This document shows, piece by piece, positions 1 through 64,000 of a stretch of DNA of 64,000 nucleotides. The DNA is taken from the NCBI GenBank assembly GCA_028820655.1, contig JAPPIK010000011.1, positions 83,732 to 147,731 of the forward strand. The letters are read 5' to 3'. Every line of letters starts with the position of its first letter. Position 1 is the first letter of the stretch. Source of the stretch: Candidatus Poribacteria bacterium (lineage in GTDB: Bacteria; Poribacteria; WGA-4E; JAJDTR01). Under the pieces are notes generated by a model that searched no databases, had not been told where the DNA came from, and worked only from the letters and a program-made list of their open reading frames with translations. The position numbers were made by a program, and so were the translations under genes.

Positions 1-1
1 T

Positions 2-712
2 GCACCCGTTTCACCCTCGGGACCGCAAGAAGTTTTCGAGGTCGGGACGGTTACCGGTACCATCACCAACGCGCGTACCGAACGCCCGGTGCGCGGGGCA
101 GTGGTTATGCTGTTGGGGCGCCGGCAGGAATCTGATGCGGAAGGGAAATTCAGCTTTGCTCGGGTTGATTATTCGGACCCCATTACCATTACGGTCAAGG
201 CGCTAGATTATGCGGATGAAACGCGGACCATCGTGCCTGACACAGAGAAATTGGCGGTGGACATAGCTTTGGCGCCTCTGACGAATCCGCGTGCCGAGAT
301 CGAACGACTGCTGAATAGATTCTCGGCGCTGATTGAAAGGGTAGACCTTGATTTGCTTGAAGAAATCGAAGTTCTGTTCACCGAAGAATATCTCGCATCG
401 GACGATCTGATGACTCGTTTTTTTGGTCTGAATACCGGAGTCGTTCCGCCGAATCGGGACGCCGTGAATCCGGTGTTTACAGCGCTATTCGAGGAATTCA
501 ACGTAGTCCAATTTCGATTCCACGATATTGAAATGAACGTGCCCCATCCACGGCAAGCCTCTGCAAGATTGGACATAGATATAATCACTGAGAAAGGCCC
601 ACGCTCGGTTCGACGAGAGATTATTAGTAGATGTGAACTCTACTTTCGTAAAGAGGATTCAGGTTGGAAGATTTTCTTCTGGCAGTTTCTCGAAGCGGAT
701 GTTCGTTTGTAA
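2..712 (+). CDS. Carboxypeptidase-regulatory-like domain protein, 5' end cut by window
   Basis: The reading frame is open from base 2, so the gene starts outside the window; a GTG at 89 lies inside the domain and is not a credible start. The first ~45 visible residues have the CarboxypepD_reg pattern: a GT(I/V)T-type strand, RPVRGAVVML, then an SDAEGKFSF turn. This beta-sandwich is usually a structural or adhesion module in exported proteins. The remaining ~170 residues are charged, mixed alpha/beta, end in a WKIFFWQFLEADVRL tail, and are not recognised; the pattern resembles a SnoaL/NTF2-like fold (WKI, FFWQF strands), but that is only an impression. The first gene downstream is 200 bases away across repeats. 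Confidence 0.7.
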   Translation, partial: APVSPSGPQEVFEVGTVTGTITNARTERPVRGAVVMLLGRRQESDAEGKFSFARVDYSDPITITVKALDYADETRTIVPDTEKLAVDIALAPLTNPRAEIERLLNRFSALIERVDLDLLEEIEVLFTEEYLASDDLMTRFFGLNTGVVPPNRDAVNPVFTALFEEFNVVQFRFHDIEMNVPHPRQASARLDIDIITEKGPRSVRREIISRCELYFRKEDSGWKIFFWQFLEADVRL

Positions 713-733
713 CGCAGTTCGCGCGTTACTACG

Positions 734-763
734 GTAGGGGCGATCTCCGATTCGCGGCCTTCC
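734..763 (+). repeat. GTAG-palindrome repeat, 'GCGAT-TCGC' type
   Basis: GTAGGGGCGATCTCCGATTC followed by GCGGCCTTCC. The core is a short inverted repeat (GCGA...TCGC). Similar copies lie at 5183, 26800, 29964, 34713, 34746 and 34785. Confidence 0.7.
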
Positions 764-799
764 AAATCGCTTAACCGGCCGATGAGAGAGGGTAGTCCA

Positions 800-897
800 T
801 AGGTTGGGTTGAGCGGAAACCTATTTGAAATAACAAAAGAAGGCGTTCAAAGTTTCATTTCACCCAAAATGACTGAAATTCTAGTGAAACCCAACAC
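800..897 (+). repeat. Intergenic 'TAGGTTGGGTTGA ... AACCCAAC' element
   Basis: About 98 bases bounded by TAGGTTGGGTTGAGCG and GTGAAACCCAACA, so the ends are inverted repeats of GTTGGGTT. A longer relative lies at 5279-5413 and another at 43828-43936. It resembles a small non-coding MITE-like element; no ORF is inside. Confidence 0.6.
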
Positions 898-918
898 TTC
901 GATTACATAATATTTCCC

Positions 919-1683
919 GTGTCCAACATATTGCGCGAGTCCGAAAGCAGAGCCGTACTCAAATCCCTGGAATCTTCCTACTGCCCCAAGCCAATACAGG
1001 AGGCGCGCGACCGTCAGGATAAAATCCTCATCGAGAGATTCCGAGGTCGTCGCTACACCATAGCCGACATCGGTTGCGGCACCGGATACCACGGCTCCAT
1101 CTTTGCCCCGGCGTGCGAGCTGTATCACGGCTTCGAGATATCGGCTCACATTGGTGAAATCTCTCGGGTGAGATGGCAGGAGGAAGGGTTAACAAACACA
1201 ACGTTGTTTCTGGGCGATGCGTCTGAAGCCGCGCTGCAAAACGAATTCTACGATTTGGTTTTCTGCCTATACTTCACACCGGGAAATTTTCGAGAAGCGT
1301 CAGCAGATTTGAGCCTCTATACTGACGCCTATCTTGATCGGAATCCGAGTTTTATCGCGATATTCTCGCGGTTCTATCAAGCGCTGAAACCGGGCGGATT
1401 GATGTTCTTGACAATCTATAAGGATGTTCCCGAGGCTGAAACAGCGCAGATTGACTTCTATGAACACACCAACCAACATATAGTGACGCCGCGTGGCTCA
1501 CGGTTCGTAGCTACCGCGGAACATTTCTGGTCGGCGAGGTGGACGAGTGAGAGCCTTTCGTCCAATTTGAGGGAATGCGGGATTCCCGAGCAGGATGTAT
1601 TCTGCCACGACCTGAATCACATCGCATGGCTGGTTGAAATCAAAAGGCAGAATGGGCAATTCGAAAAAGCGCGCGACGCATAG
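919..1683 (+). CDS. Class I SAM-dependent methyltransferase
   Basis: 254 residues from a GTG start; the frame has no ATG between the upstream stop (874) and this codon. The SAM-binding motif I is plain: YTIADIGCGTGYHG at residues 46-58, followed by an acidic end of strand 2 (HGFEIS). Later strands LVFCLYFTPGNF and LKPGGLMFLTIYKD fit motifs II/III of the Methyltransf_25/11 fold. The substrate cannot be inferred; the C-terminal part (HFWSARWTSESL, DVFCHDLNHIAWLVEI) looks like a family-specific cap. It is followed by a short gap and then a DUF2007 protein with a strong ribosome site, so the two may be co-transcribed. Start choice is uncertain. Confidence 0.8.
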   Translation: MSNILRESESRAVLKSLESSYCPKPIQEARDRQDKILIERFRGRRYTIADIGCGTGYHGSIFAPACELYHGFEISAHIGEISRVRWQEEGLTNTTLFLGDASEAALQNEFYDLVFCLYFTPGNFREASADLSLYTDAYLDRNPSFIAIFSRFYQALKPGGLMFLTIYKDVPEAETAQIDFYEHTNQHIVTPRGSRFVATAEHFWSARWTSESLSSNLRECGIPEQDVFCHDLNHIAWLVEIKRQNGQFEKARDA

Positions 1684-1723
1684 GCATTGAGGACTCGGAC
1701 GTTTCGCCGAAAGGAGGATTACC

Positions 1724-2236
1724 ATGGACGAGAAATTAGTAACCGTTAGTACCTTCGATATGCCTACGGAGGCGCACCTCGCCAAAGGGCTCCTCGAAGC
1801 CAATGGTCTCACGGCTTTTCTCGCCGACGAATTAACCGTGGGTGTCGCCTGGCATCTAAGCAACGCGATCGGCGGCATTAAATTGCAGGTCGTGGAGACT
1901 GATGTCGAGCGCGCCGCGAGTATTCTGGAGGCAAGAGAAGATCCGTCCATAGACTCGGAAGACAAGATTGCGAACTTCCCGGCTGAAGAATCCGAGAGTC
2001 AGTCCTATTCATCAGAGGCCGACAAAACAGTCGATCGGGCTGTGCGCGCCGCTTTGCTCGGCTTGATTCTCCTGCCGCTTCAACTTTACTCGCTCTGGCT
2101 GCTCGGGCGACTCGCCTTCTCTAGACAGAATATCATTACACGCAAGCGTCGGAGAATATACCTCGCCGTCGTGCTGAATCTACCGATGCTCGTTTTCTTG
2201 AGCGTAGGAATTCAATGGCTCCTCCAGAGATTCTGA
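1724..2236 (+). CDS. DUF2007 (putative signal-transducing) protein with two C-terminal membrane segments
   Basis: 170 residues; ATG preceded by AAAGGAGGATTACC, an excellent ribosome site. Residues 3-68 match the DUF2007 pattern: VTVSTFDMPTEAHLAKGLLE, then GLTAFLADE, GGIKLQV and a closing ERAASILE helix. The fold is ferredoxin-like and distantly resembles the PII signalling fold; its function is not established. After an acidic linker (residues ~70-98) there are two hydrophobic segments (about 104-127 and 143-167) separated by a basic RQNIITRKRRR loop, so the C-terminus is inserted in the membrane with the DUF2007 domain probably cytoplasmic. Follows the methyltransferase by 40 bases in the same direction. 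Confidence 0.8.
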   Translation: MDEKLVTVSTFDMPTEAHLAKGLLEANGLTAFLADELTVGVAWHLSNAIGGIKLQVVETDVERAASILEAREDPSIDSEDKIANFPAEESESQSYSSEADKTVDRAVRAALLGLILLPLQLYSLWLLGRLAFSRQNIITRKRRRIYLAVVLNLPMLVFLSVGIQWLLQRF

Positions 2237-2420
2237 CGCATCTGCTGTTTTGTTGAAACCGCGATTCTCTCTTAAGAGGTATCTCTGTCGCACACGAAAC
2301 AGGATCCGTTATCGGGATACTCTATCGCATTCATTGTCCATTCGCTTAATGCGTTTCTGCCTTCCCTCCTTCCAAACTTTCCCGTCACGCGATACGAAGC
2401 ACCAAACTACGAGAAATCGC

Positions 2421-2449
2421 TTGCCTTAGCCAACCGATCTGGCTATAAT
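2421..2449 (+). promoter_or_regulatory. Sigma70-type promoter for the TPP enzyme gene
   Basis: TTGCCT (2421-2426), a 17-base spacer, then consensus TATAAT (2444-2449), about 98 bases before the ATG at 2547. The rest of the 310-base spacer 2237-2546 shows nothing else I can name. Confidence 0.6.
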
Positions 2450-2546
2450 GTCCTCATTCTGCCGGAGCCTAGTTTCGACGCTTGCCTTCAAACGTACTCG
2501 TACCCGGAAATAAATCAATCCCGATATCACAAAAGGAAACCACATC

Positions 2547-4220
2547 ATGCCCAAAATGACAGGTGCAAAGTTCCTCGCCGATACAGTCCACGGATATGGG
2601 ATTACCCATGTCTTCTTTATGCCCTATATCGGTCCCAGAGCGTTGATGGAAATGGAGAAGCTGGGGATCAAGCGCGTGCAGACGCACGGGGAAAAGGGCG
2701 CGGCATACATGGCGGACGCCTATGCCCGTGTGAAGCGCGCTCCCGGTCTCTGCATGGCGCAGTCCGTGGGCGCCGTTAATCTCGCAGCCGGGTTGCAGGA
2801 TGCCTATCTGGCGTGCTCGCCGGTCATCGCCATCACCGGACGCGAGAACCAGATCAACCAACTGCGCCACGCTTATCAGGAAGTCAATCACGCGAACCCC
2901 TTCTCCGCAGTGACGAAATATAGTGCTCTTGTTAATTCAACGGAGCAACTCCCGATCTATCTGCGGCAAGCGTTCCGTTCGGCTACCTCGGGCACTCCCG
3001 GACCGACGCATCTGGATCTGGAGGGGCTCGCAGGTCAGGTGGTTATAGATAAAGAGGCGGACTTGGAGGTTGTGGTCGAGGATATGTTCGCTCAGCTCCC
3101 GCCGTGCCGACCGGAGGCGGAGATGGAAAAGGTGACGGCGGCGCTTCAGTTTCTGAACGAAGCCGAACGACCCATCATTGTGGCGGGCGGCGGCGTAACC
3201 GCATCCGGCGCCAGGAACGAACTCATCGCCTTCGCCGAGAAGTTGTCCATCCCGGTTGCCACAGCGCTAAATGCCAAAGCGATGTTCCCGTGCGATCACC
3301 CGTTGGCGATAGGAGTTCCCGGCTCATACTCTCGCGAGTGCGCCAACCGAGCGTTGTGCGAAACCGACCTCGTATTCTTCATCGGCAGTCACACCGGCGG
3401 CCAGGTAACGAACGGCTACACCATTCCCCCTCAAGGAACACCGGCAATTCAACTCGATATCAACGCGGAGGAACTGGGTCGCAACTATCCAATCAAGGTC
3501 GGGCTTCAGGGCGATGTCAGGGATTCGTTACGCCGGATGATTGAGCACTCGGAAAGGAAGGAACCGCGAACCGAATGGATCAACCGTGTACAAGAGTTGG
3601 TGTGGGCGTGGAAAGCGAGCGTTAGCGACGAAGTCGATTCCGAGGTGCTGCCGATGCGTCCGGAGCGCCTGTGCCGCGAGTTGAGCGACTACTTGCCTCC
3701 CGACGCGATTCTCGTCTCCGACACCGGGCACTCGGGAGTTTGGACGGGCACCATGCTTGACTTGAAACACGCCGATCAGAGCTATATCCGCTGTTCCGGA
3801 TCGCTTGGTTGGGGGCTTCCCGCCGCGATGGGCGCCAAGTGCGCCGCGCCGGAAAGACCGGTGATCTGCTTCACCGGCGATGGCGGAATCTGGTATCACA
3901 TGGCGGATCTGGAGACAGCCGTAAAATCCGAGATTAACGCCGTCATTTTGGTTAACAATAATCACTCGCTCAATCAGGAGCAGGGAGGCGTCGAGTCTGT
4001 CTACGGCGGACGTACGGTTGGCTCGGACGAGTTGTGGCTCTTCCCCGACGCCGATTTCGCCAAGATTGCCGAATCGATGGGATGTTTCGGGATTACGGTA
4101 AACAAGCCGAGCGAACTTTCGGGGGCGCTGGATCAGGCGTTAGCCGCGGGCAAACCGGCGGTTGTCGATGTGAAGACGCATGTCGAGGGCATCGCGCCGA
4201 GAGCTTGGACACCCGAATAA
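2547..4220 (+). CDS. Thiamine-diphosphate-dependent enzyme, acetolactate synthase large-subunit-like
   Basis: 557 residues, the usual length for the ILVB/ALS/POX superfamily. Three domains are visible: the N-terminal PYR domain with the catalytic Glu49 in HGEKGAAYMADAYAR; a central domain (about 195-335) with EAERPIIVAGGGV; and the C-terminal PP domain with GDGGIWYHMADLETA and VNNNHS (444-474), the GDG-X(~26)-NN thiamine diphosphate/Mg signature. The family decarboxylates 2-oxo acids or joins them to an acceptor. No ilvN-like regulatory subunit or other branched-chain genes are nearby, so a catabolic or specialised TPP lyase/carboligase is as likely as acetolactate synthase. It stands alone behind its own promoter; AAAAGGAAACCACATC precedes the ATG. 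Confidence 0.88.
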   Translation: MPKMTGAKFLADTVHGYGITHVFFMPYIGPRALMEMEKLGIKRVQTHGEKGAAYMADAYARVKRAPGLCMAQSVGAVNLAAGLQDAYLACSPVIAITGRENQINQLRHAYQEVNHANPFSAVTKYSALVNSTEQLPIYLRQAFRSATSGTPGPTHLDLEGLAGQVVIDKEADLEVVVEDMFAQLPPCRPEAEMEKVTAALQFLNEAERPIIVAGGGVTASGARNELIAFAEKLSIPVATALNAKAMFPCDHPLAIGVPGSYSRECANRALCETDLVFFIGSHTGGQVTNGYTIPPQGTPAIQLDINAEELGRNYPIKVGLQGDVRDSLRRMIEHSERKEPRTEWINRVQELVWAWKASVSDEVDSEVLPMRPERLCRELSDYLPPDAILVSDTGHSGVWTGTMLDLKHADQSYIRCSGSLGWGLPAAMGAKCAAPERPVICFTGDGGIWYHMADLETAVKSEINAVILVNNNHSLNQEQGGVESVYGGRTVGSDELWLFPDADFAKIAESMGCFGITVNKPSELSGALDQALAAGKPAVVDVKTHVEGIAPRAWTPE

Positions 4221-4303
4221 GATGCGATGGAGTTTTCAATCCAAAGCGACGCAGAACAGTTAGCAGTATCCTAAATGTTCCAGACCAATACTGGACCGCG
4301 TTT

Positions 4304-4332
4304 TTGTTGATTGTCTTGACTTGGGTTAAGAT
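4304..4332 (+). promoter_or_regulatory. Possible promoter for the DUF4234/DUF2752 pair
   Basis: TTGTTG (4304-4309), 17 bases, TAAGAT (4327-4332), some 60 bases before the ATG at 4393. Both boxes are imperfect, so this is tentative. Confidence 0.35.
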
Positions 4333-4392
4333 GAAAACCCGACTTACTAAAAGAAGGAGAGGATCGGATTATTTTCATTGGAGGAGTTAACA

Positions 4393-4776
4393 ATGCGCGA
4401 CGACCCGTATCCAAAAAATGATGCTGTGAGAAGCATCGCACTCGGGATAATATTCAGTCTTCTGACGTGCGGGATTTACGCCCTGTATTGGCAATACAAA
4501 CAGATGGAGACTCTTAACGCGTGGTTACGGCGAAACGAGTATAGCTTTTGGCTGTGGCTCGTGCTCTCCATAGTGACGTGTGGAATCTTTAGCTTATACT
4601 ACGAATACAAGATGGCTAGCGGAATTAACGAGATCCAGCATAATTACGATTGGCGCGTTGCCAATAACTTAGCGGTCATCTGTGTCTTGCTCGCAATCTT
4701 TGGTGTAGGTATCGCGTCAATGGCAATCCAGCAATCGGAAATCAACAAATTCTATGATGAGCACTCCGACTATTAA
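4393..4776 (+). CDS. DUF4234 small membrane protein
   Basis: 127 residues from the ATG at 4393, which sits 8 bases after GGAGGAG; an in-frame TTG at 4378 overlaps that ribosome site and is rejected. The DUF4234 signature is two tandem copies of a helix ending in TCGIYALYWQYK and TCGIFSLYYEYK (residues about 15-40 and 57-79), each followed by a basic/polar stretch (METLNAWLRR, ASGINEIQ). A third hydrophobic segment is at about 96-115. It is an integral membrane protein of unknown function. Its last 23 bases overlap the next gene, so the two are translationally coupled. Confidence 0.82.
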   Translation: MRDDPYPKNDAVRSIALGIIFSLLTCGIYALYWQYKQMETLNAWLRRNEYSFWLWLVLSIVTCGIFSLYYEYKMASGINEIQHNYDWRVANNLAVICVLLAIFGVGIASMAIQQSEINKFYDEHSDY

Positions 4777-5146
4777 TCACGTACATCTTGCACGGGCTTT
4801 CCTGATCGGGCTAGTTCTTGTCAGCATCTATACGGCATGGGCGGGACTGAGGCTTGGCGAGCTTACTCTGATTCCGTGTCCGTTTCGCCTCGTAACCGAT
4901 ACGTCGTGTCCGGGCTGCGGTATGACTCGCGCATGTGTTTCTCTCGCACAAGGTAGGTTTGGCGCGGCTTGGGACTATCATCCCTTTTCATATCTTATTT
5001 TGGCGTTAGCCGTCGGCACATTTTTCTTTCCGAGAAAACTTCCTGAGGCTTGGCAAAGAATCCCCGCTCACATCCGTAACTGCCTTGCGGGTAGTACGCT
5101 TGCTTTGCTTCTGGGGCTTTGGATTTGTCGCTTGATGGATTTCTAA
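4754..5146 (+). CDS. DUF2752 membrane protein
   Basis: 130 residues. The DUF2752 core is unmistakable: IPCPFRLVTDTSCPGCGMTR then a helix and AAWDYHPFSYL (about 37-82). Hydrophobic segments at about 9-27, 76-93 and 110-127 make it a three-helix membrane protein. The paired cysteines (CPGCG) suggest metal or redox chemistry, but no activity is established. The start ATGATG at 4754/4757 lies inside the end of the DUF4234 gene. DUF4234 and DUF2752 proteins are often found near each other, which supports a shared role at the membrane (from memory). Confidence 0.85.
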   Translation: MMSTPTINHVHLARAFLIGLVLVSIYTAWAGLRLGELTLIPCPFRLVTDTSCPGCGMTRACVSLAQGRFGAAWDYHPFSYLILALAVGTFFFPRKLPEAWQRIPAHIRNCLAGSTLALLLGLWICRLMDF

Positions 5147-5578
5147 TTTGGATTTACGCAGTTTCATGACCAAAAGTACGCGGTAGGCGCGATCTCCGAA
5201 TCGCGACTTTCCATCCGGTGGAAGTTTTTGTAGAGTGGGTGCTAGAACTCCATTTCCAGTGCGATGCTGCCGCGGCTCGTAGGTTGGGTTGAACGAAATA
5301 AGCGGAACCTATCAAGCATTAGGCTTGGATTTTGGGAATTAATGTTGATTGAAGTCTCAAGCTGATAGCGAAACCCAACAATTGATCGTATTTTGGATTG
5401 AGTTGGGTTTCACTCTATCGTTTCGCACAAGAGATGTTTTTGAAGGGCTCGATCCCTCGTGCGGCAGGTAGGAACACGTGTTTCTTCGTTGAACCCACCT
5501 ACGTGCTGTAGGGTGCAGATCTGCGTTCCGTGAGTGCACGTTTGCGTTAATACTATTCTGGGAACATAGAGTCATATC
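5147..5578. repeat. Repeat-filled spacer (three repeat types)
   Basis: No gene is visible. It contains the GTAGGCGCGATCTCCGAATC copy (5183-5212), a long GTAGGTTGGGTTGAACG ... GAGTTGGGTTTCAC element (5279-5413) with an internal GCGAAACCCAACA, a small GTAGGAACACGTGTTTC palindrome (5467-5483), and GTAGGGTGCAGATCTGCG (5508-5525), whose core recurs at 58702-58721. Confidence 0.7.
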
Positions 5579-6742
5579 ATGAGTGAAGCAGGAGCCGCAC
5601 CCATTACAGCGCCGGGTTGGACCGCCAAGTCCAAGAATGGCGTTGCGATTGTCGATTGCGACGTGCACCACAACTTTCGAGATCCGCGCCAACTGCTGCC
5701 CTACCTGTCGACGTTCTATCAGGAACACCTGCTGGATCAAGGGCTGCACCTCGGCACCTATTCCAACGTCCCGATTCGTCGGGTTCGCACGGATCTGAAA
5801 GGACGCCTCCCAAAGGACGAATTCGTAGAGGGGGAATTCGCAGGCGGCGATCCGAGGGATTTCAACTTCAAGTTGGAGTTTTTGCAGGAAGAACACCTCG
5901 ACCGCTGGAATATCGATGTGGCTTTACTCACAGGTCCCCCGCCTTTCTACGGCTACTCGGGGCTGCCAGATCCGGATTGGGCTGCCGCGTTGTGTCGAGC
6001 GTTCAACGATTGGACTATTGAGCATTGGCTTGAGCGCGACAAGCGTGTGGTCAACGCGATTCTGGTTTCACCGTCGGATCCCGCCCAAGCCGCCGAGGAG
6101 ATTGATAGACTTGGAGATCGAGCGGACACCGCCGCCGTGTTGGTGCCGCTAAGCGCGAGCATGCCCTATGGCAATCGCTTTTATCATCCCATCTGGGAGG
6201 CGTGTGAGCGTCACGGTCTGCCTGCGATCTCGCATGTCGGCGGGGACGGAGGCGCGACCAGAACAACCCCAACTCCGGTCGGCTATCCCACATACTACAT
6301 GGAATCCCGAATGAGTCGACCGTACGCTGCCAGCGCACACGCGGCATCGCTGATCTGCGAGGGTGTGTTCGAGAAGTTCCCTAATTTCAAGTTTGCACTC
6401 ATCGAGGTGCAGCAACTTTGGGCGGTACCCGTGATGTGGCACATGGATTCCGACTGGAAAGGGTTGCGCGACCAAACACCGTGGCTCAAACGACTGCCGA
6501 GCGAATACTTCCGAGACCACATCCGAATCGGCACACAGCCGATGCACGAACCGGAGAAACCGGAGCAGATGTACCAAATGCTGGAAATGCTCCACGCGGA
6601 CGAAACGCTCATCTATTGCTCGGACTTTCCCCATTTCGACTGGAACGATCCGGTAACAGTCTTTCCAAAGTTGCCGGAAGAACTGCACCGGCGAATCTTC
6701 GCCGACAACGCGATTGAGATGCTGCGGCTGAAAGAGAGGTAG
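5579..6742 (+). CDS. Amidohydrolase-2 family (metal-dependent hydrolase/decarboxylase)
   Basis: 387 residues, typical length for the ACMSD/amidohydrolase_2 TIM-barrel family. Metal-ligand motifs are visible: DCDVHH at 26-31 on strand 1, SHVGGDGG with His219 later in the barrel, and CSDFPHFDWNDP near residues 347-358 with the conserved SD-x-PH. Substrates in the family are small carboxylates, aromatic acids or cyclic amides. The gene ends 6 bases before a Rieske protein gene and is followed by a dimethylformamidase-like gene in the same direction, so the three may form a degradation unit for an amide or aromatic compound; that link is inference. Confidence 0.85.
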   Translation: MSEAGAAPITAPGWTAKSKNGVAIVDCDVHHNFRDPRQLLPYLSTFYQEHLLDQGLHLGTYSNVPIRRVRTDLKGRLPKDEFVEGEFAGGDPRDFNFKLEFLQEEHLDRWNIDVALLTGPPPFYGYSGLPDPDWAAALCRAFNDWTIEHWLERDKRVVNAILVSPSDPAQAAEEIDRLGDRADTAAVLVPLSASMPYGNRFYHPIWEACERHGLPAISHVGGDGGATRTTPTPVGYPTYYMESRMSRPYAASAHAASLICEGVFEKFPNFKFALIEVQQLWAVPVMWHMDSDWKGLRDQTPWLKRLPSEYFRDHIRIGTQPMHEPEKPEQMYQMLEMLHADETLIYCSDFPHFDWNDPVTVFPKLPEELHRRIFADNAIEMLRLKER

Positions 6743-6748
6743 CCCTCA

Positions 6749-7126
6749 GTGGAGCGCGTCGTTGTTGCCAAGGTGTGGGAGATTCCGAAGGGGGAGCGCA
6801 AGATTGTCGTGCCGTTCCGTGGCAGGGCGGGAATCGGAGTGTTCAACGTCAACGGTTCGTTCTACGCGGTGCGCAACATCTGTCCGCACAAACATGGGCC
6901 GCTCTGCACGGGAGAACTCAGCGGTTGGATTGACACGGAGGCGCCGCCCTCCGGTCAAAGCGGGGATATCGCTGTCGATGAATTGGGGGAGATTTTGCGC
7001 TGTCCGTGGCATCAGTGGCCCTTTGAGATTGCGACCGGCAAATGTCTGACGGACCCGACCGTTCGGGTCAAGACATATCCGGTGAGGATTGACGGAGATG
7101 ACCTCATCGTCGAATATGAAAGCTGA
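6749..7126 (+). CDS. Rieske [2Fe-2S] protein
   Basis: 125 residues from a GTG start 6 bases after the amidohydrolase stop. Cluster ligands are Cys45-x-His47 (CPHKHGPLC) and Cys85-x2-His88 (RCPWHQWPFE). The ligand pairs are about 37 residues apart, longer than the ~17 of classic Rieske ferredoxins; the extra loop is SGWIDTEAPPSGQSG and the following acidic stretch. I recall a subfamily of stand-alone Rieske proteins with this longer loop. It probably passes electrons to an oxygenase or acts as a small redox partner. The tight spacing to the amidohydrolase argues for one transcript. Confidence 0.88.
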   Translation: MERVVVAKVWEIPKGERKIVVPFRGRAGIGVFNVNGSFYAVRNICPHKHGPLCTGELSGWIDTEAPPSGQSGDIAVDELGEILRCPWHQWPFEIATGKCLTDPTVRVKTYPVRIDGDDLIVEYES

Positions 7127-7347
7127 AAAAATCCGCTAAAACCTGTTTTTTCTTGCACTGTGCGTAAGAAATGCACTCTGTTAAAGCGACTAGCTATTTC
7201 ACGATTGGACGCCTACCACCCTGTTTCGAGCCCCGGAGGGACGACAGGTGCATCGCATTTGAATCCAAAAAACATGAAAAACCAGCCGCATAGTGCCAAG
7301 AAACAGTGTTGACACCAATAGCGCGCATAAACTCTTCAGGAGGCGAG

Positions 7348-9357
7348 ATGAGTCTTGAACCGCAGGATCGCGCCGGGAAACCGGGGGACAGAATCGTTCA
7401 AGAGAATCAACTACAGGGCAGTCCCTCTACGGAGTGGGATATTAACGGACCGGGCGACCCGACGATTCAAGGTTTCGGGCATGACATCAGCATTAATCGT
7501 GGCGAGACAATCTTCTTCAAGATAAAGACAGACTCTACCGACTATCGGATCGACATCTATCGAATGGGCCATTACGGTGGCATGGGCGCGCGCCTTGTCG
7601 ATACGATCAAACCGTCGGTCAAGTTGCCCCAATCTCAACCGGAAGGTATCAGAGATCACGCGACGCACCTTTACGATTGCGGAAATTGGGAGGTATCAGC
7701 ATCTTGGCAATCCCCTTCAGACGCCGTGTCGGGCGTCTATTTTGCCCGTTTGGTGCGGCAGGACTCGAATCCCGGGAGTTGGCGCGCCGACAACGGAGCG
7801 CATGAGCCGGCAGCCGCACCGGTACCGTCGGCGCACGCTTACGGAGCATTGGGACATGGACGCCTAGCCAACGCGCTGCGCGAGCCGCGGGCGAGCCACA
7901 TCTATTTCGTCGTACGGGACGATGAGGGGTGTTCCGAAATCCTATTCCAAACGTCGGACACAACATGGCAGGCGTACAACCGCTACGGCGGTCACTGCAC
8001 CTATGCCCGTTTTAACCCGGACAATCCGAGCATGCATGGGGGACCGCCCCGCTCGTACAAAGCAAGTTACAACAGGCCGTTCGAGACACGCTCTTATCGT
8101 GCGGTGAACATGGTTTTCAACGGCGAATACCCTTTCATCCGGTGGCTCGAAGCGAACGGTTACGATGTCAGCTACTTCACCGGAGTCGATAGCGATCGTC
8201 GCGGCGAGCAGATTCTGAAACACCGACTCTTTTTGTCGGTCGGCCATGACGAATACTGGTCCCTTGATCAGAGAAGGCATGTTGAGCGTGCCCGCGATGC
8301 CGGGGTGCACCTCGCCTTTTTCAGCGGCAACGAAATGTTCTGGAAAACCCGCTGGGAACCCTCGACTGACGGGGAAAGCGTTCCCCATCGAACCATGGTC
8401 ACGTACAAAGAAACGCACGACAACGCCAAAATTGACCCCGTCCCCGATGTTTGGACCGGAACGTGGCGAGACTCACGGCCTTTCAATCCGGAAGGAGCGC
8501 AACCCGAGAACGCGCTAACCGGCACCATTTTCACCGTGAATGCGTGGCGCAACGACCCGCTCATCGTGCCCGCGGAATATGCCAACTTACGCTTCTGGCG
8601 GGACACCGAAGTCGCACAACTCAAGCCGGGCGAGAGGGTGGTCTTGCTAAAAGGTTTGCTGGGGCACGAGTGGGATGAGGATATTGACAACGGGTTTCGC
8701 CCGTCGGGCCTCTTCCGCCTGTCCGAGACGACCATCGACAACGTTATGTACGTCCAAGACCACGGCACGGTTTTCGACTCCGGCACGGCAACTCACCACC
8801 TGACCCTTTACCGTCACGAAAGCGGCGCTTTGGTCTTCGGCGCGGGAACGGTGCAGTGGGGCTGGGGGTTGGACGCGCATCACGACACCGAAACCGGCAT
8901 TCCCCCGGAGCGCGCCAATGAACATGGCACCCGCGTGGGTGTTGATCCGCACGCACCGGACAGGAACATCCAACAAGCGACGGTCAACCTATTCGCGGAC
9001 ATGGGGATACAACCGGCGACGATCCAAGAAGACCTTGTCCCGGCGACCGCTTCTACCGATTTCGAACCCCCGAATTCCACCATAAATGTCCCCGCTGATG
9101 GAACAATCTTGTCTCAACAGGTTTTTACTATCAGGGGCGAGGCTGTGGACAGAGGGGGCGGTATAGTTGCCGGGGTCGAGGTGTCGGTCAACGGTGGTGA
9201 AACGTGGCATCCGGCAGATGGGCGAGAGGCTTGGAGTTACCGATGGACTCCGGAGGAGACTGGCAGTTTCACAATCTTTTGCCGCGCCGTCGATGACAGC
9301 GGGAACTTGGAACAGCCGAATACGGGCGTGACGGTAACTGTTGGCTCGGAGACGTAG
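7348..9357 (+). CDS. N,N-dimethylformamidase large-subunit-like protein with C-terminal beta-sandwich
   Basis: 669 residues from the ATG at 7348, which follows CAGGAGG by four bases; a GTG at 7306 is upstream of that site and less likely. The middle contains the DMFase beta-subunit signature: FQTSDTTWQAYNRYGG, YKASYNRPF, then EYPFIRWLEANGYDVSYFTG and LSVGHDEYWSLDQR, in the order known for the large subunit. The last ~95 residues (PPNSTINVPADG, then VEVSVNGGETWHPADG and WTPEETGSFTI) match the Ig-like Mo-co dimerisation/big-7 type sandwich. No signal peptide is evident. DMFases hydrolyse formamides; no small subunit gene is nearby, so the substrate is unknown. Confidence 0.82.
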   Translation: MSLEPQDRAGKPGDRIVQENQLQGSPSTEWDINGPGDPTIQGFGHDISINRGETIFFKIKTDSTDYRIDIYRMGHYGGMGARLVDTIKPSVKLPQSQPEGIRDHATHLYDCGNWEVSASWQSPSDAVSGVYFARLVRQDSNPGSWRADNGAHEPAAAPVPSAHAYGALGHGRLANALREPRASHIYFVVRDDEGCSEILFQTSDTTWQAYNRYGGHCTYARFNPDNPSMHGGPPRSYKASYNRPFETRSYRAVNMVFNGEYPFIRWLEANGYDVSYFTGVDSDRRGEQILKHRLFLSVGHDEYWSLDQRRHVERARDAGVHLAFFSGNEMFWKTRWEPSTDGESVPHRTMVTYKETHDNAKIDPVPDVWTGTWRDSRPFNPEGAQPENALTGTIFTVNAWRNDPLIVPAEYANLRFWRDTEVAQLKPGERVVLLKGLLGHEWDEDIDNGFRPSGLFRLSETTIDNVMYVQDHGTVFDSGTATHHLTLYRHESGALVFGAGTVQWGWGLDAHHDTETGIPPERANEHGTRVGVDPHAPDRNIQQATVNLFADMGIQPATIQEDLVPATASTDFEPPNSTINVPADGTILSQQVFTIRGEAVDRGGGIVAGVEVSVNGGETWHPADGREAWSYRWTPEETGSFTIFCRAVDDSGNLEQPNTGVTVTVGSET

Positions 9358-9754
9358 GAATAGCGATTTTCGTTCAGCAAACCGATGGGATCACATTGGG
9401 CTAAACGGGACAATCCCCGTACCGTCCCACAGTTCGATAACGACGATCACGGTTATCCCGGCTAAACGACGTGTAACCGCCTAAGACCAACTTGAGCGTG
9501 CACGTTACAAGTATGCGAACATAGGGGTTCGCCCCTATAAGGATAGGCGTGTTTTTGATTGCTAAGGAATCAAGTGAAAATCATCATTACCCCTTTATTT
9601 GAATGATAAAGATTTCTTAAAAACGGCGAAAGTTGCCTTGTTCCTTGTTTAGTCGCTTGGTCGTCAATCAAGCGCAGACGACCATGACATCATCAAGCAT
9701 ATGTCGCGATAAAATGACAACAACGCTGCAAATCACCAGGATCTGTTCTTTTAC
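9358..9754. other. Spacer with one small hairpin repeat
   Basis: No gene is visible. At 9521-9538 ATAGGGG-TTCG-CCCCTAT forms a perfect 7-bp stem with a UUCG-type loop. Read on the minus strand it begins TTATAGGGGCGAACCCC, placing it in the GTAG-palindrome repeat group rather than among true terminators, although a T5 run follows 13 bases later on the plus strand. Confidence 0.5.
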
Positions 9755-9784
9755 TTTACGTCTGTGTTTACTCCAGAGTATACT
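9755..9784 (+). promoter_or_regulatory. Possible promoter for the toxin-antitoxin pair
   Basis: TTTACG (9755-9760), 18 bases, TATACT (9779-9784), about 60 bases before the antitoxin ATG. Confidence 0.4.
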
Positions 9785-9846
9785 ATTTGTTGTCTACGGT
9801 AATTGAACGCTCAACAATTGCAGACACGACGCAAGGAGATACAACA

Positions 9847-10044
9847 ATGAAAGCCAGTGAGGAGACATCGACAAAACCTATCTTGACGGAGACGGTAACC
9901 GTTGCCCCTAGAGAATCAAAGGCTTTGTCAGAAACTGAGGAGATACTTAATAATCCCGAGGCAATGGAAAGCCTAGAAAAGGCACAAGAAGATCTCAAGT
10001 CTGGAAAGTATGTCAAATGGGAAGATGTCAAGCAAGAAGTTTGA
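9847..10044 (+). CDS. Putative antitoxin of a type II TA pair
   Basis: 65 residues from the ATG at 9847, preceded by AAGGAGATACAACA. It is small and acidic with a Thr/Glu-rich N-terminus and a C-terminal helix ending LKSGKYVKWEDVKQEV. That tail resembles the toxin-neutralising peptides of short RelE/ParE antitoxins (the family often has a 'G-x-Y-x-x-(W/L)-E-(D/E)-(L/V)' ending). No DNA-binding domain is obvious in the short N-terminus. Its last bases overlap the downstream toxin gene, the usual arrangement for co-translated TA modules. Confidence 0.65.
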   Translation: MKASEETSTKPILTETVTVAPRESKALSETEEILNNPEAMESLEKAQEDLKSGKYVKWEDVKQEV

Positions 10045-10294
10045 GATAAGATTGATTGGAAACTCATCAAAGCAGTATAATTCGTTAGATTCCAATATGA
10101 AACGTAGGGTAAATATTGCCATAGAATCACTATCAACAAATCCTCTTCGACTTGGCAAGAAGTTGGATGGGAAATTGACAGGTCTTTACAGTTATCGTGT
10201 TGGGAGCTGTCGGATAATATATGACGTGAACATTAAGAGCAAAATATGTAACGTGCATGGAATCCCTCATCGTGGCAAGGCATATAAGAAGTGA
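10010..10294 (+). CDS. RelE/ParE-family toxin
   Basis: 94 residues from the ATG at 10010 (or 90 from the ATG at 10025); both starts overlap the antitoxin. The ParE/RelE fold pattern is visible: KKFEIRLI, a helix with SLDSNMKRRVNIAIESL, NPLRLGKKLDGKLTGLYSYRVGSCRIIYDV, then the last strands ending HGIPHRGKAYKK. The LxGxLxGLYxxRxGxxRIxYxV core and C-terminal H-RxxxY are typical of RelE-type mRNA interferases. The pair is AT-richer than its surroundings and isolated between two long empty spacers, consistent with horizontal acquisition. Confidence 0.85.
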   Translation: MSNGKMSSKKFEIRLIGNSSKQYNSLDSNMKRRVNIAIESLSTNPLRLGKKLDGKLTGLYSYRVGSCRIIYDVNIKSKICNVHGIPHRGKAYKK

Positions 10295-10755
10295 TATGTT
10301 CCTGCGTCTATTTTAGGTCTACGCAGTTGGAGGTTCAAAGCCGTACAGTTCGTTGATTTATTGTCTAGAACACGTACCACGGCAGGAGGGGCAATCAGCG
10401 ATCTGATGATTGCTGACAGATTGTTATTGCAGTCATAATTCAGTTCCTTAATCACTCGTTAAATACTCTTTTGATCCGTCTGGATCCAGTCGCTCGAATG
10501 TAATTGACTCGTCCTAATATGGAGTTAGATGAATAGAGGATAACGCGAGTTACGGGGCGGGATTTCTCGGTGTATTTTAACGGGACAGCGCGTTTAGGCC
10601 GAGCCATATTTGCGTCATGTAACGATCTTCCGCTAATCTCGTTTTTATTGTCAAATACCGAAGTTTCACCTTCCTGTCAATTATCTGTGGTTCAGCTCAA
10701 ACCGAACATACGTTACTCGGAACCATTGCACGCGATTCACGCTAAGGAAGAGAAA
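10295..10755. other. Spacer, nothing recognised
   Basis: 460 bases with no convincing gene. The frame of the next gene is open back to 10570, but that extension lacks a ribosome site and protein-like composition. Confidence 0.5.
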
Positions 10756-11745
10756 ATGGCACATCTTACCGCATCTCAAGTGGCGCACTTTGAGGAGCAA
10801 GGGTACTTGGTCGTGGAAGATCTGTTTGACCCCGGGGAAGATCTTGATCCGGTCATTGAAGAATATGCGACCGTGTTGGACAGTCTCGCCGCCGAATTGA
10901 AGGAGAAAGGGGAGATCTCCTCAACTTACGACGACCTACCCTTTGGTGATCGGCTAACCAAGATCTACGCCGAATCCGGCAAGGTACATGCGCAGTATTT
11001 CGACTTTTCGCTGCCGCAACGGAACGTGCAGGCGGATACGCCGATGTGGGTGGGCCCGGCGGTATTCCGGATGCTGCGAAACGAGAAACTCCTTGATGCC
11101 GTCGAATCGTTGATTGGGCCGGAAATCTACTCTAACCCGGTGCAGCATGTACGGCTCAAACCGCCCGAGCATCTATGCCCCATTAACGAGGAGACCGGGA
11201 AGGTTCAGTTGGGGGCGACCCCGTGGCATCAGGATACCGGCGTTGTCACACCCGAAGCCGATGAAACGAATATGCTGACGGTGTGGTTCTGTCTATGGGA
11301 TTCTCCGATTGAAAGCGGCTGTTTAGAGGTTATTCCGAGGAGTCACCGCGAGGGATTGCTTCAACACTGTCACGCGCGAGGTCAAATGTCGAGAGGATTC
11401 GGGCTCCATATTCCGGACGAATTACTACGCGCGCCGGATAGCGTGCCGCTTCCCATGAGGCGGGGATCAGTGCTGTTTTTTCACCGTCTAAATTGCCATT
11501 CCTCCCTGCCAAACACCAGCGACAATATCCGCTGGAGTTTTGATCTTCGCTATAATCCTATCGGTCAACCGACCGGGCGCGGCGCGTTTCCCGGCTTTGT
11601 TGCACGCAGTAGATCCAACCCAAGGAGCGAACTGCACGATCCGATTGAATGGGCGAATATGTGGCATGACGCCCGGCGAAAACTGGCCGTTAGCGCAAAT
11701 CCGACCTACAACCGCTGGACGGTAGACAGCCCCGCCTGCGCCTGA
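10756..11745 (+). CDS. Phytanoyl-CoA dioxygenase (PhyH) family protein
   Basis: 329 residues from the ATG at 10756, placed after AAGGAAGAGAAA. The N-terminal LTASQVAHFEEQGYLVVEDLF is the standard PhyH opening. Iron ligands are H158-x-D160 in TPWHQD and a distal His near 248 in FFHRLNCHSS; a downstream Arg in DNIRWSFDLRY would bind 2-oxoglutarate. CLEVIPRSHREG is the usual double-stranded beta-helix strand. This is a non-heme Fe(II)/2-oxoglutarate oxygenase acting on an unknown substrate. It is the first of six members in the window; no substrate-specific neighbours are present. Confidence 0.9.
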   Translation: MAHLTASQVAHFEEQGYLVVEDLFDPGEDLDPVIEEYATVLDSLAAELKEKGEISSTYDDLPFGDRLTKIYAESGKVHAQYFDFSLPQRNVQADTPMWVGPAVFRMLRNEKLLDAVESLIGPEIYSNPVQHVRLKPPEHLCPINEETGKVQLGATPWHQDTGVVTPEADETNMLTVWFCLWDSPIESGCLEVIPRSHREGLLQHCHARGQMSRGFGLHIPDELLRAPDSVPLPMRRGSVLFFHRLNCHSSLPNTSDNIRWSFDLRYNPIGQPTGRGAFPGFVARSRSNPRSELHDPIEWANMWHDARRKLAVSANPTYNRWTVDSPACA

Positions 11746-11825
11746 AGAACGACTGCAACCTGATGCCGATTAGACGGTGCGGGATAAACAAACATCCTGG
11801 CCATCATTTCCCCTTTCATTGATTT

Positions 11826-12524
11826 ATGACACGTTTCGGAGCAACGTTAACCCACACGCTTTTCGGGAGTTTGATTCTGTGTTTGTTCTTGGCTTCGGGA
11901 GTAGACAGCAGGTCAAACGAAGCGAAACTCCCGCTCAAGCTTCCGCAAACCGAGCGCCCGACTTCCATGACCCCCACCTGAAGCGCCTGACCAGGCGAAG
12001 GCGCACCGCTTCGGGGAAGCGGCATTCAGACCACATGGGCGTTATCTTGGCGCTATGTAGACACGGAGGAGGATCGTCCCCGCTGGCGGATGACGTTGAA
12101 TTACCAGTTCCTACGAAGGGTTCAACTCGGCCTTGAATACAATCCCGCGGCGTCGGAAATCTCCCCGCTCCTCAACGCATTCCTCTTTACCGAAACAGCT
12201 ACCCGACCCGCCCTATTCATCGGGACTAGCTCGGACCGAATCGGCTCTCCCGCCGGAACTCAAGCCTACTATTTCACGCTCGCCAAGCGCCTTCCGCGCC
12301 TTCCGCTGTCGTTATATGCCACCGTGAACTATTCCGAATGGGACGACGGGTTCAATTTTCCATTCGGCGCCACGGTTGACTTTGGTCAAGGGTTATCGGC
12401 TCGCGGGATGTATGACGGAGATCGCTCACACCTGATGTTCAACTATTTTTATAGGCAGTACGGCGTCAGTCTCATGTACATCTGGCTTGAGCGGTTCGGC
12501 ATCGCGATGTCCACCGCGTTTTGA
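11826..12524 (+). pseudogene. Frameshifted exported/outer-membrane-like gene
   Basis: From the ATG at 11826 the frame gives a signal peptide-like MTRFGATLTHTLFGSLILCL then FLASGVDS, but stops at 11979. The sense continues in the +1 frame after the C5 run at 11971-11975 (PPPEAPDQAKAHRFGEAAF) until about 12025, then returns to the original frame as QTTWALSWRYVDTEEDRPRW and runs to the stop at 12524. The intact C-terminal part (from ATG 12090, 144 residues) alternates polar and hydrophobic residues and ends LERFGIAMSTAF with a terminal Phe, like an outer-membrane beta-barrel. Two compensating single-base shifts suggest either decay or assembly error. I do not recognise the family. Confidence 0.5.
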
Positions 12525-12543
12525 GCCGACACCCACGAAAGAT

Positions 12544-12564
12544 GGTGGGCAGTGCCCACCCTAC
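12544..12564 (-). repeat. GTAG-palindrome repeat, 'GGTGGGC-GCCCACC' type
   Basis: GGTGGGCAGTGCCCACC followed by CTAC, i.e. GTAG + palindrome on the minus strand. Related copies: 29797, 40258, 58796 and 60368. Confidence 0.7.
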
Positions 12565-12589
12565 GATACCTCTGTGTTTGGTTTAGGGT

Positions 12590-13339
12590 CTACTTGTGCG
12601 CGGGCAGCGGTTTCACCACGAAGTCATTGCGTCCCGACCGATCGATCCCCCGCATCAAGAACAGCGATCTCGGTTGCTCTCCGCCCTCGATGTCACGCTC
12701 GTAAACCGAAGTCGTGGGAAAAAAACGTAGTGTCATGCCGCGGCGGGGTTGGCCGGAGTTGTTCGGTTCCGAGCCATGCATCAAGAACACGTCGTGCAGC
12801 GAGATCTGTCCCGATTCCAAGACGATATCCACAGCCGTGCTCTCATCAAATTCGGATCGCATGAGTTCAAGCGAAAGAACGAGGTCGTCGCTGGGGTTGT
12901 TTTCGTGCTTATACAATTTCCGGGATGCGTGGGAGCCGGGGATAATCCTCAGGCAACCGTTCTCGGTGTTGGAATCATCAATCGCAATCCACACGGAACA
13001 GCTTGCGAGAGGTCGAATGGGCCAATAGCGGCCATCTTGATGCCACGGCACCCGTTTGCCGTCACGGGCGGGTTTGCCAAAAAAGCTGGAATTCCAGATG
13101 GCTATGTCTTCTCCGAGAATCTGGGCTACCATGTCGAGGATATCCGGGTTCCTCGCATAATTGAGGAAGGTGGTGTCATAGGTGAGGAGAGCCGGGCAAT
13201 TCTGCCGGAACTCGGGGTACCTCACCAGTAACCGGTCGAAGTCGTCCTTGATTGACTGTATGGTCGAGGCGGGCAAACGAAAATCCGGAATCACATAGCC
13301 CTGTTCGTGGTAATGTGTGAGTTGCTGCGGCGTTAACAT
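12590..13339 (-). CDS. Phytanoyl-CoA dioxygenase (PhyH) family protein
   Basis: 249 residues. Opening LTPQQLTHYHEQGYVIPDF is typical. Iron ligands H100-x-D102 (PWHQDG) and a distal His about 188 (DVFLMHGSEPN), with RRGMTLRF supplying the 2-oxoglutarate-binding Arg. The strand NGCLRIIPGSHASR is diagnostic of the family. The WPIRPLASCSVWIAIDD segment and short length suggest the small-molecule hydroxylase branch rather than true phytanoyl-CoA hydroxylase. It faces the pseudogene and the 10756 PhyH gene; it has its own leader on the right side. Confidence 0.9.
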   Translation of the reverse strand: MLTPQQLTHYHEQGYVIPDFRLPASTIQSIKDDFDRLLVRYPEFRQNCPALLTYDTTFLNYARNPDILDMVAQILGEDIAIWNSSFFGKPARDGKRVPWHQDGRYWPIRPLASCSVWIAIDDSNTENGCLRIIPGSHASRKLYKHENNPSDDLVLSLELMRSEFDESTAVDIVLESGQISLHDVFLMHGSEPNNSGQPRRGMTLRFFPTTSVYERDIEGGEQPRSLFLMRGIDRSGRNDFVVKPLPAHK

Positions 13340-13687
13340 AAAGGCTTTCCTAAAAGCAGTGGTGAGTGCCTAGTGGTGAGTGGTCAGTTAAGACTCGGTC
13401 ATTAGCGGGTAAACATACTTGCCTGTTAGATAGTCACTTCGTCAGTCACTGGGACGTGTTGACCTTTATGTAAAGAGTGTCCATAATTCGCAGATAAGTC
13501 CCTATCGTAGGGACGAGGTTCCCTCGCCCAACGGGTTGGGAAACCCAACCACTAACTGAGCGAATAGCGAAGGCGGTAGAGATCCCCTACGGAATTTGAC
13601 CTAATGTAGGGGGCAACCGTTGTGATTGTCCGACATTTTGCCTCAAGTGAATCAATGTTGGTTCAACTCTTCAAATGTCTTCACAAC
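13340..13687. repeat. Repeat-rich spacer
   Basis: No gene. It contains CAGTGGTGAGTGCCTAGTGG and GAGTGGTCAGTT (13355-13389), GTAGGGACGAGGTTCCCTCG (13507-13526), GGGTTGGGAAACCCAACC (13532-13549) and ACTGAGCGAATAGCGAAGG with GGTAGAGATCCCC (13553-13588), the reverse-orientation ATCAAGCGAG-type repeat. Confidence 0.6.
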
Positions 13688-16600
13688 CTAGTTAATGGCA
13701 TGCGCTACGATGACCAAGTCTAAGACATTGGTCACGCCGTCACCGTTGACATCGTGCTTGTCAGTACCCAAAGCGTTCGCCACGATGACCAAGTCCAAGA
13801 TATTAACAATACCGTCCCCGTTAACGTCCGCAGGATTAGCCGGCGTTATGCGGAGGAACATATCGCCGTCAAGGTCGGGAACGGCGTGCTGGGTGTGTCG
13901 GAGTCCGCTTCGTACGGATTGCACACGCTCAGGCAATGTGATAACGTGAGGCTTGCCGCTCCTATTATACACCGCCCAGCCGTTGACGAATTCGCGGATG
14001 AATAAACCGGGAATGTCTTCATATGGTTGGGCTTTGGGGCCGATGGGACGCCCTAAATCAACATCCCAGAAAGGATACCAAATATGCTCATGACCAGATT
14101 CCCACGGGAACTCATCAACTCGGGCATCTGGTATAGGGATACCCCCTCTTCCGGTATTATACAGCACGAAACCGTCAGACAGGTTGAGGCTCATAGTGGT
14201 AAAGACGCGCATCCAGCGCCGGTTATCCGGGCTGTCCGGCGGTTCTGTAGGAATCCCCCATCCCTCTAAGCAGTTTATCTGCGGAGATCTTAAGTTTTCC
14301 TCCGACCAAATGAGGGTGTCCTCAATCTCTTGAAGTCCGGTATACGTATATCCGCCGGGGTTATCGCTGTAGTGATTGTCCGTGAGGGTCTCCATGAAGG
14401 TGCCGTTGACATACTCTGCAAACGGCATCGGCTTCTTTCTATTCGAATTGACCAGTATCAGAAAGTCTTCGCGAACTTGTGATCGAACAGTTCGGAAAAT
14501 GTTGAGCACCGCCCGGGTAATTTCATCAGCGGTAACCGAGAAAAGATGCCGGTCCACAAATTGGTTTCCGTCCTTACCAATTCCGTCTATGAAGACTCCA
14601 TCGTAGAGGCCGCATCGCGCAATGTCAACAATCCGCTTTATAAGTGCCTCTTGAACTTCAGGCTCGTAGAATTTAATGACATATTCATTGTAACTATTTA
14701 TCACTCTCTGTCCTTGGGCATCTCTAAGCCAAAAATCAGAATCTGGTGGAAAAGATTGGGAATCTGGACGGACTGAATGGTACTGCAGCCAGATATGACG
14801 CAAAAAGACCATGTTCGGATTTAAATCGAGTTGCCTCTGGCGAGTTTCACGTGCCACTGCAAGATCGCCGGCGAGCGAAGTCGCAATGCCATGAGTTGAT
14901 GTGGTTGGGTCGGTAATCCACTCCAACGTGAAATTTGGGGAAAAGTACAAGTCATGAAGGCTTTTTCGCTGTTCCCGTGTGAGGTAATCTAGCCCGATAA
15001 CGCCCTCCCACGCTTGGAAGATAGAAGGAAAACCCCGACTTACTAACCGTTCTCTGACCAAGGGCGGCAGCGGTTCAATACCACACACCTCATCATAACG
15101 AAAATCGGCGAGATTGAGTCCCTGTAGTGGACCAATATCCGTAACTGTATTGTTGTGTATCCAAAGTTCCATGAGATTGACGAGGTTCGCAAGGGGACTG
15201 AAGTCGACAATTTGATTACGTTCTACATGCAAGACGGTAAGATTAATCAATTCAGCCAATGGACTGATGTCCGAAATTTGATTGCCCCCTAAGACAATCC
15301 ATCTCAGACTTTTCAAGTTTCGGAGCGGACTCAAATCAACTATTCGGCATCCCCAGAGATTCAATCCTTCCAGTTTCGTAAGATGGGCCAAGGGACCAAT
15401 ATCTACGATTGGATTGTAGTATAACTCAAGAGATTGGAGGTTGGTCGCGTATTCTAACCCCGTTAGGTCGGTGATGCCGCGATCCCCGCCGCCGTCCAGT
15501 CTAGTTAATCGCCGCATCTGACCTTGAGTGAGGGGTACCGAATCGGGAAGGGACAACGCTTCTCGGATCAGCAACCTTAAGTTTGTATCGGGCAGTTCGA
15601 CGATGAGGTTGAACCCTTCACCTATTTCAATGTCCAACTCTACGCCTTCAAGTTCGAAAAGGGGACCAAAGTCGTGGAAGGGATTGTCAGCAAGGTAAAG
15701 TTTCTGGAGATTCTTTAATTTGGTCAGCGGGGTGATGTCAGAGATTAGATTTACTGAGATATCCAAAGAAGTGAGGTTCGTTAATTCCGACAAGGGACTG
15801 ATGTCGGAGACTTCGTTATACCCTAAGACAATCCGGTTCAGATTCTTCAAGTTTCGGAGCGGACTCAAATCAACAATGCGGCACCCCCAGAGATTTAATC
15901 TTTCTAGTATTGTAAGTTGGGCTAAAGGGCTGATATCCGCGATTGGGTTGTGGTATAACTCAAGGGATTTGAGGTTGGTGGCATATTCCAGGCCTGTTAG
16001 GTCGGTGATTCCACGGTTACCACCGGCATCTAGTTGTGTTAATCGCTGCATATGTCCTTGTATAAGAGGCACCGCCTCAGGCAGAGCCTGCGCTTCTCGA
16101 ATCAACAGTCTTAAGTTCGGGTCGGGTATTTCCACGACGAGGTTGAATCCCTCACTTATTTCAATGTCCAGTTCTACCCCTTCAAGTTCAAAAAGAGGAC
16201 TAAAGTCGTGGAAGGGGTTGTCGGCAAGGTAAAGTTTCTGGAGATTCTTTAATTTGGTCAGCGGGGTGATGTCCGTAATCGCATTTCTATTGAGCCACAA
16301 TTCTTCTAACCGGGTGAGATTGGCAAGGGGACTGATGTCGTGAATCTGGTTTGTGTCCGAGCGCAAGCGAGTAAGTTGTGTTAAATTTGCGAGTATTGTA
16401 ATGTCTTCAACCGAATTTTGGTCTATCCAGAGATGCTGAAGGTTAGCAAGGTTTGCAAAGGGGCTGATGTCAGAGATTTGATTTGATGAGAGATTTAGTG
16501 AAGTGAGGTTCGTTAATTCAGACAGCGGACCGATGTCGGAGATTTGGTTGTTCCCCAATACAATCCAACTCAGATTCTTCAAGTTACGGAGTGGCCTCAA

Positions 16601-16942
16601 ATCGACGATACGGCACCCCCACAAGTTGAAACCTGTCATATTGGTCATTTTAGCCAAAGGACCAATATCTTCGATAGGATTGTGATAGAGGTTCAGGTTT
16701 ACGAGGTTGGTCGCGTATTCTAGCCCGGAGAGATTCGTGATGCCTCGGTTGCCTCCCGCGTCGAGGTCGCGTAGTTGGAGCATGTGCCCGCGCTCAATTT
16801 GAACATCGTTCGGAAGTTGAAGCGTTTCTCTGACGAGCTGATCTAAGTTAGAGTCAGGGATAGTAACTACTTGTGCTGCGGCAGCGTTGACGAGCAATGT
16901 TAAAGCGACGCACAAAGCGTGGAATCGAGTGAATCTTGTCAT
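13688..16942 (-). CDS. Exported LRR / glycoside-hydrolase-like / dockerin protein
   Basis: 1084 residues from the ATG at 16942, which lies 8 bases after GGAGGA; the GTG at 16960 overlaps that site. A signal peptide (MTRFTRFHALCVALTLLVNA) leads into three tandem leucine-rich-repeat blocks, each opening with a near-identical module: PDxNLxxLIRExLxLP, QGxMxRLxxLDAGGxRGI, LTGLEYATNL. Blocks run about 27-265, 266-440 and 441-620. The middle third (about 640-1020) looks like a (beta/alpha)8 putative glycosidase (FQAWEGVIGLDYLTREQR; DGVFIDGIGKDGNQF), close to hypothetical glycosyl-hydrolase families such as GHL15. The last 49 residues are a dockerin type I pair (ADVNGDGIVNILDLVIVA, then HDVNGDGVTNVLDLVIVAH) with Ca-binding DxNxDGxxNxxDL loops. 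It is probably cell-surface or complex-bound. Confidence 0.85.
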   Translation of the reverse strand: MTRFTRFHALCVALTLLVNAAAAQVVTIPDSNLDQLVRETLQLPNDVQIERGHMLQLRDLDAGGNRGITNLSGLEYATNLVNLNLYHNPIEDIGPLAKMTNMTGFNLWGCRIVDLRPLRNLKNLSWIVLGNNQISDIGPLSELTNLTSLNLSSNQISDISPFANLANLQHLWIDQNSVEDITILANLTQLTRLRSDTNQIHDISPLANLTRLEELWLNRNAITDITPLTKLKNLQKLYLADNPFHDFSPLFELEGVELDIEISEGFNLVVEIPDPNLRLLIREAQALPEAVPLIQGHMQRLTQLDAGGNRGITDLTGLEYATNLKSLELYHNPIADISPLAQLTILERLNLWGCRIVDLSPLRNLKNLNRIVLGYNEVSDISPLSELTNLTSLDISVNLISDITPLTKLKNLQKLYLADNPFHDFGPLFELEGVELDIEIGEGFNLIVELPDTNLRLLIREALSLPDSVPLTQGQMRRLTRLDGGGDRGITDLTGLEYATNLQSLELYYNPIVDIGPLAHLTKLEGLNLWGCRIVDLSPLRNLKSLRWIVLGGNQISDISPLAELINLTVLHVERNQIVDFSPLANLVNLMELWIHNNTVTDIGPLQGLNLADFRYDEVCGIEPLPPLVRERLVSRGFPSIFQAWEGVIGLDYLTREQRKSLHDLYFSPNFTLEWITDPTTSTHGIATSLAGDLAVARETRQRQLDLNPNMVFLRHIWLQYHSVRPDSQSFPPDSDFWLRDAQGQRVINSYNEYVIKFYEPEVQEALIKRIVDIARCGLYDGVFIDGIGKDGNQFVDRHLFSVTADEITRAVLNIFRTVRSQVREDFLILVNSNRKKPMPFAEYVNGTFMETLTDNHYSDNPGGYTYTGLQEIEDTLIWSEENLRSPQINCLEGWGIPTEPPDSPDNRRWMRVFTTMSLNLSDGFVLYNTGRGGIPIPDARVDEFPWESGHEHIWYPFWDVDLGRPIGPKAQPYEDIPGLFIREFVNGWAVYNRSGKPHVITLPERVQSVRSGLRHTQHAVPDLDGDMFLRITPANPADVNGDGIVNILDLVIVANALGTDKHDVNGDGVTNVLDLVIVAHAIN

Positions 16943-17019
16943 CTGGTAATTCCTCCACACTCAGTTTCCGGTCGATTGAACGTTCCCTACGGTGCTAGTC
17001 ACATTATGGCGGAATTAAA

Positions 17020-17823
17020 CTACTTCTCGACAATCGATTCGCGCAGGTGCCGTGCCGCCAATCTGAACGTCTCCCGGTCGCTGCACCGGTTGATATCTTG
17101 CCCTTCAAACGTGATGGACATCACGCCGTTGAAATCCACGGACTTTAGAATTTTCACGATGCGGGAGTAATCCAGCCATTCCTCTTCACCGCTGTCGATT
17201 TTGTAGATTTTAGCACGAACGTAAGAGGCGTAGGGGGCTGTTTGTTCCATATACCGATAGATGTCGAAGTTCGGATCGCCCACGCCGCGATTTCGTCCGG
17301 GTGAGCCGACCCACTGACCGGTATCCAAGATAAAGGTGAAGTTTTCGCGGCGCACATCTCGCAATATACGCAAGATATCATCGCCGGTGCACGGATGATT
17401 CTGCAAGCCCACCATAATCCCTGCATCCGCGGCATAGTCACACACTTCCCGGAAGCATTCAATCTCACTTTCACCGCCATCCTCTTCAGGGGCGCCGCAG
17501 AAGAGTCGAATCATGGGCGCTCCCAAAAACGCCGCCATTTCCACATCCAATTTTGCTTGCTCCACCTTCGCTCGCAATTCTTCCTCAGTCCCTACGAAAT
17601 GGCCGCCGGACGCCAGATACCCGATGGGTAACCCCGCTTTCAGGCATTTTAGTTTGATGCCGAGCAGGTAGTCGGGATCGCGCGAGTTGAATCCGACATT
17701 GGCACGGAAGTCGATGGCATCCAGCCGCAGTTCATACGCTAGATCGATGAAAGATTCGACATCCGGGAACGCTTTGGGTTTCTCTTTGCCAAAATATGAG
17801 GCATAAACGCCGACTTTAATCAT
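17020..17823 (-). CDS. Sugar phosphate isomerase/epimerase-type TIM barrel
   Basis: 267 residues; ATG preceded by AAGGAGGGGTT. The AP_endonuc_2/xylose-isomerase-like barrel pattern is present: IKVGVYASYF at the start, ELRLDAIDFRAN, GAPMIRLFCGAPEEDG, IMVGLQNHPCTGDDILRIL, FILDTGQWVGS and a final VMSITFEGQD strand carrying the expected Glu metal ligand. These enzymes isomerise or epimerise sugars or polyols, or cleave related compounds. It lies between the large LRR gene and a cupin gene, all on the minus strand, and could form a carbohydrate unit with them. Confidence 0.85.
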   Translation of the reverse strand: MIKVGVYASYFGKEKPKAFPDVESFIDLAYELRLDAIDFRANVGFNSRDPDYLLGIKLKCLKAGLPIGYLASGGHFVGTEEELRAKVEQAKLDVEMAAFLGAPMIRLFCGAPEEDGGESEIECFREVCDYAADAGIMVGLQNHPCTGDDILRILRDVRRENFTFILDTGQWVGSPGRNRGVGDPNFDIYRYMEQTAPYASYVRAKIYKIDSGEEEWLDYSRIVKILKSVDFNGVMSITFEGQDINRCSDRETFRLAARHLRESIVEK

Positions 17824-17875
17824 AACCCCTCCTTAATTTTCAAAGACCCGTGGGTGACGCGTACTCTAGTTATAC

Positions 17876-18244
17876 TCACGTCGTTACAACTGCACTAATG
17901 TTCAAATACTCAATCTCATCCTCTCCATCATTGATGACCTGGTGCTTAGCCAGTGGCGGAAGATGCACAGCATCACCCGCAGTAACAGGGTACACCTGAT
18001 CATCAATGAGCATCTTGCCTTGACCTCGGATAAAGTAATACACTTGTTCTTTGTCTTTATGGTCATGGTAATCTGTGGTGATGCGCCCTTGAACTACGTG
18101 CCGTGTGAAATTAGTCAGACCGCGTAGGCATGCAGCTTCCGGCGGATTGGCGTTTTCGTTTCCAGCGCGTGTCAATATTGGCCAGATGATTTTGCTCTGG
18201 TGACCGACATAAGGAATGGAATCACGCCAGTTTCGTATAATCAC
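17876..18244 (-). CDS. Single-domain cupin protein
   Basis: About 122 residues from the GTG at 18244, which follows GGGAGGTT; a GTG at 18262 sits upstream of that site. Cupin motif 1 is DYHDHKDKEQVYYFIRGQG (two His, one Glu) and motif 2 is GDAVHLPPLAKHQVIN. The rest is short strands ending IEYLNISAVVTT. A mononuclear metal site is expected. Single cupins of this kind act as small isomerases, dioxygenases or sugar binders; the position 50 bases upstream of the TIM-barrel isomerase gene suggests a shared transcript. Confidence 0.85.
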   Translation of the reverse strand: MIIRNWRDSIPYVGHQSKIIWPILTRAGNENANPPEAACLRGLTNFTRHVVQGRITTDYHDHKDKEQVYYFIRGQGKMLIDDQVYPVTAGDAVHLPPLAKHQVINDGEDEIEYLNISAVVTT

Positions 18245-18426
18245 AACAACCTCCCGAGACACTATTTTATCAAATCAATTCTGATACCAACATTCTGCTC
18301 GGTTAAGCAGACGGAAGTTGACCCGACCAACGAGCCAGGAACTTGCCAATTCACTGCAATCGACGCTATGAACGCTCAGTCGAGGATGTATAATAAGACA
18401 ACCACGAAAAGCTAGTAGTGGGCGGG

Positions 18427-19371
18427 TTAGTAACCTTTACGCTTATTTATCACACTCAAGAGGGGTTTGCCCACTAGGAAGCGTTCAAGATTGTCGCAGA
18501 ATAGCCCGACCGTTCGACCATCCCGATGAGGCGATCCGCCCGCGACATGGGGAGTGACGATGACGTTGGGCATACCCCAGAGCGGGCTATCCTGAGGAAG
18601 AGGTTCCTCCGGGGTTACGTCCAGCCCGGCGCCGCCAATCCAACCATCCTCCAACGCGCGGAGCAAGGATCCCTCATCTACGATTTTTCCGCGTGTGACG
18701 TTGATCAGCAACCCACCCGGTTTCATGCGCCCGAAGGCCTCGCCATCGAACATACCGCGGGTTTCCTCCGTCAGGGGGGCGCAAATGGCGACGATGTCCG
18801 AGTCGGCAAGCAGGTCGTAGAACCGATCCATCTTCCAAACCTCGTGAACGAATGAGGGGACGTCAACATCCTCCGGATCAACCGCAATCACGCGCATATC
18901 AAACCCCTGTGCCCGTTTCGCCACATCGATGCCGGTACCGCCGAGTCCGACAATTCCGAGGGTGCGGCCGGCCAACTCCCAAGTTTCGTCGCGGATGGAC
19001 CATCGGTTTTCCCATGTGCGCTCGCGAACGGCACGACCTACGCCGCGTATCAGACCGAGAATCAATGCCCATGTCTGATCGGCGAGGTGGGGACCGACAA
19101 ACCCTTTAGCGCTTGTCAAAACGACATCGCTTTCAACAAATTCGGGGAATAGCAGTCCGTCCACACCGGCGCCGAGAACCTGCACCCATCTCAGTTGCTC
19201 CGCGGCGTGGAAAAGCGATCGGTTGAAATCACCGAATACAACCTCCGTATCAGGCATAGCCGCGAGCCGCCCAGTCTCGTCCCTCGGCTCGACGATGATG
19301 AGGTCGGGGGATACGGATTGAATCTGTTGGCGATGATCGGCTGTAATCTCGGTGTTGATCAATATCTTCAT
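18427..19371 (-). CDS. D-2-hydroxyacid dehydrogenase (NAD-binding)
   Basis: 314 residues. NAD fold motif GLGGTG at 142-147, preceded by LAGRTLGIV. Catalytic residues of the family are present: Arg227 in INVTRGKIVDE, Glu256 in LDVTPEEPLP and His275 in VTPHVAGGS. It resembles the GHRB/SerA-like branch that reduces hydroxypyruvate, glyoxylate or related 2-oxo acids. The N-terminus is short and no C-terminal ACT domain exists, so it is not a regulated phosphoglycerate dehydrogenase. It precedes the YCF48 lipoprotein gene's 3' end by 40 bases and is separated from the cupin by 180 bases. Confidence 0.9.
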   Translation of the reverse strand: MKILINTEITADHRQQIQSVSPDLIIVEPRDETGRLAAMPDTEVVFGDFNRSLFHAAEQLRWVQVLGAGVDGLLFPEFVESDVVLTSAKGFVGPHLADQTWALILGLIRGVGRAVRERTWENRWSIRDETWELAGRTLGIVGLGGTGIDVAKRAQGFDMRVIAVDPEDVDVPSFVHEVWKMDRFYDLLADSDIVAICAPLTEETRGMFDGEAFGRMKPGGLLINVTRGKIVDEGSLLRALEDGWIGGAGLDVTPEEPLPQDSPLWGMPNVIVTPHVAGGSPHRDGRTVGLFCDNLERFLVGKPLLSVINKRKGY

Positions 19372-19412
19372 CTTTCGCCCTCGCGATTGTAAAAAGTCGT
19401 GACGTCAACTCC

Positions 19413-21368
19413 TCAATTCACCACATATTCCAAGATAATCCCCAAGTTGCCGACAATCCAGCCTCTCTCTGGACTCGTCATATGAATCGCCTTCAAGTCG
19501 TATCGAGTTTCACTCCATTGGGGGCGCCAATTCTGACCGCCGTCGGATGAGTGCAGCACAACGCCCTCTCCGCCTACAACCCAGCCTTCGTTCGTGTCAA
19601 GGAAAAACACGTTGTCGAGAAAGTTCGTTGTGTTGCTCTGTTGCCGTTCCCATGTGTTCCCGCCATCCTTTGTGTGCAAAATTGTCCCGTCAACCCCGAC
19701 TATCCACCCGTGGCGATGATCGGCGAAGAAGATGTCGTCGAGCCATAGACTACCGAAGTCTTGCTGTTGCACCCATTTTTCCCCGCCATCGGCAGTATGC
19801 AGCAGCGTCCCGTCAAGACCGATAACCCAGCCATAATTAGCGTCGACGAAGTGAACCCCGAAGAGGTTGTATGTTACACCGCTATTCTGTGAAACCCAAG
19901 ATCTTCCCCCGTCGGTTGTGTGGATAATGGAGCCGCGCTGACCGATTGCCCAACCCGTCCTTTCGTCGAAGAAAAAGACGCCCAAGAGGAAATATGGCGT
20001 GTCCGACTCCTGCGATTCCCAGGATTTGCCGCCGTTTTGCGTGTGCAGAATCGATCCAAACTCCGCAACCGCCCATCCCACGTTCTCATCGATGAAATGT
20101 ATACCGCCGAAACACTCGGTCGTTCGGCTGTCCTGCGACTTCCATTCCTTTCCGCTATTGTTTGTGTACAAAATCTCGCCGCGATCACCGACCACGTATC
20201 CAACCTTATCGTTGACAAAGTGGAGGTCATAGAGCAGATAGCTCTGCGAGGACTGTAGTTGCCATGTCGCTCCGCTGTTCGATGTTTTGAAAATTGTCCC
20301 GGATTCGCCGACCGCCCAGCCAACGCGGCTGTTCACAAAATGTACCCCGAGCATAACGTTGTCTCCTCCAACATGAAAGCGGTGACCTCCCCTCTGATGT
20401 TTCCACGTCGTCCCGCCGTCGCTAGTGTGCAACACCACGCCGAGGTCCCCGACAATCCATCCGTGTTTCTCGTCGACAAAGCTGAGGTCGTAAAGAAGGA
20501 AACTATGCAGCGGTATACCCTCCATGCGCTGCGGTTGTCCGTAAACCGTCAAATGCCGCCTGTTTGATCCCTGTGTCAAATAGTTCCAAGTTTGCCCGCT
20601 GTCTACGGTTTTTAAGATTGTTCGTCTGTCGCCAATAATCCAACCCGTGGTTCGATTAACGAAACACACATCGGACAACGCGTAACCTACGGGCGATTTC
20701 TGCGACCTCCACGTTTGCCCGCCATCGCGTGTATGGTAGATTGAACTTCCTTTCGAGACAACCCATCCGTGCCGTCGGTCAAGAAAATACACACCCTTTA
20801 ACGAATCTCTTTCACGCTGCCCGAGCTTCCGCGTCGTCCAGGTTTTCCCTCCATCCCGAGTATACAGCGCGGTACCCCAGTCACCGACTGACCATCCTTC
20901 TAGCAGCGACACGAATTGAATATCGTTCAGGTCGCTGAAGGAATTCGTTGTCTGCCTAACCCAATCTTTTCCACCATTTTTTGTGTGGAGAACAATCCCG
21001 TTCCCACCGGCAATCCAACCCCTTCGAGCATCAACAAAGTGGATCTTCCGCAGCGGGTGCTCATAAACGCCGCTGCTTTGAGGTTCCCAGGTCGCACCGC
21101 CATCAGTCGTATGCGCGATGACACTCTCCAACTCCTCGGCGAACGAACTGCCCTCGTGATTCCCGACCGCCCAGCCGGTATTTTCGTCGACAAAAAACAC
21201 ATCGTAGAAGCGCGCTTCCCAATCCGCACGGCGGACGGCTTTCCATCGTCCCGATTTTGATTCGCGATTGGTTGTACAACCGGTCATGGCAAGAATCAAA
21301 ATCCCGATGATAATCATCAGAATCCCACAATATTGACTGGGAAACGTATCTGCACGATGGCGCTTCAT
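19413..21368 (-). CDS. 14-repeat YCF48/BNR-type beta-propeller lipoprotein
   Basis: 651 residues from the ATG at 21368, after CAGGTGACTTG; a longer frame reaches 21440 but has no ribosome site. The N-terminus is a lipoprotein signal: IIIGILILAMTGC with Cys about residue 30. After it I count 14 repeats of about 41-45 residues, each with the form F(V/L)D-x-x-x-GW-x-(V/I)G-x-x-G-x-(I/L)-x-x-T-x-DGG-x-x-W-x-x-Q. Fourteen blades equal two seven-bladed propellers. The motif is that of the photosystem II assembly factor YCF48/Hcf136, widely found in non-photosynthetic bacteria as a surface-exposed module. It starts 29 bases after the dapB stop, so it may be the last gene of a dapB operon. Confidence 0.88.
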   Translation of the reverse strand: MKRHRADTFPSQYCGILMIIIGILILAMTGCTTNRESKSGRWKAVRRADWEARFYDVFFVDENTGWAVGNHEGSSFAEELESVIAHTTDGGATWEPQSSGVYEHPLRKIHFVDARRGWIAGGNGIVLHTKNGGKDWVRQTTNSFSDLNDIQFVSLLEGWSVGDWGTALYTRDGGKTWTTRKLGQRERDSLKGVYFLDRRHGWVVSKGSSIYHTRDGGQTWRSQKSPVGYALSDVCFVNRTTGWIIGDRRTILKTVDSGQTWNYLTQGSNRRHLTVYGQPQRMEGIPLHSFLLYDLSFVDEKHGWIVGDLGVVLHTSDGGTTWKHQRGGHRFHVGGDNVMLGVHFVNSRVGWAVGESGTIFKTSNSGATWQLQSSQSYLLYDLHFVNDKVGYVVGDRGEILYTNNSGKEWKSQDSRTTECFGGIHFIDENVGWAVAEFGSILHTQNGGKSWESQESDTPYFLLGVFFFDERTGWAIGQRGSIIHTTDGGRSWVSQNSGVTYNLFGVHFVDANYGWVIGLDGTLLHTADGGEKWVQQQDFGSLWLDDIFFADHRHGWIVGVDGTILHTKDGGNTWERQQSNTTNFLDNVFFLDTNEGWVVGGEGVVLHSSDGGQNWRPQWSETRYDLKAIHMTSPERGWIVGNLGIILEYVVN

Positions 21369-21396
21369 CAAGTCACCTGTCTTGCGGTAGGTAATC

Positions 21397-22194
21397 CTAA
21401 AACAGAACTTCCGAAATGTCGTGCAAACCTTTAGGGGCATTCACCACCCAACGTGCGGCGCGGATGGCGCCTTTGGCGAATGCCTCTCGAGTGTGCGCCC
21501 GATGCGTAATTTCAATCCGTTCTCCGGAGCCGGCATAGAGCACCGTGTGATCGCCGGAAATATCGCCGCCGCGGATAGCATGTATCCCTATCTCTTTCTC
21601 CTGCCGAGCGCCGACCATGCCGTGCCTGCCGTAAACGCCCACATTGGCGAGATTTCTATCAAGCGATTCCGCCAGCACTTCGGCGATCCGCAGCGCCGTC
21701 CCGCTGGGAGAATCCGCCTTTTGGTTATGATGCGCTTCGATGACCTCAACGTCGTAGTCGTCGCCAAGCGCTTTCGCCACAAGCTGTATGGCTTGGAGCA
21801 TCACGTTAACACCGACGCTCATATTTGGCGCCATCACGAATGGAATCTCTTTGGCGAGTTCGTGCACCTCCGCAAGTTCAGCCTCCGTGAATCCTGTCGT
21901 CGCAAGAACCATTGTTTTACCGGCACCGACGACATCACGTAAATGTTCAATCGATGCACTGGGCGCGGTAAACTCGATGACCACGTCGGCATCATCCAAG
22001 ATTTCGGGTAGATCGTCACTAATGGGTACCCCGACTGTTCCTACGCCGGCAACCTCGCCGACATCCTCACCAAGCTGGGGGTGACCGTGGTATTCGATGG
22101 CGCCAACCAATTGCATATCGTTCTGTGTTACCACACCTTGGGAGATCATTTTCCCCATGCGCCCGCATGCGCCATCAATGATGACAGATATCAT
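21397..22194 (-). CDS. dapB: 4-hydroxy-tetrahydrodipicolinate reductase
   Basis: 265 residues, standard length. It reduces 4-hydroxy-tetrahydrodipicolinate to tetrahydrodipicolinate in the lysine/diaminopimelate pathway in the cytoplasm. Nucleotide-binding GACGRMGK at 8-15, and the catalytic signature EAHHNQKADSPSGTA with His155/His156 and Lys159 are intact. ATG is preceded by AAAGGAATGAAAC. No other lysine-pathway genes are nearby. A long structured leader with two terminator-like hairpins and a near-perfect promoter lies upstream (22274-22535), so expression may be controlled by transcription attenuation. The YCF48 lipoprotein gene follows closely. Confidence 0.95.
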   Translation of the reverse strand: MISVIIDGACGRMGKMISQGVVTQNDMQLVGAIEYHGHPQLGEDVGEVAGVGTVGVPISDDLPEILDDADVVIEFTAPSASIEHLRDVVGAGKTMVLATTGFTEAELAEVHELAKEIPFVMAPNMSVGVNVMLQAIQLVAKALGDDYDVEVIEAHHNQKADSPSGTALRIAEVLAESLDRNLANVGVYGRHGMVGARQEKEIGIHAIRGGDISGDHTVLYAGSGERIEITHRAHTREAFAKGAIRAARWVVNAPKGLHDISEVLF

Positions 22195-22273
22195 GTTTCA
22201 TTCCTTTCCACAATTCGGTTGGCAATTTACCTTCCACGTTGCCACGTCGTTTTCCTTCGTACCGTGATTCACG

Positions 22274-22355
22274 AAAAAAGCCCTCCTCCCCATCTCCTGC
22301 GCTCCCCAACCCCAAACTAGTGGGGACAAGCGGCTAGGGAGATGGAGAGGAGGGC
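22274..22355 (-). terminator. Intrinsic terminator upstream of dapB
   Basis: On the minus strand GCCCTCCTCTCCATCTCC (22355 to 22338) pairs with GGAGATGGGGAGGAGGGC (22297 to 22280), one mismatch, followed at once by TTTTTT (22279-22274). It lies 80 bases before the dapB ATG and points towards dapB, so it either ends the RNA started at 22500 or acts as an attenuator. Confidence 0.75.
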
Positions 22356-22363
22356 TTCGACTG

Positions 22364-22500
22364 GAAAAACGAAACGATCAAGGGAAGCGCCGGCTCCTAG
22401 GAGTCGGCACCTCCCTTGACCATTCCGCTAAAGTCGGCTAGCAGAATGATCACCTCCTTCCTGTCCCAATGTGGACAATGTTACGCAGTATAGCGTAACG
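22364..22500 (-). ncRNA. Structured leader or small RNA upstream of dapB
   Basis: Reading the minus strand from the predicted start near 22500: GTTACGC/GCGTAAC hairpin (22499-22480), TGTCC/GGACA hairpin (22477-22462), an exposed GGAAGGAGGTGATC (22462-22449) complementary to the whole anti-Shine-Dalgarno tail of 16S rRNA, a 10-bp hairpin CATTCTGCTA/TAGCGGAATG (22448-22421), then a ~20-bp hairpin (22419-22378, loop TA) followed by T-rich GTTTCGTTTTT. No lysine riboswitch or T-box consensus could be matched with confidence. It could be an attenuator leader or an independent ~135-nt RNA. Confidence 0.55.
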
Positions 22501-22506
22501 CCATTT

Positions 22507-22535
22507 AGCATAGCACATGTCCAATCGTTTGTCAA
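22507..22535 (-). promoter_or_regulatory. Near-consensus sigma70 promoter for the dapB leader
   Basis: On the minus strand TTGACA (22535-22530), 17-base spacer, TATGCT (22512-22507). Start expected near 22500, just before the first leader hairpin. Confidence 0.75.
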
Positions 22536-22726
22536 GTACGCTATATGATTCTTCGTAGCAGGAATGTCTCATCGCTTGAGCGAACCGCGAGTGGATAGAA
22601 ATTGCTTGTTTTCCTTGCGGCGTCATGAGCAATCATCAATTATCAATCAAAGATTGACTCCTTGTCATCCAGACGAATGGCGCTCCGTCAATCTTGGTTC
22701 GAACTAACCAACGGCTCACCTGTCAT

Positions 22727-23068
22727 TTACGCAAAGTGGATCCAGTGACCATCGGGGTCTTGAAAACTCAGACTCGGGCCTCGCCGAGTAAGCGGAATGT
22801 TCCGTTGACGAAGAGTATCAAGCGCTCTTTCTTCCTCTTGATCAGTCAAATTGAACGCAAGATGATGCACGCCGGCGCCAATTTGCAATGGATCAGAAGC
22901 TTTGAACAACGCCAACACCTCTCCGTTCGCCAAACGCAAAAAGATTCGATTTTCTGAACCACTTGCCTCTTCCAGACCCAAATTGGCAATATACCAGTCA
23001 GCGGACTTTCGTACATCGCTCACCCAGATAGCCACATGATTGAAACCTTGCGCCTTTATGCGCGCCAT
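22727..23068 (-). CDS. VOC (glyoxalase/bleomycin-resistance) family protein
   Basis: 113 residues from the ATG at 23068, which follows AAAGGAGGTACAAGACA; the longer frame to 23113 starts upstream of that site. Two beta-alpha-beta-beta-beta units are visible: FNHVAIWVSDVRKSADWYI with the first His metal ligand, NRIFLRLANGEVLALF, then GVHHLAFNLTD and SLSFQDPDGHWIHFA ending in the DPDG-x-x-(I/L) signature. It is a small metal-dependent lyase, dioxygenase or binding protein of unknown substrate. The gene is on the minus strand upstream of the dapB promoter, so the hairpins there could also terminate its transcript. Confidence 0.85.
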   Translation of the reverse strand: MARIKAQGFNHVAIWVSDVRKSADWYIANLGLEEASGSENRIFLRLANGEVLALFKASDPLQIGAGVHHLAFNLTDQEEERALDTLRQRNIPLTRRGPSLSFQDPDGHWIHFA

Positions 23069-23975
23069 TGTCTTGTACCTCCTTTCATCCGGAGCCGCAA
23101 TAGATATTATCATGTTCGCTCTTCGAAGTTAAGTGCGGAATTTGAAGTTCATTTAGGACGAATGCAGTCGGGCGCTTCAATCCGTCAGTAGGAAATAACT
23201 AAAAGGTCCCTATAGGACTTCTATCGAACTGGAGTAGCTGTCGCACGATGGGATGTCGCGCTGAGATTTCTATGGGAGTTCTATGGGATCTCCATCGCGC
23301 TCGCTATTCACTCGCTTGATCAGTCATTAATCATTCCCTTGATCCTTCGATATTCACTCAGTTGATCTTTTTCAGTCGCTTGACCCATCCAAACGCTTGA
23401 ACCACCCAAACGCTTGAACCACCCTTCATCTATTGTCGCACATTGTCGTAGTTAATGCATTTCGAATCGAAAAGGGCGTCGAACCGTGTCGCAGCGAGGC
23501 TTTGTGAATGATTTTGCGTCGTAATCGATCGCGTAGCTTTGTGCGAATTACTGCGAATATAACTTCACCTCCCCCTCTCCCCAGTCGCCGAAACGAGTAC
23601 CCGAGACCGTGTCATGAGTCATGACCGGACGCCGCCCAGTTTCACACATGTCCGGACAGCGGCGTCGCCGACGAGGGGAATAAACATTTGAACAGTGCAA
23701 CCAACCTAGAAGCGAATTCGACATTTTACCCTGTGGTTTTTTCTTATTTTTACGGCAAATCACGGCGCGGAAGCGTGACAGGTGTACCCTCGGCGCAACA
23801 CTAGCCAACCCCATTATACTATACATGTGTAAAGTTTTCAATCAAAAATTCAGTGAGATATTGAAATTCGTTTGTCCCAAATAGGGCACATGCGGCTTCC
23901 GGAGTCACGTTTCATTCCAACACTGACCTCTGACGAACCGTCAGGTATAAAGCCGTGTCGGACAGACGAAAAGAG
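23069..23975. repeat. Long spacer with a degenerate ATCAAGCGAG-type repeat array
   Basis: No gene in 900 bases. From about 23285 to 23432 there is an array of related units: CTCGCTATTCACTCGCTTGA, then TCCCTTGATCCTTCGATATT, ACTCAGTTGATC, CAGTCGCTTGACCCATC and two direct copies of CCAAACGCTTGAACCAC. It is the longest run of this repeat in the window. TTGTCGCAC repeats also occur around 23435-23500. Confidence 0.65.
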
Positions 23976-24004
23976 TTGAATCTGTCTCGCCCGTGTGTTA
24001 TGCT
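23976..24004 (+). promoter_or_regulatory. Promoter for the glycosyltransferase gene
   Basis: TTGAAT (23976-23981), 17 bases, TATGCT (23999-24004), 66 bases before the ATG at 24070. Confidence 0.55.
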
Positions 24005-24069
24005 CTTTCAGGTCCGAGTTGCCTATACCTACGGCTCAACCGCTGATTGGCGAGAGATTGGTGATCTGA

Positions 24070-24768
24070 ATGGCGCACAAGCTATCGGTTGTTATTCCAA
24101 TCTACAATGAAATCGCGACCTTGGAGGAGATTCTCAGGCAGGTCAAGGCCGTTGAGATCGGAATGGAAAAAGAGATACTTCTCGTGGATGACTTTTCCAC
24201 GGACGGTACGCGTGAGATACTCGAGAAGATTGAACAATCGGATGATGAACAGGTGCGTGTGTTCTACCACTCCGTGAATCGGGGCAAGGGCGCGACGCTG
24301 AGGACCGGCTTCGAGCACGTTACCGGGGATATTACCATCATCCAAGATGCAGATCTGGAGTATGACCCGCAGGACTACCCCAAATTGCTCCAGCCGATTC
24401 TAGAAGGAGAAGCCGATGCCGTATACGGTTCCCGTTTTCTGGAATCAAGGCAACACTTTCTGTTCCGCAGCTATATCGCCAACAAAGTCTTGACCTCCCT
24501 CTCAAATCTGTTTACCCAACTCAAGCTTACCGACATGGAGACGTGCTACAAAGTCATTAAGACCTCGATTTTGAGGGAAATCCCGTTACAATCGGACCGG
24601 TTCGGATTTGAGCCTGAGATTACCGCAAAACTCGCGCGGCGGAAATGCCGCGTTGTTGAACTGCCAATTGCCTATCACGGACGCGACTACCACGAGGGCA
24701 AATCTGTCAATTGGAAAGATGGGCTTGCGGCAATCATACATATTATTCGCTTTCGATTCAAGGATTGA
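24070..24768 (+). CDS. Family 2 glycosyltransferase, dolichyl-phosphate-mannose-synthase-like
   Basis: 232 residues. GT-A fold: HKLSVVIPIYNE at the start, EILLVDDFSTDGT, RGKGATLRTGF, and the metal-binding DAD in ITIIQDADLEYDPQDYP. VYGSRFL and the following SLSNLFTQLKLTDMETCYKV match the DPM1/GtrB-like polyprenyl-phosphate glycosyltransferases. The C-terminus is soluble (no membrane anchor), so it probably acts at the inner face of the membrane to charge undecaprenyl phosphate with a sugar. It stands alone behind its own promoter; RecQ follows after 140 bases. Confidence 0.88.
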   Translation: MAHKLSVVIPIYNEIATLEEILRQVKAVEIGMEKEILLVDDFSTDGTREILEKIEQSDDEQVRVFYHSVNRGKGATLRTGFEHVTGDITIIQDADLEYDPQDYPKLLQPILEGEADAVYGSRFLESRQHFLFRSYIANKVLTSLSNLFTQLKLTDMETCYKVIKTSILREIPLQSDRFGFEPEITAKLARRKCRVVELPIAYHGRDYHEGKSVNWKDGLAAIIHIIRFRFKD

Positions 24769-24908
24769 ATCCAAGATAAAATCGTGAGATATTGACCGGG
24801 CAAGTCTAAAGAATAATCTTCACGTCGTGGGGAGGAGATGTTTAGGAAACTCCCAACCTCCCGCCCTTCCATTCTGCCACCCTTCCAAAACATCACACCT
24901 CCCACCCC

Positions 24909-26747
24909 ATGAGGAACTACCGGGCGCTACTCGAAGAAATTGACCAATTGCTTGAATCGCCTCCGAACACTCCCGAGCCGTCTCCCGCCCCGGAAGGTAC
25001 GATATCCGAGGACGCCGCAATCGAAGGAGACGAACTGCTCGCCTCGCTTACGCGGCACTTCGGTCACTCCTACTTTCGAGAAAATCAACGGGAGATTATC
25101 GAAGCTATCCTGAAAGAGGAAAATGTGCTCGCCGCTTTCCCGACCGGATATGGAAAGTCTCTCTGTTACCAACTGCCCGCGCTAACCCTCCCGGGACTGA
25201 CGGTGATCGTGTCACCCTTGATTTCATTGATGAAGGACCAGGTTGACGGATTAAAGAGGCACGGTGTTCACGACGTGGCTCTGATAAATAGCAGCCTGAG
25301 ATTGGACGAATACCAGTGGGAGTATGGACGTCTGACGCGAGGGGAAGTCAAGCTACTATACATTGCGCCGGAACGTCTGCGCAGCCGCCGTTTTCTCGAA
25401 TTGCTAAATTCCCTCACGATATCTCTGTTCGTCATTGACGAGGCGCACTGCATCTCCCAGTGGGGACACGATTTTCGCCCAGCATATCTTGGGCTGCGAG
25501 ACGCGATTCAGGCGCTTCATCCTCGCACCACCGCACTGTTTACAGCTACGGCCACTCCCGAAGTCCGAGAGGACATATTCAATGCATTGGGAATCGATGG
25601 CTCGACCTGCCGACGATTCTCGCGAAGCGTTCAACGTGCCAACCTGAAATTTAGTGTATACGAGGCAGCCAACGATTCGAAAAAGTACGAATATCTCGAA
25701 GCCTGCCTTCGCAATCTTGAAGGAAACGGGATTATCTATGCCGGTAGACGCGGCGAAACCGAGAATATCGCGCGTCGTCTAAGAACGCGTGGATATCAAG
25801 CTGATTTCTATCACGCCGGTCTGTCGGCGGCCGAGCGAAAAGGGGTGCAGGAGCGGTTCTTCAACGACGGTCAAGACGGAGTGGACCTTGTTGTCGCGAC
25901 AAACGCGTTCGGCATGGGTATCGACAAGCCCAACATTCGCTACGTTGTTCATTGGACAATGACCGGCACTTTGGAGGCATATTATCAGGAAACCGGGCGC
26001 GCCGGGCGAGATGGGAAACCCTCTCACTGTGTGCTGTTGTACTGCCCCGAGGACCGAGAACTCCACGAATGGTTTGTCAACGAGGAAAACGTCCTGAATA
26101 GGCGCGATCTAGTCAAACTGCTCGAAATATTGGAGACACTTCCCGCCGTGGGCAACTTTCGCATGGCTACGGGAGAGGAACTAAGTTGGTTGAGCGGTTT
26201 CAAAGATGCGAAAATTCGAGTAGGGATAAGCTATCTCGAAAAACTGGGGTATCTCAGGAGGCGGTACAATGTTCCCTCAAGACTCAATGTACGCCTATCC
26301 TCGTCTAACAATCGTGTCTTACATCCTGCTGATCAGTCGCGGCGGAAGCTGCTTCAGCAATTGAGACGCAAGTCTCCCATCCATTTTCTTGAGTTCTGTC
26401 GGGAATTCGGTCTGCGGCCGCACCGTCTCATGGAACAGCTTATCGATTTTCAGAACGACGGGCACTTGAAATACTGGGGTACGGAGGATCTATTGCTCAT
26501 TGAGTTATTCAAAGACAGCGATTTGCTGGCGGCAACCTCCGCGGACGAACTGGGGTTTACGGATTACAAAGAGCATAGGTACCGGCAGATTGATCAGATA
26601 GAACGGTATGCGCGGGAAAAAGGGTGCCGGGGACGGTTGGTGCGCGGATATTTTGGAGAGGCCGTTGAGGCGGACTATCGTTGCGGCAGTTGCGACTTGT
26701 GCGACCCGAGTATTCGTCTTGTAGAAAATGAACCGCCGCAGCCGTGA
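24909..26747 (+). CDS. recQ: ATP-dependent DNA helicase RecQ
   Basis: 612 residues. A ~45-residue acidic N-terminal extension is followed by the helicase core: FRENQREII (motif 0), FPTGYGKS at 77-84 (Walker A), DEAHCISQWGHDFRPAY (motif II plus the aromatic-rich loop), TATATPEV (III), FGMGIDKPNIRYVVH (V) and QETGRAGRDGKPS (VI). The RQC region with zinc-binding Cys (CGSCDLC near the C-terminus and an earlier Cys) is at the end; no HRDC domain is present. It unwinds DNA 3'-5' in repair and recombination. No clear ribosome site precedes the ATG; the upstream 80 bases are strongly pyrimidine-rich. Confidence 0.93.
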   Translation: MRNYRALLEEIDQLLESPPNTPEPSPAPEGTISEDAAIEGDELLASLTRHFGHSYFRENQREIIEAILKEENVLAAFPTGYGKSLCYQLPALTLPGLTVIVSPLISLMKDQVDGLKRHGVHDVALINSSLRLDEYQWEYGRLTRGEVKLLYIAPERLRSRRFLELLNSLTISLFVIDEAHCISQWGHDFRPAYLGLRDAIQALHPRTTALFTATATPEVREDIFNALGIDGSTCRRFSRSVQRANLKFSVYEAANDSKKYEYLEACLRNLEGNGIIYAGRRGETENIARRLRTRGYQADFYHAGLSAAERKGVQERFFNDGQDGVDLVVATNAFGMGIDKPNIRYVVHWTMTGTLEAYYQETGRAGRDGKPSHCVLLYCPEDRELHEWFVNEENVLNRRDLVKLLEILETLPAVGNFRMATGEELSWLSGFKDAKIRVGISYLEKLGYLRRRYNVPSRLNVRLSSSNNRVLHPADQSRRKLLQQLRRKSPIHFLEFCREFGLRPHRLMEQLIDFQNDGHLKYWGTEDLLLIELFKDSDLLAATSADELGFTDYKEHRYRQIDQIERYAREKGCRGRLVRGYFGEAVEADYRCGSCDLCDPSIRLVENEPPQP

Positions 26748-27368
26748 ACTGGCACGAATCTATGGGGCGTATGTAATTTACTTTCCTCACCGCTACTCTG
26801 TAAGACCGATCTCCCGATCGCGATCTGTCCTCCATGTAGGTACAGTATTTGCGACCTGCGTATTGCGCACCAGCTTTTTCCGTTTAATATACCACGCAAG
26901 AAAATTCTTCAGCCTCTAGATCTTTCATCTCCGTCCGTTTCATACCGCATCCGACTATCTTGCACCTACCGGCGAACAGCGATCCGTGTAAATGTCTCAA
27001 GTTCCCACCGCTTTCAGGCGCGGGCACCGAAACCAAGTCCTTTCCGACGTGGAAACACGAGATTGAAGAAATTCAGACCAAAGCGCCATAAAAGTAACGT
27101 ACATAATCCAAAAACTAGGTTTTTCCGTCATAGGTAGCAACACGCGTTGTCCAACGCAACTTTCCTTGAATAACGGTGCGTACCATGTCATGATCGTGTC
27201 GTTAACCTTCTTTGTAGGCAGAGAACAACCTCCGCGATAGAACTCCCATACGTGTCCCAGTGGTCACCGACCAGCAACGAAGTTAGTTCGCCCATTATCC
27301 GACTACGTTTATAGGATTGTATTATCCGCTGAAACACATGAATTGAGACACGAATTCAGGAGGCAGTA
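26748..27368. other. Spacer, one small repeat
   Basis: 620 bases without a convincing gene. GTAAGACCGATCTCCCGATC with GCGATCTGTCC (26800-26830) is a diverged GCGAT-type GTAG-palindrome repeat. Nothing else was recognised. Confidence 0.5.
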
Positions 27369-28430
27369 ATGTCAATAAACCGTTTCTTCAAAAGGAAATA
27401 TACCCTGATGAGCAGAATTCGGGGAGTTGCCTTTCTCTGTTTCATTCTATTGATGTCTGGGTGCGGCGAGGAAGCAATCGATAAGCCTACGGGCGGAGGT
27501 GTCAATGAAGAGGGAAAGACAGAGCAAGTCGTACCGATATCGACCCCCTATTATCCAACCACACTCGGCAGCCGCTGGGTATACCGCAATCCCGACGGCT
27601 CCGAATGGACGCGGGAAGTAGCAGAACTTGAATTTGTCAATCGCCATGATTTTCTTCTTTTTTTCAGAGACAGTCCTCCGCTTGAGGAAAAGGAAGTAGC
27701 CGGTCAATTCGTGTTTGTGAAGGCTCCCTCGTATTTTGTGAAATCTGAGGGGATTGTCCGCCCGATCAGCCTAACGGAACTTCAATTCAAGATCGGCAAG
27801 ACTGTTGATATCCGTTACAACATTAGAAAAACCGTCCATGGGATTTTCAACGGTATGGAGGTAAATACACGTTATGGATTTGTCGGCACACGAGACTATA
27901 AAATACATGGGCTAGAGCGCAGTACCTTTAGATTGCTCGCGACTCCCCTTGTTCCCGGCAAGACTTGGAAGGCGCTCGACATAAGATTTAGCGCCGTACA
28001 TAATAGCCCGAGTCGAACGCTTTCTCACTCGATTGAGGCCCACCTAGAAATCTGGGCGAAGATTGGCGCGAACCGCATATCGATCGTGACGCCGGCCGGT
28101 ACTTTCGAGGATTGTCTTGAGATACATTATCAACCGGCGCCGTTCCAAATAGAAACTACAGAACTTGAAGTATCTGTTAACGACGGTTTCGGCGGTGCAG
28201 CCGAGTTTCCAAAAGTGTGGAAGGAAATCCGCAAATATGTGGAAGCCGAAATTCCCAAGACGGCTGAAACCGAGTTTCTGAAGGCAATGCCGCCAGTGCA
28301 ATCCGCCAGCTTGTGGTTAGCGCCGGAGGTCGGACCCGTAAAGATAAAGGATTCCTCGGGCATTTCAGAATTGATCGCGTTCGATGTCAAAAGCGGTAGT
28401 GGTCAATGGCAAGCGGCTAGTAGTCAGTGA
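27369..28430 (+). CDS. Lipoprotein, paralogous family member 1
   Basis: 353 residues; ATG after AGGAGGCAGTA. Lipoprotein signal ending CFILLMSGC, with Cys about residue 32. The mature part shares blocks with the gene at 28697: YYPTTLGSRWVYRNPDGSEW (FFPMTVGNRWVYRNPDGSEW in the paralog), LVPGKTW, a TPAGTFEDCLEIHY strand and the closing VWLAPGVGPVKI-type motif (here LWLAPEVGPVKIKD). The family resembles the DUF3108-like/lipid-carrier beta-sandwich type of periplasmic lipoprotein, but I do not assign a function. Its last ~12 residues (SGSGQWQAASSQ) are encoded by an intergenic-type GGTCAATGG/TAGTCAGTGA repeat. Confidence 0.8.
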   Translation: MSINRFFKRKYTLMSRIRGVAFLCFILLMSGCGEEAIDKPTGGGVNEEGKTEQVVPISTPYYPTTLGSRWVYRNPDGSEWTREVAELEFVNRHDFLLFFRDSPPLEEKEVAGQFVFVKAPSYFVKSEGIVRPISLTELQFKIGKTVDIRYNIRKTVHGIFNGMEVNTRYGFVGTRDYKIHGLERSTFRLLATPLVPGKTWKALDIRFSAVHNSPSRTLSHSIEAHLEIWAKIGANRISIVTPAGTFEDCLEIHYQPAPFQIETTELEVSVNDGFGGAAEFPKVWKEIRKYVEAEIPKTAETEFLKAMPPVQSASLWLAPEVGPVKIKDSSGISELIAFDVKSGSGQWQAASSQ

Positions 28431-28439
28431 GACGTTTCG

Positions 28440-28616
28440 ATGCCGCACCAGCAGTGGGTCGGCGGAAACACGGTGTGGTTGGCGCGTCGGGTTGGACCGG
28501 AAAACGTGAAGAGCGCAGGGGGCACAGTAGTATTGATCGACCACGAGATAAAGGCTGCGGCTAGTGAAATAGACAGTTATCAGTTGCCAGCGGAGCTCTG
28601 TCGCACTCGCTATTAA
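28440..28616 (+). pseudogene. Remnant of a lipoprotein-family C-terminus
   Basis: Between the two intact paralogs, VWLARRVGPENVKSAGG then LIDHEIKAAA matches the C-terminal motif of the neighbouring gene (VWLAPGVGPVKIETPNG, LIDYEIKT). Only this end survives; no start or ribosome site. It then runs into the repeat CGCACTCGCTATTAACTCG. Confidence 0.65.
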
Positions 28617-28696
28617 CTCGCTTGATGGTCGGTAACCAGAAAAGGATGTAGTTTGCGCAGCGACTGAATAGAGTCCAAAGATTACGGTAGGAAAAG

Positions 28697-29737
28697 ATGC
28701 CAATACGTAGGTTTTTCACAAGGCGGTCCCCTTTTAGAAGCAAGGCTCGTGAAGCTGTCTTTCTCTGTTTCATTCTATTCCTTTCCGGGTGCGGTGGGGA
28801 GGAATTCGCCGATAATCCCGTGGTCGAAACCACGAGCGGTGCGGCACTCCATGAAGCCATTCCCATATCTACCAAATTCTTTCCAATGACCGTTGGCAAT
28901 CGCTGGGTATACCGTAATCCCGACGGGTCCGAATGGACGCGGGAAATCACCGAAACCCGGAATTTTGGTGACAATCTCTATTATTTCTTTACCTCGAACC
29001 CACCAATCCAAGACACTCAAATAGAGTCTCTCAAGTCTCCCGTGTATGTAACATTTCTTGACCGGATTGTGCGCAGGATCAACCTCAAGGACATTGATGC
29101 TGCTGTCTGGGAAATTATAGTCGATAGCGGCGGCGAAACCCAAGACTGGGGTCTCGGGATGTCTTGTAACAATCGGGTGGTGCGTAAGGGGGAGTGCGTA
29201 TCAAAGAAGGATAAATCTACGCCGGGAATCTTGACCTACCTATATCGTTCCAACACCGGTGCAGTTTGGCATAGTAAATTAACACCCTTTCCATTTCCTC
29301 TTGTTCCGGGCGTGACCTACGAAGCATTCAATTTAAGACTGAAAGGAAGGCATGATGGGCCGTTCCATATTCATGCTTATGACGCCGAAGGAGTGATACT
29401 GGGAAAGGTCAGCGACGACTCGGAATTGGTTGGGGTGCTCGCAGGCGCCTTTGAGGATTGCCTCAGAATTCAATACGAAGCGAAGCTGACATCCTATAAC
29501 ACGGTAGAGTTTAAGGATGTTACGCGGATTCTTATGCTAATCGCGTATCGCAAGACTGTTGAATCGGATATCCGCGAAGAGTTGACCGACCTGTTAATGC
29601 ATTTAACATCGAAACTGGAATTGCAAACTGTATGGCTGGCGCCGGGCGTAGGACCGGTGAAAATAGAAACGCCAAACGGCATTGCCGAATTGATTGACTA
29701 CGAGATAAAGACAGTGGATCTCAATCGCACTCGCTAA
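28697..29737 (+). CDS. Lipoprotein, paralogous family member 2
   Basis: 346 residues; ATG after AGGAAAAG. Signal and lipobox CFILFLSGC match member 1 (Cys about 32), and the first 80 residues of the mature protein are clearly homologous to it. Shared blocks are NRWVYRNPDGSEWTREI, LVPGVTYEAFNLRL, GAFEDCLRIQYEAKL and VWLAPGVGPVKIETPNG. There is an internal DIRE/LTDLLMHLTSKL helix. The function is unknown. The final residues DLNRTR and the stop codon come from the GATCTCAATCGCACTCGC repeat, the same sequence that follows the 28440 remnant, which points to repeat insertion or recombination at gene ends. Confidence 0.8.
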   Translation: MPIRRFFTRRSPFRSKAREAVFLCFILFLSGCGGEEFADNPVVETTSGAALHEAIPISTKFFPMTVGNRWVYRNPDGSEWTREITETRNFGDNLYYFFTSNPPIQDTQIESLKSPVYVTFLDRIVRRINLKDIDAAVWEIIVDSGGETQDWGLGMSCNNRVVRKGECVSKKDKSTPGILTYLYRSNTGAVWHSKLTPFPFPLVPGVTYEAFNLRLKGRHDGPFHIHAYDAEGVILGKVSDDSELVGVLAGAFEDCLRIQYEAKLTSYNTVEFKDVTRILMLIAYRKTVESDIREELTDLLMHLTSKLELQTVWLAPGVGPVKIETPNGIAELIDYEIKTVDLNRTR

Positions 29738-30496
29738 TCACTCGCTTGATGGCTAGTGGTCAGTGACCAGTGGCCAGTGAGAATAAGCATCCTTTGGGAA
29801 TATGTAGGGTGGGCACTGCCCACCAGCCTTTGGCGCGGTAACTACCTGACCAGCTCCTGCAGGAGATCAAAGGAATGAACAATGACGGATCAAGCGAGAG
29901 AATAGCGACTGCGATAGAGATCCCATAGAGATTTTCTCCAGGTCGCGATTCCCTTTGTCGTCTGTGGGAGCGATTTCCAAATCGCGATTCCCCGCTCCAG
30001 CGGAGCGGCATGTCAATAGATTCTCGAGATCACACAAGTTTATAATGCGGAAAAAGAGTTCAATTCTGCTGAATATCATTTTGATAGGTGTGTTAATTCG
30101 ATGGATACGATCTTTGGTGGTATCTCGGTCAAAGCGACTCGGCGCACGGATAGCGGTCGCAAGAAAAAGTTAAGGCGCATGAGTCGTGCGTACACTTCGG
30201 ACGGCTGGAGCAGGAAGCGTGCCGGGGTAGGGATGCGTCCCCAGAGACGACCTGCGAAATGCGGACTGGCTCAATCTTTACGTGATGAGGGTTTATGAAA
30301 TGGGGCGATGCTCTTGACGAAGAAGCAAGGTTTGAATCTGGTGGATCGTAACATGCGGGAGGCGCGGCTTCAGTTGAAGTTGTCGCGGGCAGTACCGACC
30401 GTCTTTGACCCCGGGAGGTCGCGATGCGGTGCCTCACGTTTTTTCGGATGCTGACATCGTGCGCCAGCTGTCGCCGAATTCCTCCGCCCAGTTCTT
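29738..30496. repeat. Repeat-rich spacer
   Basis: No gene could be supported. It holds CTAGTGGTCAGTGACCAGTGG (29753-29773), GTAGGGTGGGCACTGCCCACC (29797-29817), a GGATCAAGCGAGAGAATAGCG copy with GATAGAGATCCC (29886-29927), and a GGGAGCGATTTCCAAATCGC copy (29966-29985). From 30010 to 30496 nothing is recognised; the frames there lack ribosome sites and family features. Confidence 0.55.
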
Positions 30497-31058
30497 TCAA
30501 TCTGCATTTCTTTCATTCCATCTTTCCATTTCAGCTTGCCAATCTTCCCAAAACGTGAGGCGCGACGGCCCATCAACTCGGTAATCCCGGTGCGGGTGAT
30601 CGCGCAGAATGACTTGGTCGGAATACCGCTCAAAATCCCCGGCGTCGTTTATCACATACAACTCCGCGGGAAAATCTAATGTGTTTCGCAGGTGGGCGGG
30701 AAGTATTTCCACCGAGCACGTGTGGTCTAGTCCATAGCGATAATCGAAAATGCCGTCCGTGAGCGCCGCGGATACAAATGACCCCGCCGGAAAGTAGTAT
30801 AAACCGTCAAATTCCATTGAGTATTCGCGGTGGTGTTTTCGTTGGGTGAATGGCCTATTTGGGGGAAAGTGGCGGCTGTAGTCATTATGGATAACCTTCA
30901 CGCCGCTATAGCGCACCAGAACAATGCATTCCTCGTTCAGCGCTTTATCCCACTGGAAGTGAAAAGTCTCACTGTTGTCGCGGACCAACCGCACACTGGG
31001 CGCGTTGTCACAACCGAAGAGAACAATCAGAAAAAAAAAGTGTTGCGATTCTAAGCAT
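30497..31058 (-). CDS. Lipoprotein with signal peptide split by a homopolymer frameshift
   Basis: The long frame (165 residues from a GTG at 30994) is open upstream as FFFLIVLFGCDNAPSVRLVR but has no start. In the next frame an ATG at 31058, preceded by CCAAGGAAAAGTCAC, reads MLRIATLFFF and stops. If the T9 run (31039-31031) were T8, the two join as MLRIATLFFLIVLFGCDNAP, a perfect lipoprotein signal, giving about 186 residues. The mature part (FDGLYYFPAGSFVSAALTDG, YRYGLDHTCSVEILPAHLR) is not recognised. The shift is a sequencing error, slippage-dependent phase variation, or decay. Confidence 0.6.
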
Positions 31059-31263
31059 GTGACTTTTCCTTGGAGCGATCATCCAGTCCCAGATACGAGA
31101 TTTGGCAATACGGATTCGATGTTTTTGATGTCGCTATAGATCTAGTGTCTCATGTGGAAAACATGCAATTTGGGCACGGATGACATTTGCCCATGCTATT
31201 CGCCGTCAGTCGCCTTATTGGTCTTATCGCTAAGTGTCTAATACTTACGAGGCGGGCGCATGA

Positions 31264-31896
31264 AACCCATTCTACCGCGCGGTAGGTGCAGTTTCTAACC
31301 GCAAAGATGCCCAACATTCAATCATAGTTATTTACCGAGAGAACCACTTCGTCTACTGGAAGCATTACAGCACACATGTGGTTCGGCGTGGCGATTTAGT
31401 ATTGCTTCGTTTCCTGCTTGTTCAAAGCGAGACTTACAAAGTCCTGAATATGAAACTGAGCGGGAGTCATAAAACCATCACGTCTGTTCACTCCTTCGAA
31501 GCCATAGGGGTGGTTTCGGGCGGCGTAGGACACGCGGATTCCGTTGAAACATCGGCCGGCACATTTGCGAACTGCTTGAAAATTCAATTCCGAGGGCGTT
31601 TACAGTCAGTTAAAACTACGGGATTTCAACATCTGTTTCCGCGGCCTCTTCCAATGGGAGTCAGCGAGGGTTTCTTCAGACTGCTGGAATCCGAAATCCA
31701 CCAGGAGTTGACAGATCTGATGAAGTCTGTAACCCTAGAGTTGGGATTAGAAACGGTATGGTTATCGCCGGGAGTTGGACCGGTGAAGAAAGAGACGCAA
31801 AACAGCATCGCCGATTTGATTGATTACGAGACTCATTCAACGGTAAGTCCTCAGTCACCGGCTAAAAACAGAGCTTATACCATGTGGCTTGTATAA
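31264..31896 (+). pseudogene. Truncated lipoprotein-family member 3
   Basis: The frame is open from 31264 with no ribosome site; only the C-terminal half of the family is present. LLRFLLVQSETYKVLNMKL aligns with PFPFPLVPGVTYEAFNLRL of member 2, ETSAGTFANCLKIQFRGRL with GVLAGAFEDCLRIQYEAKL, and VWLSPGVGPVKKETQNS then IADLIDYE with the common ending. The signal peptide and the NRWVYRNPDGSEW block are gone, so it is probably dead. Its stop lies in a run of repeat-like sequence. Confidence 0.65.
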
Positions 31897-31929
31897 TAGT
31901 GCAAATGATGTCTGAATCATGTTATCCAC

Positions 31930-32110
31930 TTCTCCGTAAGCGGTAATCAAGCGAGTGGATAGCGAGTGATCAAGGGAGCGGATAGATCAAGTTACTGAAC
32001 AAGGAACGCGATAGAGATCCCATTCATTGCCCGTCCTATGGCTCCAGGGCTTTTACTGACCAGCAAGCGAATGAACAATGAGTGCGCTAGAGATCCACTA
32101 ATCACTAGCC
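31930..32110 (+). repeat. ATCAAGCGAG-type repeat cluster
   Basis: TAATCAAGCGAGTGGATAGC, GAGTGATCAAGGGAGCGGAT, AGATCAAGTTACTG and CGCGATAGAGATCCC follow one another (31946-32022), then AGCAAGCGAATGAACAATG with GCGCTAGAGATCC and ACTAATCACTAGCCACTAA (32060-32110). Units of about 20 bases share ATCAAG-x-GAG-x-G-x-ATAG. Confidence 0.65.
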
Positions 32111-32139
32111 ACTAAACACTTACGTTAATACTAATTGGA

Positions 32140-33195
32140 CTAGTGCTGCGAAGCCGAGTTTTTCTTGGAAATCAATTTCAGATACCGCTTGGCTTCAGTC
32201 CTTATTATTGCGTACTCATCGTGTATCATTTCTCGGAGGATAGGAATTGCTTCATTGGGTTTCATTTTGCCCACCGCGTGCAGAATCGTCAAACGCACAC
32301 CCTCGTAAGGATGCTGCCGCTTCGACAATAGATAGGGAACGGCTCCCGGGTGCGGACTTCTTGCCAGAGCTCCCGCGGCGACGTGGTATATATTATTATC
32401 TTCCCCCTCTTTTTCCAGCCCTTTCTGCAACGCCTTAAACGCGGATTCACTATCGAACTTGGAGAGCGCACTAAGCGCACTGAATTTCAATACGTAGCGA
32501 TTTGTTTCAGATGCTCTTATCAAATACGGTATCACTCGCTCATCTTTAATATAATCTAAAGCGTCTGAAGCCTCTTCAGACTCGTTGGTGTACTTGCTAA
32601 ACATCGCGCTGCCTAGACGATTGATGATGTCCCCCATCTTCGCCTCGTCCAGCGGGACTATCCGGAACTTCGTGGTCGCTTCGGTTTTCACTCGGGTACT
32701 CTTTTCGTTAAGAAGCCATTGTTCTTCCCCATGCTCAATCAGAACTAAAATTCTTTTGGCAACCATTGTGTAGTTGCCGACCTCTTGAAATGTCGCCCAA
32801 TGGGGAAGAAAGAGCCTGAACGCGTGATTGCCCCCGGCGGGTACCTTTCTTGGTCCCTCCGTGCCACCCATCCCAAGCCCCGCATCGGGCTGCGGAACCT
32901 GCCGATTGTCTTCTCCTTGCACGATTACGGTGAATCTCGCTTTTCTTCCAAGCCGATTTCTATAGTCGCCGCCTATAATCACGTCGAAATCCTGCTCCGA
33001 AAGATTATCCACTATGTACGAGACGTAGACGGGCTCGCCAAGCATGATGGTTGATTTGTCGGGAACAAGGCGGGTTTGGATTTCAAATCCGTTGACCGCG
33101 TAGGTTTCGCACGTCACTTGCGATGTTTGAGCGACAAGAATGGCAAGAACCAGAAATAGAACTATCACGTAATGCCTTTGTCGAGTGAGTCGCAT
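32140..33195 (-). CDS. Exported protein with N-terminal beta domain and C-terminal HEAT repeats
   Basis: 351 residues; ATG after AAGGGAAAAG. Signal peptide HYVIVLFLVLAILVAQTS. Residues about 35-185 form a beta-rich domain (GFEIQTRLVPDKSTIMLGEP, VYVSYIVDNLS) like the Ig-like modules in secreted regulators. From about 190 to the end there are HEAT-type helical pairs: RVIPYLIRASET, YVLKFSALSALSKF, AVPYLLSKRQHPYEGVRLTI and AIPILREMIHDEYAIIRTEA. It probably acts as a protein-binding scaffold outside the cytoplasmic membrane. Gene order suggests no operon beyond LarC, which lies 35 bases upstream on the same strand. Confidence 0.75.
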   Translation of the reverse strand: MRLTRQRHYVIVLFLVLAILVAQTSQVTCETYAVNGFEIQTRLVPDKSTIMLGEPVYVSYIVDNLSEQDFDVIIGGDYRNRLGRKARFTVIVQGEDNRQVPQPDAGLGMGGTEGPRKVPAGGNHAFRLFLPHWATFQEVGNYTMVAKRILVLIEHGEEQWLLNEKSTRVKTEATTKFRIVPLDEAKMGDIINRLGSAMFSKYTNESEEASDALDYIKDERVIPYLIRASETNRYVLKFSALSALSKFDSESAFKALQKGLEKEGEDNNIYHVAAGALARSPHPGAVPYLLSKRQHPYEGVRLTILHAVGKMKPNEAIPILREMIHDEYAIIRTEAKRYLKLISKKNSASQH

Positions 33196-33230
33196 CTTTT
33201 CCCTTCCGTGATTGTGTTATTGGAGTATCT

Positions 33231-34505
33231 TCAACCTAGCGCCCGCATCGCTTCCTCATAGACCTGTCGAAACGGCACACTTTGTTCCTCGGCGATGCGT
33301 TTGCAATCCTCATACTCCGGCACCGTCTTGATTGGCTCCCCATCCATGTATCCGCGTTTGGCGCGAACCGTCCCCCACCGCGTCTGCACCTCGATGAAAT
33401 CACGCGATAACTTGGATCGCTCGACAAGGTGGCACCTGACCCCGAACGTCGTGGTTTCACTGAGAACAACCTGGGTGAGACTCTCTCGAAGGTCGGGTGC
33501 GGCGAGTAGGCTGAGTTTTGTCGCCGGACGCCCCTTCTTCATGAGGATAGACGTAAGGAAAACGTCAATAGCTCCCTTCTCAAACAGCAACTCCGTCAGA
33601 TAACCCGCAATCTCCGGGGACATGTCATCGAGATTGGTCTCGATGAGGTAAACCCGATCGCTCTCAAGACTGCCTTCCTTCTTCTCCCCAAGACAAATCC
33701 GTAGGAGGTTTGGTTGCTCCTCTAATTCGCGTGTGCCGGCGCCGTAGCCAACGCGGTCGATAACCATCTCCGGCATGGGACCGAATCTGCGCGCCAGTGT
33801 AGTGATAATCGCCGCACCCGTGGGCGTCACCAACTCCTTACGAATCTGCGTTTGCCGCACTTCAACCCCTTTAAGCAGTTCCATGGTGCCGGGCACCGGC
33901 ACGGGCATCAGACCGTGGGCGCACCGCACAAAACCGCTCCCCAGCGCAAGCGGGGAGGCATAGAGTTCTTCGATTCCCAACAGATTCAAGCCGATGACGC
34001 ATCCGACAATATCCACAATTGAATCGATGCCGCTCACTTCGTGCAGGTGAATCCGGTCTTTGGGGGTATTATGAACCTTCGCCTCCGCCTCCGCCAACCG
34101 GTCAAAAATCTGCTTCGATTGATCAACTGTCGCCCTTTCGAGATTGCTGTCCTCAAGAATGGCGAAGATGTCCGATAAATGCCGGCTCGGGACGTGGTCG
34201 TGATGGGAATGATCATGTGTTTCGTGGGCGTGGTCGCGCGAGTGGCTGTGAGCGTCTACTCCCTCTGATGATTCGGCGGTACGGTTGTCGTCTTCTTGCC
34301 CGCTTTCGGTCGTACGTACAATGGCGCGTGTACCGGTGATGTGATGCTTTTTGGCTCTTTCAAAATCCAATTTAAATTCGGCGTCGAGGTTCAGTTTTGA
34401 CAACTCCGCCGTCAGCATCCCAAGATCGACGCCTACATCAACCAATGCGCCGAGCGTCATGTCGCCGCTGATGCCCGAAAAGCAGTCAAAGTATGCGATT
34501 TTCAT
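33231..34505 (-). CDS. larC: LarC, nickel-pincer cofactor nickel-insertion protein
   Basis: 424 residues from the ATG at 34505 (MKIAYFDCFSGISGDMTLGA is the conserved LarC N-terminus); the longer frame to 34916 is only translated repeat sequence. LarC inserts Ni into the pyridinium dithiocarboxylate cofactor of lactate racemase-type enzymes, using CTP. A His-rich nickel-handling stretch (HSHSRDHAHETHDHSHHDH) lies near residues 80-98. Downstream are HEVSGIDSIVDIVG, SGFVRCAHGLMPVPVPGT and LIETNLDDMSPEIAGYL, all typical. It is a single full-length protein, not the split larC1/larC2 of some lactobacilli. larA, larB and larE are not in the window. Confidence 0.93.
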   Translation of the reverse strand: MKIAYFDCFSGISGDMTLGALVDVGVDLGMLTAELSKLNLDAEFKLDFERAKKHHITGTRAIVRTTESGQEDDNRTAESSEGVDAHSHSRDHAHETHDHSHHDHVPSRHLSDIFAILEDSNLERATVDQSKQIFDRLAEAEAKVHNTPKDRIHLHEVSGIDSIVDIVGCVIGLNLLGIEELYASPLALGSGFVRCAHGLMPVPVPGTMELLKGVEVRQTQIRKELVTPTGAAIITTLARRFGPMPEMVIDRVGYGAGTRELEEQPNLLRICLGEKKEGSLESDRVYLIETNLDDMSPEIAGYLTELLFEKGAIDVFLTSILMKKGRPATKLSLLAAPDLRESLTQVVLSETTTFGVRCHLVERSKLSRDFIEVQTRWGTVRAKRGYMDGEPIKTVPEYEDCKRIAEEQSVPFRQVYEEAMRALG

Positions 34506-35226
34506 AGGTTTTCCCTGTTGGCGTGAATACTCCCGGTCTACCGTATCTGCTCGCGTAAGTATAGCAAGACAGGGGTTGATTGTCAATTGACGAACCTGAG
34601 GAGTTCTGGGACACCAAATCCCGCACTCCAGCGGATCAAGCGAGTGAATAGCGATCGCGATAGATCCCGGCAATGTCAATAGAACTGCAATGCACACAAT
34701 TCTCTTTTCCGTGTAGGAGCGATTTCCAAATCGCGATTCCCTACCGTAGGATCGATCTCCATGTCGCGATTCCTCCCTCCATCTGTAGGAGCGATCTCCA
34801 GGTCGCGATCCCCCCGGCATGTCAATAGCAGGGAGAATCCTCAAATCCCGCACTCCAGCCGAGCGCAATGTCGTGTGTTGCTTTATCGATCTTAAGGCGA
34901 TAGAGTTCTGCCCCAAGCCGCGACGTCCCTTTAGCGAGCCGAACTCGCTCTAGCAGAACACACCGTGCAAATTGCGCTACAATCAACCGCACAGCGTAAG
35001 TCCTAACAGTTTCAAATTGACCTTGTGTCCAGTGCAAATTTTTTTATGGCAATCCTCTCGGTGTTGTCGTATAGTATTTACACATGAATTTCAGTGCTGA
35101 TTCGGCAAACCTTACGATATGCCGCGTAGCAATAAGGTCCTTGACAAATATGCCTATTGGGCGTACTTTCTGCCGAAGGTGGGTTTGCACAAGTCATAAG
35201 CAGGAATCTTTAGGAGGTGCAATGTC
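34506..35226. repeat. Repeat-rich spacer with three tandem GCGAT-type copies
   Basis: No gene supported. GGATCAAGCGAGTGAATAGC with GATCGCGATAGATCCC (34621-34662), then three head-to-tail copies: GTAGGAGCGATTTCCAAATC (34713), GTAGGATCGATCTCCATGTC (34746) and GTAGGAGCGATCTCCAGGTC (34785), each followed by GCGAT. Read on the minus strand these give a spurious RDRSY/GNRSY repeat. From 34850 to 35040 a frame of 71 codons exists but without a ribosome site. Confidence 0.7.
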
Positions 35227-35526
35227 ATGGAAGAATGGTTGAAGATTGCTGGGGCAGTCATTGCTTTTTGTGCGCTGTGGTGGAAGATCACATCGTCAAT
35301 GGCACAGATGGCGACAAAATCTGATTTAGCGGCGCTGAGACAGGAATTCAAATCTGAAATGGCGGCACTGAGACAGGAGTTGAAAGCCGATGCGGCGGCG
35401 CTGAGACAGGAGTTGAAAGTCGATGCGGCGGCACTGCAAGAGGGGTTGAGTAAAGAAATCAGACAGCTCCGAGAATTGCTGTTTGTACATGTTTCCGATC
35501 ACGAGAAGCACAGAAAATCTCAATGA
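35227..35526 (+). CDS. Small membrane-anchored coiled-coil protein with 11-residue repeats
   Basis: 99 residues; the ATG lies nine bases after AGGAGG. An N-terminal hydrophobic segment (IAGAVIAFCALWWKI, about 7-21) would anchor it. Residues 35-78 are four 11-residue repeats AALRQE(F/L)KxEM/DA, encoded by four 33-bp units at 35329-35460. Eleven-residue repeats form right-handed coiled coils. The end (IRQLRELLFVHVSDHEKHRKSQ) is a polar helix. It resembles DUF1640-like or phage/ring-associated small coiled coils, but I do not assign a function. Repeat number may vary between strains. Confidence 0.7.
   Translation: MEEWLKIAGAVIAFCALWWKITSSMAQMATKSDLAALRQEFKSEMAALRQELKADAAALRQELKVDAAALQEGLSKEIRQLRELLFVHVSDHEKHRKSQ
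35329..35460 (+). repeat. Four 33-bp in-frame tandem repeats
   Basis: Units begin GCGGC(G/A)CTGAGACAGGA at 35329, 35362 and 35395; the fourth at 35428 is diverged (GCGGCACTGCAAGAGG). Units 2 and 3 differ at only a few positions. Confidence 0.85.
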
Positions 35527-35847
35527 CTGCGCGGTCTTGCTTCTGTTAATAAAATGGTGGGAGTATCATCGGAATTACCAGCCCCTTCTGTTGATCGCGG
35601 AACTCGCCGAAAACATTTCCACAGACGAGATTATGGGCTCGAATCGCACCTGACACGTGGCTATTAACGATACTTTAATTATACCACGTGTGAATCGGCG
35701 TGTTAGCGATCAAGGTAGGGCACTGAGCCGCCAAGCGCGACACGCTGAACGATAAACAATATGTTGGAGTGGACACTGACGCACAGCAATATACTGTGCT
35801 ATCAGTGTCTACGAGCATATACCATGCTGAAGGCGTCACTTCTAATT

Positions 35848-36009
35848 TTAAGAATCGTCGGAAGATTCGTCCTCTATGCGCGATTCCCAATCATCGGGCC
35901 TTTCATCGTAATCGCGTGACTCCCAAAAAGCGTCGTTATTGGGGTTCAACTGATCAGCACGATGGTCAAGTTCCTCTCGCGTGTAGTCGCGATCATCTCG
36001 TAGCGGCAT
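35848..36009 (-). CDS. 53-residue acidic protein downstream of the viperin-kinase operon
   Basis: ATG at 36009 after AAAGGAGGTGAACAAA, one of the best ribosome sites in the window; stop TAA at 35850-35848. The protein is very acidic: MPLRDDRDYTREELDHRADQ, LNPNNDAFWESRDYDERPDD, WESRIEDESSDDS. It contains the ordered-looking NPNNDAFWESRDYDERPDDW. It is 105 bases downstream of the kinase gene on the same strand and may be the last gene of that unit. No family is recognised; small acidic proteins near defence genes can be inhibitors or chaperones, but that is speculation. Confidence 0.7.
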   Translation of the reverse strand: MPLRDDRDYTREELDHRADQLNPNNDAFWESRDYDERPDDWESRIEDESSDDS

Positions 36010-36114
36010 TTTGTTCACCTCCTTTCGCGTTAGATGTAGGGTGCCTCACAAGGACACTGTGTTCCGAATTGAGGCGCCAGTTAGTTCATCCCGGGCGTAC
36101 CGGAGTCTGGTTTT

Positions 36115-36705
36115 TCACACAATGATGTCGGCGCTGTGCAGAGCCGCGATTACGATGTCAAGCACAGTATCCGCGTCGCGATCACTGGTGTCTATCTCGA
36201 TTGGGTGAAACTGGCGATACTCACCAAGCACGGCTTCGCGGCGTTGGATAAACTCAAGGTTTTGCTCCTCTGCCGTGACGGGTTCGCCGCGTCCTCGCAT
36301 ACGCCTCCTGCGATTTTCCTCATTGACAGTAAGCAAGATCACGGCGTCAGGTTTACGGAGTTCTGGTGGATAACTCCCCTGCCATTCTTGGACGAGGTCC
36401 GAGTTGCCGTCCAACGCCGCAAAAGCCACAGTACTTGGCCAATAGCGGTCCATGACAACGTGCCCTGCCTTAAGCGCGACTTCAGCCATCTCGCTTGCAA
36501 TTAAATTTGCAGCACGATAGTAGGCGCGACGCTGATTGGGAGGACGGTTGTCAAAATGCGCACGGAGATTGGGAGACAGATCTAGCGACTCCAAGTTTGG
36601 CGGACATTGAAGCAGAGCCGCGCCCAAACGATTGCCAAGCTTAGGCGCTAGGGTAGACTTTCCAGTTGCATCAAGCCCCTCAATGACAATGAATTTGCTA
36701 TTCAT
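36115..36705 (-). CDS. CMPK2-like nucleoside monophosphate kinase (thymidylate kinase fold)
   Basis: 196 residues from the ATG at 36705, after AAGAGGAGGACAAT; a longer frame exists but lacks this site. P-loop GLDATGKST at 10-18, DRYWPST at 86-92 and an Arg-rich LID NRRRRMRGRGEP. The order and wording follow the vertebrate UMP-CMP kinase 2 domain as I remember it: VIEGLDATGKTT, RAFYSLGNYI, DRYWHST and KPDLILLLTV correspond to VIEGLDATGKST, RAYYRAANLI, DRYWPST and KPDAVILLTV here. It probably phosphorylates CMP/UMP or dNMPs. The start codon overlaps the viperin stop by 8 bases, so the two are translationally coupled; the kinase would supply the triphosphate substrate or act on the product. Confidence 0.85.
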   Translation of the reverse strand: MNSKFIVIEGLDATGKSTLAPKLGNRLGAALLQCPPNLESLDLSPNLRAHFDNRPPNQRRAYYRAANLIASEMAEVALKAGHVVMDRYWPSTVAFAALDGNSDLVQEWQGSYPPELRKPDAVILLTVNEENRRRRMRGRGEPVTAEEQNLEFIQRREAVLGEYRQFHPIEIDTSDRDADTVLDIVIAALHSADIIV

Positions 36706-37576
36706 ATTGTCCTCCTCTTTCTTTGAACCTTTGGAAATCGGTTGATACCTGCCGAAGCGCCTCCTCAACGCCTACCTTCAAAATAGGCTCACTGTACGTG
36801 TATGTGCCTTTCGCGTTATCAAAAAAGCGCCCGGCAGGATCGACCATAACGTAACTTTTCGTCATCAACTCATTGCTTTCAGCAACTACGGTAATTCCGT
36901 CGGTTTCGACCACACCATTTCGTTGGACGTATTGGTAAAATTGACTCGCCGTGATCTGGAGATTAGCGAAATGGTCATCGTTTTGACCTTCAATGGGAAG
37001 AACTTGCAACAGTTTCCAGCGCTCCGGCCCCGCGGACCTTATAAAGCCGGTAAGGTCCTCCTGCCAGTTTAACAGGGTTACAACGGTATTGATCTTCAAG
37101 CGAATCCCGTGTCGCTTTATGAGCCCAATGATGTGCAGATATTCGTCTTCGGTTATTGGCGGCTTTCCACGCACATTACGTCCCAATCGTTCGAGGGTTG
37201 CCGTATTCGCGCTGTCAATGCTCAGCGCGATGATATCTAGGTTACCGCTCAAAGTGCCCAGCCACTCATCGCTGATTCTCGATCCGTTCGTTACAATCGA
37301 GGTCTGCATCCCAGGTTTCTTTGCCCGTTCAATCAGGATTGGCAACCAAGGACAGAGTGTGGGTTCCCCGCCGGCAAAGTTAATCTTCTTAAACCCAAAT
37401 TCAGCAAGTTGATGCACAATTTCGGTCGCCTCTTGCTCTGGCACGTGCCCCTTTGGCAGCTTCATGTCTTTCTTGACATCGTGAAACGTAGCAAAGCAGA
37501 AGTTACAACCCATATTGCACGGTTGCCATAGATGGAAGTTGACTGTGGAAATTCTGTTGGTATTGAGGGCAAACAT
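36698..37576 (-). CDS. Prokaryotic viperin (radical SAM, antiviral ddh-nucleotide synthase)
   Basis: 292 residues; ATG after AGGGAGGAGAATCCAA. Radical-SAM cluster motif CNMGCNFC (Cys20, 24, 27: CX3CX2C), then KINFAGGEPTLCP, SIVTNGSRISDEWL, LDIIALSIDSAN, KINTVVTLLNWQED and RWKLLQVLPIEGQND. The C-terminal viperin signatures are all there: ESNELMTKSYVMVDPAGRFF and ILKVGVEEAL, ending FKERGGQYE. These match human RSAD2 segment by segment ([68 protein letters not shown]). Viperins dehydrate CTP, GTP or UTP to 3'-deoxy-3',4'-didehydro nucleotides that stop phage RNA polymerase. The N-terminal amphipathic helix of vertebrate viperin is absent, as in prokaryotic members. Confidence 0.93.
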   Translation of the reverse strand: MFALNTNRISTVNFHLWQPCNMGCNFCFATFHDVKKDMKLPKGHVPEQEATEIVHQLAEFGFKKINFAGGEPTLCPWLPILIERAKKPGMQTSIVTNGSRISDEWLGTLSGNLDIIALSIDSANTATLERLGRNVRGKPPITEDEYLHIIGLIKRHGIRLKINTVVTLLNWQEDLTGFIRSAGPERWKLLQVLPIEGQNDDHFANLQITASQFYQYVQRNGVVETDGITVVAESNELMTKSYVMVDPAGRFFDNAKGTYTYSEPILKVGVEEALRQVSTDFQRFKERGGQYE

Positions 37577-37614
37577 ATTGGATTCTCCTCCCTATTGATT
37601 GTAATTGATGGTTT

Positions 37615-37638
37615 AGCGATTAAATCGCTTTAATCGCT
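37615..37638 (-). promoter_or_regulatory. Perfect 10-bp hairpin in the viperin leader
   Basis: AGCGATTAAA-TCGC-TTTAATCGCT, a perfect inverted repeat about 40 bases upstream of the viperin ATG. It lacks a T-run on the minus strand, so an operator or an RNA leader hairpin is more likely than a terminator. Confidence 0.5.
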
Positions 37639-37861
37639 ATTCCTTTAACAGAGGAGACGCGTCGTATGCACAATCTCTATACGAGATTAGGGATGCGGCC
37701 ATGAGCCGCAGGTGCCACGCATCAGAGATATGGGCAACTTCCTCGGTAGCGGTATGTATACTCATTGCCACAAGGGTGTGTGTTACAACCGCTACACAGG
37801 AAGTCGCTTGTTGGAGAGGCGCTGATAACAGCACAAAAGCGCCATTATCGGCCACTCTCAA

Positions 37862-38023
37862 TTATTTGCCTTTTGACGGGGCGTTGTCGCGGCCAGGTCC
37901 GGACGGGTTTCCGTTTTTGCTGGGGTATCCGGCACGGGTATTACCGCTTTTCCCGCCACTAGTACGGTTTCCGCTGCCGCGGCTTGCGCGGCTTCCGCTG
38001 CTTTTTCCGCTCGATTTCGGCAT
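37862..38023 (-). CDS. 53-residue basic Ser/Gly-rich protein upstream of viperin
   Basis: 53 residues from the ATG at 38023, after AAGGAGGAAAGAACA; the longer frame to 38080 is upstream of that site. The sequence is low-complexity: MPKSSGKSSGSRASRGSGNR, then TSGGKSGNTRAGYPSKNG and NPSGPGRDNAPSKGK. It is strongly basic and certainly disordered. Small Gly/Ser/Lys proteins ending in a NPSG(G/P)GR(D/G)N(A/P)P-type motif occur in many bacteria, to my memory, without a known function. It is on the same strand as viperin, 285 bases before it, with the 37615 hairpin in between. Confidence 0.65.
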   Translation of the reverse strand: MPKSSGKSSGSRASRGSGNRTSGGKSGNTRAGYPSKNGNPSGPGRDNAPSKGK

Positions 38024-38153
38024 TGTTCTTTCCTCCTTCGTTAAATTTAGGATTGCCTCCGTGGGACATATTGTTTCCAATCAAAGCAATCTTTCTTTCC
38101 ATATTGCATATCTAGCAAGAAATTTGCCATTCACATTAAACTTAGATACGAAA

Positions 38154-39920
38154 TTAGCTTGTGCGTCTCCGGCGCGGGAAATCGTCCCTTTCCCGGGTAC
38201 GACTCAGGTCCTTACGAAGCGTGCGCTGCGCCCCTGGCTTATCAATTTCTACGCCGAGTGTCAGCAAGTGGGCTTGTCGAAGCCACCAGAACGCTTCAAA
38301 TAGCGGGCGGCGCGGTGAAGCGCCCACGTCCAAGTTCGGTTTTCCTCTATCAAGGCGCCGAATCTGTCTGTGAGCGAGTTTGGCAACTTTGCGCACCTCT
38401 TCGTCAGGGTCATTGTTCGTCGTCCAAAATAGAGTTTTATGCGCACGCCCACCCGGATTCACCTGCAATGCCTGCAGTGCTTGGACATAACACCGTCGCC
38501 ATACCGGCCGCGGTTCCACGAAATCTTCATTTGTGTTGGCTATCCCACTCTGTTTTGTCTTTAGGCGCGCGAGGCAGAAACCGGCGAATTGCTCACGCAA
38601 GTCACGCAAGTACGGATCCCGTTCAAGCTCATCCTTAAGGTTCTGCGGGTACATTGAGATTTCGATCCACATCGGTATGTCGCTATACGGATCAGGTGGC
38701 GGCTCTCTGTCGAGTTCAGGCCAGGGGCGTAGATCCGAGGTAACAGCTTTTACTGCCATCTCTGTGAAAGCAAGTAGCAGCAGTCTCAAGCGTTTCCAGG
38801 GCGGCGCGAAGCAAAGCAAGGCGTAAAAGGCGTCCTTGTAGAAATCGGAGACGGGAACGTCCGGCGCGTCAGATTCTTTAAACTCTTTAGGCGATTCTCG
38901 CAGCGTTTTTCGCAACATCTCTAAATGCCTAGAGGCGCTCTCGACAAGCCGATCTCTGAGGTCTTGCGGGAGTTCAGATTCTAACCTGCCCATGCTCCAA
39001 CCGTAAATTTTCTGGGACAATCGCCACCATGACTTGATCAGGGTTGAGCGTCCTTGATATGATTCGGGGTGCTTCTCATTGAGCAATTCGAGAAACGGCA
39101 GTAACTCACGCGCCACAAGCCGCCATCCCTCGTTCAAGGCAGCGCCGGGCCCCAAAGCGATGTTCAATGCGTACGTGACGGCGTTCAACAAGCCAAGGAT
39201 TTTCTCGCTCAACTCCGTTTCCGGATACTCGCGGAAAATTGGCAGTAGGGTATCCAGTCTGACGGTTTCGCAACGCCTCGGGTTGTCGTTGAACCGCCAG
39301 ATTAACCAAAATTCAAGCAAATTGGGATGACCAAAATCATTGCTCGACCATCCTCGCCTTTGAATTGCATTCAAGGAGTCAAGTTCAATGACTTGGTTTA
39401 AGGGAAAGCCTTGCGGGAAGAGAAATGGGACCAGATCGTGGAAAAGGAAAGAGCGCGAGTTTCTAATTTCATACAATTTCTCCCAATCCAACTTAGTAGC
39501 GCAGAAGGTCGCTTGGCGTTGGAACTCACCCATCCAGTCTGGCCTTTTCCACTCGTCGTTTGATTTCTCTAACCTGACGCGTGGTCGTACCACTTCACTA
39601 TAGATAGGGCCAAAACCGAGCAAAAAACTGAATAGTAGCGCAAGACGATTCTGTCGATCCGTTACAGATTGAACGGGATCTCCCAAGGCGTCTACGACTC
39701 CCGGCAGTACGTGTTCGAAAAATTCGGTAAAGTCTTCTCTGAATACGGAGGCACTCTCGGGATCACCGAAACAGTCTGAACGTTCAAAGACTTGAACCAG
39801 CCACTCTTGATCTTGGTGTGGGAAGCCGGCCGCAGCAAGAACCTGCTTTATGGCGGATACTTCCTCGAAGGATGGGTTATCCGAAGGGAATATGAGATTG
39901 GATGAAGTGTTTTTTTTCAT
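38154..39920 (-). CDS. Unrecognised 588-residue protein upstream of the viperin unit
   Basis: 588 residues from the ATG at 39920; the TTG at 39971 is the other choice and neither has a good ribosome site. The protein is soluble, helical and rich in Trp/Arg/Leu, without signal peptide. Visible stretches are EEVSAIKQVLAAAGFPHQDQ (a short N-terminal helical pair), LLPFLELLNEKHPESYQG, WKRLRLLLLAFTEMAVKAVT, and a HEAT-like helix pair DPDEEVRKVAKLAHRQIRRL near the end, closing with a basic RERDDFPRRRRTS tail. I do not recognise a family. It is the first gene of the minus-strand group leading to viperin (131 bases before the 53-residue basic protein), so it may be a partner, but this is positional inference. 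Confidence 0.65.
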   Translation of the reverse strand: MKKNTSSNLIFPSDNPSFEEVSAIKQVLAAAGFPHQDQEWLVQVFERSDCFGDPESASVFREDFTEFFEHVLPGVVDALGDPVQSVTDRQNRLALLFSFLLGFGPIYSEVVRPRVRLEKSNDEWKRPDWMGEFQRQATFCATKLDWEKLYEIRNSRSFLFHDLVPFLFPQGFPLNQVIELDSLNAIQRRGWSSNDFGHPNLLEFWLIWRFNDNPRRCETVRLDTLLPIFREYPETELSEKILGLLNAVTYALNIALGPGAALNEGWRLVARELLPFLELLNEKHPESYQGRSTLIKSWWRLSQKIYGWSMGRLESELPQDLRDRLVESASRHLEMLRKTLRESPKEFKESDAPDVPVSDFYKDAFYALLCFAPPWKRLRLLLLAFTEMAVKAVTSDLRPWPELDREPPPDPYSDIPMWIEISMYPQNLKDELERDPYLRDLREQFAGFCLARLKTKQSGIANTNEDFVEPRPVWRRCYVQALQALQVNPGGRAHKTLFWTTNNDPDEEVRKVAKLAHRQIRRLDRGKPNLDVGASPRRPLFEAFWWLRQAHLLTLGVEIDKPGAQRTLRKDLSRTRERDDFPRRRRTS

Positions 39921-40399
39921 ACTTATATACCGTGTTAATGTGGTGATGAAAATAATTTCCCAGGGGAACAATCACGAACAACTAAATTGTGAACCTTTGG
40001 GATTACTAACGGGAGAACGTTAGTACCGGGGCGGAAGCACGAGTCTTCCATACACGAGGTTCATTTAACTAGTAAAATGGTATCACATTGTTTTTGCGCT
40101 GTCAAGGAAAGTATTATGAATCAGAATTAGGGTACACACGCTGAGAGCCTGTTCGAATAATTGGTAGCAAGAGTATTTTTGTCATTTGTGGAAGTTTCTT
40201 CATGAAATTAATATTGCCTGCTACTTACCAGTCGCCCCGCTGGGGTTTTTAGAGGCTGGTGCGCAGTGCACACCTTAAAAATCTACTTTTCAAACAGCTC
40301 CGAAGGAAATTGGCGCAGAAACCGAGTTTCGAAGAAATGAGCGCTCTCAATCGCGGTCATGATCCATTCCTTCAATCGGTTTCAGGGAAAATGTCCAAC
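39921..40399. other. Spacer with one diverged palindrome repeat
   Basis: No gene. GGTGCGCAGTGCACACC (40258-40274) is a diverged member of the GGTGGGC/GCCCACC repeat. AGAAACCGAGTTTC (40318-40331) equals the inner part of the terminator at 51445. Confidence 0.5.
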
Positions 40400-41200
40400 T
40401 CATCTAGGCGCCGTGTTGGAAAACAGGTCCTGGTGAATTCCCCGTCTACGACTACCGCGCACCATCAAACCCGGCCGACCCAAACTCTGGCCCTCGAACT
40501 GTTCATTCTCGGGATGCCGGTATCCAAAGCGCACGAGACGGCGGTTCTTTTCTGTTTGGTTGATGTGCGATCCATGGATGGCATGGAGGCTAAAACAGAC
40601 TACGTCTCCCCGCTTGGCGGGAACGGCAACCGAATCTTCCAGCTTGTATTCGTCGGTGGGCAGGTGCGGTGTGCAGGTCGTGCCGTCAGAATTCCGGGTG
40701 ATATGCTCCAGGGCGCCGCCTTTGTGCGAACCGTCAAGGAAGCGGATTTCTCCGTTTTCGTGGCAGGTGTCGTCAAGGTGGACGAGCAGATCGACATAGC
40801 GGCCATCCCTATGTTTGTAGAACGCCCAATCTTGATGCATGGGAAACGGGTGCCCGGTTTCGGGCGGTTTGACGTGCATGGTACTGTGATGAAGCTCAAC
40901 GCGAGGACCCAACAAGGCAGCCATCGCATCGCATAGTCGGGGATGGGTCACGGCTTTCATCCACGCCTCGGAATAGAAGGATAAATCGTGCATGGCAATC
41001 AGTTTGGATTTTTTCTCGGTTTCCGCATCCATATACTTTCTGCGCCAAGGTCCGGACCAGCCCGGGCTAATAGTCGCCCATTGATCGATCAGCCAATCCA
41101 GTTCGCTAGCCAATTCGTCCGTTTCCTCGGGCGTGAAAACCTGTGGGATGTGCAGATAACCGTGTTCCCAAAAGAACTTTACTTGATCGTTATCAATCAT
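40400..41200 (-). CDS. Phytanoyl-CoA dioxygenase (PhyH) family protein
   Basis: 266 residues; ATG after GGGGGTCTGCAACG. Opening DQVKFFWEHGYLHIPQVFTP. Iron ligands H122-x-D124 (FPMHQDWAFYKH), distal His near 209 (SLHAIHGSHINQTEKNRR) followed by the Arg in RLVRFGYRHPE. The strand GEIRFLDGSHKGG is the standard family block. Length and motifs fit a small-molecule 2-oxoglutarate oxygenase. It lies 52 bases after an SDR gene on the same strand, so the pair may act in sequence, for example hydroxylation followed by oxidation. Confidence 0.9.
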   Translation of the reverse strand: MIDNDQVKFFWEHGYLHIPQVFTPEETDELASELDWLIDQWATISPGWSGPWRRKYMDAETEKKSKLIAMHDLSFYSEAWMKAVTHPRLCDAMAALLGPRVELHHSTMHVKPPETGHPFPMHQDWAFYKHRDGRYVDLLVHLDDTCHENGEIRFLDGSHKGGALEHITRNSDGTTCTPHLPTDEYKLEDSVAVPAKRGDVVCFSLHAIHGSHINQTEKNRRLVRFGYRHPENEQFEGQSLGRPGLMVRGSRRRGIHQDLFSNTAPR

Positions 41201-41252
41201 CGTTGCAGACCCCCTTCATTAGGATAATGTGAGAATGTCGCGATGCCTGCGG

Positions 41253-41960
41253 TTAAGTGAAGAATTCTTCGTTGTGGGGCCGTAAATCGACCTCGAAGCT
41301 CCAGGCGCTCTTGTCTTGATTCACCAGACTCCAGTAGGTTTCGGCAATAGCGTCGGGATCGAGCAGCGGCTCGTCCGATAAGTTTGATGGAAGACCGGGG
41401 GTGTCGATGACGCCGTCAATAATCACGTGTGCAACGTGTATGCCTTTCGGTCCGACTTCACGGGCGAGCGACCACGCCAGCCCTCGGACTGCGAATTTGG
41501 CGCTGCTGAATGCGGACGCGCCGCCTCTTCCTCGAATCGCCGAGGTGGCGCCGGTGAAAAGAATCGTTCCGCTTCCACGAGCGAGCATATCTGCCAGTGC
41601 GTGCTGAGAACAGAGGAAGGAACCCAGCGCGCACACTCGCCACGACTGTTCGAACTCCTCCGGAGTTAGCTCGGTGAAGGTTTTCCATGCCGCATTTCCC
41701 GCGTGATTTACCAGCAAGTCGGCCTCGCCAATTTGTTCGCGAATTGCCGCGAAACTGTCGGCGACCTGATCCGGCTGCGTGATGTCTGCTGAAACGGCAA
41801 GCGCGTTTGCGCCGCCCTCGTTAAGTTCCTGAGCGAGGCTTTCAATGTAGTCGCGAGATCGTGCAAGCAAACCGACCGCGCATCCCTCCCTTGCGAACTT
41901 CCTCGCCAGCGATGCTCCCAATCCGGGGCCAACACCGGATATAACTGCCGTCTTGTTCAT
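41253..41960 (-). CDS. Short-chain dehydrogenase/reductase lacking the catalytic Tyr
   Basis: 235 residues; ATG after GAGGTCAAGTTAAT. Rossmann start TAVISGVGPGLGASLARKF with the Gly-rich motif, LVNHAGNA in place of NNAG and SFLCSQHALADML. The active-site region reads GTILFTGATSAIRGRGG ASAFSSAKFAV, so the usual YxxxK is F151-S-S-A-K155: the catalytic Tyr is Phe. I recall a branch of SDRs with this change. GPKGIHVAHVIIDGVID is otherwise canonical. It may bind a nucleotide without normal alcohol dehydrogenase chemistry, or use another residue. Adjacent to the PhyH gene at 40400. Confidence 0.87.
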   Translation of the reverse strand: MNKTAVISGVGPGLGASLARKFAREGCAVGLLARSRDYIESLAQELNEGGANALAVSADITQPDQVADSFAAIREQIGEADLLVNHAGNAAWKTFTELTPEEFEQSWRVCALGSFLCSQHALADMLARGSGTILFTGATSAIRGRGGASAFSSAKFAVRGLAWSLAREVGPKGIHVAHVIIDGVIDTPGLPSNLSDEPLLDPDAIAETYWSLVNQDKSAWSFEVDLRPHNEEFFT

Positions 41961-42169
41961 ATTAACTTGACCTCAATTGTCAACTGTCGAGATGCAATCC
42001 AGTGTATGGTTGGAGTCGGTTTGAAAATCCTGGTTGCAACTTGAAATTCGTCACGTTGCATTGGTCAACAGGATGATTTGCACATTGAATCTAAGTCCAA
42101 TCCGCTCCTGCCGGATTGTCAAATCCAGCCGATTCTTCTCTACCTATTCGGTTTTCATTCCTTCGCTCT

Positions 42170-42235
42170 TAAGAATCAAACGAGTGGTTATTGAGTGATC
42201 AACCGAGCGGACAGCGATGGCGGTAAAGAGCCGCT
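42170..42235 (+). repeat. ATCAAGCGAG-type repeat copy
   Basis: GAATCAAACGAGTGGTTATT, GAGTGATCAACCGAGCGGAC and AGCGATGGCGGTAAAGAGCC in direct succession, matching the 31946 cluster unit for unit. Confidence 0.6.
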
Positions 42236-42253
42236 AAACACCTGCGCAATTTG

Positions 42254-43639
42254 TTAATGCGTACTTTCTCGGGTGGTCAGCGGACACCAGCGGGACAGGG
42301 TCAGATGTTGCAGCAACACATCCGAAGCCTCTTTTGTGCCAATGCGGTGGAGCGCGTGTACGGCGTCTCCACGAACGTATCGGTTTTCGTCGAAGAAGAC
42401 ATTCTTAAGTGCATTTACGGCACTCTTGGCGTGCGGTCCCAACCGCGCCAACGCGAACACCGCGTTGCGGCGGACGGATTCTTCCGCATCCTGCGATGCG
42501 GCAATCAGCGCGGGGGCAGCGGCTTCGGATAATTGCCCGGTTGTTCCCAAGGCCTCCGCGGCATGGGAGCGGACATCATCCGATTCGTCTTTCGCCGCAC
42601 GCATCAGCGCCGGCACGGCGTCCTGCGCCTCCAGTCCCATGTCTCCCAACACTTCTGCGGCGCTATCGCGTGTCCACGAATTCTTGGCTTCCAAGGTGTC
42701 AATCAACGGGGAAACCGCAGGCGCGCCGATTGCACTCAAGGCGTAACACACATTTCGACGGATATCCTGCGATTCTTCCTCCAACAAAGCTACTAAATCG
42801 GGGATAGCCCGCGCACCGAGTGCCGCCAATTGATATGCCGTGTGGAGGCATATTGACTCGCCGCTATTGTGCAACCTTGCCGTAAGTTCGCTGATTGTCG
42901 TGTCACCGGGGGCTCCGTTGGCCTGAAGGTGTTCAGAGGTTTTTCCGTGGTGCCAGTCCCAAACATGCTTGAACATTGCTTGGTGTTCGGGACTGCCGAT
43001 TGGTGTGCCGTTCAACCAGTCCGACCGGCTACTATTCCACGAAGGCGAATCGGGTTCCGACATGCGGGCGGAAAGGAATTTCATCATGTAGCGCGGTTTG
43101 TCGGTTCGATTGGGCATAGCCCTATGCCAAAGGTCGTAGTTCGCGACGGTCACGGTGCCGGCATCTCCGGAGAGCGGAAGTTCGTCACGGCTCTTGGCGC
43201 CTTCAAGGGTACAGAAATAGTGACTCCCCGGAACGATGCCCGTGGGTCCCAACTCTACCGGCGTGTCCTGTGGATAGTAGAAGACCAGCAGACGCCGCGT
43301 GCGGTGCGTCCAGCGTTTGCCGCCATCCTGATGCAGGTTTTGACCGTTGCTTCCCGGTTGGTTAATGTGCGGGTGACGGTGGGGCTGCAGGTAGAAATCC
43401 GCGCCCAAGAGACTCGTCAACGCGCCGCGAACACTCGGATCCTCTAACACCCCTTGGATTTCTGGGATGCGTGGCAGCAGATTATTCCCCGGGTTGCCCT
43501 CCTTTTCAAACACGGTGTTTGTGGTTTCATAGATCGCATCATGGAATTTCCGAGAGAGATCCGTCTTGACAATCAGGTATCCGTTAACGATGAATTCCCG
43601 CATCTGGTTGTCGTTGAGGAGATTGGATTTGTCAATCAT
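42254..43639 (-). CDS. PhyH domain fused to HEAT repeats
   Basis: 461 residues. Residues 1-220 are a PhyH oxygenase: H103-x-D105 (NLHQDGGKRW), VELGPTGIVPGSHYFCTLE and a distal His in WHRAMPNRTDKPRYMMKFL. From about 260 to 440 there are HEAT/PBS-lyase type repeats: ALGARAIPDLVALLEE, DIRRNVCYALSAIGAPAVSP, WTRDSAAEVLGDMGLEAQDA, DVRSHAAEALGTTGQL and SVRRNAVFALARLGPHAKSA. The fusion suggests an oxygenase tethered to a protein partner or acting on a protein. No ribosome site is visible before the ATG. The last residues (RWCPLTTRESTH) read through a GGTGTCCGCTGACCACC repeat. A long gap separates it from the SDR gene. Confidence 0.87.
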   Translation of the reverse strand: MIDKSNLLNDNQMREFIVNGYLIVKTDLSRKFHDAIYETTNTVFEKEGNPGNNLLPRIPEIQGVLEDPSVRGALTSLLGADFYLQPHRHPHINQPGSNGQNLHQDGGKRWTHRTRRLLVFYYPQDTPVELGPTGIVPGSHYFCTLEGAKSRDELPLSGDAGTVTVANYDLWHRAMPNRTDKPRYMMKFLSARMSEPDSPSWNSSRSDWLNGTPIGSPEHQAMFKHVWDWHHGKTSEHLQANGAPGDTTISELTARLHNSGESICLHTAYQLAALGARAIPDLVALLEEESQDIRRNVCYALSAIGAPAVSPLIDTLEAKNSWTRDSAAEVLGDMGLEAQDAVPALMRAAKDESDDVRSHAAEALGTTGQLSEAAAPALIAASQDAEESVRRNAVFALARLGPHAKSAVNALKNVFFDENRYVRGDAVHALHRIGTKEASDVLLQHLTLSRWCPLTTRESTH

Positions 43640-44173
43640 GTGGTGGTTTGTATATGATTTCGTCGTTCGGCGTCAGTGATAATTAAAACCGGCGGAGCGT
43701 GGGAGCCGGGAGTGAATCAAGCAAACAGGGAACTGAATTTTATTTTAGATTGGACACCGGTATTTTATCAGGAATTGAAACGGATGTCAACATCAGGGCT
43801 CATCGGAAACACATCCGACCGTAGGAATCAAGCGAGTCGTTGGGTTTCACTATTCTTTGCACACTCTTAGCGCATATAAGCATCGGACATAGACCCAAAA
43901 CTGGGCTGGGTTGTTAGCGCCGATCAACCCAACCTAGGGACCTGCAAACTCGAAACAGAATGAAGCATCGGAATTTTACTGTTTGCGCGCGACTGCGTTC
44001 GAATTTCCTTTCAACGCAACCCACGGTCTACTATGGCACTACGGTGTGAGGTGAAAGAGAGATCGTGCTGAAAATTTTAGGGATTTCTTTCGTGCGAGAT
44101 TTGCCGAGGCCGCAACCATCATTTTCGCACAAAAAAAATCGGTTATTAGATGAAAATTCTTGCTTTTAAGGTA
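43640..44173. repeat. Spacer with a GTTGGGTT element
   Basis: No gene. 43821-43936 reads GTAGGAATCAAGCGAGTCG, GTTGGGTTTCACTATTC ... GATCAACCCAACCTAGG, so a GTAG header, an ATCAAGCGAG fragment and the GGTTGGGTT element are joined in one place. Confidence 0.55.
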
Positions 44174-44202
44174 TTGACACGCTTGAAGTGCTATGATATA
44201 CT
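44174..44202 (+). promoter_or_regulatory. Near-perfect sigma70 promoter for the DUF1549 gene
   Basis: TTGACA (44174-44179), 17 bases, TATACT (44197-44202). The start is expected near 44209, leaving a ~125-base leader before the ATG at 44334. Confidence 0.75.
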
Positions 44203-44333
44203 TTAGATGGGTTGGTGTAAGAGTATTCATTTGTTAGGTTTAGTTGTTCGTCTTAGGCGGTTCAAACAGAAGGTTTTGAAACGTCCAAAAAGTTAAGTGA
44301 CCCGGATAAAATAATTTCGGGAGGGAATTGACG

Positions 44334-46520
44334 ATGCGTAAGGTTCTGTACTTAGGAATGCTGATACTTGCATGTACGGTAGCAAATGTCTACGCGACTA
44401 CCGATGATGGTGTTCCGCGATTTCTGAATGACATTGCTCCGATACTTGATAGAAGCGGGTGTTCAACAGCGCTCTGTCACGGAAAATTCGGCGGGCAGGC
44501 CGGCTTCGATCTATCGCTATTGACATTGGACCCGGAGGCCGACTATCTACCAATTGTTACCGCTGGACGCGGCAGGCGGGTAAATCTGATCGAACCGGAG
44601 CGCAGTCTGTTCCTGCTTAAACCGACGGAACAGGTAAGCCACGAGGGTGGAATGCGTTTCAGTGTCAATTCTGAAGATTATCTAACGATTCTGCGCTGGC
44701 TTGAGGCAGGTGCGCCGTTCTCCGCGACCGATCCGCGCATAGAACGACTGGAGGTGTATCCTGACGAGTTTGTCTTGCCGGTGGTTGGCGAACATCAACA
44801 ACTCAAGGTGTTAGCCTATTTCACGGATGGATCGGTAGAGGATGTTACTCGCAAAACTGTTTACGAATCCAGCGATGAACCCATTGCTGAAGTAGGCAAA
44901 GATGGCCTGGTTACGAGTGTGCGTTGGGGTGGCACCGCTATTCTCGCGCGCTTCTTGGGGGAAGTTGCAGCCGCGTTTGTAACAATCCCGCGTGAAAGCA
45001 AATTGGCGGATTATCCCGAGTTTCCGGCTAACAATTTTATAGACGATTTTGTTGGAGCGAAGCTGGAAAAACTGAATGTCGTCCCATCGGCGCTTTCGAG
45101 TGACGCGGAATTCATTCGGCGCGTTTATTTGGATACGATTGCCAAATTGCCGACTCCGGATGAACTTCAGGCGTTTGTCGATAACCCCGCTGCCGATAAA
45201 AGAGCGGTGTTGATCGATGAACTTCTTGAACGTCCCGAGTTTGATGACCTTCGGACGCTGCGGCTGGGAGACATGCTGCGTTGTCACCCACGGACGCTGG
45301 GCGGTGCCGGGTTGGAACAGCGGAGTGCAACCCTTTTTCACGAATGGATACGCAAGAGTGTTGAAGAAAACAAACCTTATGACCGATTCGTTCGAGAGAT
45401 ACTCATGGCGCGGGGGAGCACATATCTGGTCGGACCAGCGGCGTATTACCGCATCGAAGAGCAAGCCGATGGCCGTGCCGAAACCACAGCCCAGGCGTTT
45501 CTTGGATTGCGTCTGACGTGCGCCCGCTGCCATAAGCATCCGTTTGATCGATGGACAACGGACGATTACTGGAATTTTGCGGCATTCAGCGGCAAGGTTG
45601 CGACACGGAATGGCAAACTGTACCGAGAGCGCGTCATCTACTACAATCCCGCTGGCCGAGTCATCAACCAATCGGTGGTTGGCAATAGCGGCGCGGAAGC
45701 GATTCCCACCGTTCTCGGGGGTGATCCGGTGGAACGACGCTATCAGGGCGATTATATGGAATTGCTTGCAGACTGGATGACCTCTCCAACCAATCCATTC
45801 TTTGCAAAGGCAACCGTAAATCGACTCTGGAGCAACTATTTTGGCAGAGGGATAATTCATCCGGTTGACGATATGCGTGAAACAACGCCCGCGACAGTCG
45901 GAGGATTATTGGAATCGTTATCGGAGGACTTTGTACGGAACGGTTTTGATACCAAACACACCATACGACTCATCTTGAATTCGAGGACATATCAATTGTC
46001 ATCCGTGCCCAACGAGACGAACGAGCTTGATGACCGCTTTTTCTCTCGTTTTTACCCTCGACCGATGCTTGCGCAGGTGTTCCTTGATGCATTGAACGAT
46101 GCAGTCGAGGTTCGGGAGAATTTTGGGCGGTACCCGAAGGGCACAAGGACCGTGCAACTTCCGTTGCCGGTTGGTCGAAGGTTTCTCTCGCTGTTCGGCA
46201 TGTCGAATCGAGAGGTTCTCTCGCAACTTGATCCCAAACTTGAGCCGACGCTCCCACAGGCTCTACACGTTATCAACTCGCCGTACGTGAATGATAAAAT
46301 CAGTGCCGGCGATAACATCGTTACTCGTTTGGTGGCATCCGATCGTTCAAACGAGGAGGCAATACACGACCTTTATCTCAAAGTGTTAAGTCGTTCGCCC
46401 ACGGAGACCGAACTTGCCGAGGCGAGCGAATACATTGTAGAAAGTCCGTCACGTCAGGAGGGCTTTGAAGACTTGCTTTGGGCTCTAGTTTCTTCGAGAG
46501 CATTCCTGTTTATCAACTAA
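44334..46520 (+). CDS. DUF1549/DUF1553 exported protein with c-type-like heme motif
   Basis: 728 residues from the ATG at 44334, eight bases after GGGAGGG; the TTG at 44328 is an alternative. Signal peptide VLYLGMLILACTVANVYA. N-terminal cytochrome-like part with CSTALCH, the CX4CH form known from this family, and GFDLSLL after it. A BIG_2/Ig-like segment follows (about 140-215: LKVLAYFTDGSVEDVTRKT). Then DUF1549 (FIDDFVGAKLEKLNVVPSAL; FIRRVYLDTIAKLPTPDELQ), CARCHKHPFDRW with a canonical CxxCH, and DUF1553 (NRLWSNYFGRGIIHPVDDM; RLILNSRTYQLSSVPNE). These planctomycete-type proteins are paired with DUF1501 proteins; the role is unknown but extracytoplasmic redox is likely. Confidence 0.9.
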   Translation: MRKVLYLGMLILACTVANVYATTDDGVPRFLNDIAPILDRSGCSTALCHGKFGGQAGFDLSLLTLDPEADYLPIVTAGRGRRVNLIEPERSLFLLKPTEQVSHEGGMRFSVNSEDYLTILRWLEAGAPFSATDPRIERLEVYPDEFVLPVVGEHQQLKVLAYFTDGSVEDVTRKTVYESSDEPIAEVGKDGLVTSVRWGGTAILARFLGEVAAAFVTIPRESKLADYPEFPANNFIDDFVGAKLEKLNVVPSALSSDAEFIRRVYLDTIAKLPTPDELQAFVDNPAADKRAVLIDELLERPEFDDLRTLRLGDMLRCHPRTLGGAGLEQRSATLFHEWIRKSVEENKPYDRFVREILMARGSTYLVGPAAYYRIEEQADGRAETTAQAFLGLRLTCARCHKHPFDRWTTDDYWNFAAFSGKVATRNGKLYRERVIYYNPAGRVINQSVVGNSGAEAIPTVLGGDPVERRYQGDYMELLADWMTSPTNPFFAKATVNRLWSNYFGRGIIHPVDDMRETTPATVGGLLESLSEDFVRNGFDTKHTIRLILNSRTYQLSSVPNETNELDDRFFSRFYPRPMLAQVFLDALNDAVEVRENFGRYPKGTRTVQLPLPVGRRFLSLFGMSNREVLSQLDPKLEPTLPQALHVINSPYVNDKISAGDNIVTRLVASDRSNEEAIHDLYLKVLSRSPTETELAEASEYIVESPSRQEGFEDLLWALVSSRAFLFIN

Positions 46521-46675
46521 CTCAAATGCGACTCGAAAAAGCGGCATGGGTTCTCGACATGGCAGGAATCTCGAGAGCAAACCGGCGGCGCTCTGCTGAT
46601 TTCCGTGATGAAATCAGCGGCGTCGCTAGCTGCTGTTTTGAGTTGCCGTTTGGCTAAATGAGAAAGGTGATTACC

Positions 46676-47995
46676 ATGAAACGAAATGGATTGGCGCACT
46701 TCACCGATTGCGAGGGTTTCCACCGTCGCGATTTTCTGAAAACCGGCGCCCTCGGACTATTTGGGCTCGGTATGGCGGATCTCCTTCGGCTCAAAGCCTT
46801 TGCATCACGGGCAGACGGTAAAGAAGGGACCGCGAAGTCGGTGATTTTGATCTGGATGGGCGGCGGGCCCAGCCATTTGGATTTGTGGGACCTGAAGCCG
46901 GATGCACCGCGGGAAGTTCGCGGGTTTCTCAATCCCATAAGCACAAATGTCCCCGGAATTCAGATTTCCGAACATCTGCCCCGGCTCGCCAAGCAGATGG
47001 ATAAAATCTGTGTCATTCGATCAATGACATCGATGGAAGCAGATCACTCACGCGGCACACACTATTTGATGACGGGATTCCAACCGCTGCCGGGTTTCGC
47101 TGTTCCGAGTTACGGCTCTGTGGTTGCAAAGTTGAAGGAATCGCGTTCGGCGCTACCGCCTTATATTGCGATTCCCACAGCGTTCGAGTATTCCGGCGCG
47201 GGGTTTCTTGGTGCCGCACTAGACCCGTTCTCGGTCGGCGGCGCTCCGTCACGGGATGACTTCCAGGTACACGACCTCCATCCGCCCAATGGTATGCAGA
47301 TGGAACGGCTTGACCGCCGCCGCACGCTGCGGCAAACGGTCGATGCCGCATTCAAGAAACACGAAAACGGCAGCGAGCGCGTGCGCAGCGTCGATGAATT
47401 TTATGATGCGGCGTATGACCTGATTAGTTCATCCGAAGCCCGTGAGGCATTTGATCTTCGTCAAGAACCCGATACCGTCAGAGATTCGTATCTGCGCGAT
47501 GACTTTGGACAGAGTTGCTTGCTGGCAAGACGGCTCGTCGAAGCGGGCGTCGGATTTGTCACCGTATCCAACGGCGGATGGGACATGCATACAAACATCT
47601 ACCCGGCGCTTGCGGGTAAACTCGGCGGATTCGACCAGACTGTGTCGGCGCTCATTGGCGATCTTTCAGCGCGAGGACTGCTCGACAGTACGTTGGTCAT
47701 CGCCATGGGTGAGTTTGGACGAACTCCGGTCATTAACCGTGACGCAGGAAGAGACCACCATCCGAAGGTATTCTCCATGATGATGGCTGGCGGCGGCATC
47801 AGCGGTGGCACGGTTGTCGGGTCATCGGATCCGCGCGGCACCGAGCCTGCCGAAACTCCGGTTCGTCCCGAGGATCTCTCGGCGACAATCTATCACTGCC
47901 TCGGGATTGATTACAATCAGAGTCTGGAATCGCCCGAAGGAGTTCGGGTTGTGCTGTCACGGGGCGGACGACCCGTTCGTGACGCGCTGGCATAA
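46676..47995 (+). CDS. DUF1501 (sulfatase/alkaline-phosphatase fold) exported protein
   Basis: 439 residues from the ATG at 46676, after AAAGGTGATTACC; an ATG at 46658 overlaps that site. Twin-arginine signal FHRRDFLKTGALGLFGLGMA. DUF1501 blocks are AKSVILIWMGGGPSHLDLWD, IQISEHLPRLAKQMDK, RSMTSMEADHSRGTHYLMTG, DNTLVIAMGEFGRTP-type (here STLVIAMGEFGRTPVINRD) and AGRDHHPKVFSMMMAGGGI. The fold is related to alkaline phosphatases. It follows the DUF1549 gene by 155 bases in the same direction, the usual pairing. Confidence 0.92.
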   Translation: MKRNGLAHFTDCEGFHRRDFLKTGALGLFGLGMADLLRLKAFASRADGKEGTAKSVILIWMGGGPSHLDLWDLKPDAPREVRGFLNPISTNVPGIQISEHLPRLAKQMDKICVIRSMTSMEADHSRGTHYLMTGFQPLPGFAVPSYGSVVAKLKESRSALPPYIAIPTAFEYSGAGFLGAALDPFSVGGAPSRDDFQVHDLHPPNGMQMERLDRRRTLRQTVDAAFKKHENGSERVRSVDEFYDAAYDLISSSEAREAFDLRQEPDTVRDSYLRDDFGQSCLLARRLVEAGVGFVTVSNGGWDMHTNIYPALAGKLGGFDQTVSALIGDLSARGLLDSTLVIAMGEFGRTPVINRDAGRDHHPKVFSMMMAGGGISGGTVVGSSDPRGTEPAETPVRPEDLSATIYHCLGIDYNQSLESPEGVRVVLSRGGRPVRDALA

Positions 47996-48312
47996 ATAGT
48001 TGCCACGTAGATTCGACTCGTTCGTGCCATTTTCCTTATCTGACTCTTTTCAAGTTGATCGGGGAACGTCGATCTGGCAACGCTTGTCGTTAGAGTTGCT
48101 AGGTCGATGGCGCCGAAACTTGCACGTCACTTGTCAGTTGACAAGTATGACCAGAGTCGATAGGAAGATGTAAATGTTATGTGTCGCATTCATTATGCGT
48201 CAACCGAGATAGTAAATCTATCGCGTGTGGCGCATTTTGATTAACCCAGCCGTGAATTGGGGAGTAGTTCCGACTTTCACGGTTTTATAAAATAACAACT
48301 ATGGAGGTATCT
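47996..48312. other. Spacer, nothing recognised
   Basis: 317 bases between DUF1501 and the first LamG gene. CACTTGTCAGTTGACAAGT (48128-48146) is a small palindrome; no promoter could be placed with confidence. Confidence 0.4.
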
Positions 48313-49173
48313 ATGAGGTCTTTTGTAGCTATACTGGCTATTGCCAGTTTGATGATGGTTTTTCCGCTCGTTGGTATGACGGCAAGCCCTGTGGGGTACT
48401 GGACATTCAACGATGCGAACAACCCCGCCAAAGATGATACGGGCGCAGGACGCGACGGTAGGCCAAGCGGCCCCGTGCTTCCGGTGGAAAGCGACGCTCC
48501 GGTTCCCAATCCGGGATTTGCGATGTCGTTTGTGCAGGAGCCCGGTAACGCGATTATTATCGACGATTCGGAAGGTCTGCACCCAAATGATATGGCGACG
48601 TTGATGTGTTGGGTCAACGCGGATGATGCGGCGCCGACGCAGTTTGCCGCCGGGATTCCATATGACGACGAACCGGAATGGGACAATCCATGGATCGGAC
48701 TCCAGATTGGCGTTCGCGGCGGCGGTATGGCGAACTGGATCGCTCTTGATGGCAGGGCGCCTTCTCCTGAAGGGCGCGAAGGCGGGGGGCCGGATGGCGA
48801 TGACGCCGATTGGGAATACAATACAGCAGATGGCACGGTTCTCGGTGGAGAGTGGCAGCACATCTGCTTGGTTATCGATGGAACTGATGCCATTACTTAT
48901 ATCAACGGCGAGGTGGTTCAGCCAGAGTTGGGTCAAGGACGCGGCGGAAAAATCGCGTTTAACGGTAATCCCCTGTTCCTCATCGGCGAGCGATCCGCAA
49001 CCGCACCTGGTGAACCGTTTGGCGGTTTGATTGACGAGGTCGCCATTTACCATGCGGCGCTTTCGCAGGATGAGGTAAAGGATGTCATGAATAACGGCGC
49101 GGACGTTTCAGGTACGGCTGTCGAGTCCGTGGGGAAATTGTCTACCACTTGGGGTAGAATCAAGGACCGTTAA
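48313..49173 (+). CDS. Exported LamG-domain protein with C-terminal TTWGxIK tail (copy 1)
   Basis: 286 residues from the ATG at 48313, after ATGGAGGTATCT; the ATG at 48301 overlaps the ribosome site. Signal peptide MRSFVAILAIASLMMVFPLV then GMTASP. A single LamG/concanavalin-like sandwich fills residues about 26-265: VGYWTFNDANNPAKDDTGAG at the start, WVNADDAAPTQF, WQHICLVIDGTDAITYINGE, and FGGLIDEVAIYHAALSQDEV with the closing strand and helix. It is followed by SVGKLSTTWGRIKDR. Highly similar to the next gene (tandem duplication). It probably binds carbohydrate or protein at the surface. The TTWGRIK end is shared with the four following exported proteins. Confidence 0.87.
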   Translation: MRSFVAILAIASLMMVFPLVGMTASPVGYWTFNDANNPAKDDTGAGRDGRPSGPVLPVESDAPVPNPGFAMSFVQEPGNAIIIDDSEGLHPNDMATLMCWVNADDAAPTQFAAGIPYDDEPEWDNPWIGLQIGVRGGGMANWIALDGRAPSPEGREGGGPDGDDADWEYNTADGTVLGGEWQHICLVIDGTDAITYINGEVVQPELGQGRGGKIAFNGNPLFLIGERSATAPGEPFGGLIDEVAIYHAALSQDEVKDVMNNGADVSGTAVESVGKLSTTWGRIKDR

Positions 49174-49201
49174 CCGTTAACCAGCAACACCATCAATTCA
49201 A

Positions 49202-49232
49202 CGGAGGAACGGGATGTTCTCCCGTTCCTCCG
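49202..49232 (+). terminator. 13-bp perfect hairpin between the LamG genes
   Basis: CGGAGGAACGGGA (49202-49214), loop TGTTC, TCCCGTTCCTCCG (49220-49232). No T-run follows. It includes a GGAGG and the ATG at 49214, burying both in the stem/loop. Confidence 0.5.
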
Positions 49233-49285
49233 CTGTCCCACCTTTCCGCTCATTTCAACATACGTTGTTTTCTTGGAACAATCGA

Positions 49286-50161
49286 ATGAAAAAGCGAATG
49301 CCTAAATCGATATCTTACATATATATATCCGTATTTTTGGTAGTCAGTCTATCGATGTCGATGCTGTTGCCCGTGTTGAGCATCGCACAGAGTCCCAGGA
49401 ATCTTGTTGCCTACTGGCGGTTTAACGGCGATTACAAAGATGCCACCGGAAATGGGCATGACGGCAGAAAAAAGGGCAATGTCAAGTTTGTTAAGAGTAA
49501 AGCACCGGTTCCCGATGCCGGCGAGGCTGTACAGTTCGCAATGCAAGCCGGGAATGCGGTTGTGATTCGGAACTCGGATGATTATCGTCTGACAGACGAA
49601 TTGTCATTGATGGCGTGGGTCAACCCGGATGACGCGGCGCCTACACAGTTCTGCTGCGGAGTGCCTTACGATGCAGGCGGTAATTGGGACAATCCGTGGG
49701 TCGGTCACCAGATTGGTGTACGAAACGGACAGATGGCAACTTGGCTTACCTTGGATGGAAAAGCGCCTGCCCCTGGTGGACGACAGGGTGGCGGTCCAGA
49801 CGGGGATGATGCTGATTGGGAATACGATGCGGGCCAGGTCATTGCGGGCGAATGGAATCATATTGCTTTCATTTTCACTGGAAGTGCGGCGATTTCATAC
49901 GTGAACGGAGAGGAGGTAGCTAATCACAGGGACCGGAAGGGCAAAATTGGATTTGACGGCAAACCGAACTTTGTGATCGGCGAGCGGTCCGTGTCGGCAC
50001 CGGGTGAGCCGTTCGGTGGCATGATAGACGAGGTAGCACTATTTGATGTGGCGCTGACGCGAACTCAACTGAGAAACTTTATGAACAACAGTATTAAGTT
50101 GAGCGTTGCCCCTGGCGGGAAAACTACAACAACATGGGGCACAATCAAGTCACGATACTAG
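49286..50161 (+). CDS. Exported LamG-domain protein with C-terminal TTWGxIK tail (copy 2)
   Basis: 291 residues from the ATG at 49286, which gives a good signal peptide (KRMPKSISYIYISVFLVVSL, then SMSMLLPVLSIAQS). A frame to the ATG at 49214 exists but that codon sits in the hairpin loop. LamG core as in copy 1, with near-identical blocks: LMAWVNPDDAAPTQFCCGVP, GGGPDGDDADWEY, SAAISYVNGEEV and PFGGMIDEVALFDVALT. C-terminus GGKTTTTWGTIKSRY. A Cys pair (FCCGVPY) replaces FAAGIPY of copy 1. It is a recent tandem paralog. Confidence 0.87.
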   Translation: MKKRMPKSISYIYISVFLVVSLSMSMLLPVLSIAQSPRNLVAYWRFNGDYKDATGNGHDGRKKGNVKFVKSKAPVPDAGEAVQFAMQAGNAVVIRNSDDYRLTDELSLMAWVNPDDAAPTQFCCGVPYDAGGNWDNPWVGHQIGVRNGQMATWLTLDGKAPAPGGRQGGGPDGDDADWEYDAGQVIAGEWNHIAFIFTGSAAISYVNGEEVANHRDRKGKIGFDGKPNFVIGERSVSAPGEPFGGMIDEVALFDVALTRTQLRNFMNNSIKLSVAPGGKTTTTWGTIKSRY

Positions 50162-50287
50162 ACGCGTGCACAAGTTCACGGCATTCCCAAATTTATTTTC
50201 TGATTTGGTGTCGCTGGACGACATAATCGAATATGCACTCAAAGCCGCGCGAGTTTTTAGGAATTAAGATATGAAAAGGGGGGAAAC

Positions 50288-51355
50288 ATGCAAATCTTTA
50301 AGACACGTTTAGGTATGAATGTTGTTCTTGGCGTCTTCTTGATGAGTACTCTACTCATGGTAGCGGGCGGGATTGCACAGGAACCTCCGGACGTCGCGAA
50401 AATCCTTTTCGAGTCGGACCGAAAGGTAAAAAAGAATAAAGACATCTATATCATGAACGCCGACGGGACCGACGTAGAGAGAATTACCGACCACGCCAAA
50501 GCCGACATATCACCTACGTGGTCACCGGACGGCACTCGGTTCGCCATGGCAGCGGTGCGGGATGATTCGTGGGAGCATATCCGTGTTCTGAGCGCGCTTG
50601 ACAGGGAAGAGGACATGATAACAATCACGAATGGGACTCGAGATTTGACACCCGCTTGGTCGCCGAACGGAAATTGGATTGCTTGTGTACACGCGAATGT
50701 CCAAGATGGTTGGAATTTTGATGTCTGGATTGTTCGGTTGCAAGATGAGAAAAAGAAGATGGACGCGTATAAGTTTGGCGAACTTGGGAACGGCGACGAG
50801 ACAGATAGTTTCCGACTCACGAAACATTCCGCCCAAGACGAAAGCCCTGCGTGGTCCGCTGACGGGTTGCAGATTGCATGGTCAAGCAACCGCACTGGCA
50901 ACTACGATATTTTTGTTATGGACAGAACTGGCGGCAACAAGAAAAACCTTACGAATCATCCCAAAGATGACAAAGGTCCGGATTGGCAGCCGCCGTGGGG
51001 TGAAAAAATTGTTTTTGCCTCCGACCGTGACGGTGATAGCGAGATTTATACCATGGATCCGAATGGAGGAAACGTCAAACAGTTGACTGCCAATGTGTTC
51101 GTCTGGGATGGTCAGGCTACTTGGTCGCCGAACGGTAAAGAGATTGCCTTCGCCACGAATCGTGACAGAAACAATGAAATCTATGTCATGGATGCCAATG
51201 GCAACAATCTGGTAAATCTCACCAACAACAAAGGTTCTGATCAGAGCCCTGCGTGGTTCGACCCCAAAATAGCGTTCTCGGTTTCTCCCAAGACAAAACG
51301 CACTGTCACTTGGGGAGCAATTAAGCAGTCCGGGCGAAAACGTGCAGAGAAATAA
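50288..51355 (+). CDS. Exported TolB-like PD40 propeller with TWGxIK tail (copy 1)
   Basis: 355 residues; ATG after AAAGGGGGGAAAC. Signal peptide MNVVLGVFLMSTLLMVAGGI then AQEP. Six or so PD40 blades, each with the xSPxWSPDGxxIA pattern: DISPTWSPDGTRFAM, LTPAWSPNGNWIACV, ESPAWSADGLQIAWSSN, DIFVMDRTGGNKKNLTNHP and ATWSPNGKEIAFATNRDR, with SDRDGDSEIYTMD in between. This is the C-terminal domain of TolB as a stand-alone surface propeller. The end KTKRTVTWGAIKQSGRKR carries the shared tail. Paralog of the next gene. Confidence 0.88.
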   Translation: MQIFKTRLGMNVVLGVFLMSTLLMVAGGIAQEPPDVAKILFESDRKVKKNKDIYIMNADGTDVERITDHAKADISPTWSPDGTRFAMAAVRDDSWEHIRVLSALDREEDMITITNGTRDLTPAWSPNGNWIACVHANVQDGWNFDVWIVRLQDEKKKMDAYKFGELGNGDETDSFRLTKHSAQDESPAWSADGLQIAWSSNRTGNYDIFVMDRTGGNKKNLTNHPKDDKGPDWQPPWGEKIVFASDRDGDSEIYTMDPNGGNVKQLTANVFVWDGQATWSPNGKEIAFATNRDRNNEIYVMDANGNNLVNLTNNKGSDQSPAWFDPKIAFSVSPKTKRTVTWGAIKQSGRKRAEK

Positions 51356-51444
51356 AGAGTGAATTCTGTTGAATTACTGAATCATTGATATTGCTAGAAA
51401 CGGACGGTATTTGTTTTAATAGCCTTTATTATTTGTACAACCAA

Positions 51445-51484
51445 AAAAGAAACCGAGTTTCTTACTAGAAACTCGGTTTCTTTT
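51445..51484. terminator. Bidirectional intrinsic terminator
   Basis: AAAAGAAACCGAGTTTCT (51445-51462), loop TACT, AGAAACTCGGTTTCTTTT (51467-51484). An 18-bp stem with A-run and T-run on opposite sides, 90 bases after the PD40 gene stop. The inner sequence recurs singly at 40318. Confidence 0.85.
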
Positions 51485-51690
51485 ATATTGGCGTGCTGAA
51501 CTTATGGAGTTTTGTTGTTTACCAAGTGGTCAAGTCGTGTGTGGTCGTATGCGGAAATGCTCTCGTATGTTTGTAAATGTCTTGCAATTTCCCGTAAGGT
51601 GAAAGGCTCGTGCGCTAATTTACTTTCGCCGACAATTTGATTTTTTCATTTCACGAATTAACTCTCCATTGATGGCAAAGGAGGTCAATA

Positions 51691-52755
51691 ATGCTAGGTA
51701 ATGGCAAGCGGCTATGTGTTGTTCTATGCGGCGCCTTTCTAGCGAGTATCCTGCTAGGAGTGGTAAGTGCGATTGCAGTGGAACCGCCGGAGACTGCGCG
51801 CATCGTTTTTGTGTCGGATAGGAGGGCGAAGAAGAATAAGGATATCTATGCGATAGACCCTGACGGACAGAATGTGGAGCGAATAACGAAGCACAGTAAA
51901 CAGGATATAACACCTTCCTGGTCTCGGGATGGGACCAAAATCCTATTTGCTTCCGATAGGGAATCACATTTTGAGAGAGTCTACATCATGGACAACGATG
52001 GAGAGAACGTTAAAGTGGTCACGGCCGGTAATCGGGATCTCACTCCGGCGTGGTCTCCGAATGAGAATTGGCTTGCCGTCGTCCACGCACACGGCGCCGA
52101 CAACTGGAATTTTGATGTTTGGGTTGTCCGCCTTGTCGAGGACAGAAAGAAGAATATCGAGCCGTTTCCATTCGCCAATCTGGGAGACGGCGATGGGGAA
52201 ACCAGTTTTCGACTGACTTTTCACTCGGCGCAGGATGAGAGCCCAGCATGGTCGCCGGATGGAAAACGGATAGCGTGGTCGAGCAATCGAACCGGCAATT
52301 ACGACATCTTTGTGATGGACAGGAATGGGGACAAAAAAACGAATCTTACAAAAACTCCCATGAACGAGAAAAAACCGGGATGGCAGCCGCCACTAGGCAT
52401 TAAGATAGTTTTTGCGTCCGACCGGGACGGCGATAGCGAGATCTTTGTCATGGATCGAGATGGCAGCAATGTCAAGCAGTTGACCAAGAATATCTTCGTC
52501 TGGGACGGTCACCCGACGTGGTCGCCAAATGGCAAGGAGATAGCTTTTTCCTCGAATCGAGCCAGAAACAATGAAATCTTTATCATGGATGCCAATGGCA
52601 ACAATCCTAGGAACGTCACGAATGATAAAGGGTCCGATACGTACCCGTCGTGGTTCGATCCCAAGATTGCGTTTTCGGTTGATTCAAAGGCGAAGCGGAC
52701 GGTTACATGGGGTGAGATTAAGCAGTCGGGACGCAAATCGTCCGCACGTCGGTGA
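51691..52755 (+). CDS. Exported TolB-like PD40 propeller with TWGxIK tail (copy 2)
   Basis: 354 residues; ATG after AAAGGAGGTCAATA. Signal peptide LCVVLCGAFLASILLGVVSA. PD40 blades as in copy 1: DITPSWSRDGTKILFASDRE, LTPAWSPNENWLAVVHAHG, ESPAWSPDGKRIAWSSN, DIFVMDRNGDKKTNLTK, SDRDGDSEIFVMDRDGSNVK and HPTWSPNGKEIAFSSNR. Ends KAKRTVTWGEIKQSGRKSS. About 60-65% identical to copy 1 by eye. It has its own ribosome site and a terminator before it, so it may be separately transcribed from copy 1, and its stop overlaps or abuts the next gene. Confidence 0.88.
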   Translation: MLGNGKRLCVVLCGAFLASILLGVVSAIAVEPPETARIVFVSDRRAKKNKDIYAIDPDGQNVERITKHSKQDITPSWSRDGTKILFASDRESHFERVYIMDNDGENVKVVTAGNRDLTPAWSPNENWLAVVHAHGADNWNFDVWVVRLVEDRKKNIEPFPFANLGDGDGETSFRLTFHSAQDESPAWSPDGKRIAWSSNRTGNYDIFVMDRNGDKKTNLTKTPMNEKKPGWQPPLGIKIVFASDRDGDSEIFVMDRDGSNVKQLTKNIFVWDGHPTWSPNGKEIAFSSNRARNNEIFIMDANGNNPRNVTNDKGSDTYPSWFDPKIAFSVDSKAKRTVTWGEIKQSGRKSSARR

Positions 52756-52805
52756 GTTTGGATGATTCATCTGCAAGTCGCGAAAGAAAATCGAGGTGGT
52801 CGAGT

Positions 52806-53588
52806 GTGACCGTGAAAAGCGGATGCTATCTTTGGTTTCTCATGGTTGTGGTTGTGGTCGCCACCCCAGCAAGCGTGCACGCCAAACTCCTTGACGGTCT
52901 TGTTGCCTATTGGGCGCTAGATGAAGGGCGCGGGGATGTGATGGGAGACTCCGTGGGTGAGAACCCCGGCGAAATCGAAGTGGACAGAGGCGTGTGGACC
53001 GATGATGCCCAAATCGGAAAGGCATTTGAACTTAAGGGGCAATCGCTCATAACCGTGAAAAATTCAAGAGTTCTGGACAAACTGCCTAACGGGTTCACCA
53101 TCGCGCACTGGATGAAACCAACCAAAGGCGGCGCAATCATGGACAAATCGGGCGGTGACGGCACGAGAATCCAATGGTATCTACTTGGCGATAAGCGCCA
53201 TCATTGGGGTGTTGGAGGGGCTTGGGGTTTTTCGGATGGCAAACCGATTGGGGCGTTTGGGAAGTGGTATCATGTGGCATGGACACATGAACCTAATGAA
53301 GCGAGTGTCGTGTATCGGGACGGCAAGGAAGTTGGCAACAAGATCCTCGGGGAAGTTCCAGTCACCGGAAAGCCGATGCACTTCGGTAACCGTCTGCCTT
53401 GGGAGGGCAGATCGGAATGGTTCAACGGCACGCTGGACGAGATAGGATTCTGGAATCGACCATTGTCGGAAGCCGAAGTCCAAGAGGTTATGGAAAACGG
53501 TATAGGTTCGCTTCTCGCCGTATCCACACGTGATAAAGTAACCACCACGTGGGGCGCCATTAAGGGATGGCGTACAGGTATCAATTAG
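52806..53588 (+). CDS. Exported LamG-domain protein with TTWGxIK tail (copy 3)
   Basis: 260 residues from the GTG at 52806, six bases after GAGGTGG, which gives a compact signal peptide (CYLWFLMVVVVVATPASVHA). A GTG at 52752 overlapping the previous stop (GTGA) is a possible coupled start. LamG core: LVAYWALDEGRGDVMGDSVG, FTIAHWMKPTKGGAIMDKSG, KWYHVAWTHEPNEASVVYRD and FNGTLDEIGFWNRPLSEAEV. The end is TRDKVTTTWGAIKGWRTGIN. It is more distant from copies 1 and 2, so the tail is conserved beyond recent duplication. Confidence 0.85.
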   Translation: MTVKSGCYLWFLMVVVVVATPASVHAKLLDGLVAYWALDEGRGDVMGDSVGENPGEIEVDRGVWTDDAQIGKAFELKGQSLITVKNSRVLDKLPNGFTIAHWMKPTKGGAIMDKSGGDGTRIQWYLLGDKRHHWGVGGAWGFSDGKPIGAFGKWYHVAWTHEPNEASVVYRDGKEVGNKILGEVPVTGKPMHFGNRLPWEGRSEWFNGTLDEIGFWNRPLSEAEVQEVMENGIGSLLAVSTRDKVTTTWGAIKGWRTGIN

Positions 53589-53598
53589 AAGATTCGAG

Positions 53599-54045
53599 AT
53601 GAGCGGGAATGTAAACGGATATGTGATTGAGCGGGGAGGAGATCTGCAGGGCGCTAACCTCGCTGGCGCGGATCTACATGAAGCAGATTTGAAGAACGCC
53701 AATCTGCATCGGGTATTCCTGACGCGAACGAATCTGCGAGGGACGGACTTATCGGCTACGGATTTGCGTGGAGCGGACCTTCGCGATGCAAATCTACGCG
53801 GAGCAAATCTGCGAGGCGCGGACTTGAGTTGCGCGGATTTGAACGCTGTCGGATATCGCTGGCGCTCTTTGAGTCGAACGAACCTCGAGGGTGCAGATTC
53901 GCGTCCCGCATCGGTGTGCGGTGCAGATCTTCGCGAAGCGGAACTTGAAGGAGCGGTTTTGGAAGGCGTTCATTATAACTCGCAGACGCAGTTCCCCGAT
54001 GGATTTGACCCGGCGGGCACGAAGATGGTGAAGGAACAGGACTGA
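53599..54045 (+). CDS. Pentapeptide-repeat protein
   Basis: 148 residues. From residue 15 onward there are runs of A(D/N)LxX: GADLQGANLAGADLHEADLK-like text (here GGDLQGANLAGADLHEADLK), ATDLRGADLRDANLRGANL and GADLSCADL, interrupted by GYRWRSLSRTNLEGADSRPA. The last repeat EAELEGAVLEGVHYNSQTQF and the closing FPDGFDP are the common end of this family. The right-handed beta-helix is usually cytoplasmic; here no signal peptide is present. It starts 10 bases after the LamG gene and is 14 bases before a PhyH gene, so it probably belongs to the same transcript; TTWG tail absent. Confidence 0.9.
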   Translation: MSGNVNGYVIERGGDLQGANLAGADLHEADLKNANLHRVFLTRTNLRGTDLSATDLRGADLRDANLRGANLRGADLSCADLNAVGYRWRSLSRTNLEGADSRPASVCGADLREAELEGAVLEGVHYNSQTQFPDGFDPAGTKMVKEQD

Positions 54046-54059
54046 GGGCTTTTGCGATA

Positions 54060-54761
54060 ATGAGTCAGGCAATGGAGGAGTGGGTTACTCATTTCCGTAC
54101 GTTCGGGTTTCTACTGCGTAAGCGGATGTTTTCCGGCGAGGAGATGGAAGCGCTTTCGGAAGCGTTTGACGTGGCGATGAAGAGCGCCCGCGACAACGCG
54201 ACGGAGCCGAAACTTCGTCAAGACGACCGGGGCTATTCCTCGATCAGGCAGCAAGTGAATAATACGATTCCGCCGTTTATCCCGTTTTTCGATTACGCGC
54301 CCGATGTGTTTTACCCGTTGCTAGATGATGAACGTATTGTCTCAGTCTTCAGGAACTTAATGGGTGATGACTTCAGAATCACGGTGACCGAAGGGCTGAT
54401 TCATGCCGGCGGGAGCGGGTGGCATCACGACAATGTGGCTAGAGAGGGATATTTTACCATGCGGGCAGCGATTTATTTGGATCCGCTCGGTCCCGAGGAT
54501 GGTTGCCTCAGCGTTATTCCCGGCAGCCACTTTACGCAGTTTCGAGACGCGCTAGGTACGGATGCAGATCAGCGAAGCATAAAATCGATTGAAATGTTGG
54601 GAACGCCGGCTGAGGCAGTGCCCGGCAAGCACGACCTGGTGAACGAGCCGGGTGATGTTCTTTTTATGAACCATAAATTATTTCACTCCGCGCTAAGCTC
54701 GAATCCGGGCCGGCGCACCATCCACATCAACGCCACACAGAATATTCCGTCTGAGAGTTAA
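54060..54761 (+). CDS. Phytanoyl-CoA dioxygenase (PhyH) family protein
   Basis: 233 residues, a short member. Iron ligands H122-x-D124 (GSGWHHDNVAREG), distal His in FMNHKLFHSAL and the Arg in GRRTIHINAT. Family strand GCLSVIPGSHFTQFRD. Opening WVTHFRTFGFLLRKRMFSG is typical. The stop of the pentapeptide gene is 14 bases upstream, so the two are probably co-transcribed. Substrate unknown. Confidence 0.9.
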   Translation: MSQAMEEWVTHFRTFGFLLRKRMFSGEEMEALSEAFDVAMKSARDNATEPKLRQDDRGYSSIRQQVNNTIPPFIPFFDYAPDVFYPLLDDERIVSVFRNLMGDDFRITVTEGLIHAGGSGWHHDNVAREGYFTMRAAIYLDPLGPEDGCLSVIPGSHFTQFRDALGTDADQRSIKSIEMLGTPAEAVPGKHDLVNEPGDVLFMNHKLFHSALSSNPGRRTIHINATQNIPSES

Positions 54762-54765
54762 AAGT

Positions 54766-54905
54766 GGTCAGTGTCTAGTGATTAGTGACCGGCGAGACGC
54801 TGTATTCAGTCGCTTGATTTGCTGCGTAAGACGCGCAATGAATTGCGCTACTACAAGCCTACCCGTCAGTTGTTCGAATTAATTGCTCGCTTGGTCGCTA
54901 TTCGG
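54766..54905. repeat. Mixed repeats between convergent genes
   Basis: AGTGGTCAGTGTCTAGTGAT with TAGTGACC (54765-54790), CAGTCGCTTGATTTG, GCGCAATGAATTGCGC followed by TACTAC (54833-54854, GTAG + palindrome on the minus strand), and TTGCTCGCTTGGTCGCTATT (54883-54902), which overlaps the 3' end of the next gene. Confidence 0.6.
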
Positions 54906-56597
54906 TTCGATGATGGTGATTTCTTGGTTTGCGGGGATATTCTCCAGTACCTGCACCGTCCCGTTGAGCCAGCGGATTTCCAGCCGATCTACTGTTGAGA
55001 CTTCGCCCAACCCCAAAAATACTCTCGGATCGTTGCTGCACAGATAGCTGTAACCTGCGTGCGCTTCTTGCATCCATGACTCCTCCCCCACCGTTATCCA
55101 AACTCGCGTCCCAAATCCATCACGGCTACTCTTGGTACCGATAAGCTTAATACGCAGCCAGTTCTGGCGGTTTCCGCCGTCATTGCGTAGGAGATGGGCG
55201 GGGCCGTTGGACTGGGTCACCGCAATGTCTAGATCGCCATCATTGTCATAATCTCCAAAGATTGCGGCGCGTCCCACTCCCTCGTATTGAAAATAGCTTC
55301 CGGAACTCAGCGACACTTCGGTATACGTGCCGTTCTTGTTGTTGCGAAACAGTTGGTCGCGTTGTGCGTACGTGACCACGTTGGTAATCTGTTCGATATT
55401 GTCGCTAATGTGCCCGTTTGCAATGTATAGGTCGAGCCATCCATCGTTGTCGTAGTCGAAAAAACCCGTTCCGAATCCGAGGAAGATGTAGCTTTCCTTT
55501 CCTAAGTTCGCGTCGTATATTACATCCGTGAAGGTTCCATCGCCGTTGTTTTGGTAGAGCGCGTTCGTTTCTTGAGAGAAGTTAATCACAAAAATGTCCA
55601 AGAATCCATCGCGGTTGAAGTCTCCGGCGTCAACCCCCATGCTAGCCTGCGCAATGCCATCGAAGCTATAGGCGCAACCCGAGAAAAGGCCTATCTCCGT
55701 GAAGGTGCCGTTACCGTTGTTGTAGAAGAGAAAGTTGGGAGTGGTATCGTTGGCGACGTAGAGATCGGTCTCGCCGTCGTTGCTGAAATCCGCCGCGATG
55801 ACGCCGAGGCCCTTTCCGCCGTGCGGACCGCTAATGTTTGTTAAACCGACGGCTTCGGAAACATTCGAAAATGTACCGTCGCCGTTGTTTCGATAGAGTT
55901 GGTCGGGTGCACCAACAAAGTGTTCCGGATGGCAATAGGTACGAATGCCCTTAACGCCGCAGGGTCGGCGCGGGACATCAACGTCATAATGAACGTAGTT
56001 GACGACGTATAAGTCCAGATGCCCGTCACGGTCGAAATCAAAGAAGGTTGCGCTGCTGCCCAGCAACTCATCGCCTACGCCCGCCTTCTCGGTGATGTCC
56101 GTGAAGGTGCCGTCGCCGTTGTTTTGATAGAGTATATTCGCGCCAAAGCTCGTCACGTAGAGATCGGTGTCTCCGTCGTTGTCATAGTCGGCGCAAGCGG
56201 CGCCCATTCCGTAGTTTCCAGCGTTGCCAACCCCGGCTAGTTCGGTGGTGTCCGTAAACGTACCGTCGCCGTTGTTGCGAAAGAGCATACTTGTAACCGA
56301 TGCCTGCGATTCAGCGTCTGTCAGATATCCGCTGTTAATGAGATAGAGATCGAGGTGGCCGTCGTTGTCGTAGTCAAAGAAAGCCCCGCCGGCGCCCATG
56401 GTCTCTGGAAGATGGTATTCGCCTTGTGCCCCGCTAATGTGCCGGAAATTCATCCCGGCGGTTTCGGTGACATCTGTGAATTGGACTTGAGGTACGTCGC
56501 CGCGTACAATGGGCGGTGCTAACAGTATAACCGGGCAAGCAAGCCACGATATACTCTTTACGAGTAGAGAGGTCAACCGATTTGTCGTTATTGTCAT
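54879..56597 (-). CDS. Exported FG-GAP/VCBS repeat protein with ASPIC/UnbV domain
   Basis: 572 residues from the ATG at 56597, whose ATGA overlaps the SUMF1 gene stop; the longer frame to 56714 is upstream of it. Signal SISWLACPVILLAPPIVRGD. At least eight FG-GAP/VCBS units of the form FFDYDNDGxLDLYxxN with YxNNGDGTFTD: GAFFDYDNDGHLDLYLINSG, ACADYDNDGDTDLYVTSFG, ATFFDFDRDGHLDLYVVNYV, AADFSNDGETDLYVAND, AGDFNRDGFLDIFVINFSQE and FFDYDNDGWLDLYIANGH. The last ~90 residues (LRIKLIGTKSSRDGFGTRV; VDRLEIRWLNGTVQVL) are the ASPIC/UnbV (CRTAC-like) domain. Ca-binding surface propeller. The end PNSDQASN is encoded by an ATCAAGCGAG-type repeat. Confidence 0.93.
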   Translation of the reverse strand: MTITTNRLTSLLVKSISWLACPVILLAPPIVRGDVPQVQFTDVTETAGMNFRHISGAQGEYHLPETMGAGGAFFDYDNDGHLDLYLINSGYLTDAESQASVTSMLFRNNGDGTFTDTTELAGVGNAGNYGMGAACADYDNDGDTDLYVTSFGANILYQNNGDGTFTDITEKAGVGDELLGSSATFFDFDRDGHLDLYVVNYVHYDVDVPRRPCGVKGIRTYCHPEHFVGAPDQLYRNNGDGTFSNVSEAVGLTNISGPHGGKGLGVIAADFSNDGETDLYVANDTTPNFLFYNNGNGTFTEIGLFSGCAYSFDGIAQASMGVDAGDFNRDGFLDIFVINFSQETNALYQNNGDGTFTDVIYDANLGKESYIFLGFGTGFFDYDNDGWLDLYIANGHISDNIEQITNVVTYAQRDQLFRNNKNGTYTEVSLSSGSYFQYEGVGRAAIFGDYDNDGDLDIAVTQSNGPAHLLRNDGGNRQNWLRIKLIGTKSSRDGFGTRVWITVGEESWMQEAHAGYSYLCSNDPRVFLGLGEVSTVDRLEIRWLNGTVQVLENIPANQEITIIEPNSDQASN

Positions 56598-57466
56598 TTC
56601 TGTGATGATTCCTCTGCATCCATTGCGAGACGAAAACCGATAAAACTCGTTCCCACGGCAGGATAGTGACCCATACGGCTGGAGCATTGTGTTAGTTGCG
56701 CCCCGTTTGCCCAAGAGCCGCCTCGCACCACACGCCTACCGCCGTGTTCGGGACCTTTCGGGTTTTGCGTCGGTCCCCAATGATAGTAGGATTCGGAGTA
56801 CCAATCCGATACCCATTCCCAGACGTTGCCAGCCATATCGCGGATACCGTACGGGCTTTTTCCGGTCGGATACGTTCCCACGGGGGCGGGACCGTCCGCA
56901 TAACCATCGTTTCCGATCCACACGTTGGCGTGGACTTCGATTCCCCGGGTTCGGAGCGAGAAGGCATTTCCCCAGGGCCATAACCGGCTGTCCGTTCCGC
57001 GGGCGGCTTTTTCCCATTCTGCTTCCGTCGGCAATCTCTTGTTGGCCCACTTGGCATAGGCAACGGCATCCTCCCAAGAAACGCCCACCACCGGATGGTT
57101 AGGCTTGGTGCGAGCAATCTTGGGCCAATTTTCTACGCCGAGGCTATCGCCATAACTAATCGGAGTGTGGTTACTGCTCGCGCCGCCATCTTCGATCCAG
57201 AAGGTGTGATACTCGGCGTTGGTGACTTCGTGAATGTCAATGTAGTAGGAATCGAGGATCACTTTGTGCATGGGCTTTTCATGCTGAGCCCCTTCGTCGT
57301 TGCCCATGGTAAACTCTCCGGCGGAAATTCGCACCATTCCCTCGGGTGCTGGCGGCGTTTGGGCATACGCAGAGGATTTTAGATTCCAGAGAAGATTGGG
57401 GAAAGATGGGAAAACACATGCGACTACGAGCAGTATGGGGAGAGGCGACGGTTTACGTGAGGTCAT
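56594..57466 (-). CDS. Exported SUMF1/formylglycine-generating-enzyme-fold protein
   Basis: 290 residues. Signal peptide (SPLPILLVVACVFPSFPNLL) then MVRISAGEFTMGNDEG, YYIDIHEVTNAEYHTF, HPVVGVSWEDAVAYAKWANK, RLPTEAEWEKAARG, GNVWEWVSDWYSESYY and RVVRGGSWANGAQ, the usual SUMF1 order. The active-site cysteine region of true FGE is not conserved (only one Cys, in LTQCSSRMG, follows GGSW), so sulfatase activation is unlikely; a lectin-like or structural role is more probable. Start and stop overlap both neighbours by 4 bases. Confidence 0.9.
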   Translation of the reverse strand: MTSRKPSPLPILLVVACVFPSFPNLLWNLKSSAYAQTPPAPEGMVRISAGEFTMGNDEGAQHEKPMHKVILDSYYIDIHEVTNAEYHTFWIEDGGASSNHTPISYGDSLGVENWPKIARTKPNHPVVGVSWEDAVAYAKWANKRLPTEAEWEKAARGTDSRLWPWGNAFSLRTRGIEVHANVWIGNDGYADGPAPVGTYPTGKSPYGIRDMAGNVWEWVSDWYSESYYHWGPTQNPKGPEHGGRRVVRGGSWANGAQLTQCSSRMGHYPAVGTSFIGFRLAMDAEESSQK

Positions 57467-58650
57467 TTCTTTTGGGACTGCAAATCTTGGTAACGTTTAT
57501 AATGCTCTTCGGCTTTGGCTTCATCTCCCGCGAGTTTGTACGCATTAGCTAAACTCGCGTGGTACCTGGGATTGGAGGGCGCCAGCCGAATCGCGGCTTG
57601 AAACTGCTCTATGGCTAGGGGATAATCCGCCAGCATATAGTGAACGAGTCCCAGGCTGTGTCGATATTCCGGGGTGTCGGGATGGCTGCGAACAATATCC
57701 TCGTATATCTGTTTCGCCTTTTCGTAGTCCTTGAGTTGGGCGTAAATGAAACCGAGAGCCTCTTGGCATCTGGCTTCCTTCGGCGCCAATGCTGTACACT
57801 CTTCGAGCGCGGTTACGGCATTATCCCACTCGCGTCGTTCCAAGCGAAGCAAACCTAGTTGACGCCAAACAGCCGGGTCCTTCGGATGACGGCTCGCCAT
57901 CCGGTCGAGATGCTTCAACTGTTCCTCTTGCACGCGAAGTTTCTCGAAGGTTTGCAACGTTTTCTTGGATTCGGCTCGCTGCCCGGTTCGCGCCAAGCAA
58001 TTCCCCAGATTGAAATGCGCTTGAGCGTGGAGGGGGTTGTACTTTAGCAGTTGCCTGAAATGTGAACTTGCCGCTTTAAACTCTCCTTCCCGAAAGTGAG
58101 CCAGACCGAGATTGTAGATAGCGTCGACCCCGGAGCGGTTGAGTTCAAGGGCTTTTTTTAGTTCGTGTTTTGCCTCGTCAACCCGATTCACCCGGAGATA
58201 CGCCGTCCCCAACAGTCGTCTCGCCCGCTCATCATTGGGGTGGAGTTCGACCGCTTTTTCAAGGGGTGAGATGGCTTGATCAACACTTCCAAGCGCGTTC
58301 AGGTAGGCTTCTCCGAGTTCAGTATAGACCTCGACATAGGTGGGGTCGGCTTCTATCGCATCCTGAAACACTCGAATCGCGTCCTTCCACTGACCACGAA
58401 TTCCATATAACATGCCGAGATAGGCATGCGCATCCGCCAGCGAACCGTCGAGTGCTGCCGCCCGTTCGAATGAGGAGACGGCTTCATCAACTTCGCCGCG
58501 AAAAGCATTGCGCAATCCTTCGTCGTACAGTTGGAGTGCTTCCTCGTTCTTTACATAGGAGTCTACCGGTTGTACGAGCGCGGTTAGGATTGCGCCGCAG
58601 AGTATCGCGATGCACTTCGCGTGCTCAGGTTTTTGAAGCCTTGGCCACAT
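57463..58650 (-). CDS. Exported TPR-repeat protein
   Basis: 395 residues from the ATG at 58650, after AAGGCAATCCC; the longer frame to 58770 has no site. Signal-like CIAILCGAILTALVQPVDSY. Then about nine to ten TPR units: ALQLYDEGLRNAFRGEVDEA, AHAYLGMLYGIRGQWKDAIR, VYTELGEAYLNALGSVDQAI, RRLLGTAYLRVNRVDEAKHE, AIYNLGLAHFREGEFKAASS, AHFNLGNCLARTGQRAESKK, CQEALGFIYAQLKDYEKAKQ, YRHSLGLVHYMLADYPLAIE and YHASLANAYKLAGDEAKAEE. Protein-protein scaffold, extracytoplasmic. First gene of the overlapping TPR-SUMF1-FG-GAP trio. Confidence 0.92.
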   Translation of the reverse strand: MWPRLQKPEHAKCIAILCGAILTALVQPVDSYVKNEEALQLYDEGLRNAFRGEVDEAVSSFERAAALDGSLADAHAYLGMLYGIRGQWKDAIRVFQDAIEADPTYVEVYTELGEAYLNALGSVDQAISPLEKAVELHPNDERARRLLGTAYLRVNRVDEAKHELKKALELNRSGVDAIYNLGLAHFREGEFKAASSHFRQLLKYNPLHAQAHFNLGNCLARTGQRAESKKTLQTFEKLRVQEEQLKHLDRMASRHPKDPAVWRQLGLLRLERREWDNAVTALEECTALAPKEARCQEALGFIYAQLKDYEKAKQIYEDIVRSHPDTPEYRHSLGLVHYMLADYPLAIEQFQAAIRLAPSNPRYHASLANAYKLAGDEAKAEEHYKRYQDLQSQKK

Positions 58651-58955
58651 GGGATTGCCTTGTGAGAATAGTGTGTGGGATTTTCGCAATTTAGATTGCA
58701 GGGAACGCAGATCTGCGTTCCTTAAGTTGCAGATGCTTAGATAGGGACGGAGCCAAACGGAGGTTTGCATTCACGTCTCGGAATAGTCAATGGCTGGTGG
58801 GCAGCGCCCACCCTACGACCGTCTAGACTTTGGAGGCAATTGCATTCTACCGTTCCACAATTTGTTGGGTTGTGCTTTCCGCAAACTAACAGTTTGCGGT
58901 ACAAGTACGTCTCCGATTATGAATGTAAATGACCTTAACCGCGCGCTTTTACCGT
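58651..58955. repeat. Spacer with three different palindromic repeats
   Basis: GGAACGCAGATCTGCGTTCC (58702-58721, perfect 20-base palindrome), GGTGGGCAGCGCCCACC then CTAC (58796-58816), and CCGCAAACTAACAGTTTGCGG then TAC (58879-58902). No gene. Confidence 0.7.
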
Positions 58956-59801
58956 TCAAGGTTGGGGAAGGCCTTCAGGAAAGCCGTAGGGCAGGTCGAT
59001 CCGTTTTGCGGGAAGCGGCCAACTCTGTCCACCCAGATTCCGAAAAGATTTGTGCTTGCCGCAGAGCCACAAAAACGTCTCTGCAACCTTTACCGCGTCG
59101 CGAAACTGTTCGCTATAGTTTTGTCCCGGCCCATCATATCGGGCAGTCGCGAAATCGAATTCGGGTTCAATTACCCAATCGCGTTTTGGCGGTGTTGTAC
59201 GCCAATAGAAGTATTTGAGCAGGTTTCGCATACCTGTCGCAGTCGACGGACCGCGGCGGTGCCAAATGTGATAAACCGTGAGAAAGATGGATCCTGCCGG
59301 CGCTGCCGTCGAGACTGTTCCGCGAATACCGCTTAGATGACTCATGAATCTCGCCTTGTTGCGTACAAGGTGGGAACCCGGTATGATCTGTGTCGGTCCC
59401 ATCTCGATCGGCGTGTCTTGAGGATAGTAGAACACTTGCAGGAAGTTCAACTCATGTTGATGCTTGAAGTTTCCGTCTACGTGCCAGTGCGTAGGACCTT
59501 GCGGGCAAGGTACGCGGTGGTTACTCATCAGCACTGGCAGGTGGAAATCCGCCCCTAACAGCGACCGCACGGCACCGGCTGCGACCGGATTGATGATAAC
59601 ATCCTCGGCGAACCAGTCTTGCTGCAAAATACCGCTCGGTTCGTGATTGGAGAACTCGTCACAGTAGTCCACTGACCGGCGGTTGGTTTCGTTGGGCACC
59701 ACCCCCTCAAGCATCAGATAACCGTTCGCGCAAAATTCCAGGATCTGCGAATCGGTCAGGGTCGGCTTGCAATCGTAGGTTTTCATCTCGGACGGTTTCA
59801 T
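58956..59801 (-). CDS. Phytanoyl-CoA dioxygenase (PhyH) family protein
   Basis: 281 residues; ATG after GGAGGTAAATC. Opening LTDSQILEFCANGYLMLEGV. H107-x-D109 (THWHVDGNFKHQ), MGPTQIIPGSHLVRNK, distal His in YHIWHRRGP and the Arg in MRNLLKYFYW. It is closest in style to the PhyH half of the 42254 fusion (YYPQDTPIEMGP here and YYPQDTPVELGP there). The upstream hypothetical gene ends 3 bases before it, so the two are co-transcribed. Substrate unknown. Confidence 0.9.
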   Translation of the reverse strand: MKPSEMKTYDCKPTLTDSQILEFCANGYLMLEGVVPNETNRRSVDYCDEFSNHEPSGILQQDWFAEDVIINPVAAGAVRSLLGADFHLPVLMSNHRVPCPQGPTHWHVDGNFKHQHELNFLQVFYYPQDTPIEMGPTQIIPGSHLVRNKARFMSHLSGIRGTVSTAAPAGSIFLTVYHIWHRRGPSTATGMRNLLKYFYWRTTPPKRDWVIEPEFDFATARYDGPGQNYSEQFRDAVKVAETFLWLCGKHKSFRNLGGQSWPLPAKRIDLPYGFPEGLPQP

Positions 59802-59804
59802 GAT

Positions 59805-60176
59805 TTACCTCCAACGTTCCAATATGAATTCAAACCCGAGTCCGTACGCATCTTCGTCCGAAACAGCCAATAGCGCCATGTTGGGAAAGGAGATAATCCG
59901 CCAGCCGTCCTGGACGGCATCAAGCACTGTCTGATATTGCCAATCGTCCGGGTCGGACGATGCTTCTTTAAGCACGCCAGCCTCTATGTAGGTCATGCCT
60001 ATCGCTTGAGATGCGGGAGAGGTATTTCCAACCTGTAGGTAGAGAATGTCTTGGTGTTGCTTATCCGTGTCGGCGGCGATTGCAGAGATTTTCTGGCGCA
60101 GTCGGACGTCGGTGAGGGAGCCGTTCTGTAAATCAGTTATCAGTGATTCAGTGATTTGTTGCTGTGTTTCTGTCAT
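59805..60176 (-). CDS. Unrecognised 123-residue protein coupled to PhyH
   Basis: 123 residues from the ATG at 60176, after AAGGACAGCACT; the longer frame to 60224 is less likely. No signal peptide. N-terminal helical (QQITESLITDLQNGSLTDVR) then alpha/beta: DILYLQVGNTSPASQAIGMT, DDWQYQTVLDAVQDGWRIIS and FPNMALLAVSDEDAYGLGFE. I do not recognise a family; the last block resembles a small ligand-binding or regulatory alpha/beta domain. The stop is 3 bases before the PhyH ATG, suggesting a functional link. Confidence 0.7.
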   Translation of the reverse strand: MTETQQQITESLITDLQNGSLTDVRLRQKISAIAADTDKQHQDILYLQVGNTSPASQAIGMTYIEAGVLKEASSDPDDWQYQTVLDAVQDGWRIISFPNMALLAVSDEDAYGLGFEFILERWR

Positions 60177-60249
60177 AGTGCTGTCCTTGGTCGTTCGGGT
60201 TTCGGCGCATTGATTTTTGGTCAACGAGATAGTTTAAGGTATTGAACCG

Positions 60250-60387
60250 CGATGGGACCTCTATCGCAAGGGATTTTCTATCACCCTCTCTACTGTCGGT
60301 TGATCACTCGTAATCCGTTTGCTTGGTCTTTTCGCTCGTCTGATCGCCCCTGGCGCTTCCAAAGGCGGGTGCGCCATGCGCATCCTA
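60250..60387. repeat. Repeat remnants
   Basis: GGGACCTCTATCGCAAGGG, TCGGTTGATCACTCGTAATC, GCTTGGTCTTTTCGCTCG (60253-60342) are diverged ATCAAGCGAG-type units. GGTGCGCCATGCGCATCC then TAC (60368-60387) is a GTAG-palindrome copy. Confidence 0.5.
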
Positions 60388-60416
60388 CAGAAATCCCTTG
60401 AGCGACGGACCTTCGT

Positions 60417-60833
60417 CTAGACCTCGGGGACCAAGTTCCGCTTGATTTCGATAATTTCGAAGATCCAGCCGCTTGGGGCGCGCAGGAATGCGACCCTTCT
60501 CTCGCCGAATTCAGCTTTTATATCAGCCGGTTCCCTCAGGGCGACGGCGCCACTATCAATGGCTCTGGCAACATCCCTATCAAAATCGTCGCTGATGTAG
60601 ACCAAGTGCGTCATTCCATGGGGGAGAGGTTCATCCAAGAGAGGCTCGTATGCCATCTTCTCCGCCACATGAATGTACTTGTCCCCCATCTTGATTAGAG
60701 GTAGGCGAAAGGATTCACCATCAAGTTCCAGGATTTCATCTAGGACAATTTCGTTGCCCATCTGCCGATGAAACTCCAACTCCCGTTCAAGAGAGGGCAC
60801 TTTTATGCCTATTGTCCATAGTCCGGTTAACAC
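60417..60833 (-). CDS. VOC family protein
   Basis: 138 residues from a GTG at 60833, after AAGGGGAACGGCTC. LWTIGIKVPSLERELEFHRQ is the first beta-alpha unit; the metal His of the first strand is replaced by Lys (IGIKV), and the second half has MTHLVYISDDFD with one His, then APSGWIFEIIEIK with the final Glu. It may be a non-metal or alternative-ligand VOC protein. It lies just after the GH32 stop on the same strand (82 bases), and could follow it in one transcript. Confidence 0.8.
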   Translation of the reverse strand: MLTGLWTIGIKVPSLERELEFHRQMGNEIVLDEILELDGESFRLPLIKMGDKYIHVAEKMAYEPLLDEPLPHGMTHLVYISDDFDRDVARAIDSGAVALREPADIKAEFGERRVAFLRAPSGWIFEIIEIKRNLVPEV

Positions 60834-60914
60834 GAGCCGTTCCCCTTCGTGAGGCGGATTTGCGGTGCTCTAGCGTTTTGAGACTCTACTACCATACAAT
60901 AGTTGATGCATGCG

Positions 60915-62546
60915 TCAGTTGTGGGTGGGTGCCATGTCCCATGCCCGAATGGATTTGACGTGTGCGCTTCCGCCATTCGAGAACAGACTGACGCCCGTGC
61001 TGTCAAGACGGGTCGGGTAGATGCGCTGCGTGATGCACTCACGATTATTTGCGAACACTTCCAACACCGAGTGATCGAGAAATATCCGAAGTTCGAGCGA
61101 TTCGCCGGCAGCCAACGCAAACGGCGCAGCTTGCGCAGAGACGTATCGTTCCGACTCGGGCAGGCTCTCCGACGCTTCCGCGGTGCGGTAGTAGGCGTAT
61201 CGGATGGAATCGTCGAGGGTTGATTGTCCGACGCCCACATTGAGCGTTTTTGATGTCCTGTCGTAGAAGATGGTCGTTTGCTCCGCGCCATCGGGGGAGC
61301 AGCGTACTTTCACGCCGAATTCCTGCGCGTCCTCAGAGGTTATGTGGACCTCCAATTCAAGGCAGTCGCCCTGCACAGCTTCGACGACGAGTTCGGAGTC
61401 GGGTTGCAGGTGCAAATCTTGATGGCTGCGTTCGTTCATGCGAAGCACGCTCAGTTCGGGGGCAGGCTCAATCTGTAAAGTACCCTCACCGTTCAGCGAG
61501 AGGATCCGCGGTACGGTCGTGGCACCGCTCCAACCGGTGGCACGCGCCCGCTCCACCCCGCCCACCTCGGAAATCCAATCGAAGAAGATACGTCGATTTT
61601 GGTTATCCAGAAGCGTTCTGGCACCGCCGAGATGTCCGCCGGGCCAGCTCATCCTCGCATGAAATTCCGGGTGGAACCGTTCGTTTTCGAAACGGCCGAG
61701 GTAATACTGCGTGGCTCGGAGGTGACTGCAAAAGAGTAGCATGTACTTGTCGCCCAGCGGGAAGAAATCGGGCACGGCGAGGTCTTCGGCAGCCTCTGTC
61801 CATTCTCGAGAGGATTCGTAAAACTCGCCGAGATATTCCCAATCCGTGAGATTCCCTGACTTGAACAGGTAGCCCGAATCGCCCTTCCCTGCGGGGTCGC
61901 CGCGGTTAAGCACGGCGTAATAGGTGTCGCCGTCAAGCCAGGCGCACGGATCGTGGACCGTGTATTTTCCGTAATCGGGGTCGCCGGGTTGGGGCGCCGG
62001 GATAACGGGGTTGTCGGGATGCTTCGTCCAATTCAGAAGCAGGTCATCTTGACTCGTAGCCAAACAGATTCCGTCCGGGAAGCCGTAGTAGATGAAGGTT
62101 GGGATTCCCTCCTTGCTGATGAATGCACCGCCACTGAAACAGCCGATGCGGTCGGCGGGGCCGGGGCCCGGCGCCAGCGCGATGGGATGATGCACCCAGT
62201 GGACGAGATCCACGCTGGATGCGTGTCCCCAATGAATCTGATTCCAGTAGGCGGCTTGCGGGTTGTATTGGTAGAAGAGGTGATATCGTCCTTTCCAATA
62301 GATTGTGCCGTTGATGTCGTTCATCCAGCCCGAGGGCGGCATGAAATGGTAGACGGGTCGATGAGGATCGTCCCGGAATTTCTGCGTCAATGCCAGTGTC
62401 GAGTCGATTAGTTTTTCAGTCTTTTCTATTTCTGTAGTGTAGTTCATGGATTGGATTCCGTTTGGTGAAAGTTGGGAGGTACTCACTTTGGCTATTGCAA
62501 ACAGAAGGAGCAATGTCCAATACGTCAAGAGAAGCCTCATTTTCAT
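60915..62546 (-). CDS. Exported glycoside hydrolase family 32 (levanase/fructosidase-like)
   Basis: 543 residues; signal peptide MKMRLLLTYWTLLLLFAIAK. Catalytic nucleophile in GWMNDINGTIYW, then GRYHLFYQYNP and HWGHASSVDLVHWVHHPIAL. The transition-state Asp is in VHDPCAW (RDP in classic members). Where classic enzymes have WECPD, this has AAEDLAVPDFFPLG, so the acid/base Glu would be the E of EDLAVPD, or is displaced; I recall a branch with EDCxCPDFFP. The C-terminal GH32 beta-sandwich ends LRIFLDHSVLEVFANNRECI with TQRIYPTR. Substrate probably fructan, sucrose or another beta-fructoside; acts outside the cell. Confidence 0.9.
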   Translation of the reverse strand: MKMRLLLTYWTLLLLFAIAKVSTSQLSPNGIQSMNYTTEIEKTEKLIDSTLALTQKFRDDPHRPVYHFMPPSGWMNDINGTIYWKGRYHLFYQYNPQAAYWNQIHWGHASSVDLVHWVHHPIALAPGPGPADRIGCFSGGAFISKEGIPTFIYYGFPDGICLATSQDDLLLNWTKHPDNPVIPAPQPGDPDYGKYTVHDPCAWLDGDTYYAVLNRGDPAGKGDSGYLFKSGNLTDWEYLGEFYESSREWTEAAEDLAVPDFFPLGDKYMLLFCSHLRATQYYLGRFENERFHPEFHARMSWPGGHLGGARTLLDNQNRRIFFDWISEVGGVERARATGWSGATTVPRILSLNGEGTLQIEPAPELSVLRMNERSHQDLHLQPDSELVVEAVQGDCLELEVHITSEDAQEFGVKVRCSPDGAEQTTIFYDRTSKTLNVGVGQSTLDDSIRYAYYRTAEASESLPESERYVSAQAAPFALAAGESLELRIFLDHSVLEVFANNRECITQRIYPTRLDSTGVSLFSNGGSAHVKSIRAWDMAPTHN

Positions 62547-62694
62547 ATCGAATTATACCATTTTTAGGAGGCTTCGTGCATTAATGGCGTCAATCAACGG
62601 GGTTAGAGAATCTCAAATGGCATGTGCTATGGGTGCTCTTTTGAAATCTTGTATCGCCCTTCATATCCGGTCGGTCGCTCCTACAAATGCGCAG

Positions 62695-64000
62695 TTAGAA
62701 TGCGTAAGGGAAGAACTGGTGTACGTGGGCGCCTCGGAGTTCGCCGAAGATTGTCCATAACCCTCCGATGACATGCTGCCCCAGTATCAAGCCGACGAAG
62801 AAGGGGACCGCCTTTCGATAGAGTCGGATTCCGCCGATTCGCAGGATGCACCATTTTATCAGCCATGCGCAAAAAAGTGAAGCCCAAGCGACACTCAGTA
62901 CCCACCCACAAGCTACAGCATAGCCGACCGGGTGGAAAGGGAAGCCGACGAAGCGCTGATGAAGCAGCGTCAGTACCATCGTTATGCCTGCGCCTAACCC
63001 AACATCAATGAGCATTTGGTCGTTGCCCTCCAACGGGTTTTCCAGCCAGACCTCGAGCCGTCGGAACGATTCGCTGGATATAAGGTGATAAACATTTAAC
63101 GCACCGTGCCGATACATGTTATCCAGAAATACCCAAAATCCGGCGATGGTACCGACGATAATCGCAATAACCATTGCCCCCAAAAAGCCGCGGCTCGATG
63201 CCCTAATGGTTTGAGCAATTTTGAAGCCTTCCAGTTGGTGTCCGACGGGGTGGGAACGGTAGGCGCGGCTCATCCAGTAGGTTCGGCTGAAGAGTGCGAT
63301 GTTGCGTTGCCCCACCGACCGGGCGCCAAACGTGTTGAGGAGCATCATCTCGGGACCTATCCATTCGGCATCGTGGGCGGGCGGTCCAATCTCTGCTCGG
63401 ATTCGGGCAATGGCGAAGGCATAGACGATGTAGATTAATAGGAAAACGACGGCAATCCAAGGCGTCATCCCGGCATAACTTAGAGCAAGCACCAGGATAG
63501 CTCCTCCTACCAACAGACCGGCGATCGCCGTGCGATAGGTCATCGGCTCATCGGCGGTAGTTTCGAGGGGTTGACCGCGAATCGTCCAAACCGCAACCTG
63601 TTTGAGATATTTGCGACTGCCCCAGAGCGCGACGAAAGCGAGGACTATCCAAGCGCCTGCAGTTTCGAAACTCCTGTAAGGTCCGGGGACACTCCAGATT
63701 CCCGCCGCGTTCCGAAAGATGAGTTCGGCTTTCCAGAATAGATGGAAGAACCAGGCGGAGAAAGATAGGTTTAGCGGCAGGAAGTAACCCAACCCTACGA
63801 CAAAGGGATAAACGGCTACGGGTGTCCAACCGATGGCGTTCCAAGGTTTGGTGCTGAACAATGGCGTGGCATCGTAGGTGGGTTTTAGGGCGGGGAATGA
63901 CGGAAAGATCCCGTGTACTCCGTTAATCACGTCCATGCCGCCGGCAAGGGCAAAACCGAGCCACAAACCGCGATTTCCCAGCAGTCCGGTGCCGCCGCGC
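62695..64000 (-). CDS. DUF6785/DUF6784-type large membrane protein, 5' end cut by window
   Basis: The frame is open to the window edge (upstream codons read RGGTGLLGNRGLWLGFALAG), so the true start lies beyond 64000. At least nine hydrophobic segments are visible, e.g. VAVYPFVVGLGYFLPLNLSF, AWIVLAFVALWG, AIAGLLVGGAILVLALSYAG, WIAVVFLLIYIVYAFAIARI, FLGAMVIAIIVGTIAGFWVF and GITMVLTLLHQRFVGFPFHP, ending LGQHVIGGLWTIFGE. EIGPPAHDAEWIGPEMMLLNT and ALFSRTYWMSRAYRSHPVGH are characteristic soluble loops of this planctomycete/poribacterial family (from memory). Possibly a transporter; function is unknown. Confidence 0.8.
   Translation of the reverse strand, partial: RGGTGLLGNRGLWLGFALAGGMDVINGVHGIFPSFPALKPTYDATPLFSTKPWNAIGWTPVAVYPFVVGLGYFLPLNLSFSAWFFHLFWKAELIFRNAAGIWSVPGPYRSFETAGAWIVLAFVALWGSRKYLKQVAVWTIRGQPLETTADEPMTYRTAIAGLLVGGAILVLALSYAGMTPWIAVVFLLIYIVYAFAIARIRAEIGPPAHDAEWIGPEMMLLNTFGARSVGQRNIALFSRTYWMSRAYRSHPVGHQLEGFKIAQTIRASSRGFLGAMVIAIIVGTIAGFWVFLDNMYRHGALNVYHLISSESFRRLEVWLENPLEGNDQMLIDVGLGAGITMVLTLLHQRFVGFPFHPVGYAVACGWVLSVAWASLFCAWLIKWCILRIGGIRLYRKAVPFFVGLILGQHVIGGLWTIFGELRGAHVHQFFPYAF

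Follow-up and report, generated by a model that had tools for sequence, protein, structure and literature searches.

The Five-Gene Locus

The window, i.e., the whole analysed stretch of 64,000 nucleotides from a Candidatus Poribacteria genome, contains at positions 48313–53588 five adjacent genes, each encoding an exported protein with a common C-terminal tail (Table 1). All five open reading frames (ORFs) and tails reported in a preliminary description of this DNA were found where it had placed them. The proteins end in STTWGRIKDR, TTTWGTIKSRY, TVTWGAIKQSGRKRAEK, TVTWGEIKQSGRKSSARR, and TTTWGAIKGWRTGIN; both PD40 protein ends extend 4–5 residues further than first read. A hydrophobic, signal-peptide-like N-terminus is present in 5/5 proteins, in agreement with the signal peptides first noted on all of them. 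The folds differ as described, with Pfam assigning Laminin_G_3 to three of the proteins and PD40 to two, and the domain matches stop well before the tail. In the profile search of the five proteins against Pfam and NCBIfam, no model covers the tail. Common descent of the whole proteins had been dismissed as an explanation of the tail. This is correct across the folds, but the three LamG proteins are paralogues of one another, as are the two PD40 proteins, and the claim was too strong in that form.

Table 1. Exported proteins and C-terminal tails of the five-gene locus, in window coordinates.
Feature	Position	Strand	Basis and remarks
Exported LamG (Laminin_G_3) protein 1, 286 aa	48313..49173	+	ORF and Pfam
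C-terminal tail 1, VESVGKLSTTWGRIKDR	49120..49170	+	Translation
Exported LamG protein 2, 291 aa	49286..50161	+	ATG at 49286; ORF open from 49214; Pfam
C-terminal tail 2, VAPGGKTTTTWGTIKSRY	50105..50158	+	Translation
Exported PD40/TolB-like beta-propeller protein 1, 355 aa	50288..51355	+	ORF and Pfam
C-terminal tail 3, VSPKTKRTVTWGAIKQSGRKRAEK	51281..51352	+	Translation
Exported PD40/TolB-like beta-propeller protein 2, 354 aa	51691..52755	+	ORF and Pfam
C-terminal tail 4, VDSKAKRTVTWGEIKQSGRKSSARR	52678..52752	+	AlphaFold pLDDT about 40–45, low confidence
Exported LamG protein 3, 276 aa from ATG	52758..53588	+	Possible GTG start at 52752; Pfam
C-terminal tail 5, VSTRDKVTTTWGAIKGWRTGIN	53520..53585	+	AlphaFold: low-confidence linker precedes the tail

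Motif Definition and Distribution in the Host Genome

In the host genome (Candidatus Poribacteria, 5.88 Mb in 61 contigs), T-W-G-x-[ILMV]-K was sought by means of a degenerate DNA pattern, and the same pattern reversed was used as a control. This strict motif gave 93 matches against 5 for the control, which makes it frequent in the genome-wide search that the preliminary description had proposed. Its placement is C-terminal rather than mid-sequence, since 85 of the 92 distinct matches that were fetched and translated in frame lie at most 16 residues from the stop codon. Among the exceptions is a set of WD40 proteins with a type A sorting domain after the motif. A wider pattern, V-x9-W-[GA]-x-[ILMV]-K, yielded 195 matches against 5.

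When refined, the motif reads V-x-P-x-[GDS]-K-L-[TA]-T-T-W-G-x-[IL]-K and mostly lies 1–7 residues (at most 10) before the C-terminus. The conserved positions are V at -10, P at -8, K at -5, L at -4, and T at -2/-1, followed by W, G, any residue, I/L, and K. Among 85 genomic examples, which were collected without using the upstream residues, V occupies -10 in 79, K occupies -5 in 66, and P occupies -8 in 51. The TTWGxIK unit first proposed is indeed present in the tails, but the conserved unit is longer and reaches the V at -10. Some neighbouring proteins at first scored as tail-less carry the variants TSWG, TLWG, TMWG, TIWG, or TTWS. At the invariant positions, Thr is encoded by all four of its codons, Gly by four, and Lys by both. 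Such free variation of synonymous codons at invariant residues means that the constraint acts on the peptide and not on a DNA element.

The tail genes are strongly clustered: in 398 kb of the same genome picked away from the tail clusters, only 2 of 238 ORFs have the tail, and each of the two has a signal peptide. Beta-propeller genes with the tail form large tandem arrays, of the PD40 type on contigs C7 and C8 and of the BNR-like type on C61 of this genome (G000).

Carrier Proteins

A signal-peptide-like start was found in 318 of 322 tail proteins (at least 200 aa) and in 304 of 743 other ORFs from all fetched loci; the call is a simple hydrophobicity/charge rule by which membrane proteins are also caught. 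The tail is almost confined to proteins with signal peptides, an enrichment which the preliminary description had suggested looking for. A lipobox Cys follows the signal peptide in 1/318 tail proteins and in 24/304 of the other ORFs that look exported, which speaks against lipoprotein sorting of the carriers. The Fisher p-values, about 2e-87 for the signal peptide and 3e-7 for the lipobox, overstate the case, as related sequences are not independent.

The unrelated folds seen in the window recur among the carriers at large, which are LamG, PD40/TolB-like, BNR, and Kelch proteins. Laminin_G_3 was assigned to 38/87 and PD40 to 26/87 carriers, Sortilin/BNR to 6–8, and Kelch domains also occur. 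The carriers are mostly small single-domain binding folds with a median length of 274 aa. Among homologues, switching of the tag was seen in one weak pair only.

One LamG and one PD40 carrier were modelled with AlphaFold, and each model consists of a confident domain followed by a low-confidence linker and tail. The Pfam domain boundaries agree with both models in that neither the LamG nor the propeller domain includes the tail, by which the tail as the last strand of the fold, raised earlier as a possible objection, was ruled out. The conformation of the tail itself is described differently by two measures. AlphaFold draws a low-confidence helix, and the hydrophobic periodicity favours a strand (0.40 vs 0.27 in shuffled sequences at 160 degrees, with no difference at 100).

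It could be argued that the tail is an artefact of structure or descent, such as a last strand, a segment hitchhiking within gene families, or a DNA repeat at gene ends. Many carriers are tandem paralogues, e.g., in the clusters on contigs C8, C61, and C15, as this reading would expect. The tail is, however, common to unrelated folds, has low confidence outside the domain in both AlphaFold models, and keeps its T and W invariant where the mean column identity is 12%. A DNA-level repeat overlapping the gene ends is ruled out by the variable synonymous codons. An artefact of this kind is hardly credible.

Spread across Poribacteria

The five genes of the window are a small sample of a tail class that extends through the phylum. 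The motif was found in 85/85 Poribacteria genomes searched, with 4 to 103 matches per genome against 0–7 for the control. Roughly a hundred exported proteins of unrelated folds carry this tail of about 15 residues in each genome.

In a scan with the long pattern, 79 of 80 stretches among the matches listed bear Poribacteria titles, and the only other title among them is a metagenome-assembled genome labelled ‘Planctomycetota’ (G085). This genome has background counts (13 matches against 9 in the control). Its true-looking tails are few and lie on contigs C151 and C156; of these contigs, the one that was fetched (L176) is 4.4 kb long. Contamination is the likely source of these tails. In 59 genomes of the phylum to which G085 is assigned, tail matches are not above the control (about 200 vs 216, summed). 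For the matches listed and these 59 genomes, occurrence of the tail outside Poribacteria was rejected on the basis of the background-level counts and the likely contamination of G085.

Relation to Known C-Terminal Signals

The preliminary description knew of no named sorting signal of this form, and none has come to light: the tag matches no Pfam or NCBIfam model, the papers searched contain neither a name for the motif nor a description of it. In this respect the tag appears to be new. It belongs neither to the TIGR04183 family nor to the PEP-CTERM family, whose defining features it lacks.

The PEP-CTERM and MYXO-CTERM systems resemble the tail in that dozens of proteins per genome share one C-terminal signature with a basic end, and the phylum-wide use of the tail is like that of MYXO-CTERM. 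A processing tag of the exosortase or sortase type (PEP-CTERM, LPXTG, and similar) would agree with the C-terminal site and with the few basic residues that come after the signature motif; the net charge of the last 12 residues is +2.1 in tail proteins vs +0.1 in other ORFs. Against such a tag, and unlike PEP-CTERM, no transmembrane segment occurs in any tail seen, as first reported for the five proteins, and the motif is mostly followed by only 1–7 residues, many of them polar or basic. The exosortase family PF09721 is missing from 19 of 20 Poribacteria genomes, including that of the window, in a search whose positive control was detected. With the exosortase in 1/20 genomes and tails free of a transmembrane helix, the exosortase/PEP-CTERM route is largely refuted, and processing tags of this type as a whole are very improbable. 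The single genome with the exosortase is G016 (contigs C414 and C401), where it would reflect either acquisition or contamination of the bin.

The type A C-terminal domain (CTD; TIGR04183/PF18962) of the type IX secretion system (T9SS) is like the tail in several ways. Both stand at the C-terminus of Sec-exported proteins of unrelated folds, both have a Lys near the terminus, the genomes with the tail also encode T9SS homologues, and a tail-like motif can directly precede such a domain. The combination of a Sec signal peptide and a C-terminal signal, a feature of T9SS substrates, is found in 318/322 carriers by the hydrophobicity/charge rule. A second feature, machinery in the same genome, is also found, as almost every genome examined encodes SprA-like, PorU, and PorV-family proteins. 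In contrast to the type A CTD, which is an Ig-like sandwich of about 70–100 residues, the tail has about 15–25 residues, no predicted fold, and low pLDDT. No above-cut-off match to TIGR04183 or PF18962 was obtained in the five window proteins, and the single TIGR04183 echo (E 0.08) lies inside a propeller. The known type IX signals are folded domains, of about 100 aa for type A and 43–55 aa for the short Prevotella form (PMC12618676, PMC11969387), and a signal of about 15 residues would therefore be unprecedented. The short CTDs of Prevotella intermedia are an example of reduced C-terminal signals that are handled by the type IX system (PMC11969387). They carry motifs B, D (GxY), and E with three predicted strands (PMC11969387); the tail is far shorter, and its V-x-P-x-x-K-L-x-T-T-W-G-x-I-K motif differs from theirs. 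Despite these differences, the tail may function like a type IX signal.

Type IX Secretion Homologues in Poribacteria

A single-cell study of 2014 described WD40 proteins of Poribacteria that bear type A sorting domains, stated that it had not found structural genes of the Por system, and did not settle the route of secretion (PMC3909097). In the present analysis, an SprA-like protein (TIGR04189) of about 2150 residues was detected in 37/37 Poribacteria genomes examined, in a fragmentary form in a few incomplete ones. The copy of the host genome (L222:8702-15166, G000:C1) has an E-value of 4.5e-44 and 150 bits against a cut-off of 200; the SprA-like proteins mostly score below the curated cut-off, and phmmer of the protein against the PDB gave no match. 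PorU of the host genome is above its curated cut-off (423 vs 420 bits), and the PorU catalytic region was found in nearly all divergent genomes searched. A PorV-family gene lies immediately 3′ of PorU as a conserved pair in 13 genomes (L233:7804-15234 on G000:C4; L234–L245). The PorU of this pair itself ends in a type A-like sorting domain, and a second PorU-like protein, lacking a PorV neighbour, is encoded at L246 (G000:C5). PorV-family matches number about 14–24 per genome in the host genome and 19 relatives, and the paralogues could possibly form a set of specialised shuttles. Some PorV-family genes adjoin large type A-tagged proteins (L251, L252). A search for the motor component GldM, which had no positive control, returned no match.

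Judged by these homologues, much of a type IX system is present in Poribacteria in a divergent form, contrary to the 2014 report. Some papers confine the system to another phylum (e.g., PMC7906972, PMC5445135). On the same profile matches, it extends beyond that phylum.

Tail-Like Motifs Upstream of Type A Sorting Domains

In several cargo proteins, the tail-like motif occurs together with a type A domain. It stands directly before the domain in L073 (AVDPAALRLTTLGDVKTTILHQ, followed by NFPNPF), in L253 (VEVIGKRQALLGKIKQNALFQ, followed by NYPNPF) and likewise L254, and in L155 (VETPTNSLPVTLGNLKRGLLLQ, followed by NYPNPF). Seven cargo proteins of the WD40 type have T-x-W-[GA]-x-[IV]-K about 30 residues upstream of the type A domain. 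In tandem WD40 proteins (L050 on G000:C22 and L067 on G000:C45), the same motif comes after the last propeller blade and ahead of the type A domain. The majority of the type A domains examined are not preceded by a tail-like motif. The placement upstream of type A domains suggests that tail and domain belong to one pathway; the fusion of two independent tags is a possible explanation as well. A further likeness concerns the almost invariant Lys close to the C-terminus of the tail. In type A signals, a near-C-terminal Lys is almost invariant and functionally important, and its contacts vary (PMC10994853). By analogy, we infer a parallel between the two lysines.

The same arrangement bears on a narrower reading, in which the motif belongs only to the attachment part of the type IX route. 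It would form a junction for the sortase, through which the mature C-terminus is fixed to the surface, and the bare-tail proteins would be delivered by other means. PorU is known to cut near the cargo/CTD junction (PMC11969387). The motif lies at this junction in L073, L253, L254, and L155, close to the known cut site, and PorU homologues occur in nearly all genomes examined. Such a restricted role is nonetheless improbable, as the motif is present on a minority of the type A domains examined and the bare-tail proteins would still require an exit route.

A Candidate Sorting or Attachment Signal

The tail is probably a short, membrane-free C-terminal sorting or attachment signal that is used across Poribacteria and read outside the cytoplasm. 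The likeness to C-terminal sorting tags that was first remarked upon is the best reading, and the searches proposed along with it came out in its favour; the sorting role and the reader stand as candidates. According to this proposal, the carriers would cross the inner membrane by Sec and lose the signal peptide. The tail, V-x-P-x-x-K-L-x-T-T-W-G-x-[IL]-K, would be displayed at the end of a flexible linker that follows the completed beta-rich domain. It would then be read by a receptor in the periplasm or outer membrane, which would carry or fix the protein to the cell surface. The candidates for this reader are an SprA-type pore, PorV-type shuttles, and a PorU-type sortase, and the tail could act as a miniature substitute for, or partner of, the type A sorting domain of about 90 residues.

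A co-occurring translocase or protease had been suggested as the thing to look for, and the outcome is divided, with the exosortase missing from 19 of 20 genomes as described above and the SprA, PorU, and PorV homologues present as candidates. Provided that the tail has a sorting role, this type IX-like apparatus would be its most likely reader, an assignment made with a little less than even confidence. The more specific proposal, a divergent type IX system whose main cargo class uses a linear signal of about 15 residues read by one or more PorV-family shuttles, is tentative. Consistent linkage of tail genes to the SprA or PorU–PorV loci was searched for and was not seen. Since the tail and SprA occur together in all genomes tested, their co-occurrence cannot discriminate.

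A docking peptide is the other way in which such a tail could work. The proteins would be exported by another route, and the tail would then bind a common receptor or scaffold of the surface or matrix, as dockerins bind cohesins, whereby many lectin-like and propeller proteins would be assembled in one place. This would suit a short, linear motif behind a flexible linker on carriers that are mostly small binding domains, and dockerin-like C-termini are likewise in use in this genome (window 13688-16960). Dockerin-type modules are, like the tail, C-terminal additions on many exported proteins; the tail differs in being much shorter and free of calcium-binding repeats, and no cohesin-like or other receptor was identified. 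Docking alone also fits poorly with those cargo proteins in which the tail-like motif immediately precedes a T9SS sorting domain, an arrangement which links the motif to secretion. Docking is an unlikely explanation, though one to be reckoned with.

The sorting or attachment signal would be of consequence for a phylum that is uncultured and many members of which are sponge symbionts. The tag marks a large share of their exported lectin-like and propeller proteins, which may plausibly make contact with the host or with polysaccharides, and through it the surface proteome of Poribacteria becomes predictable from sequence. Together with the SprA, PorV, and PorU homologues, it makes the question of the surface route left in 2014 directly testable. 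If it is true that a peptide of 15 residues suffices for the type IX system, current views of cargo recognition would need revision. Exported proteins of this genome also bear a C-terminal module of a third kind, noted in the window itself, where the gene at 13688-16960 encodes a leucine-rich-repeat protein with a dockerin-like C-terminus.
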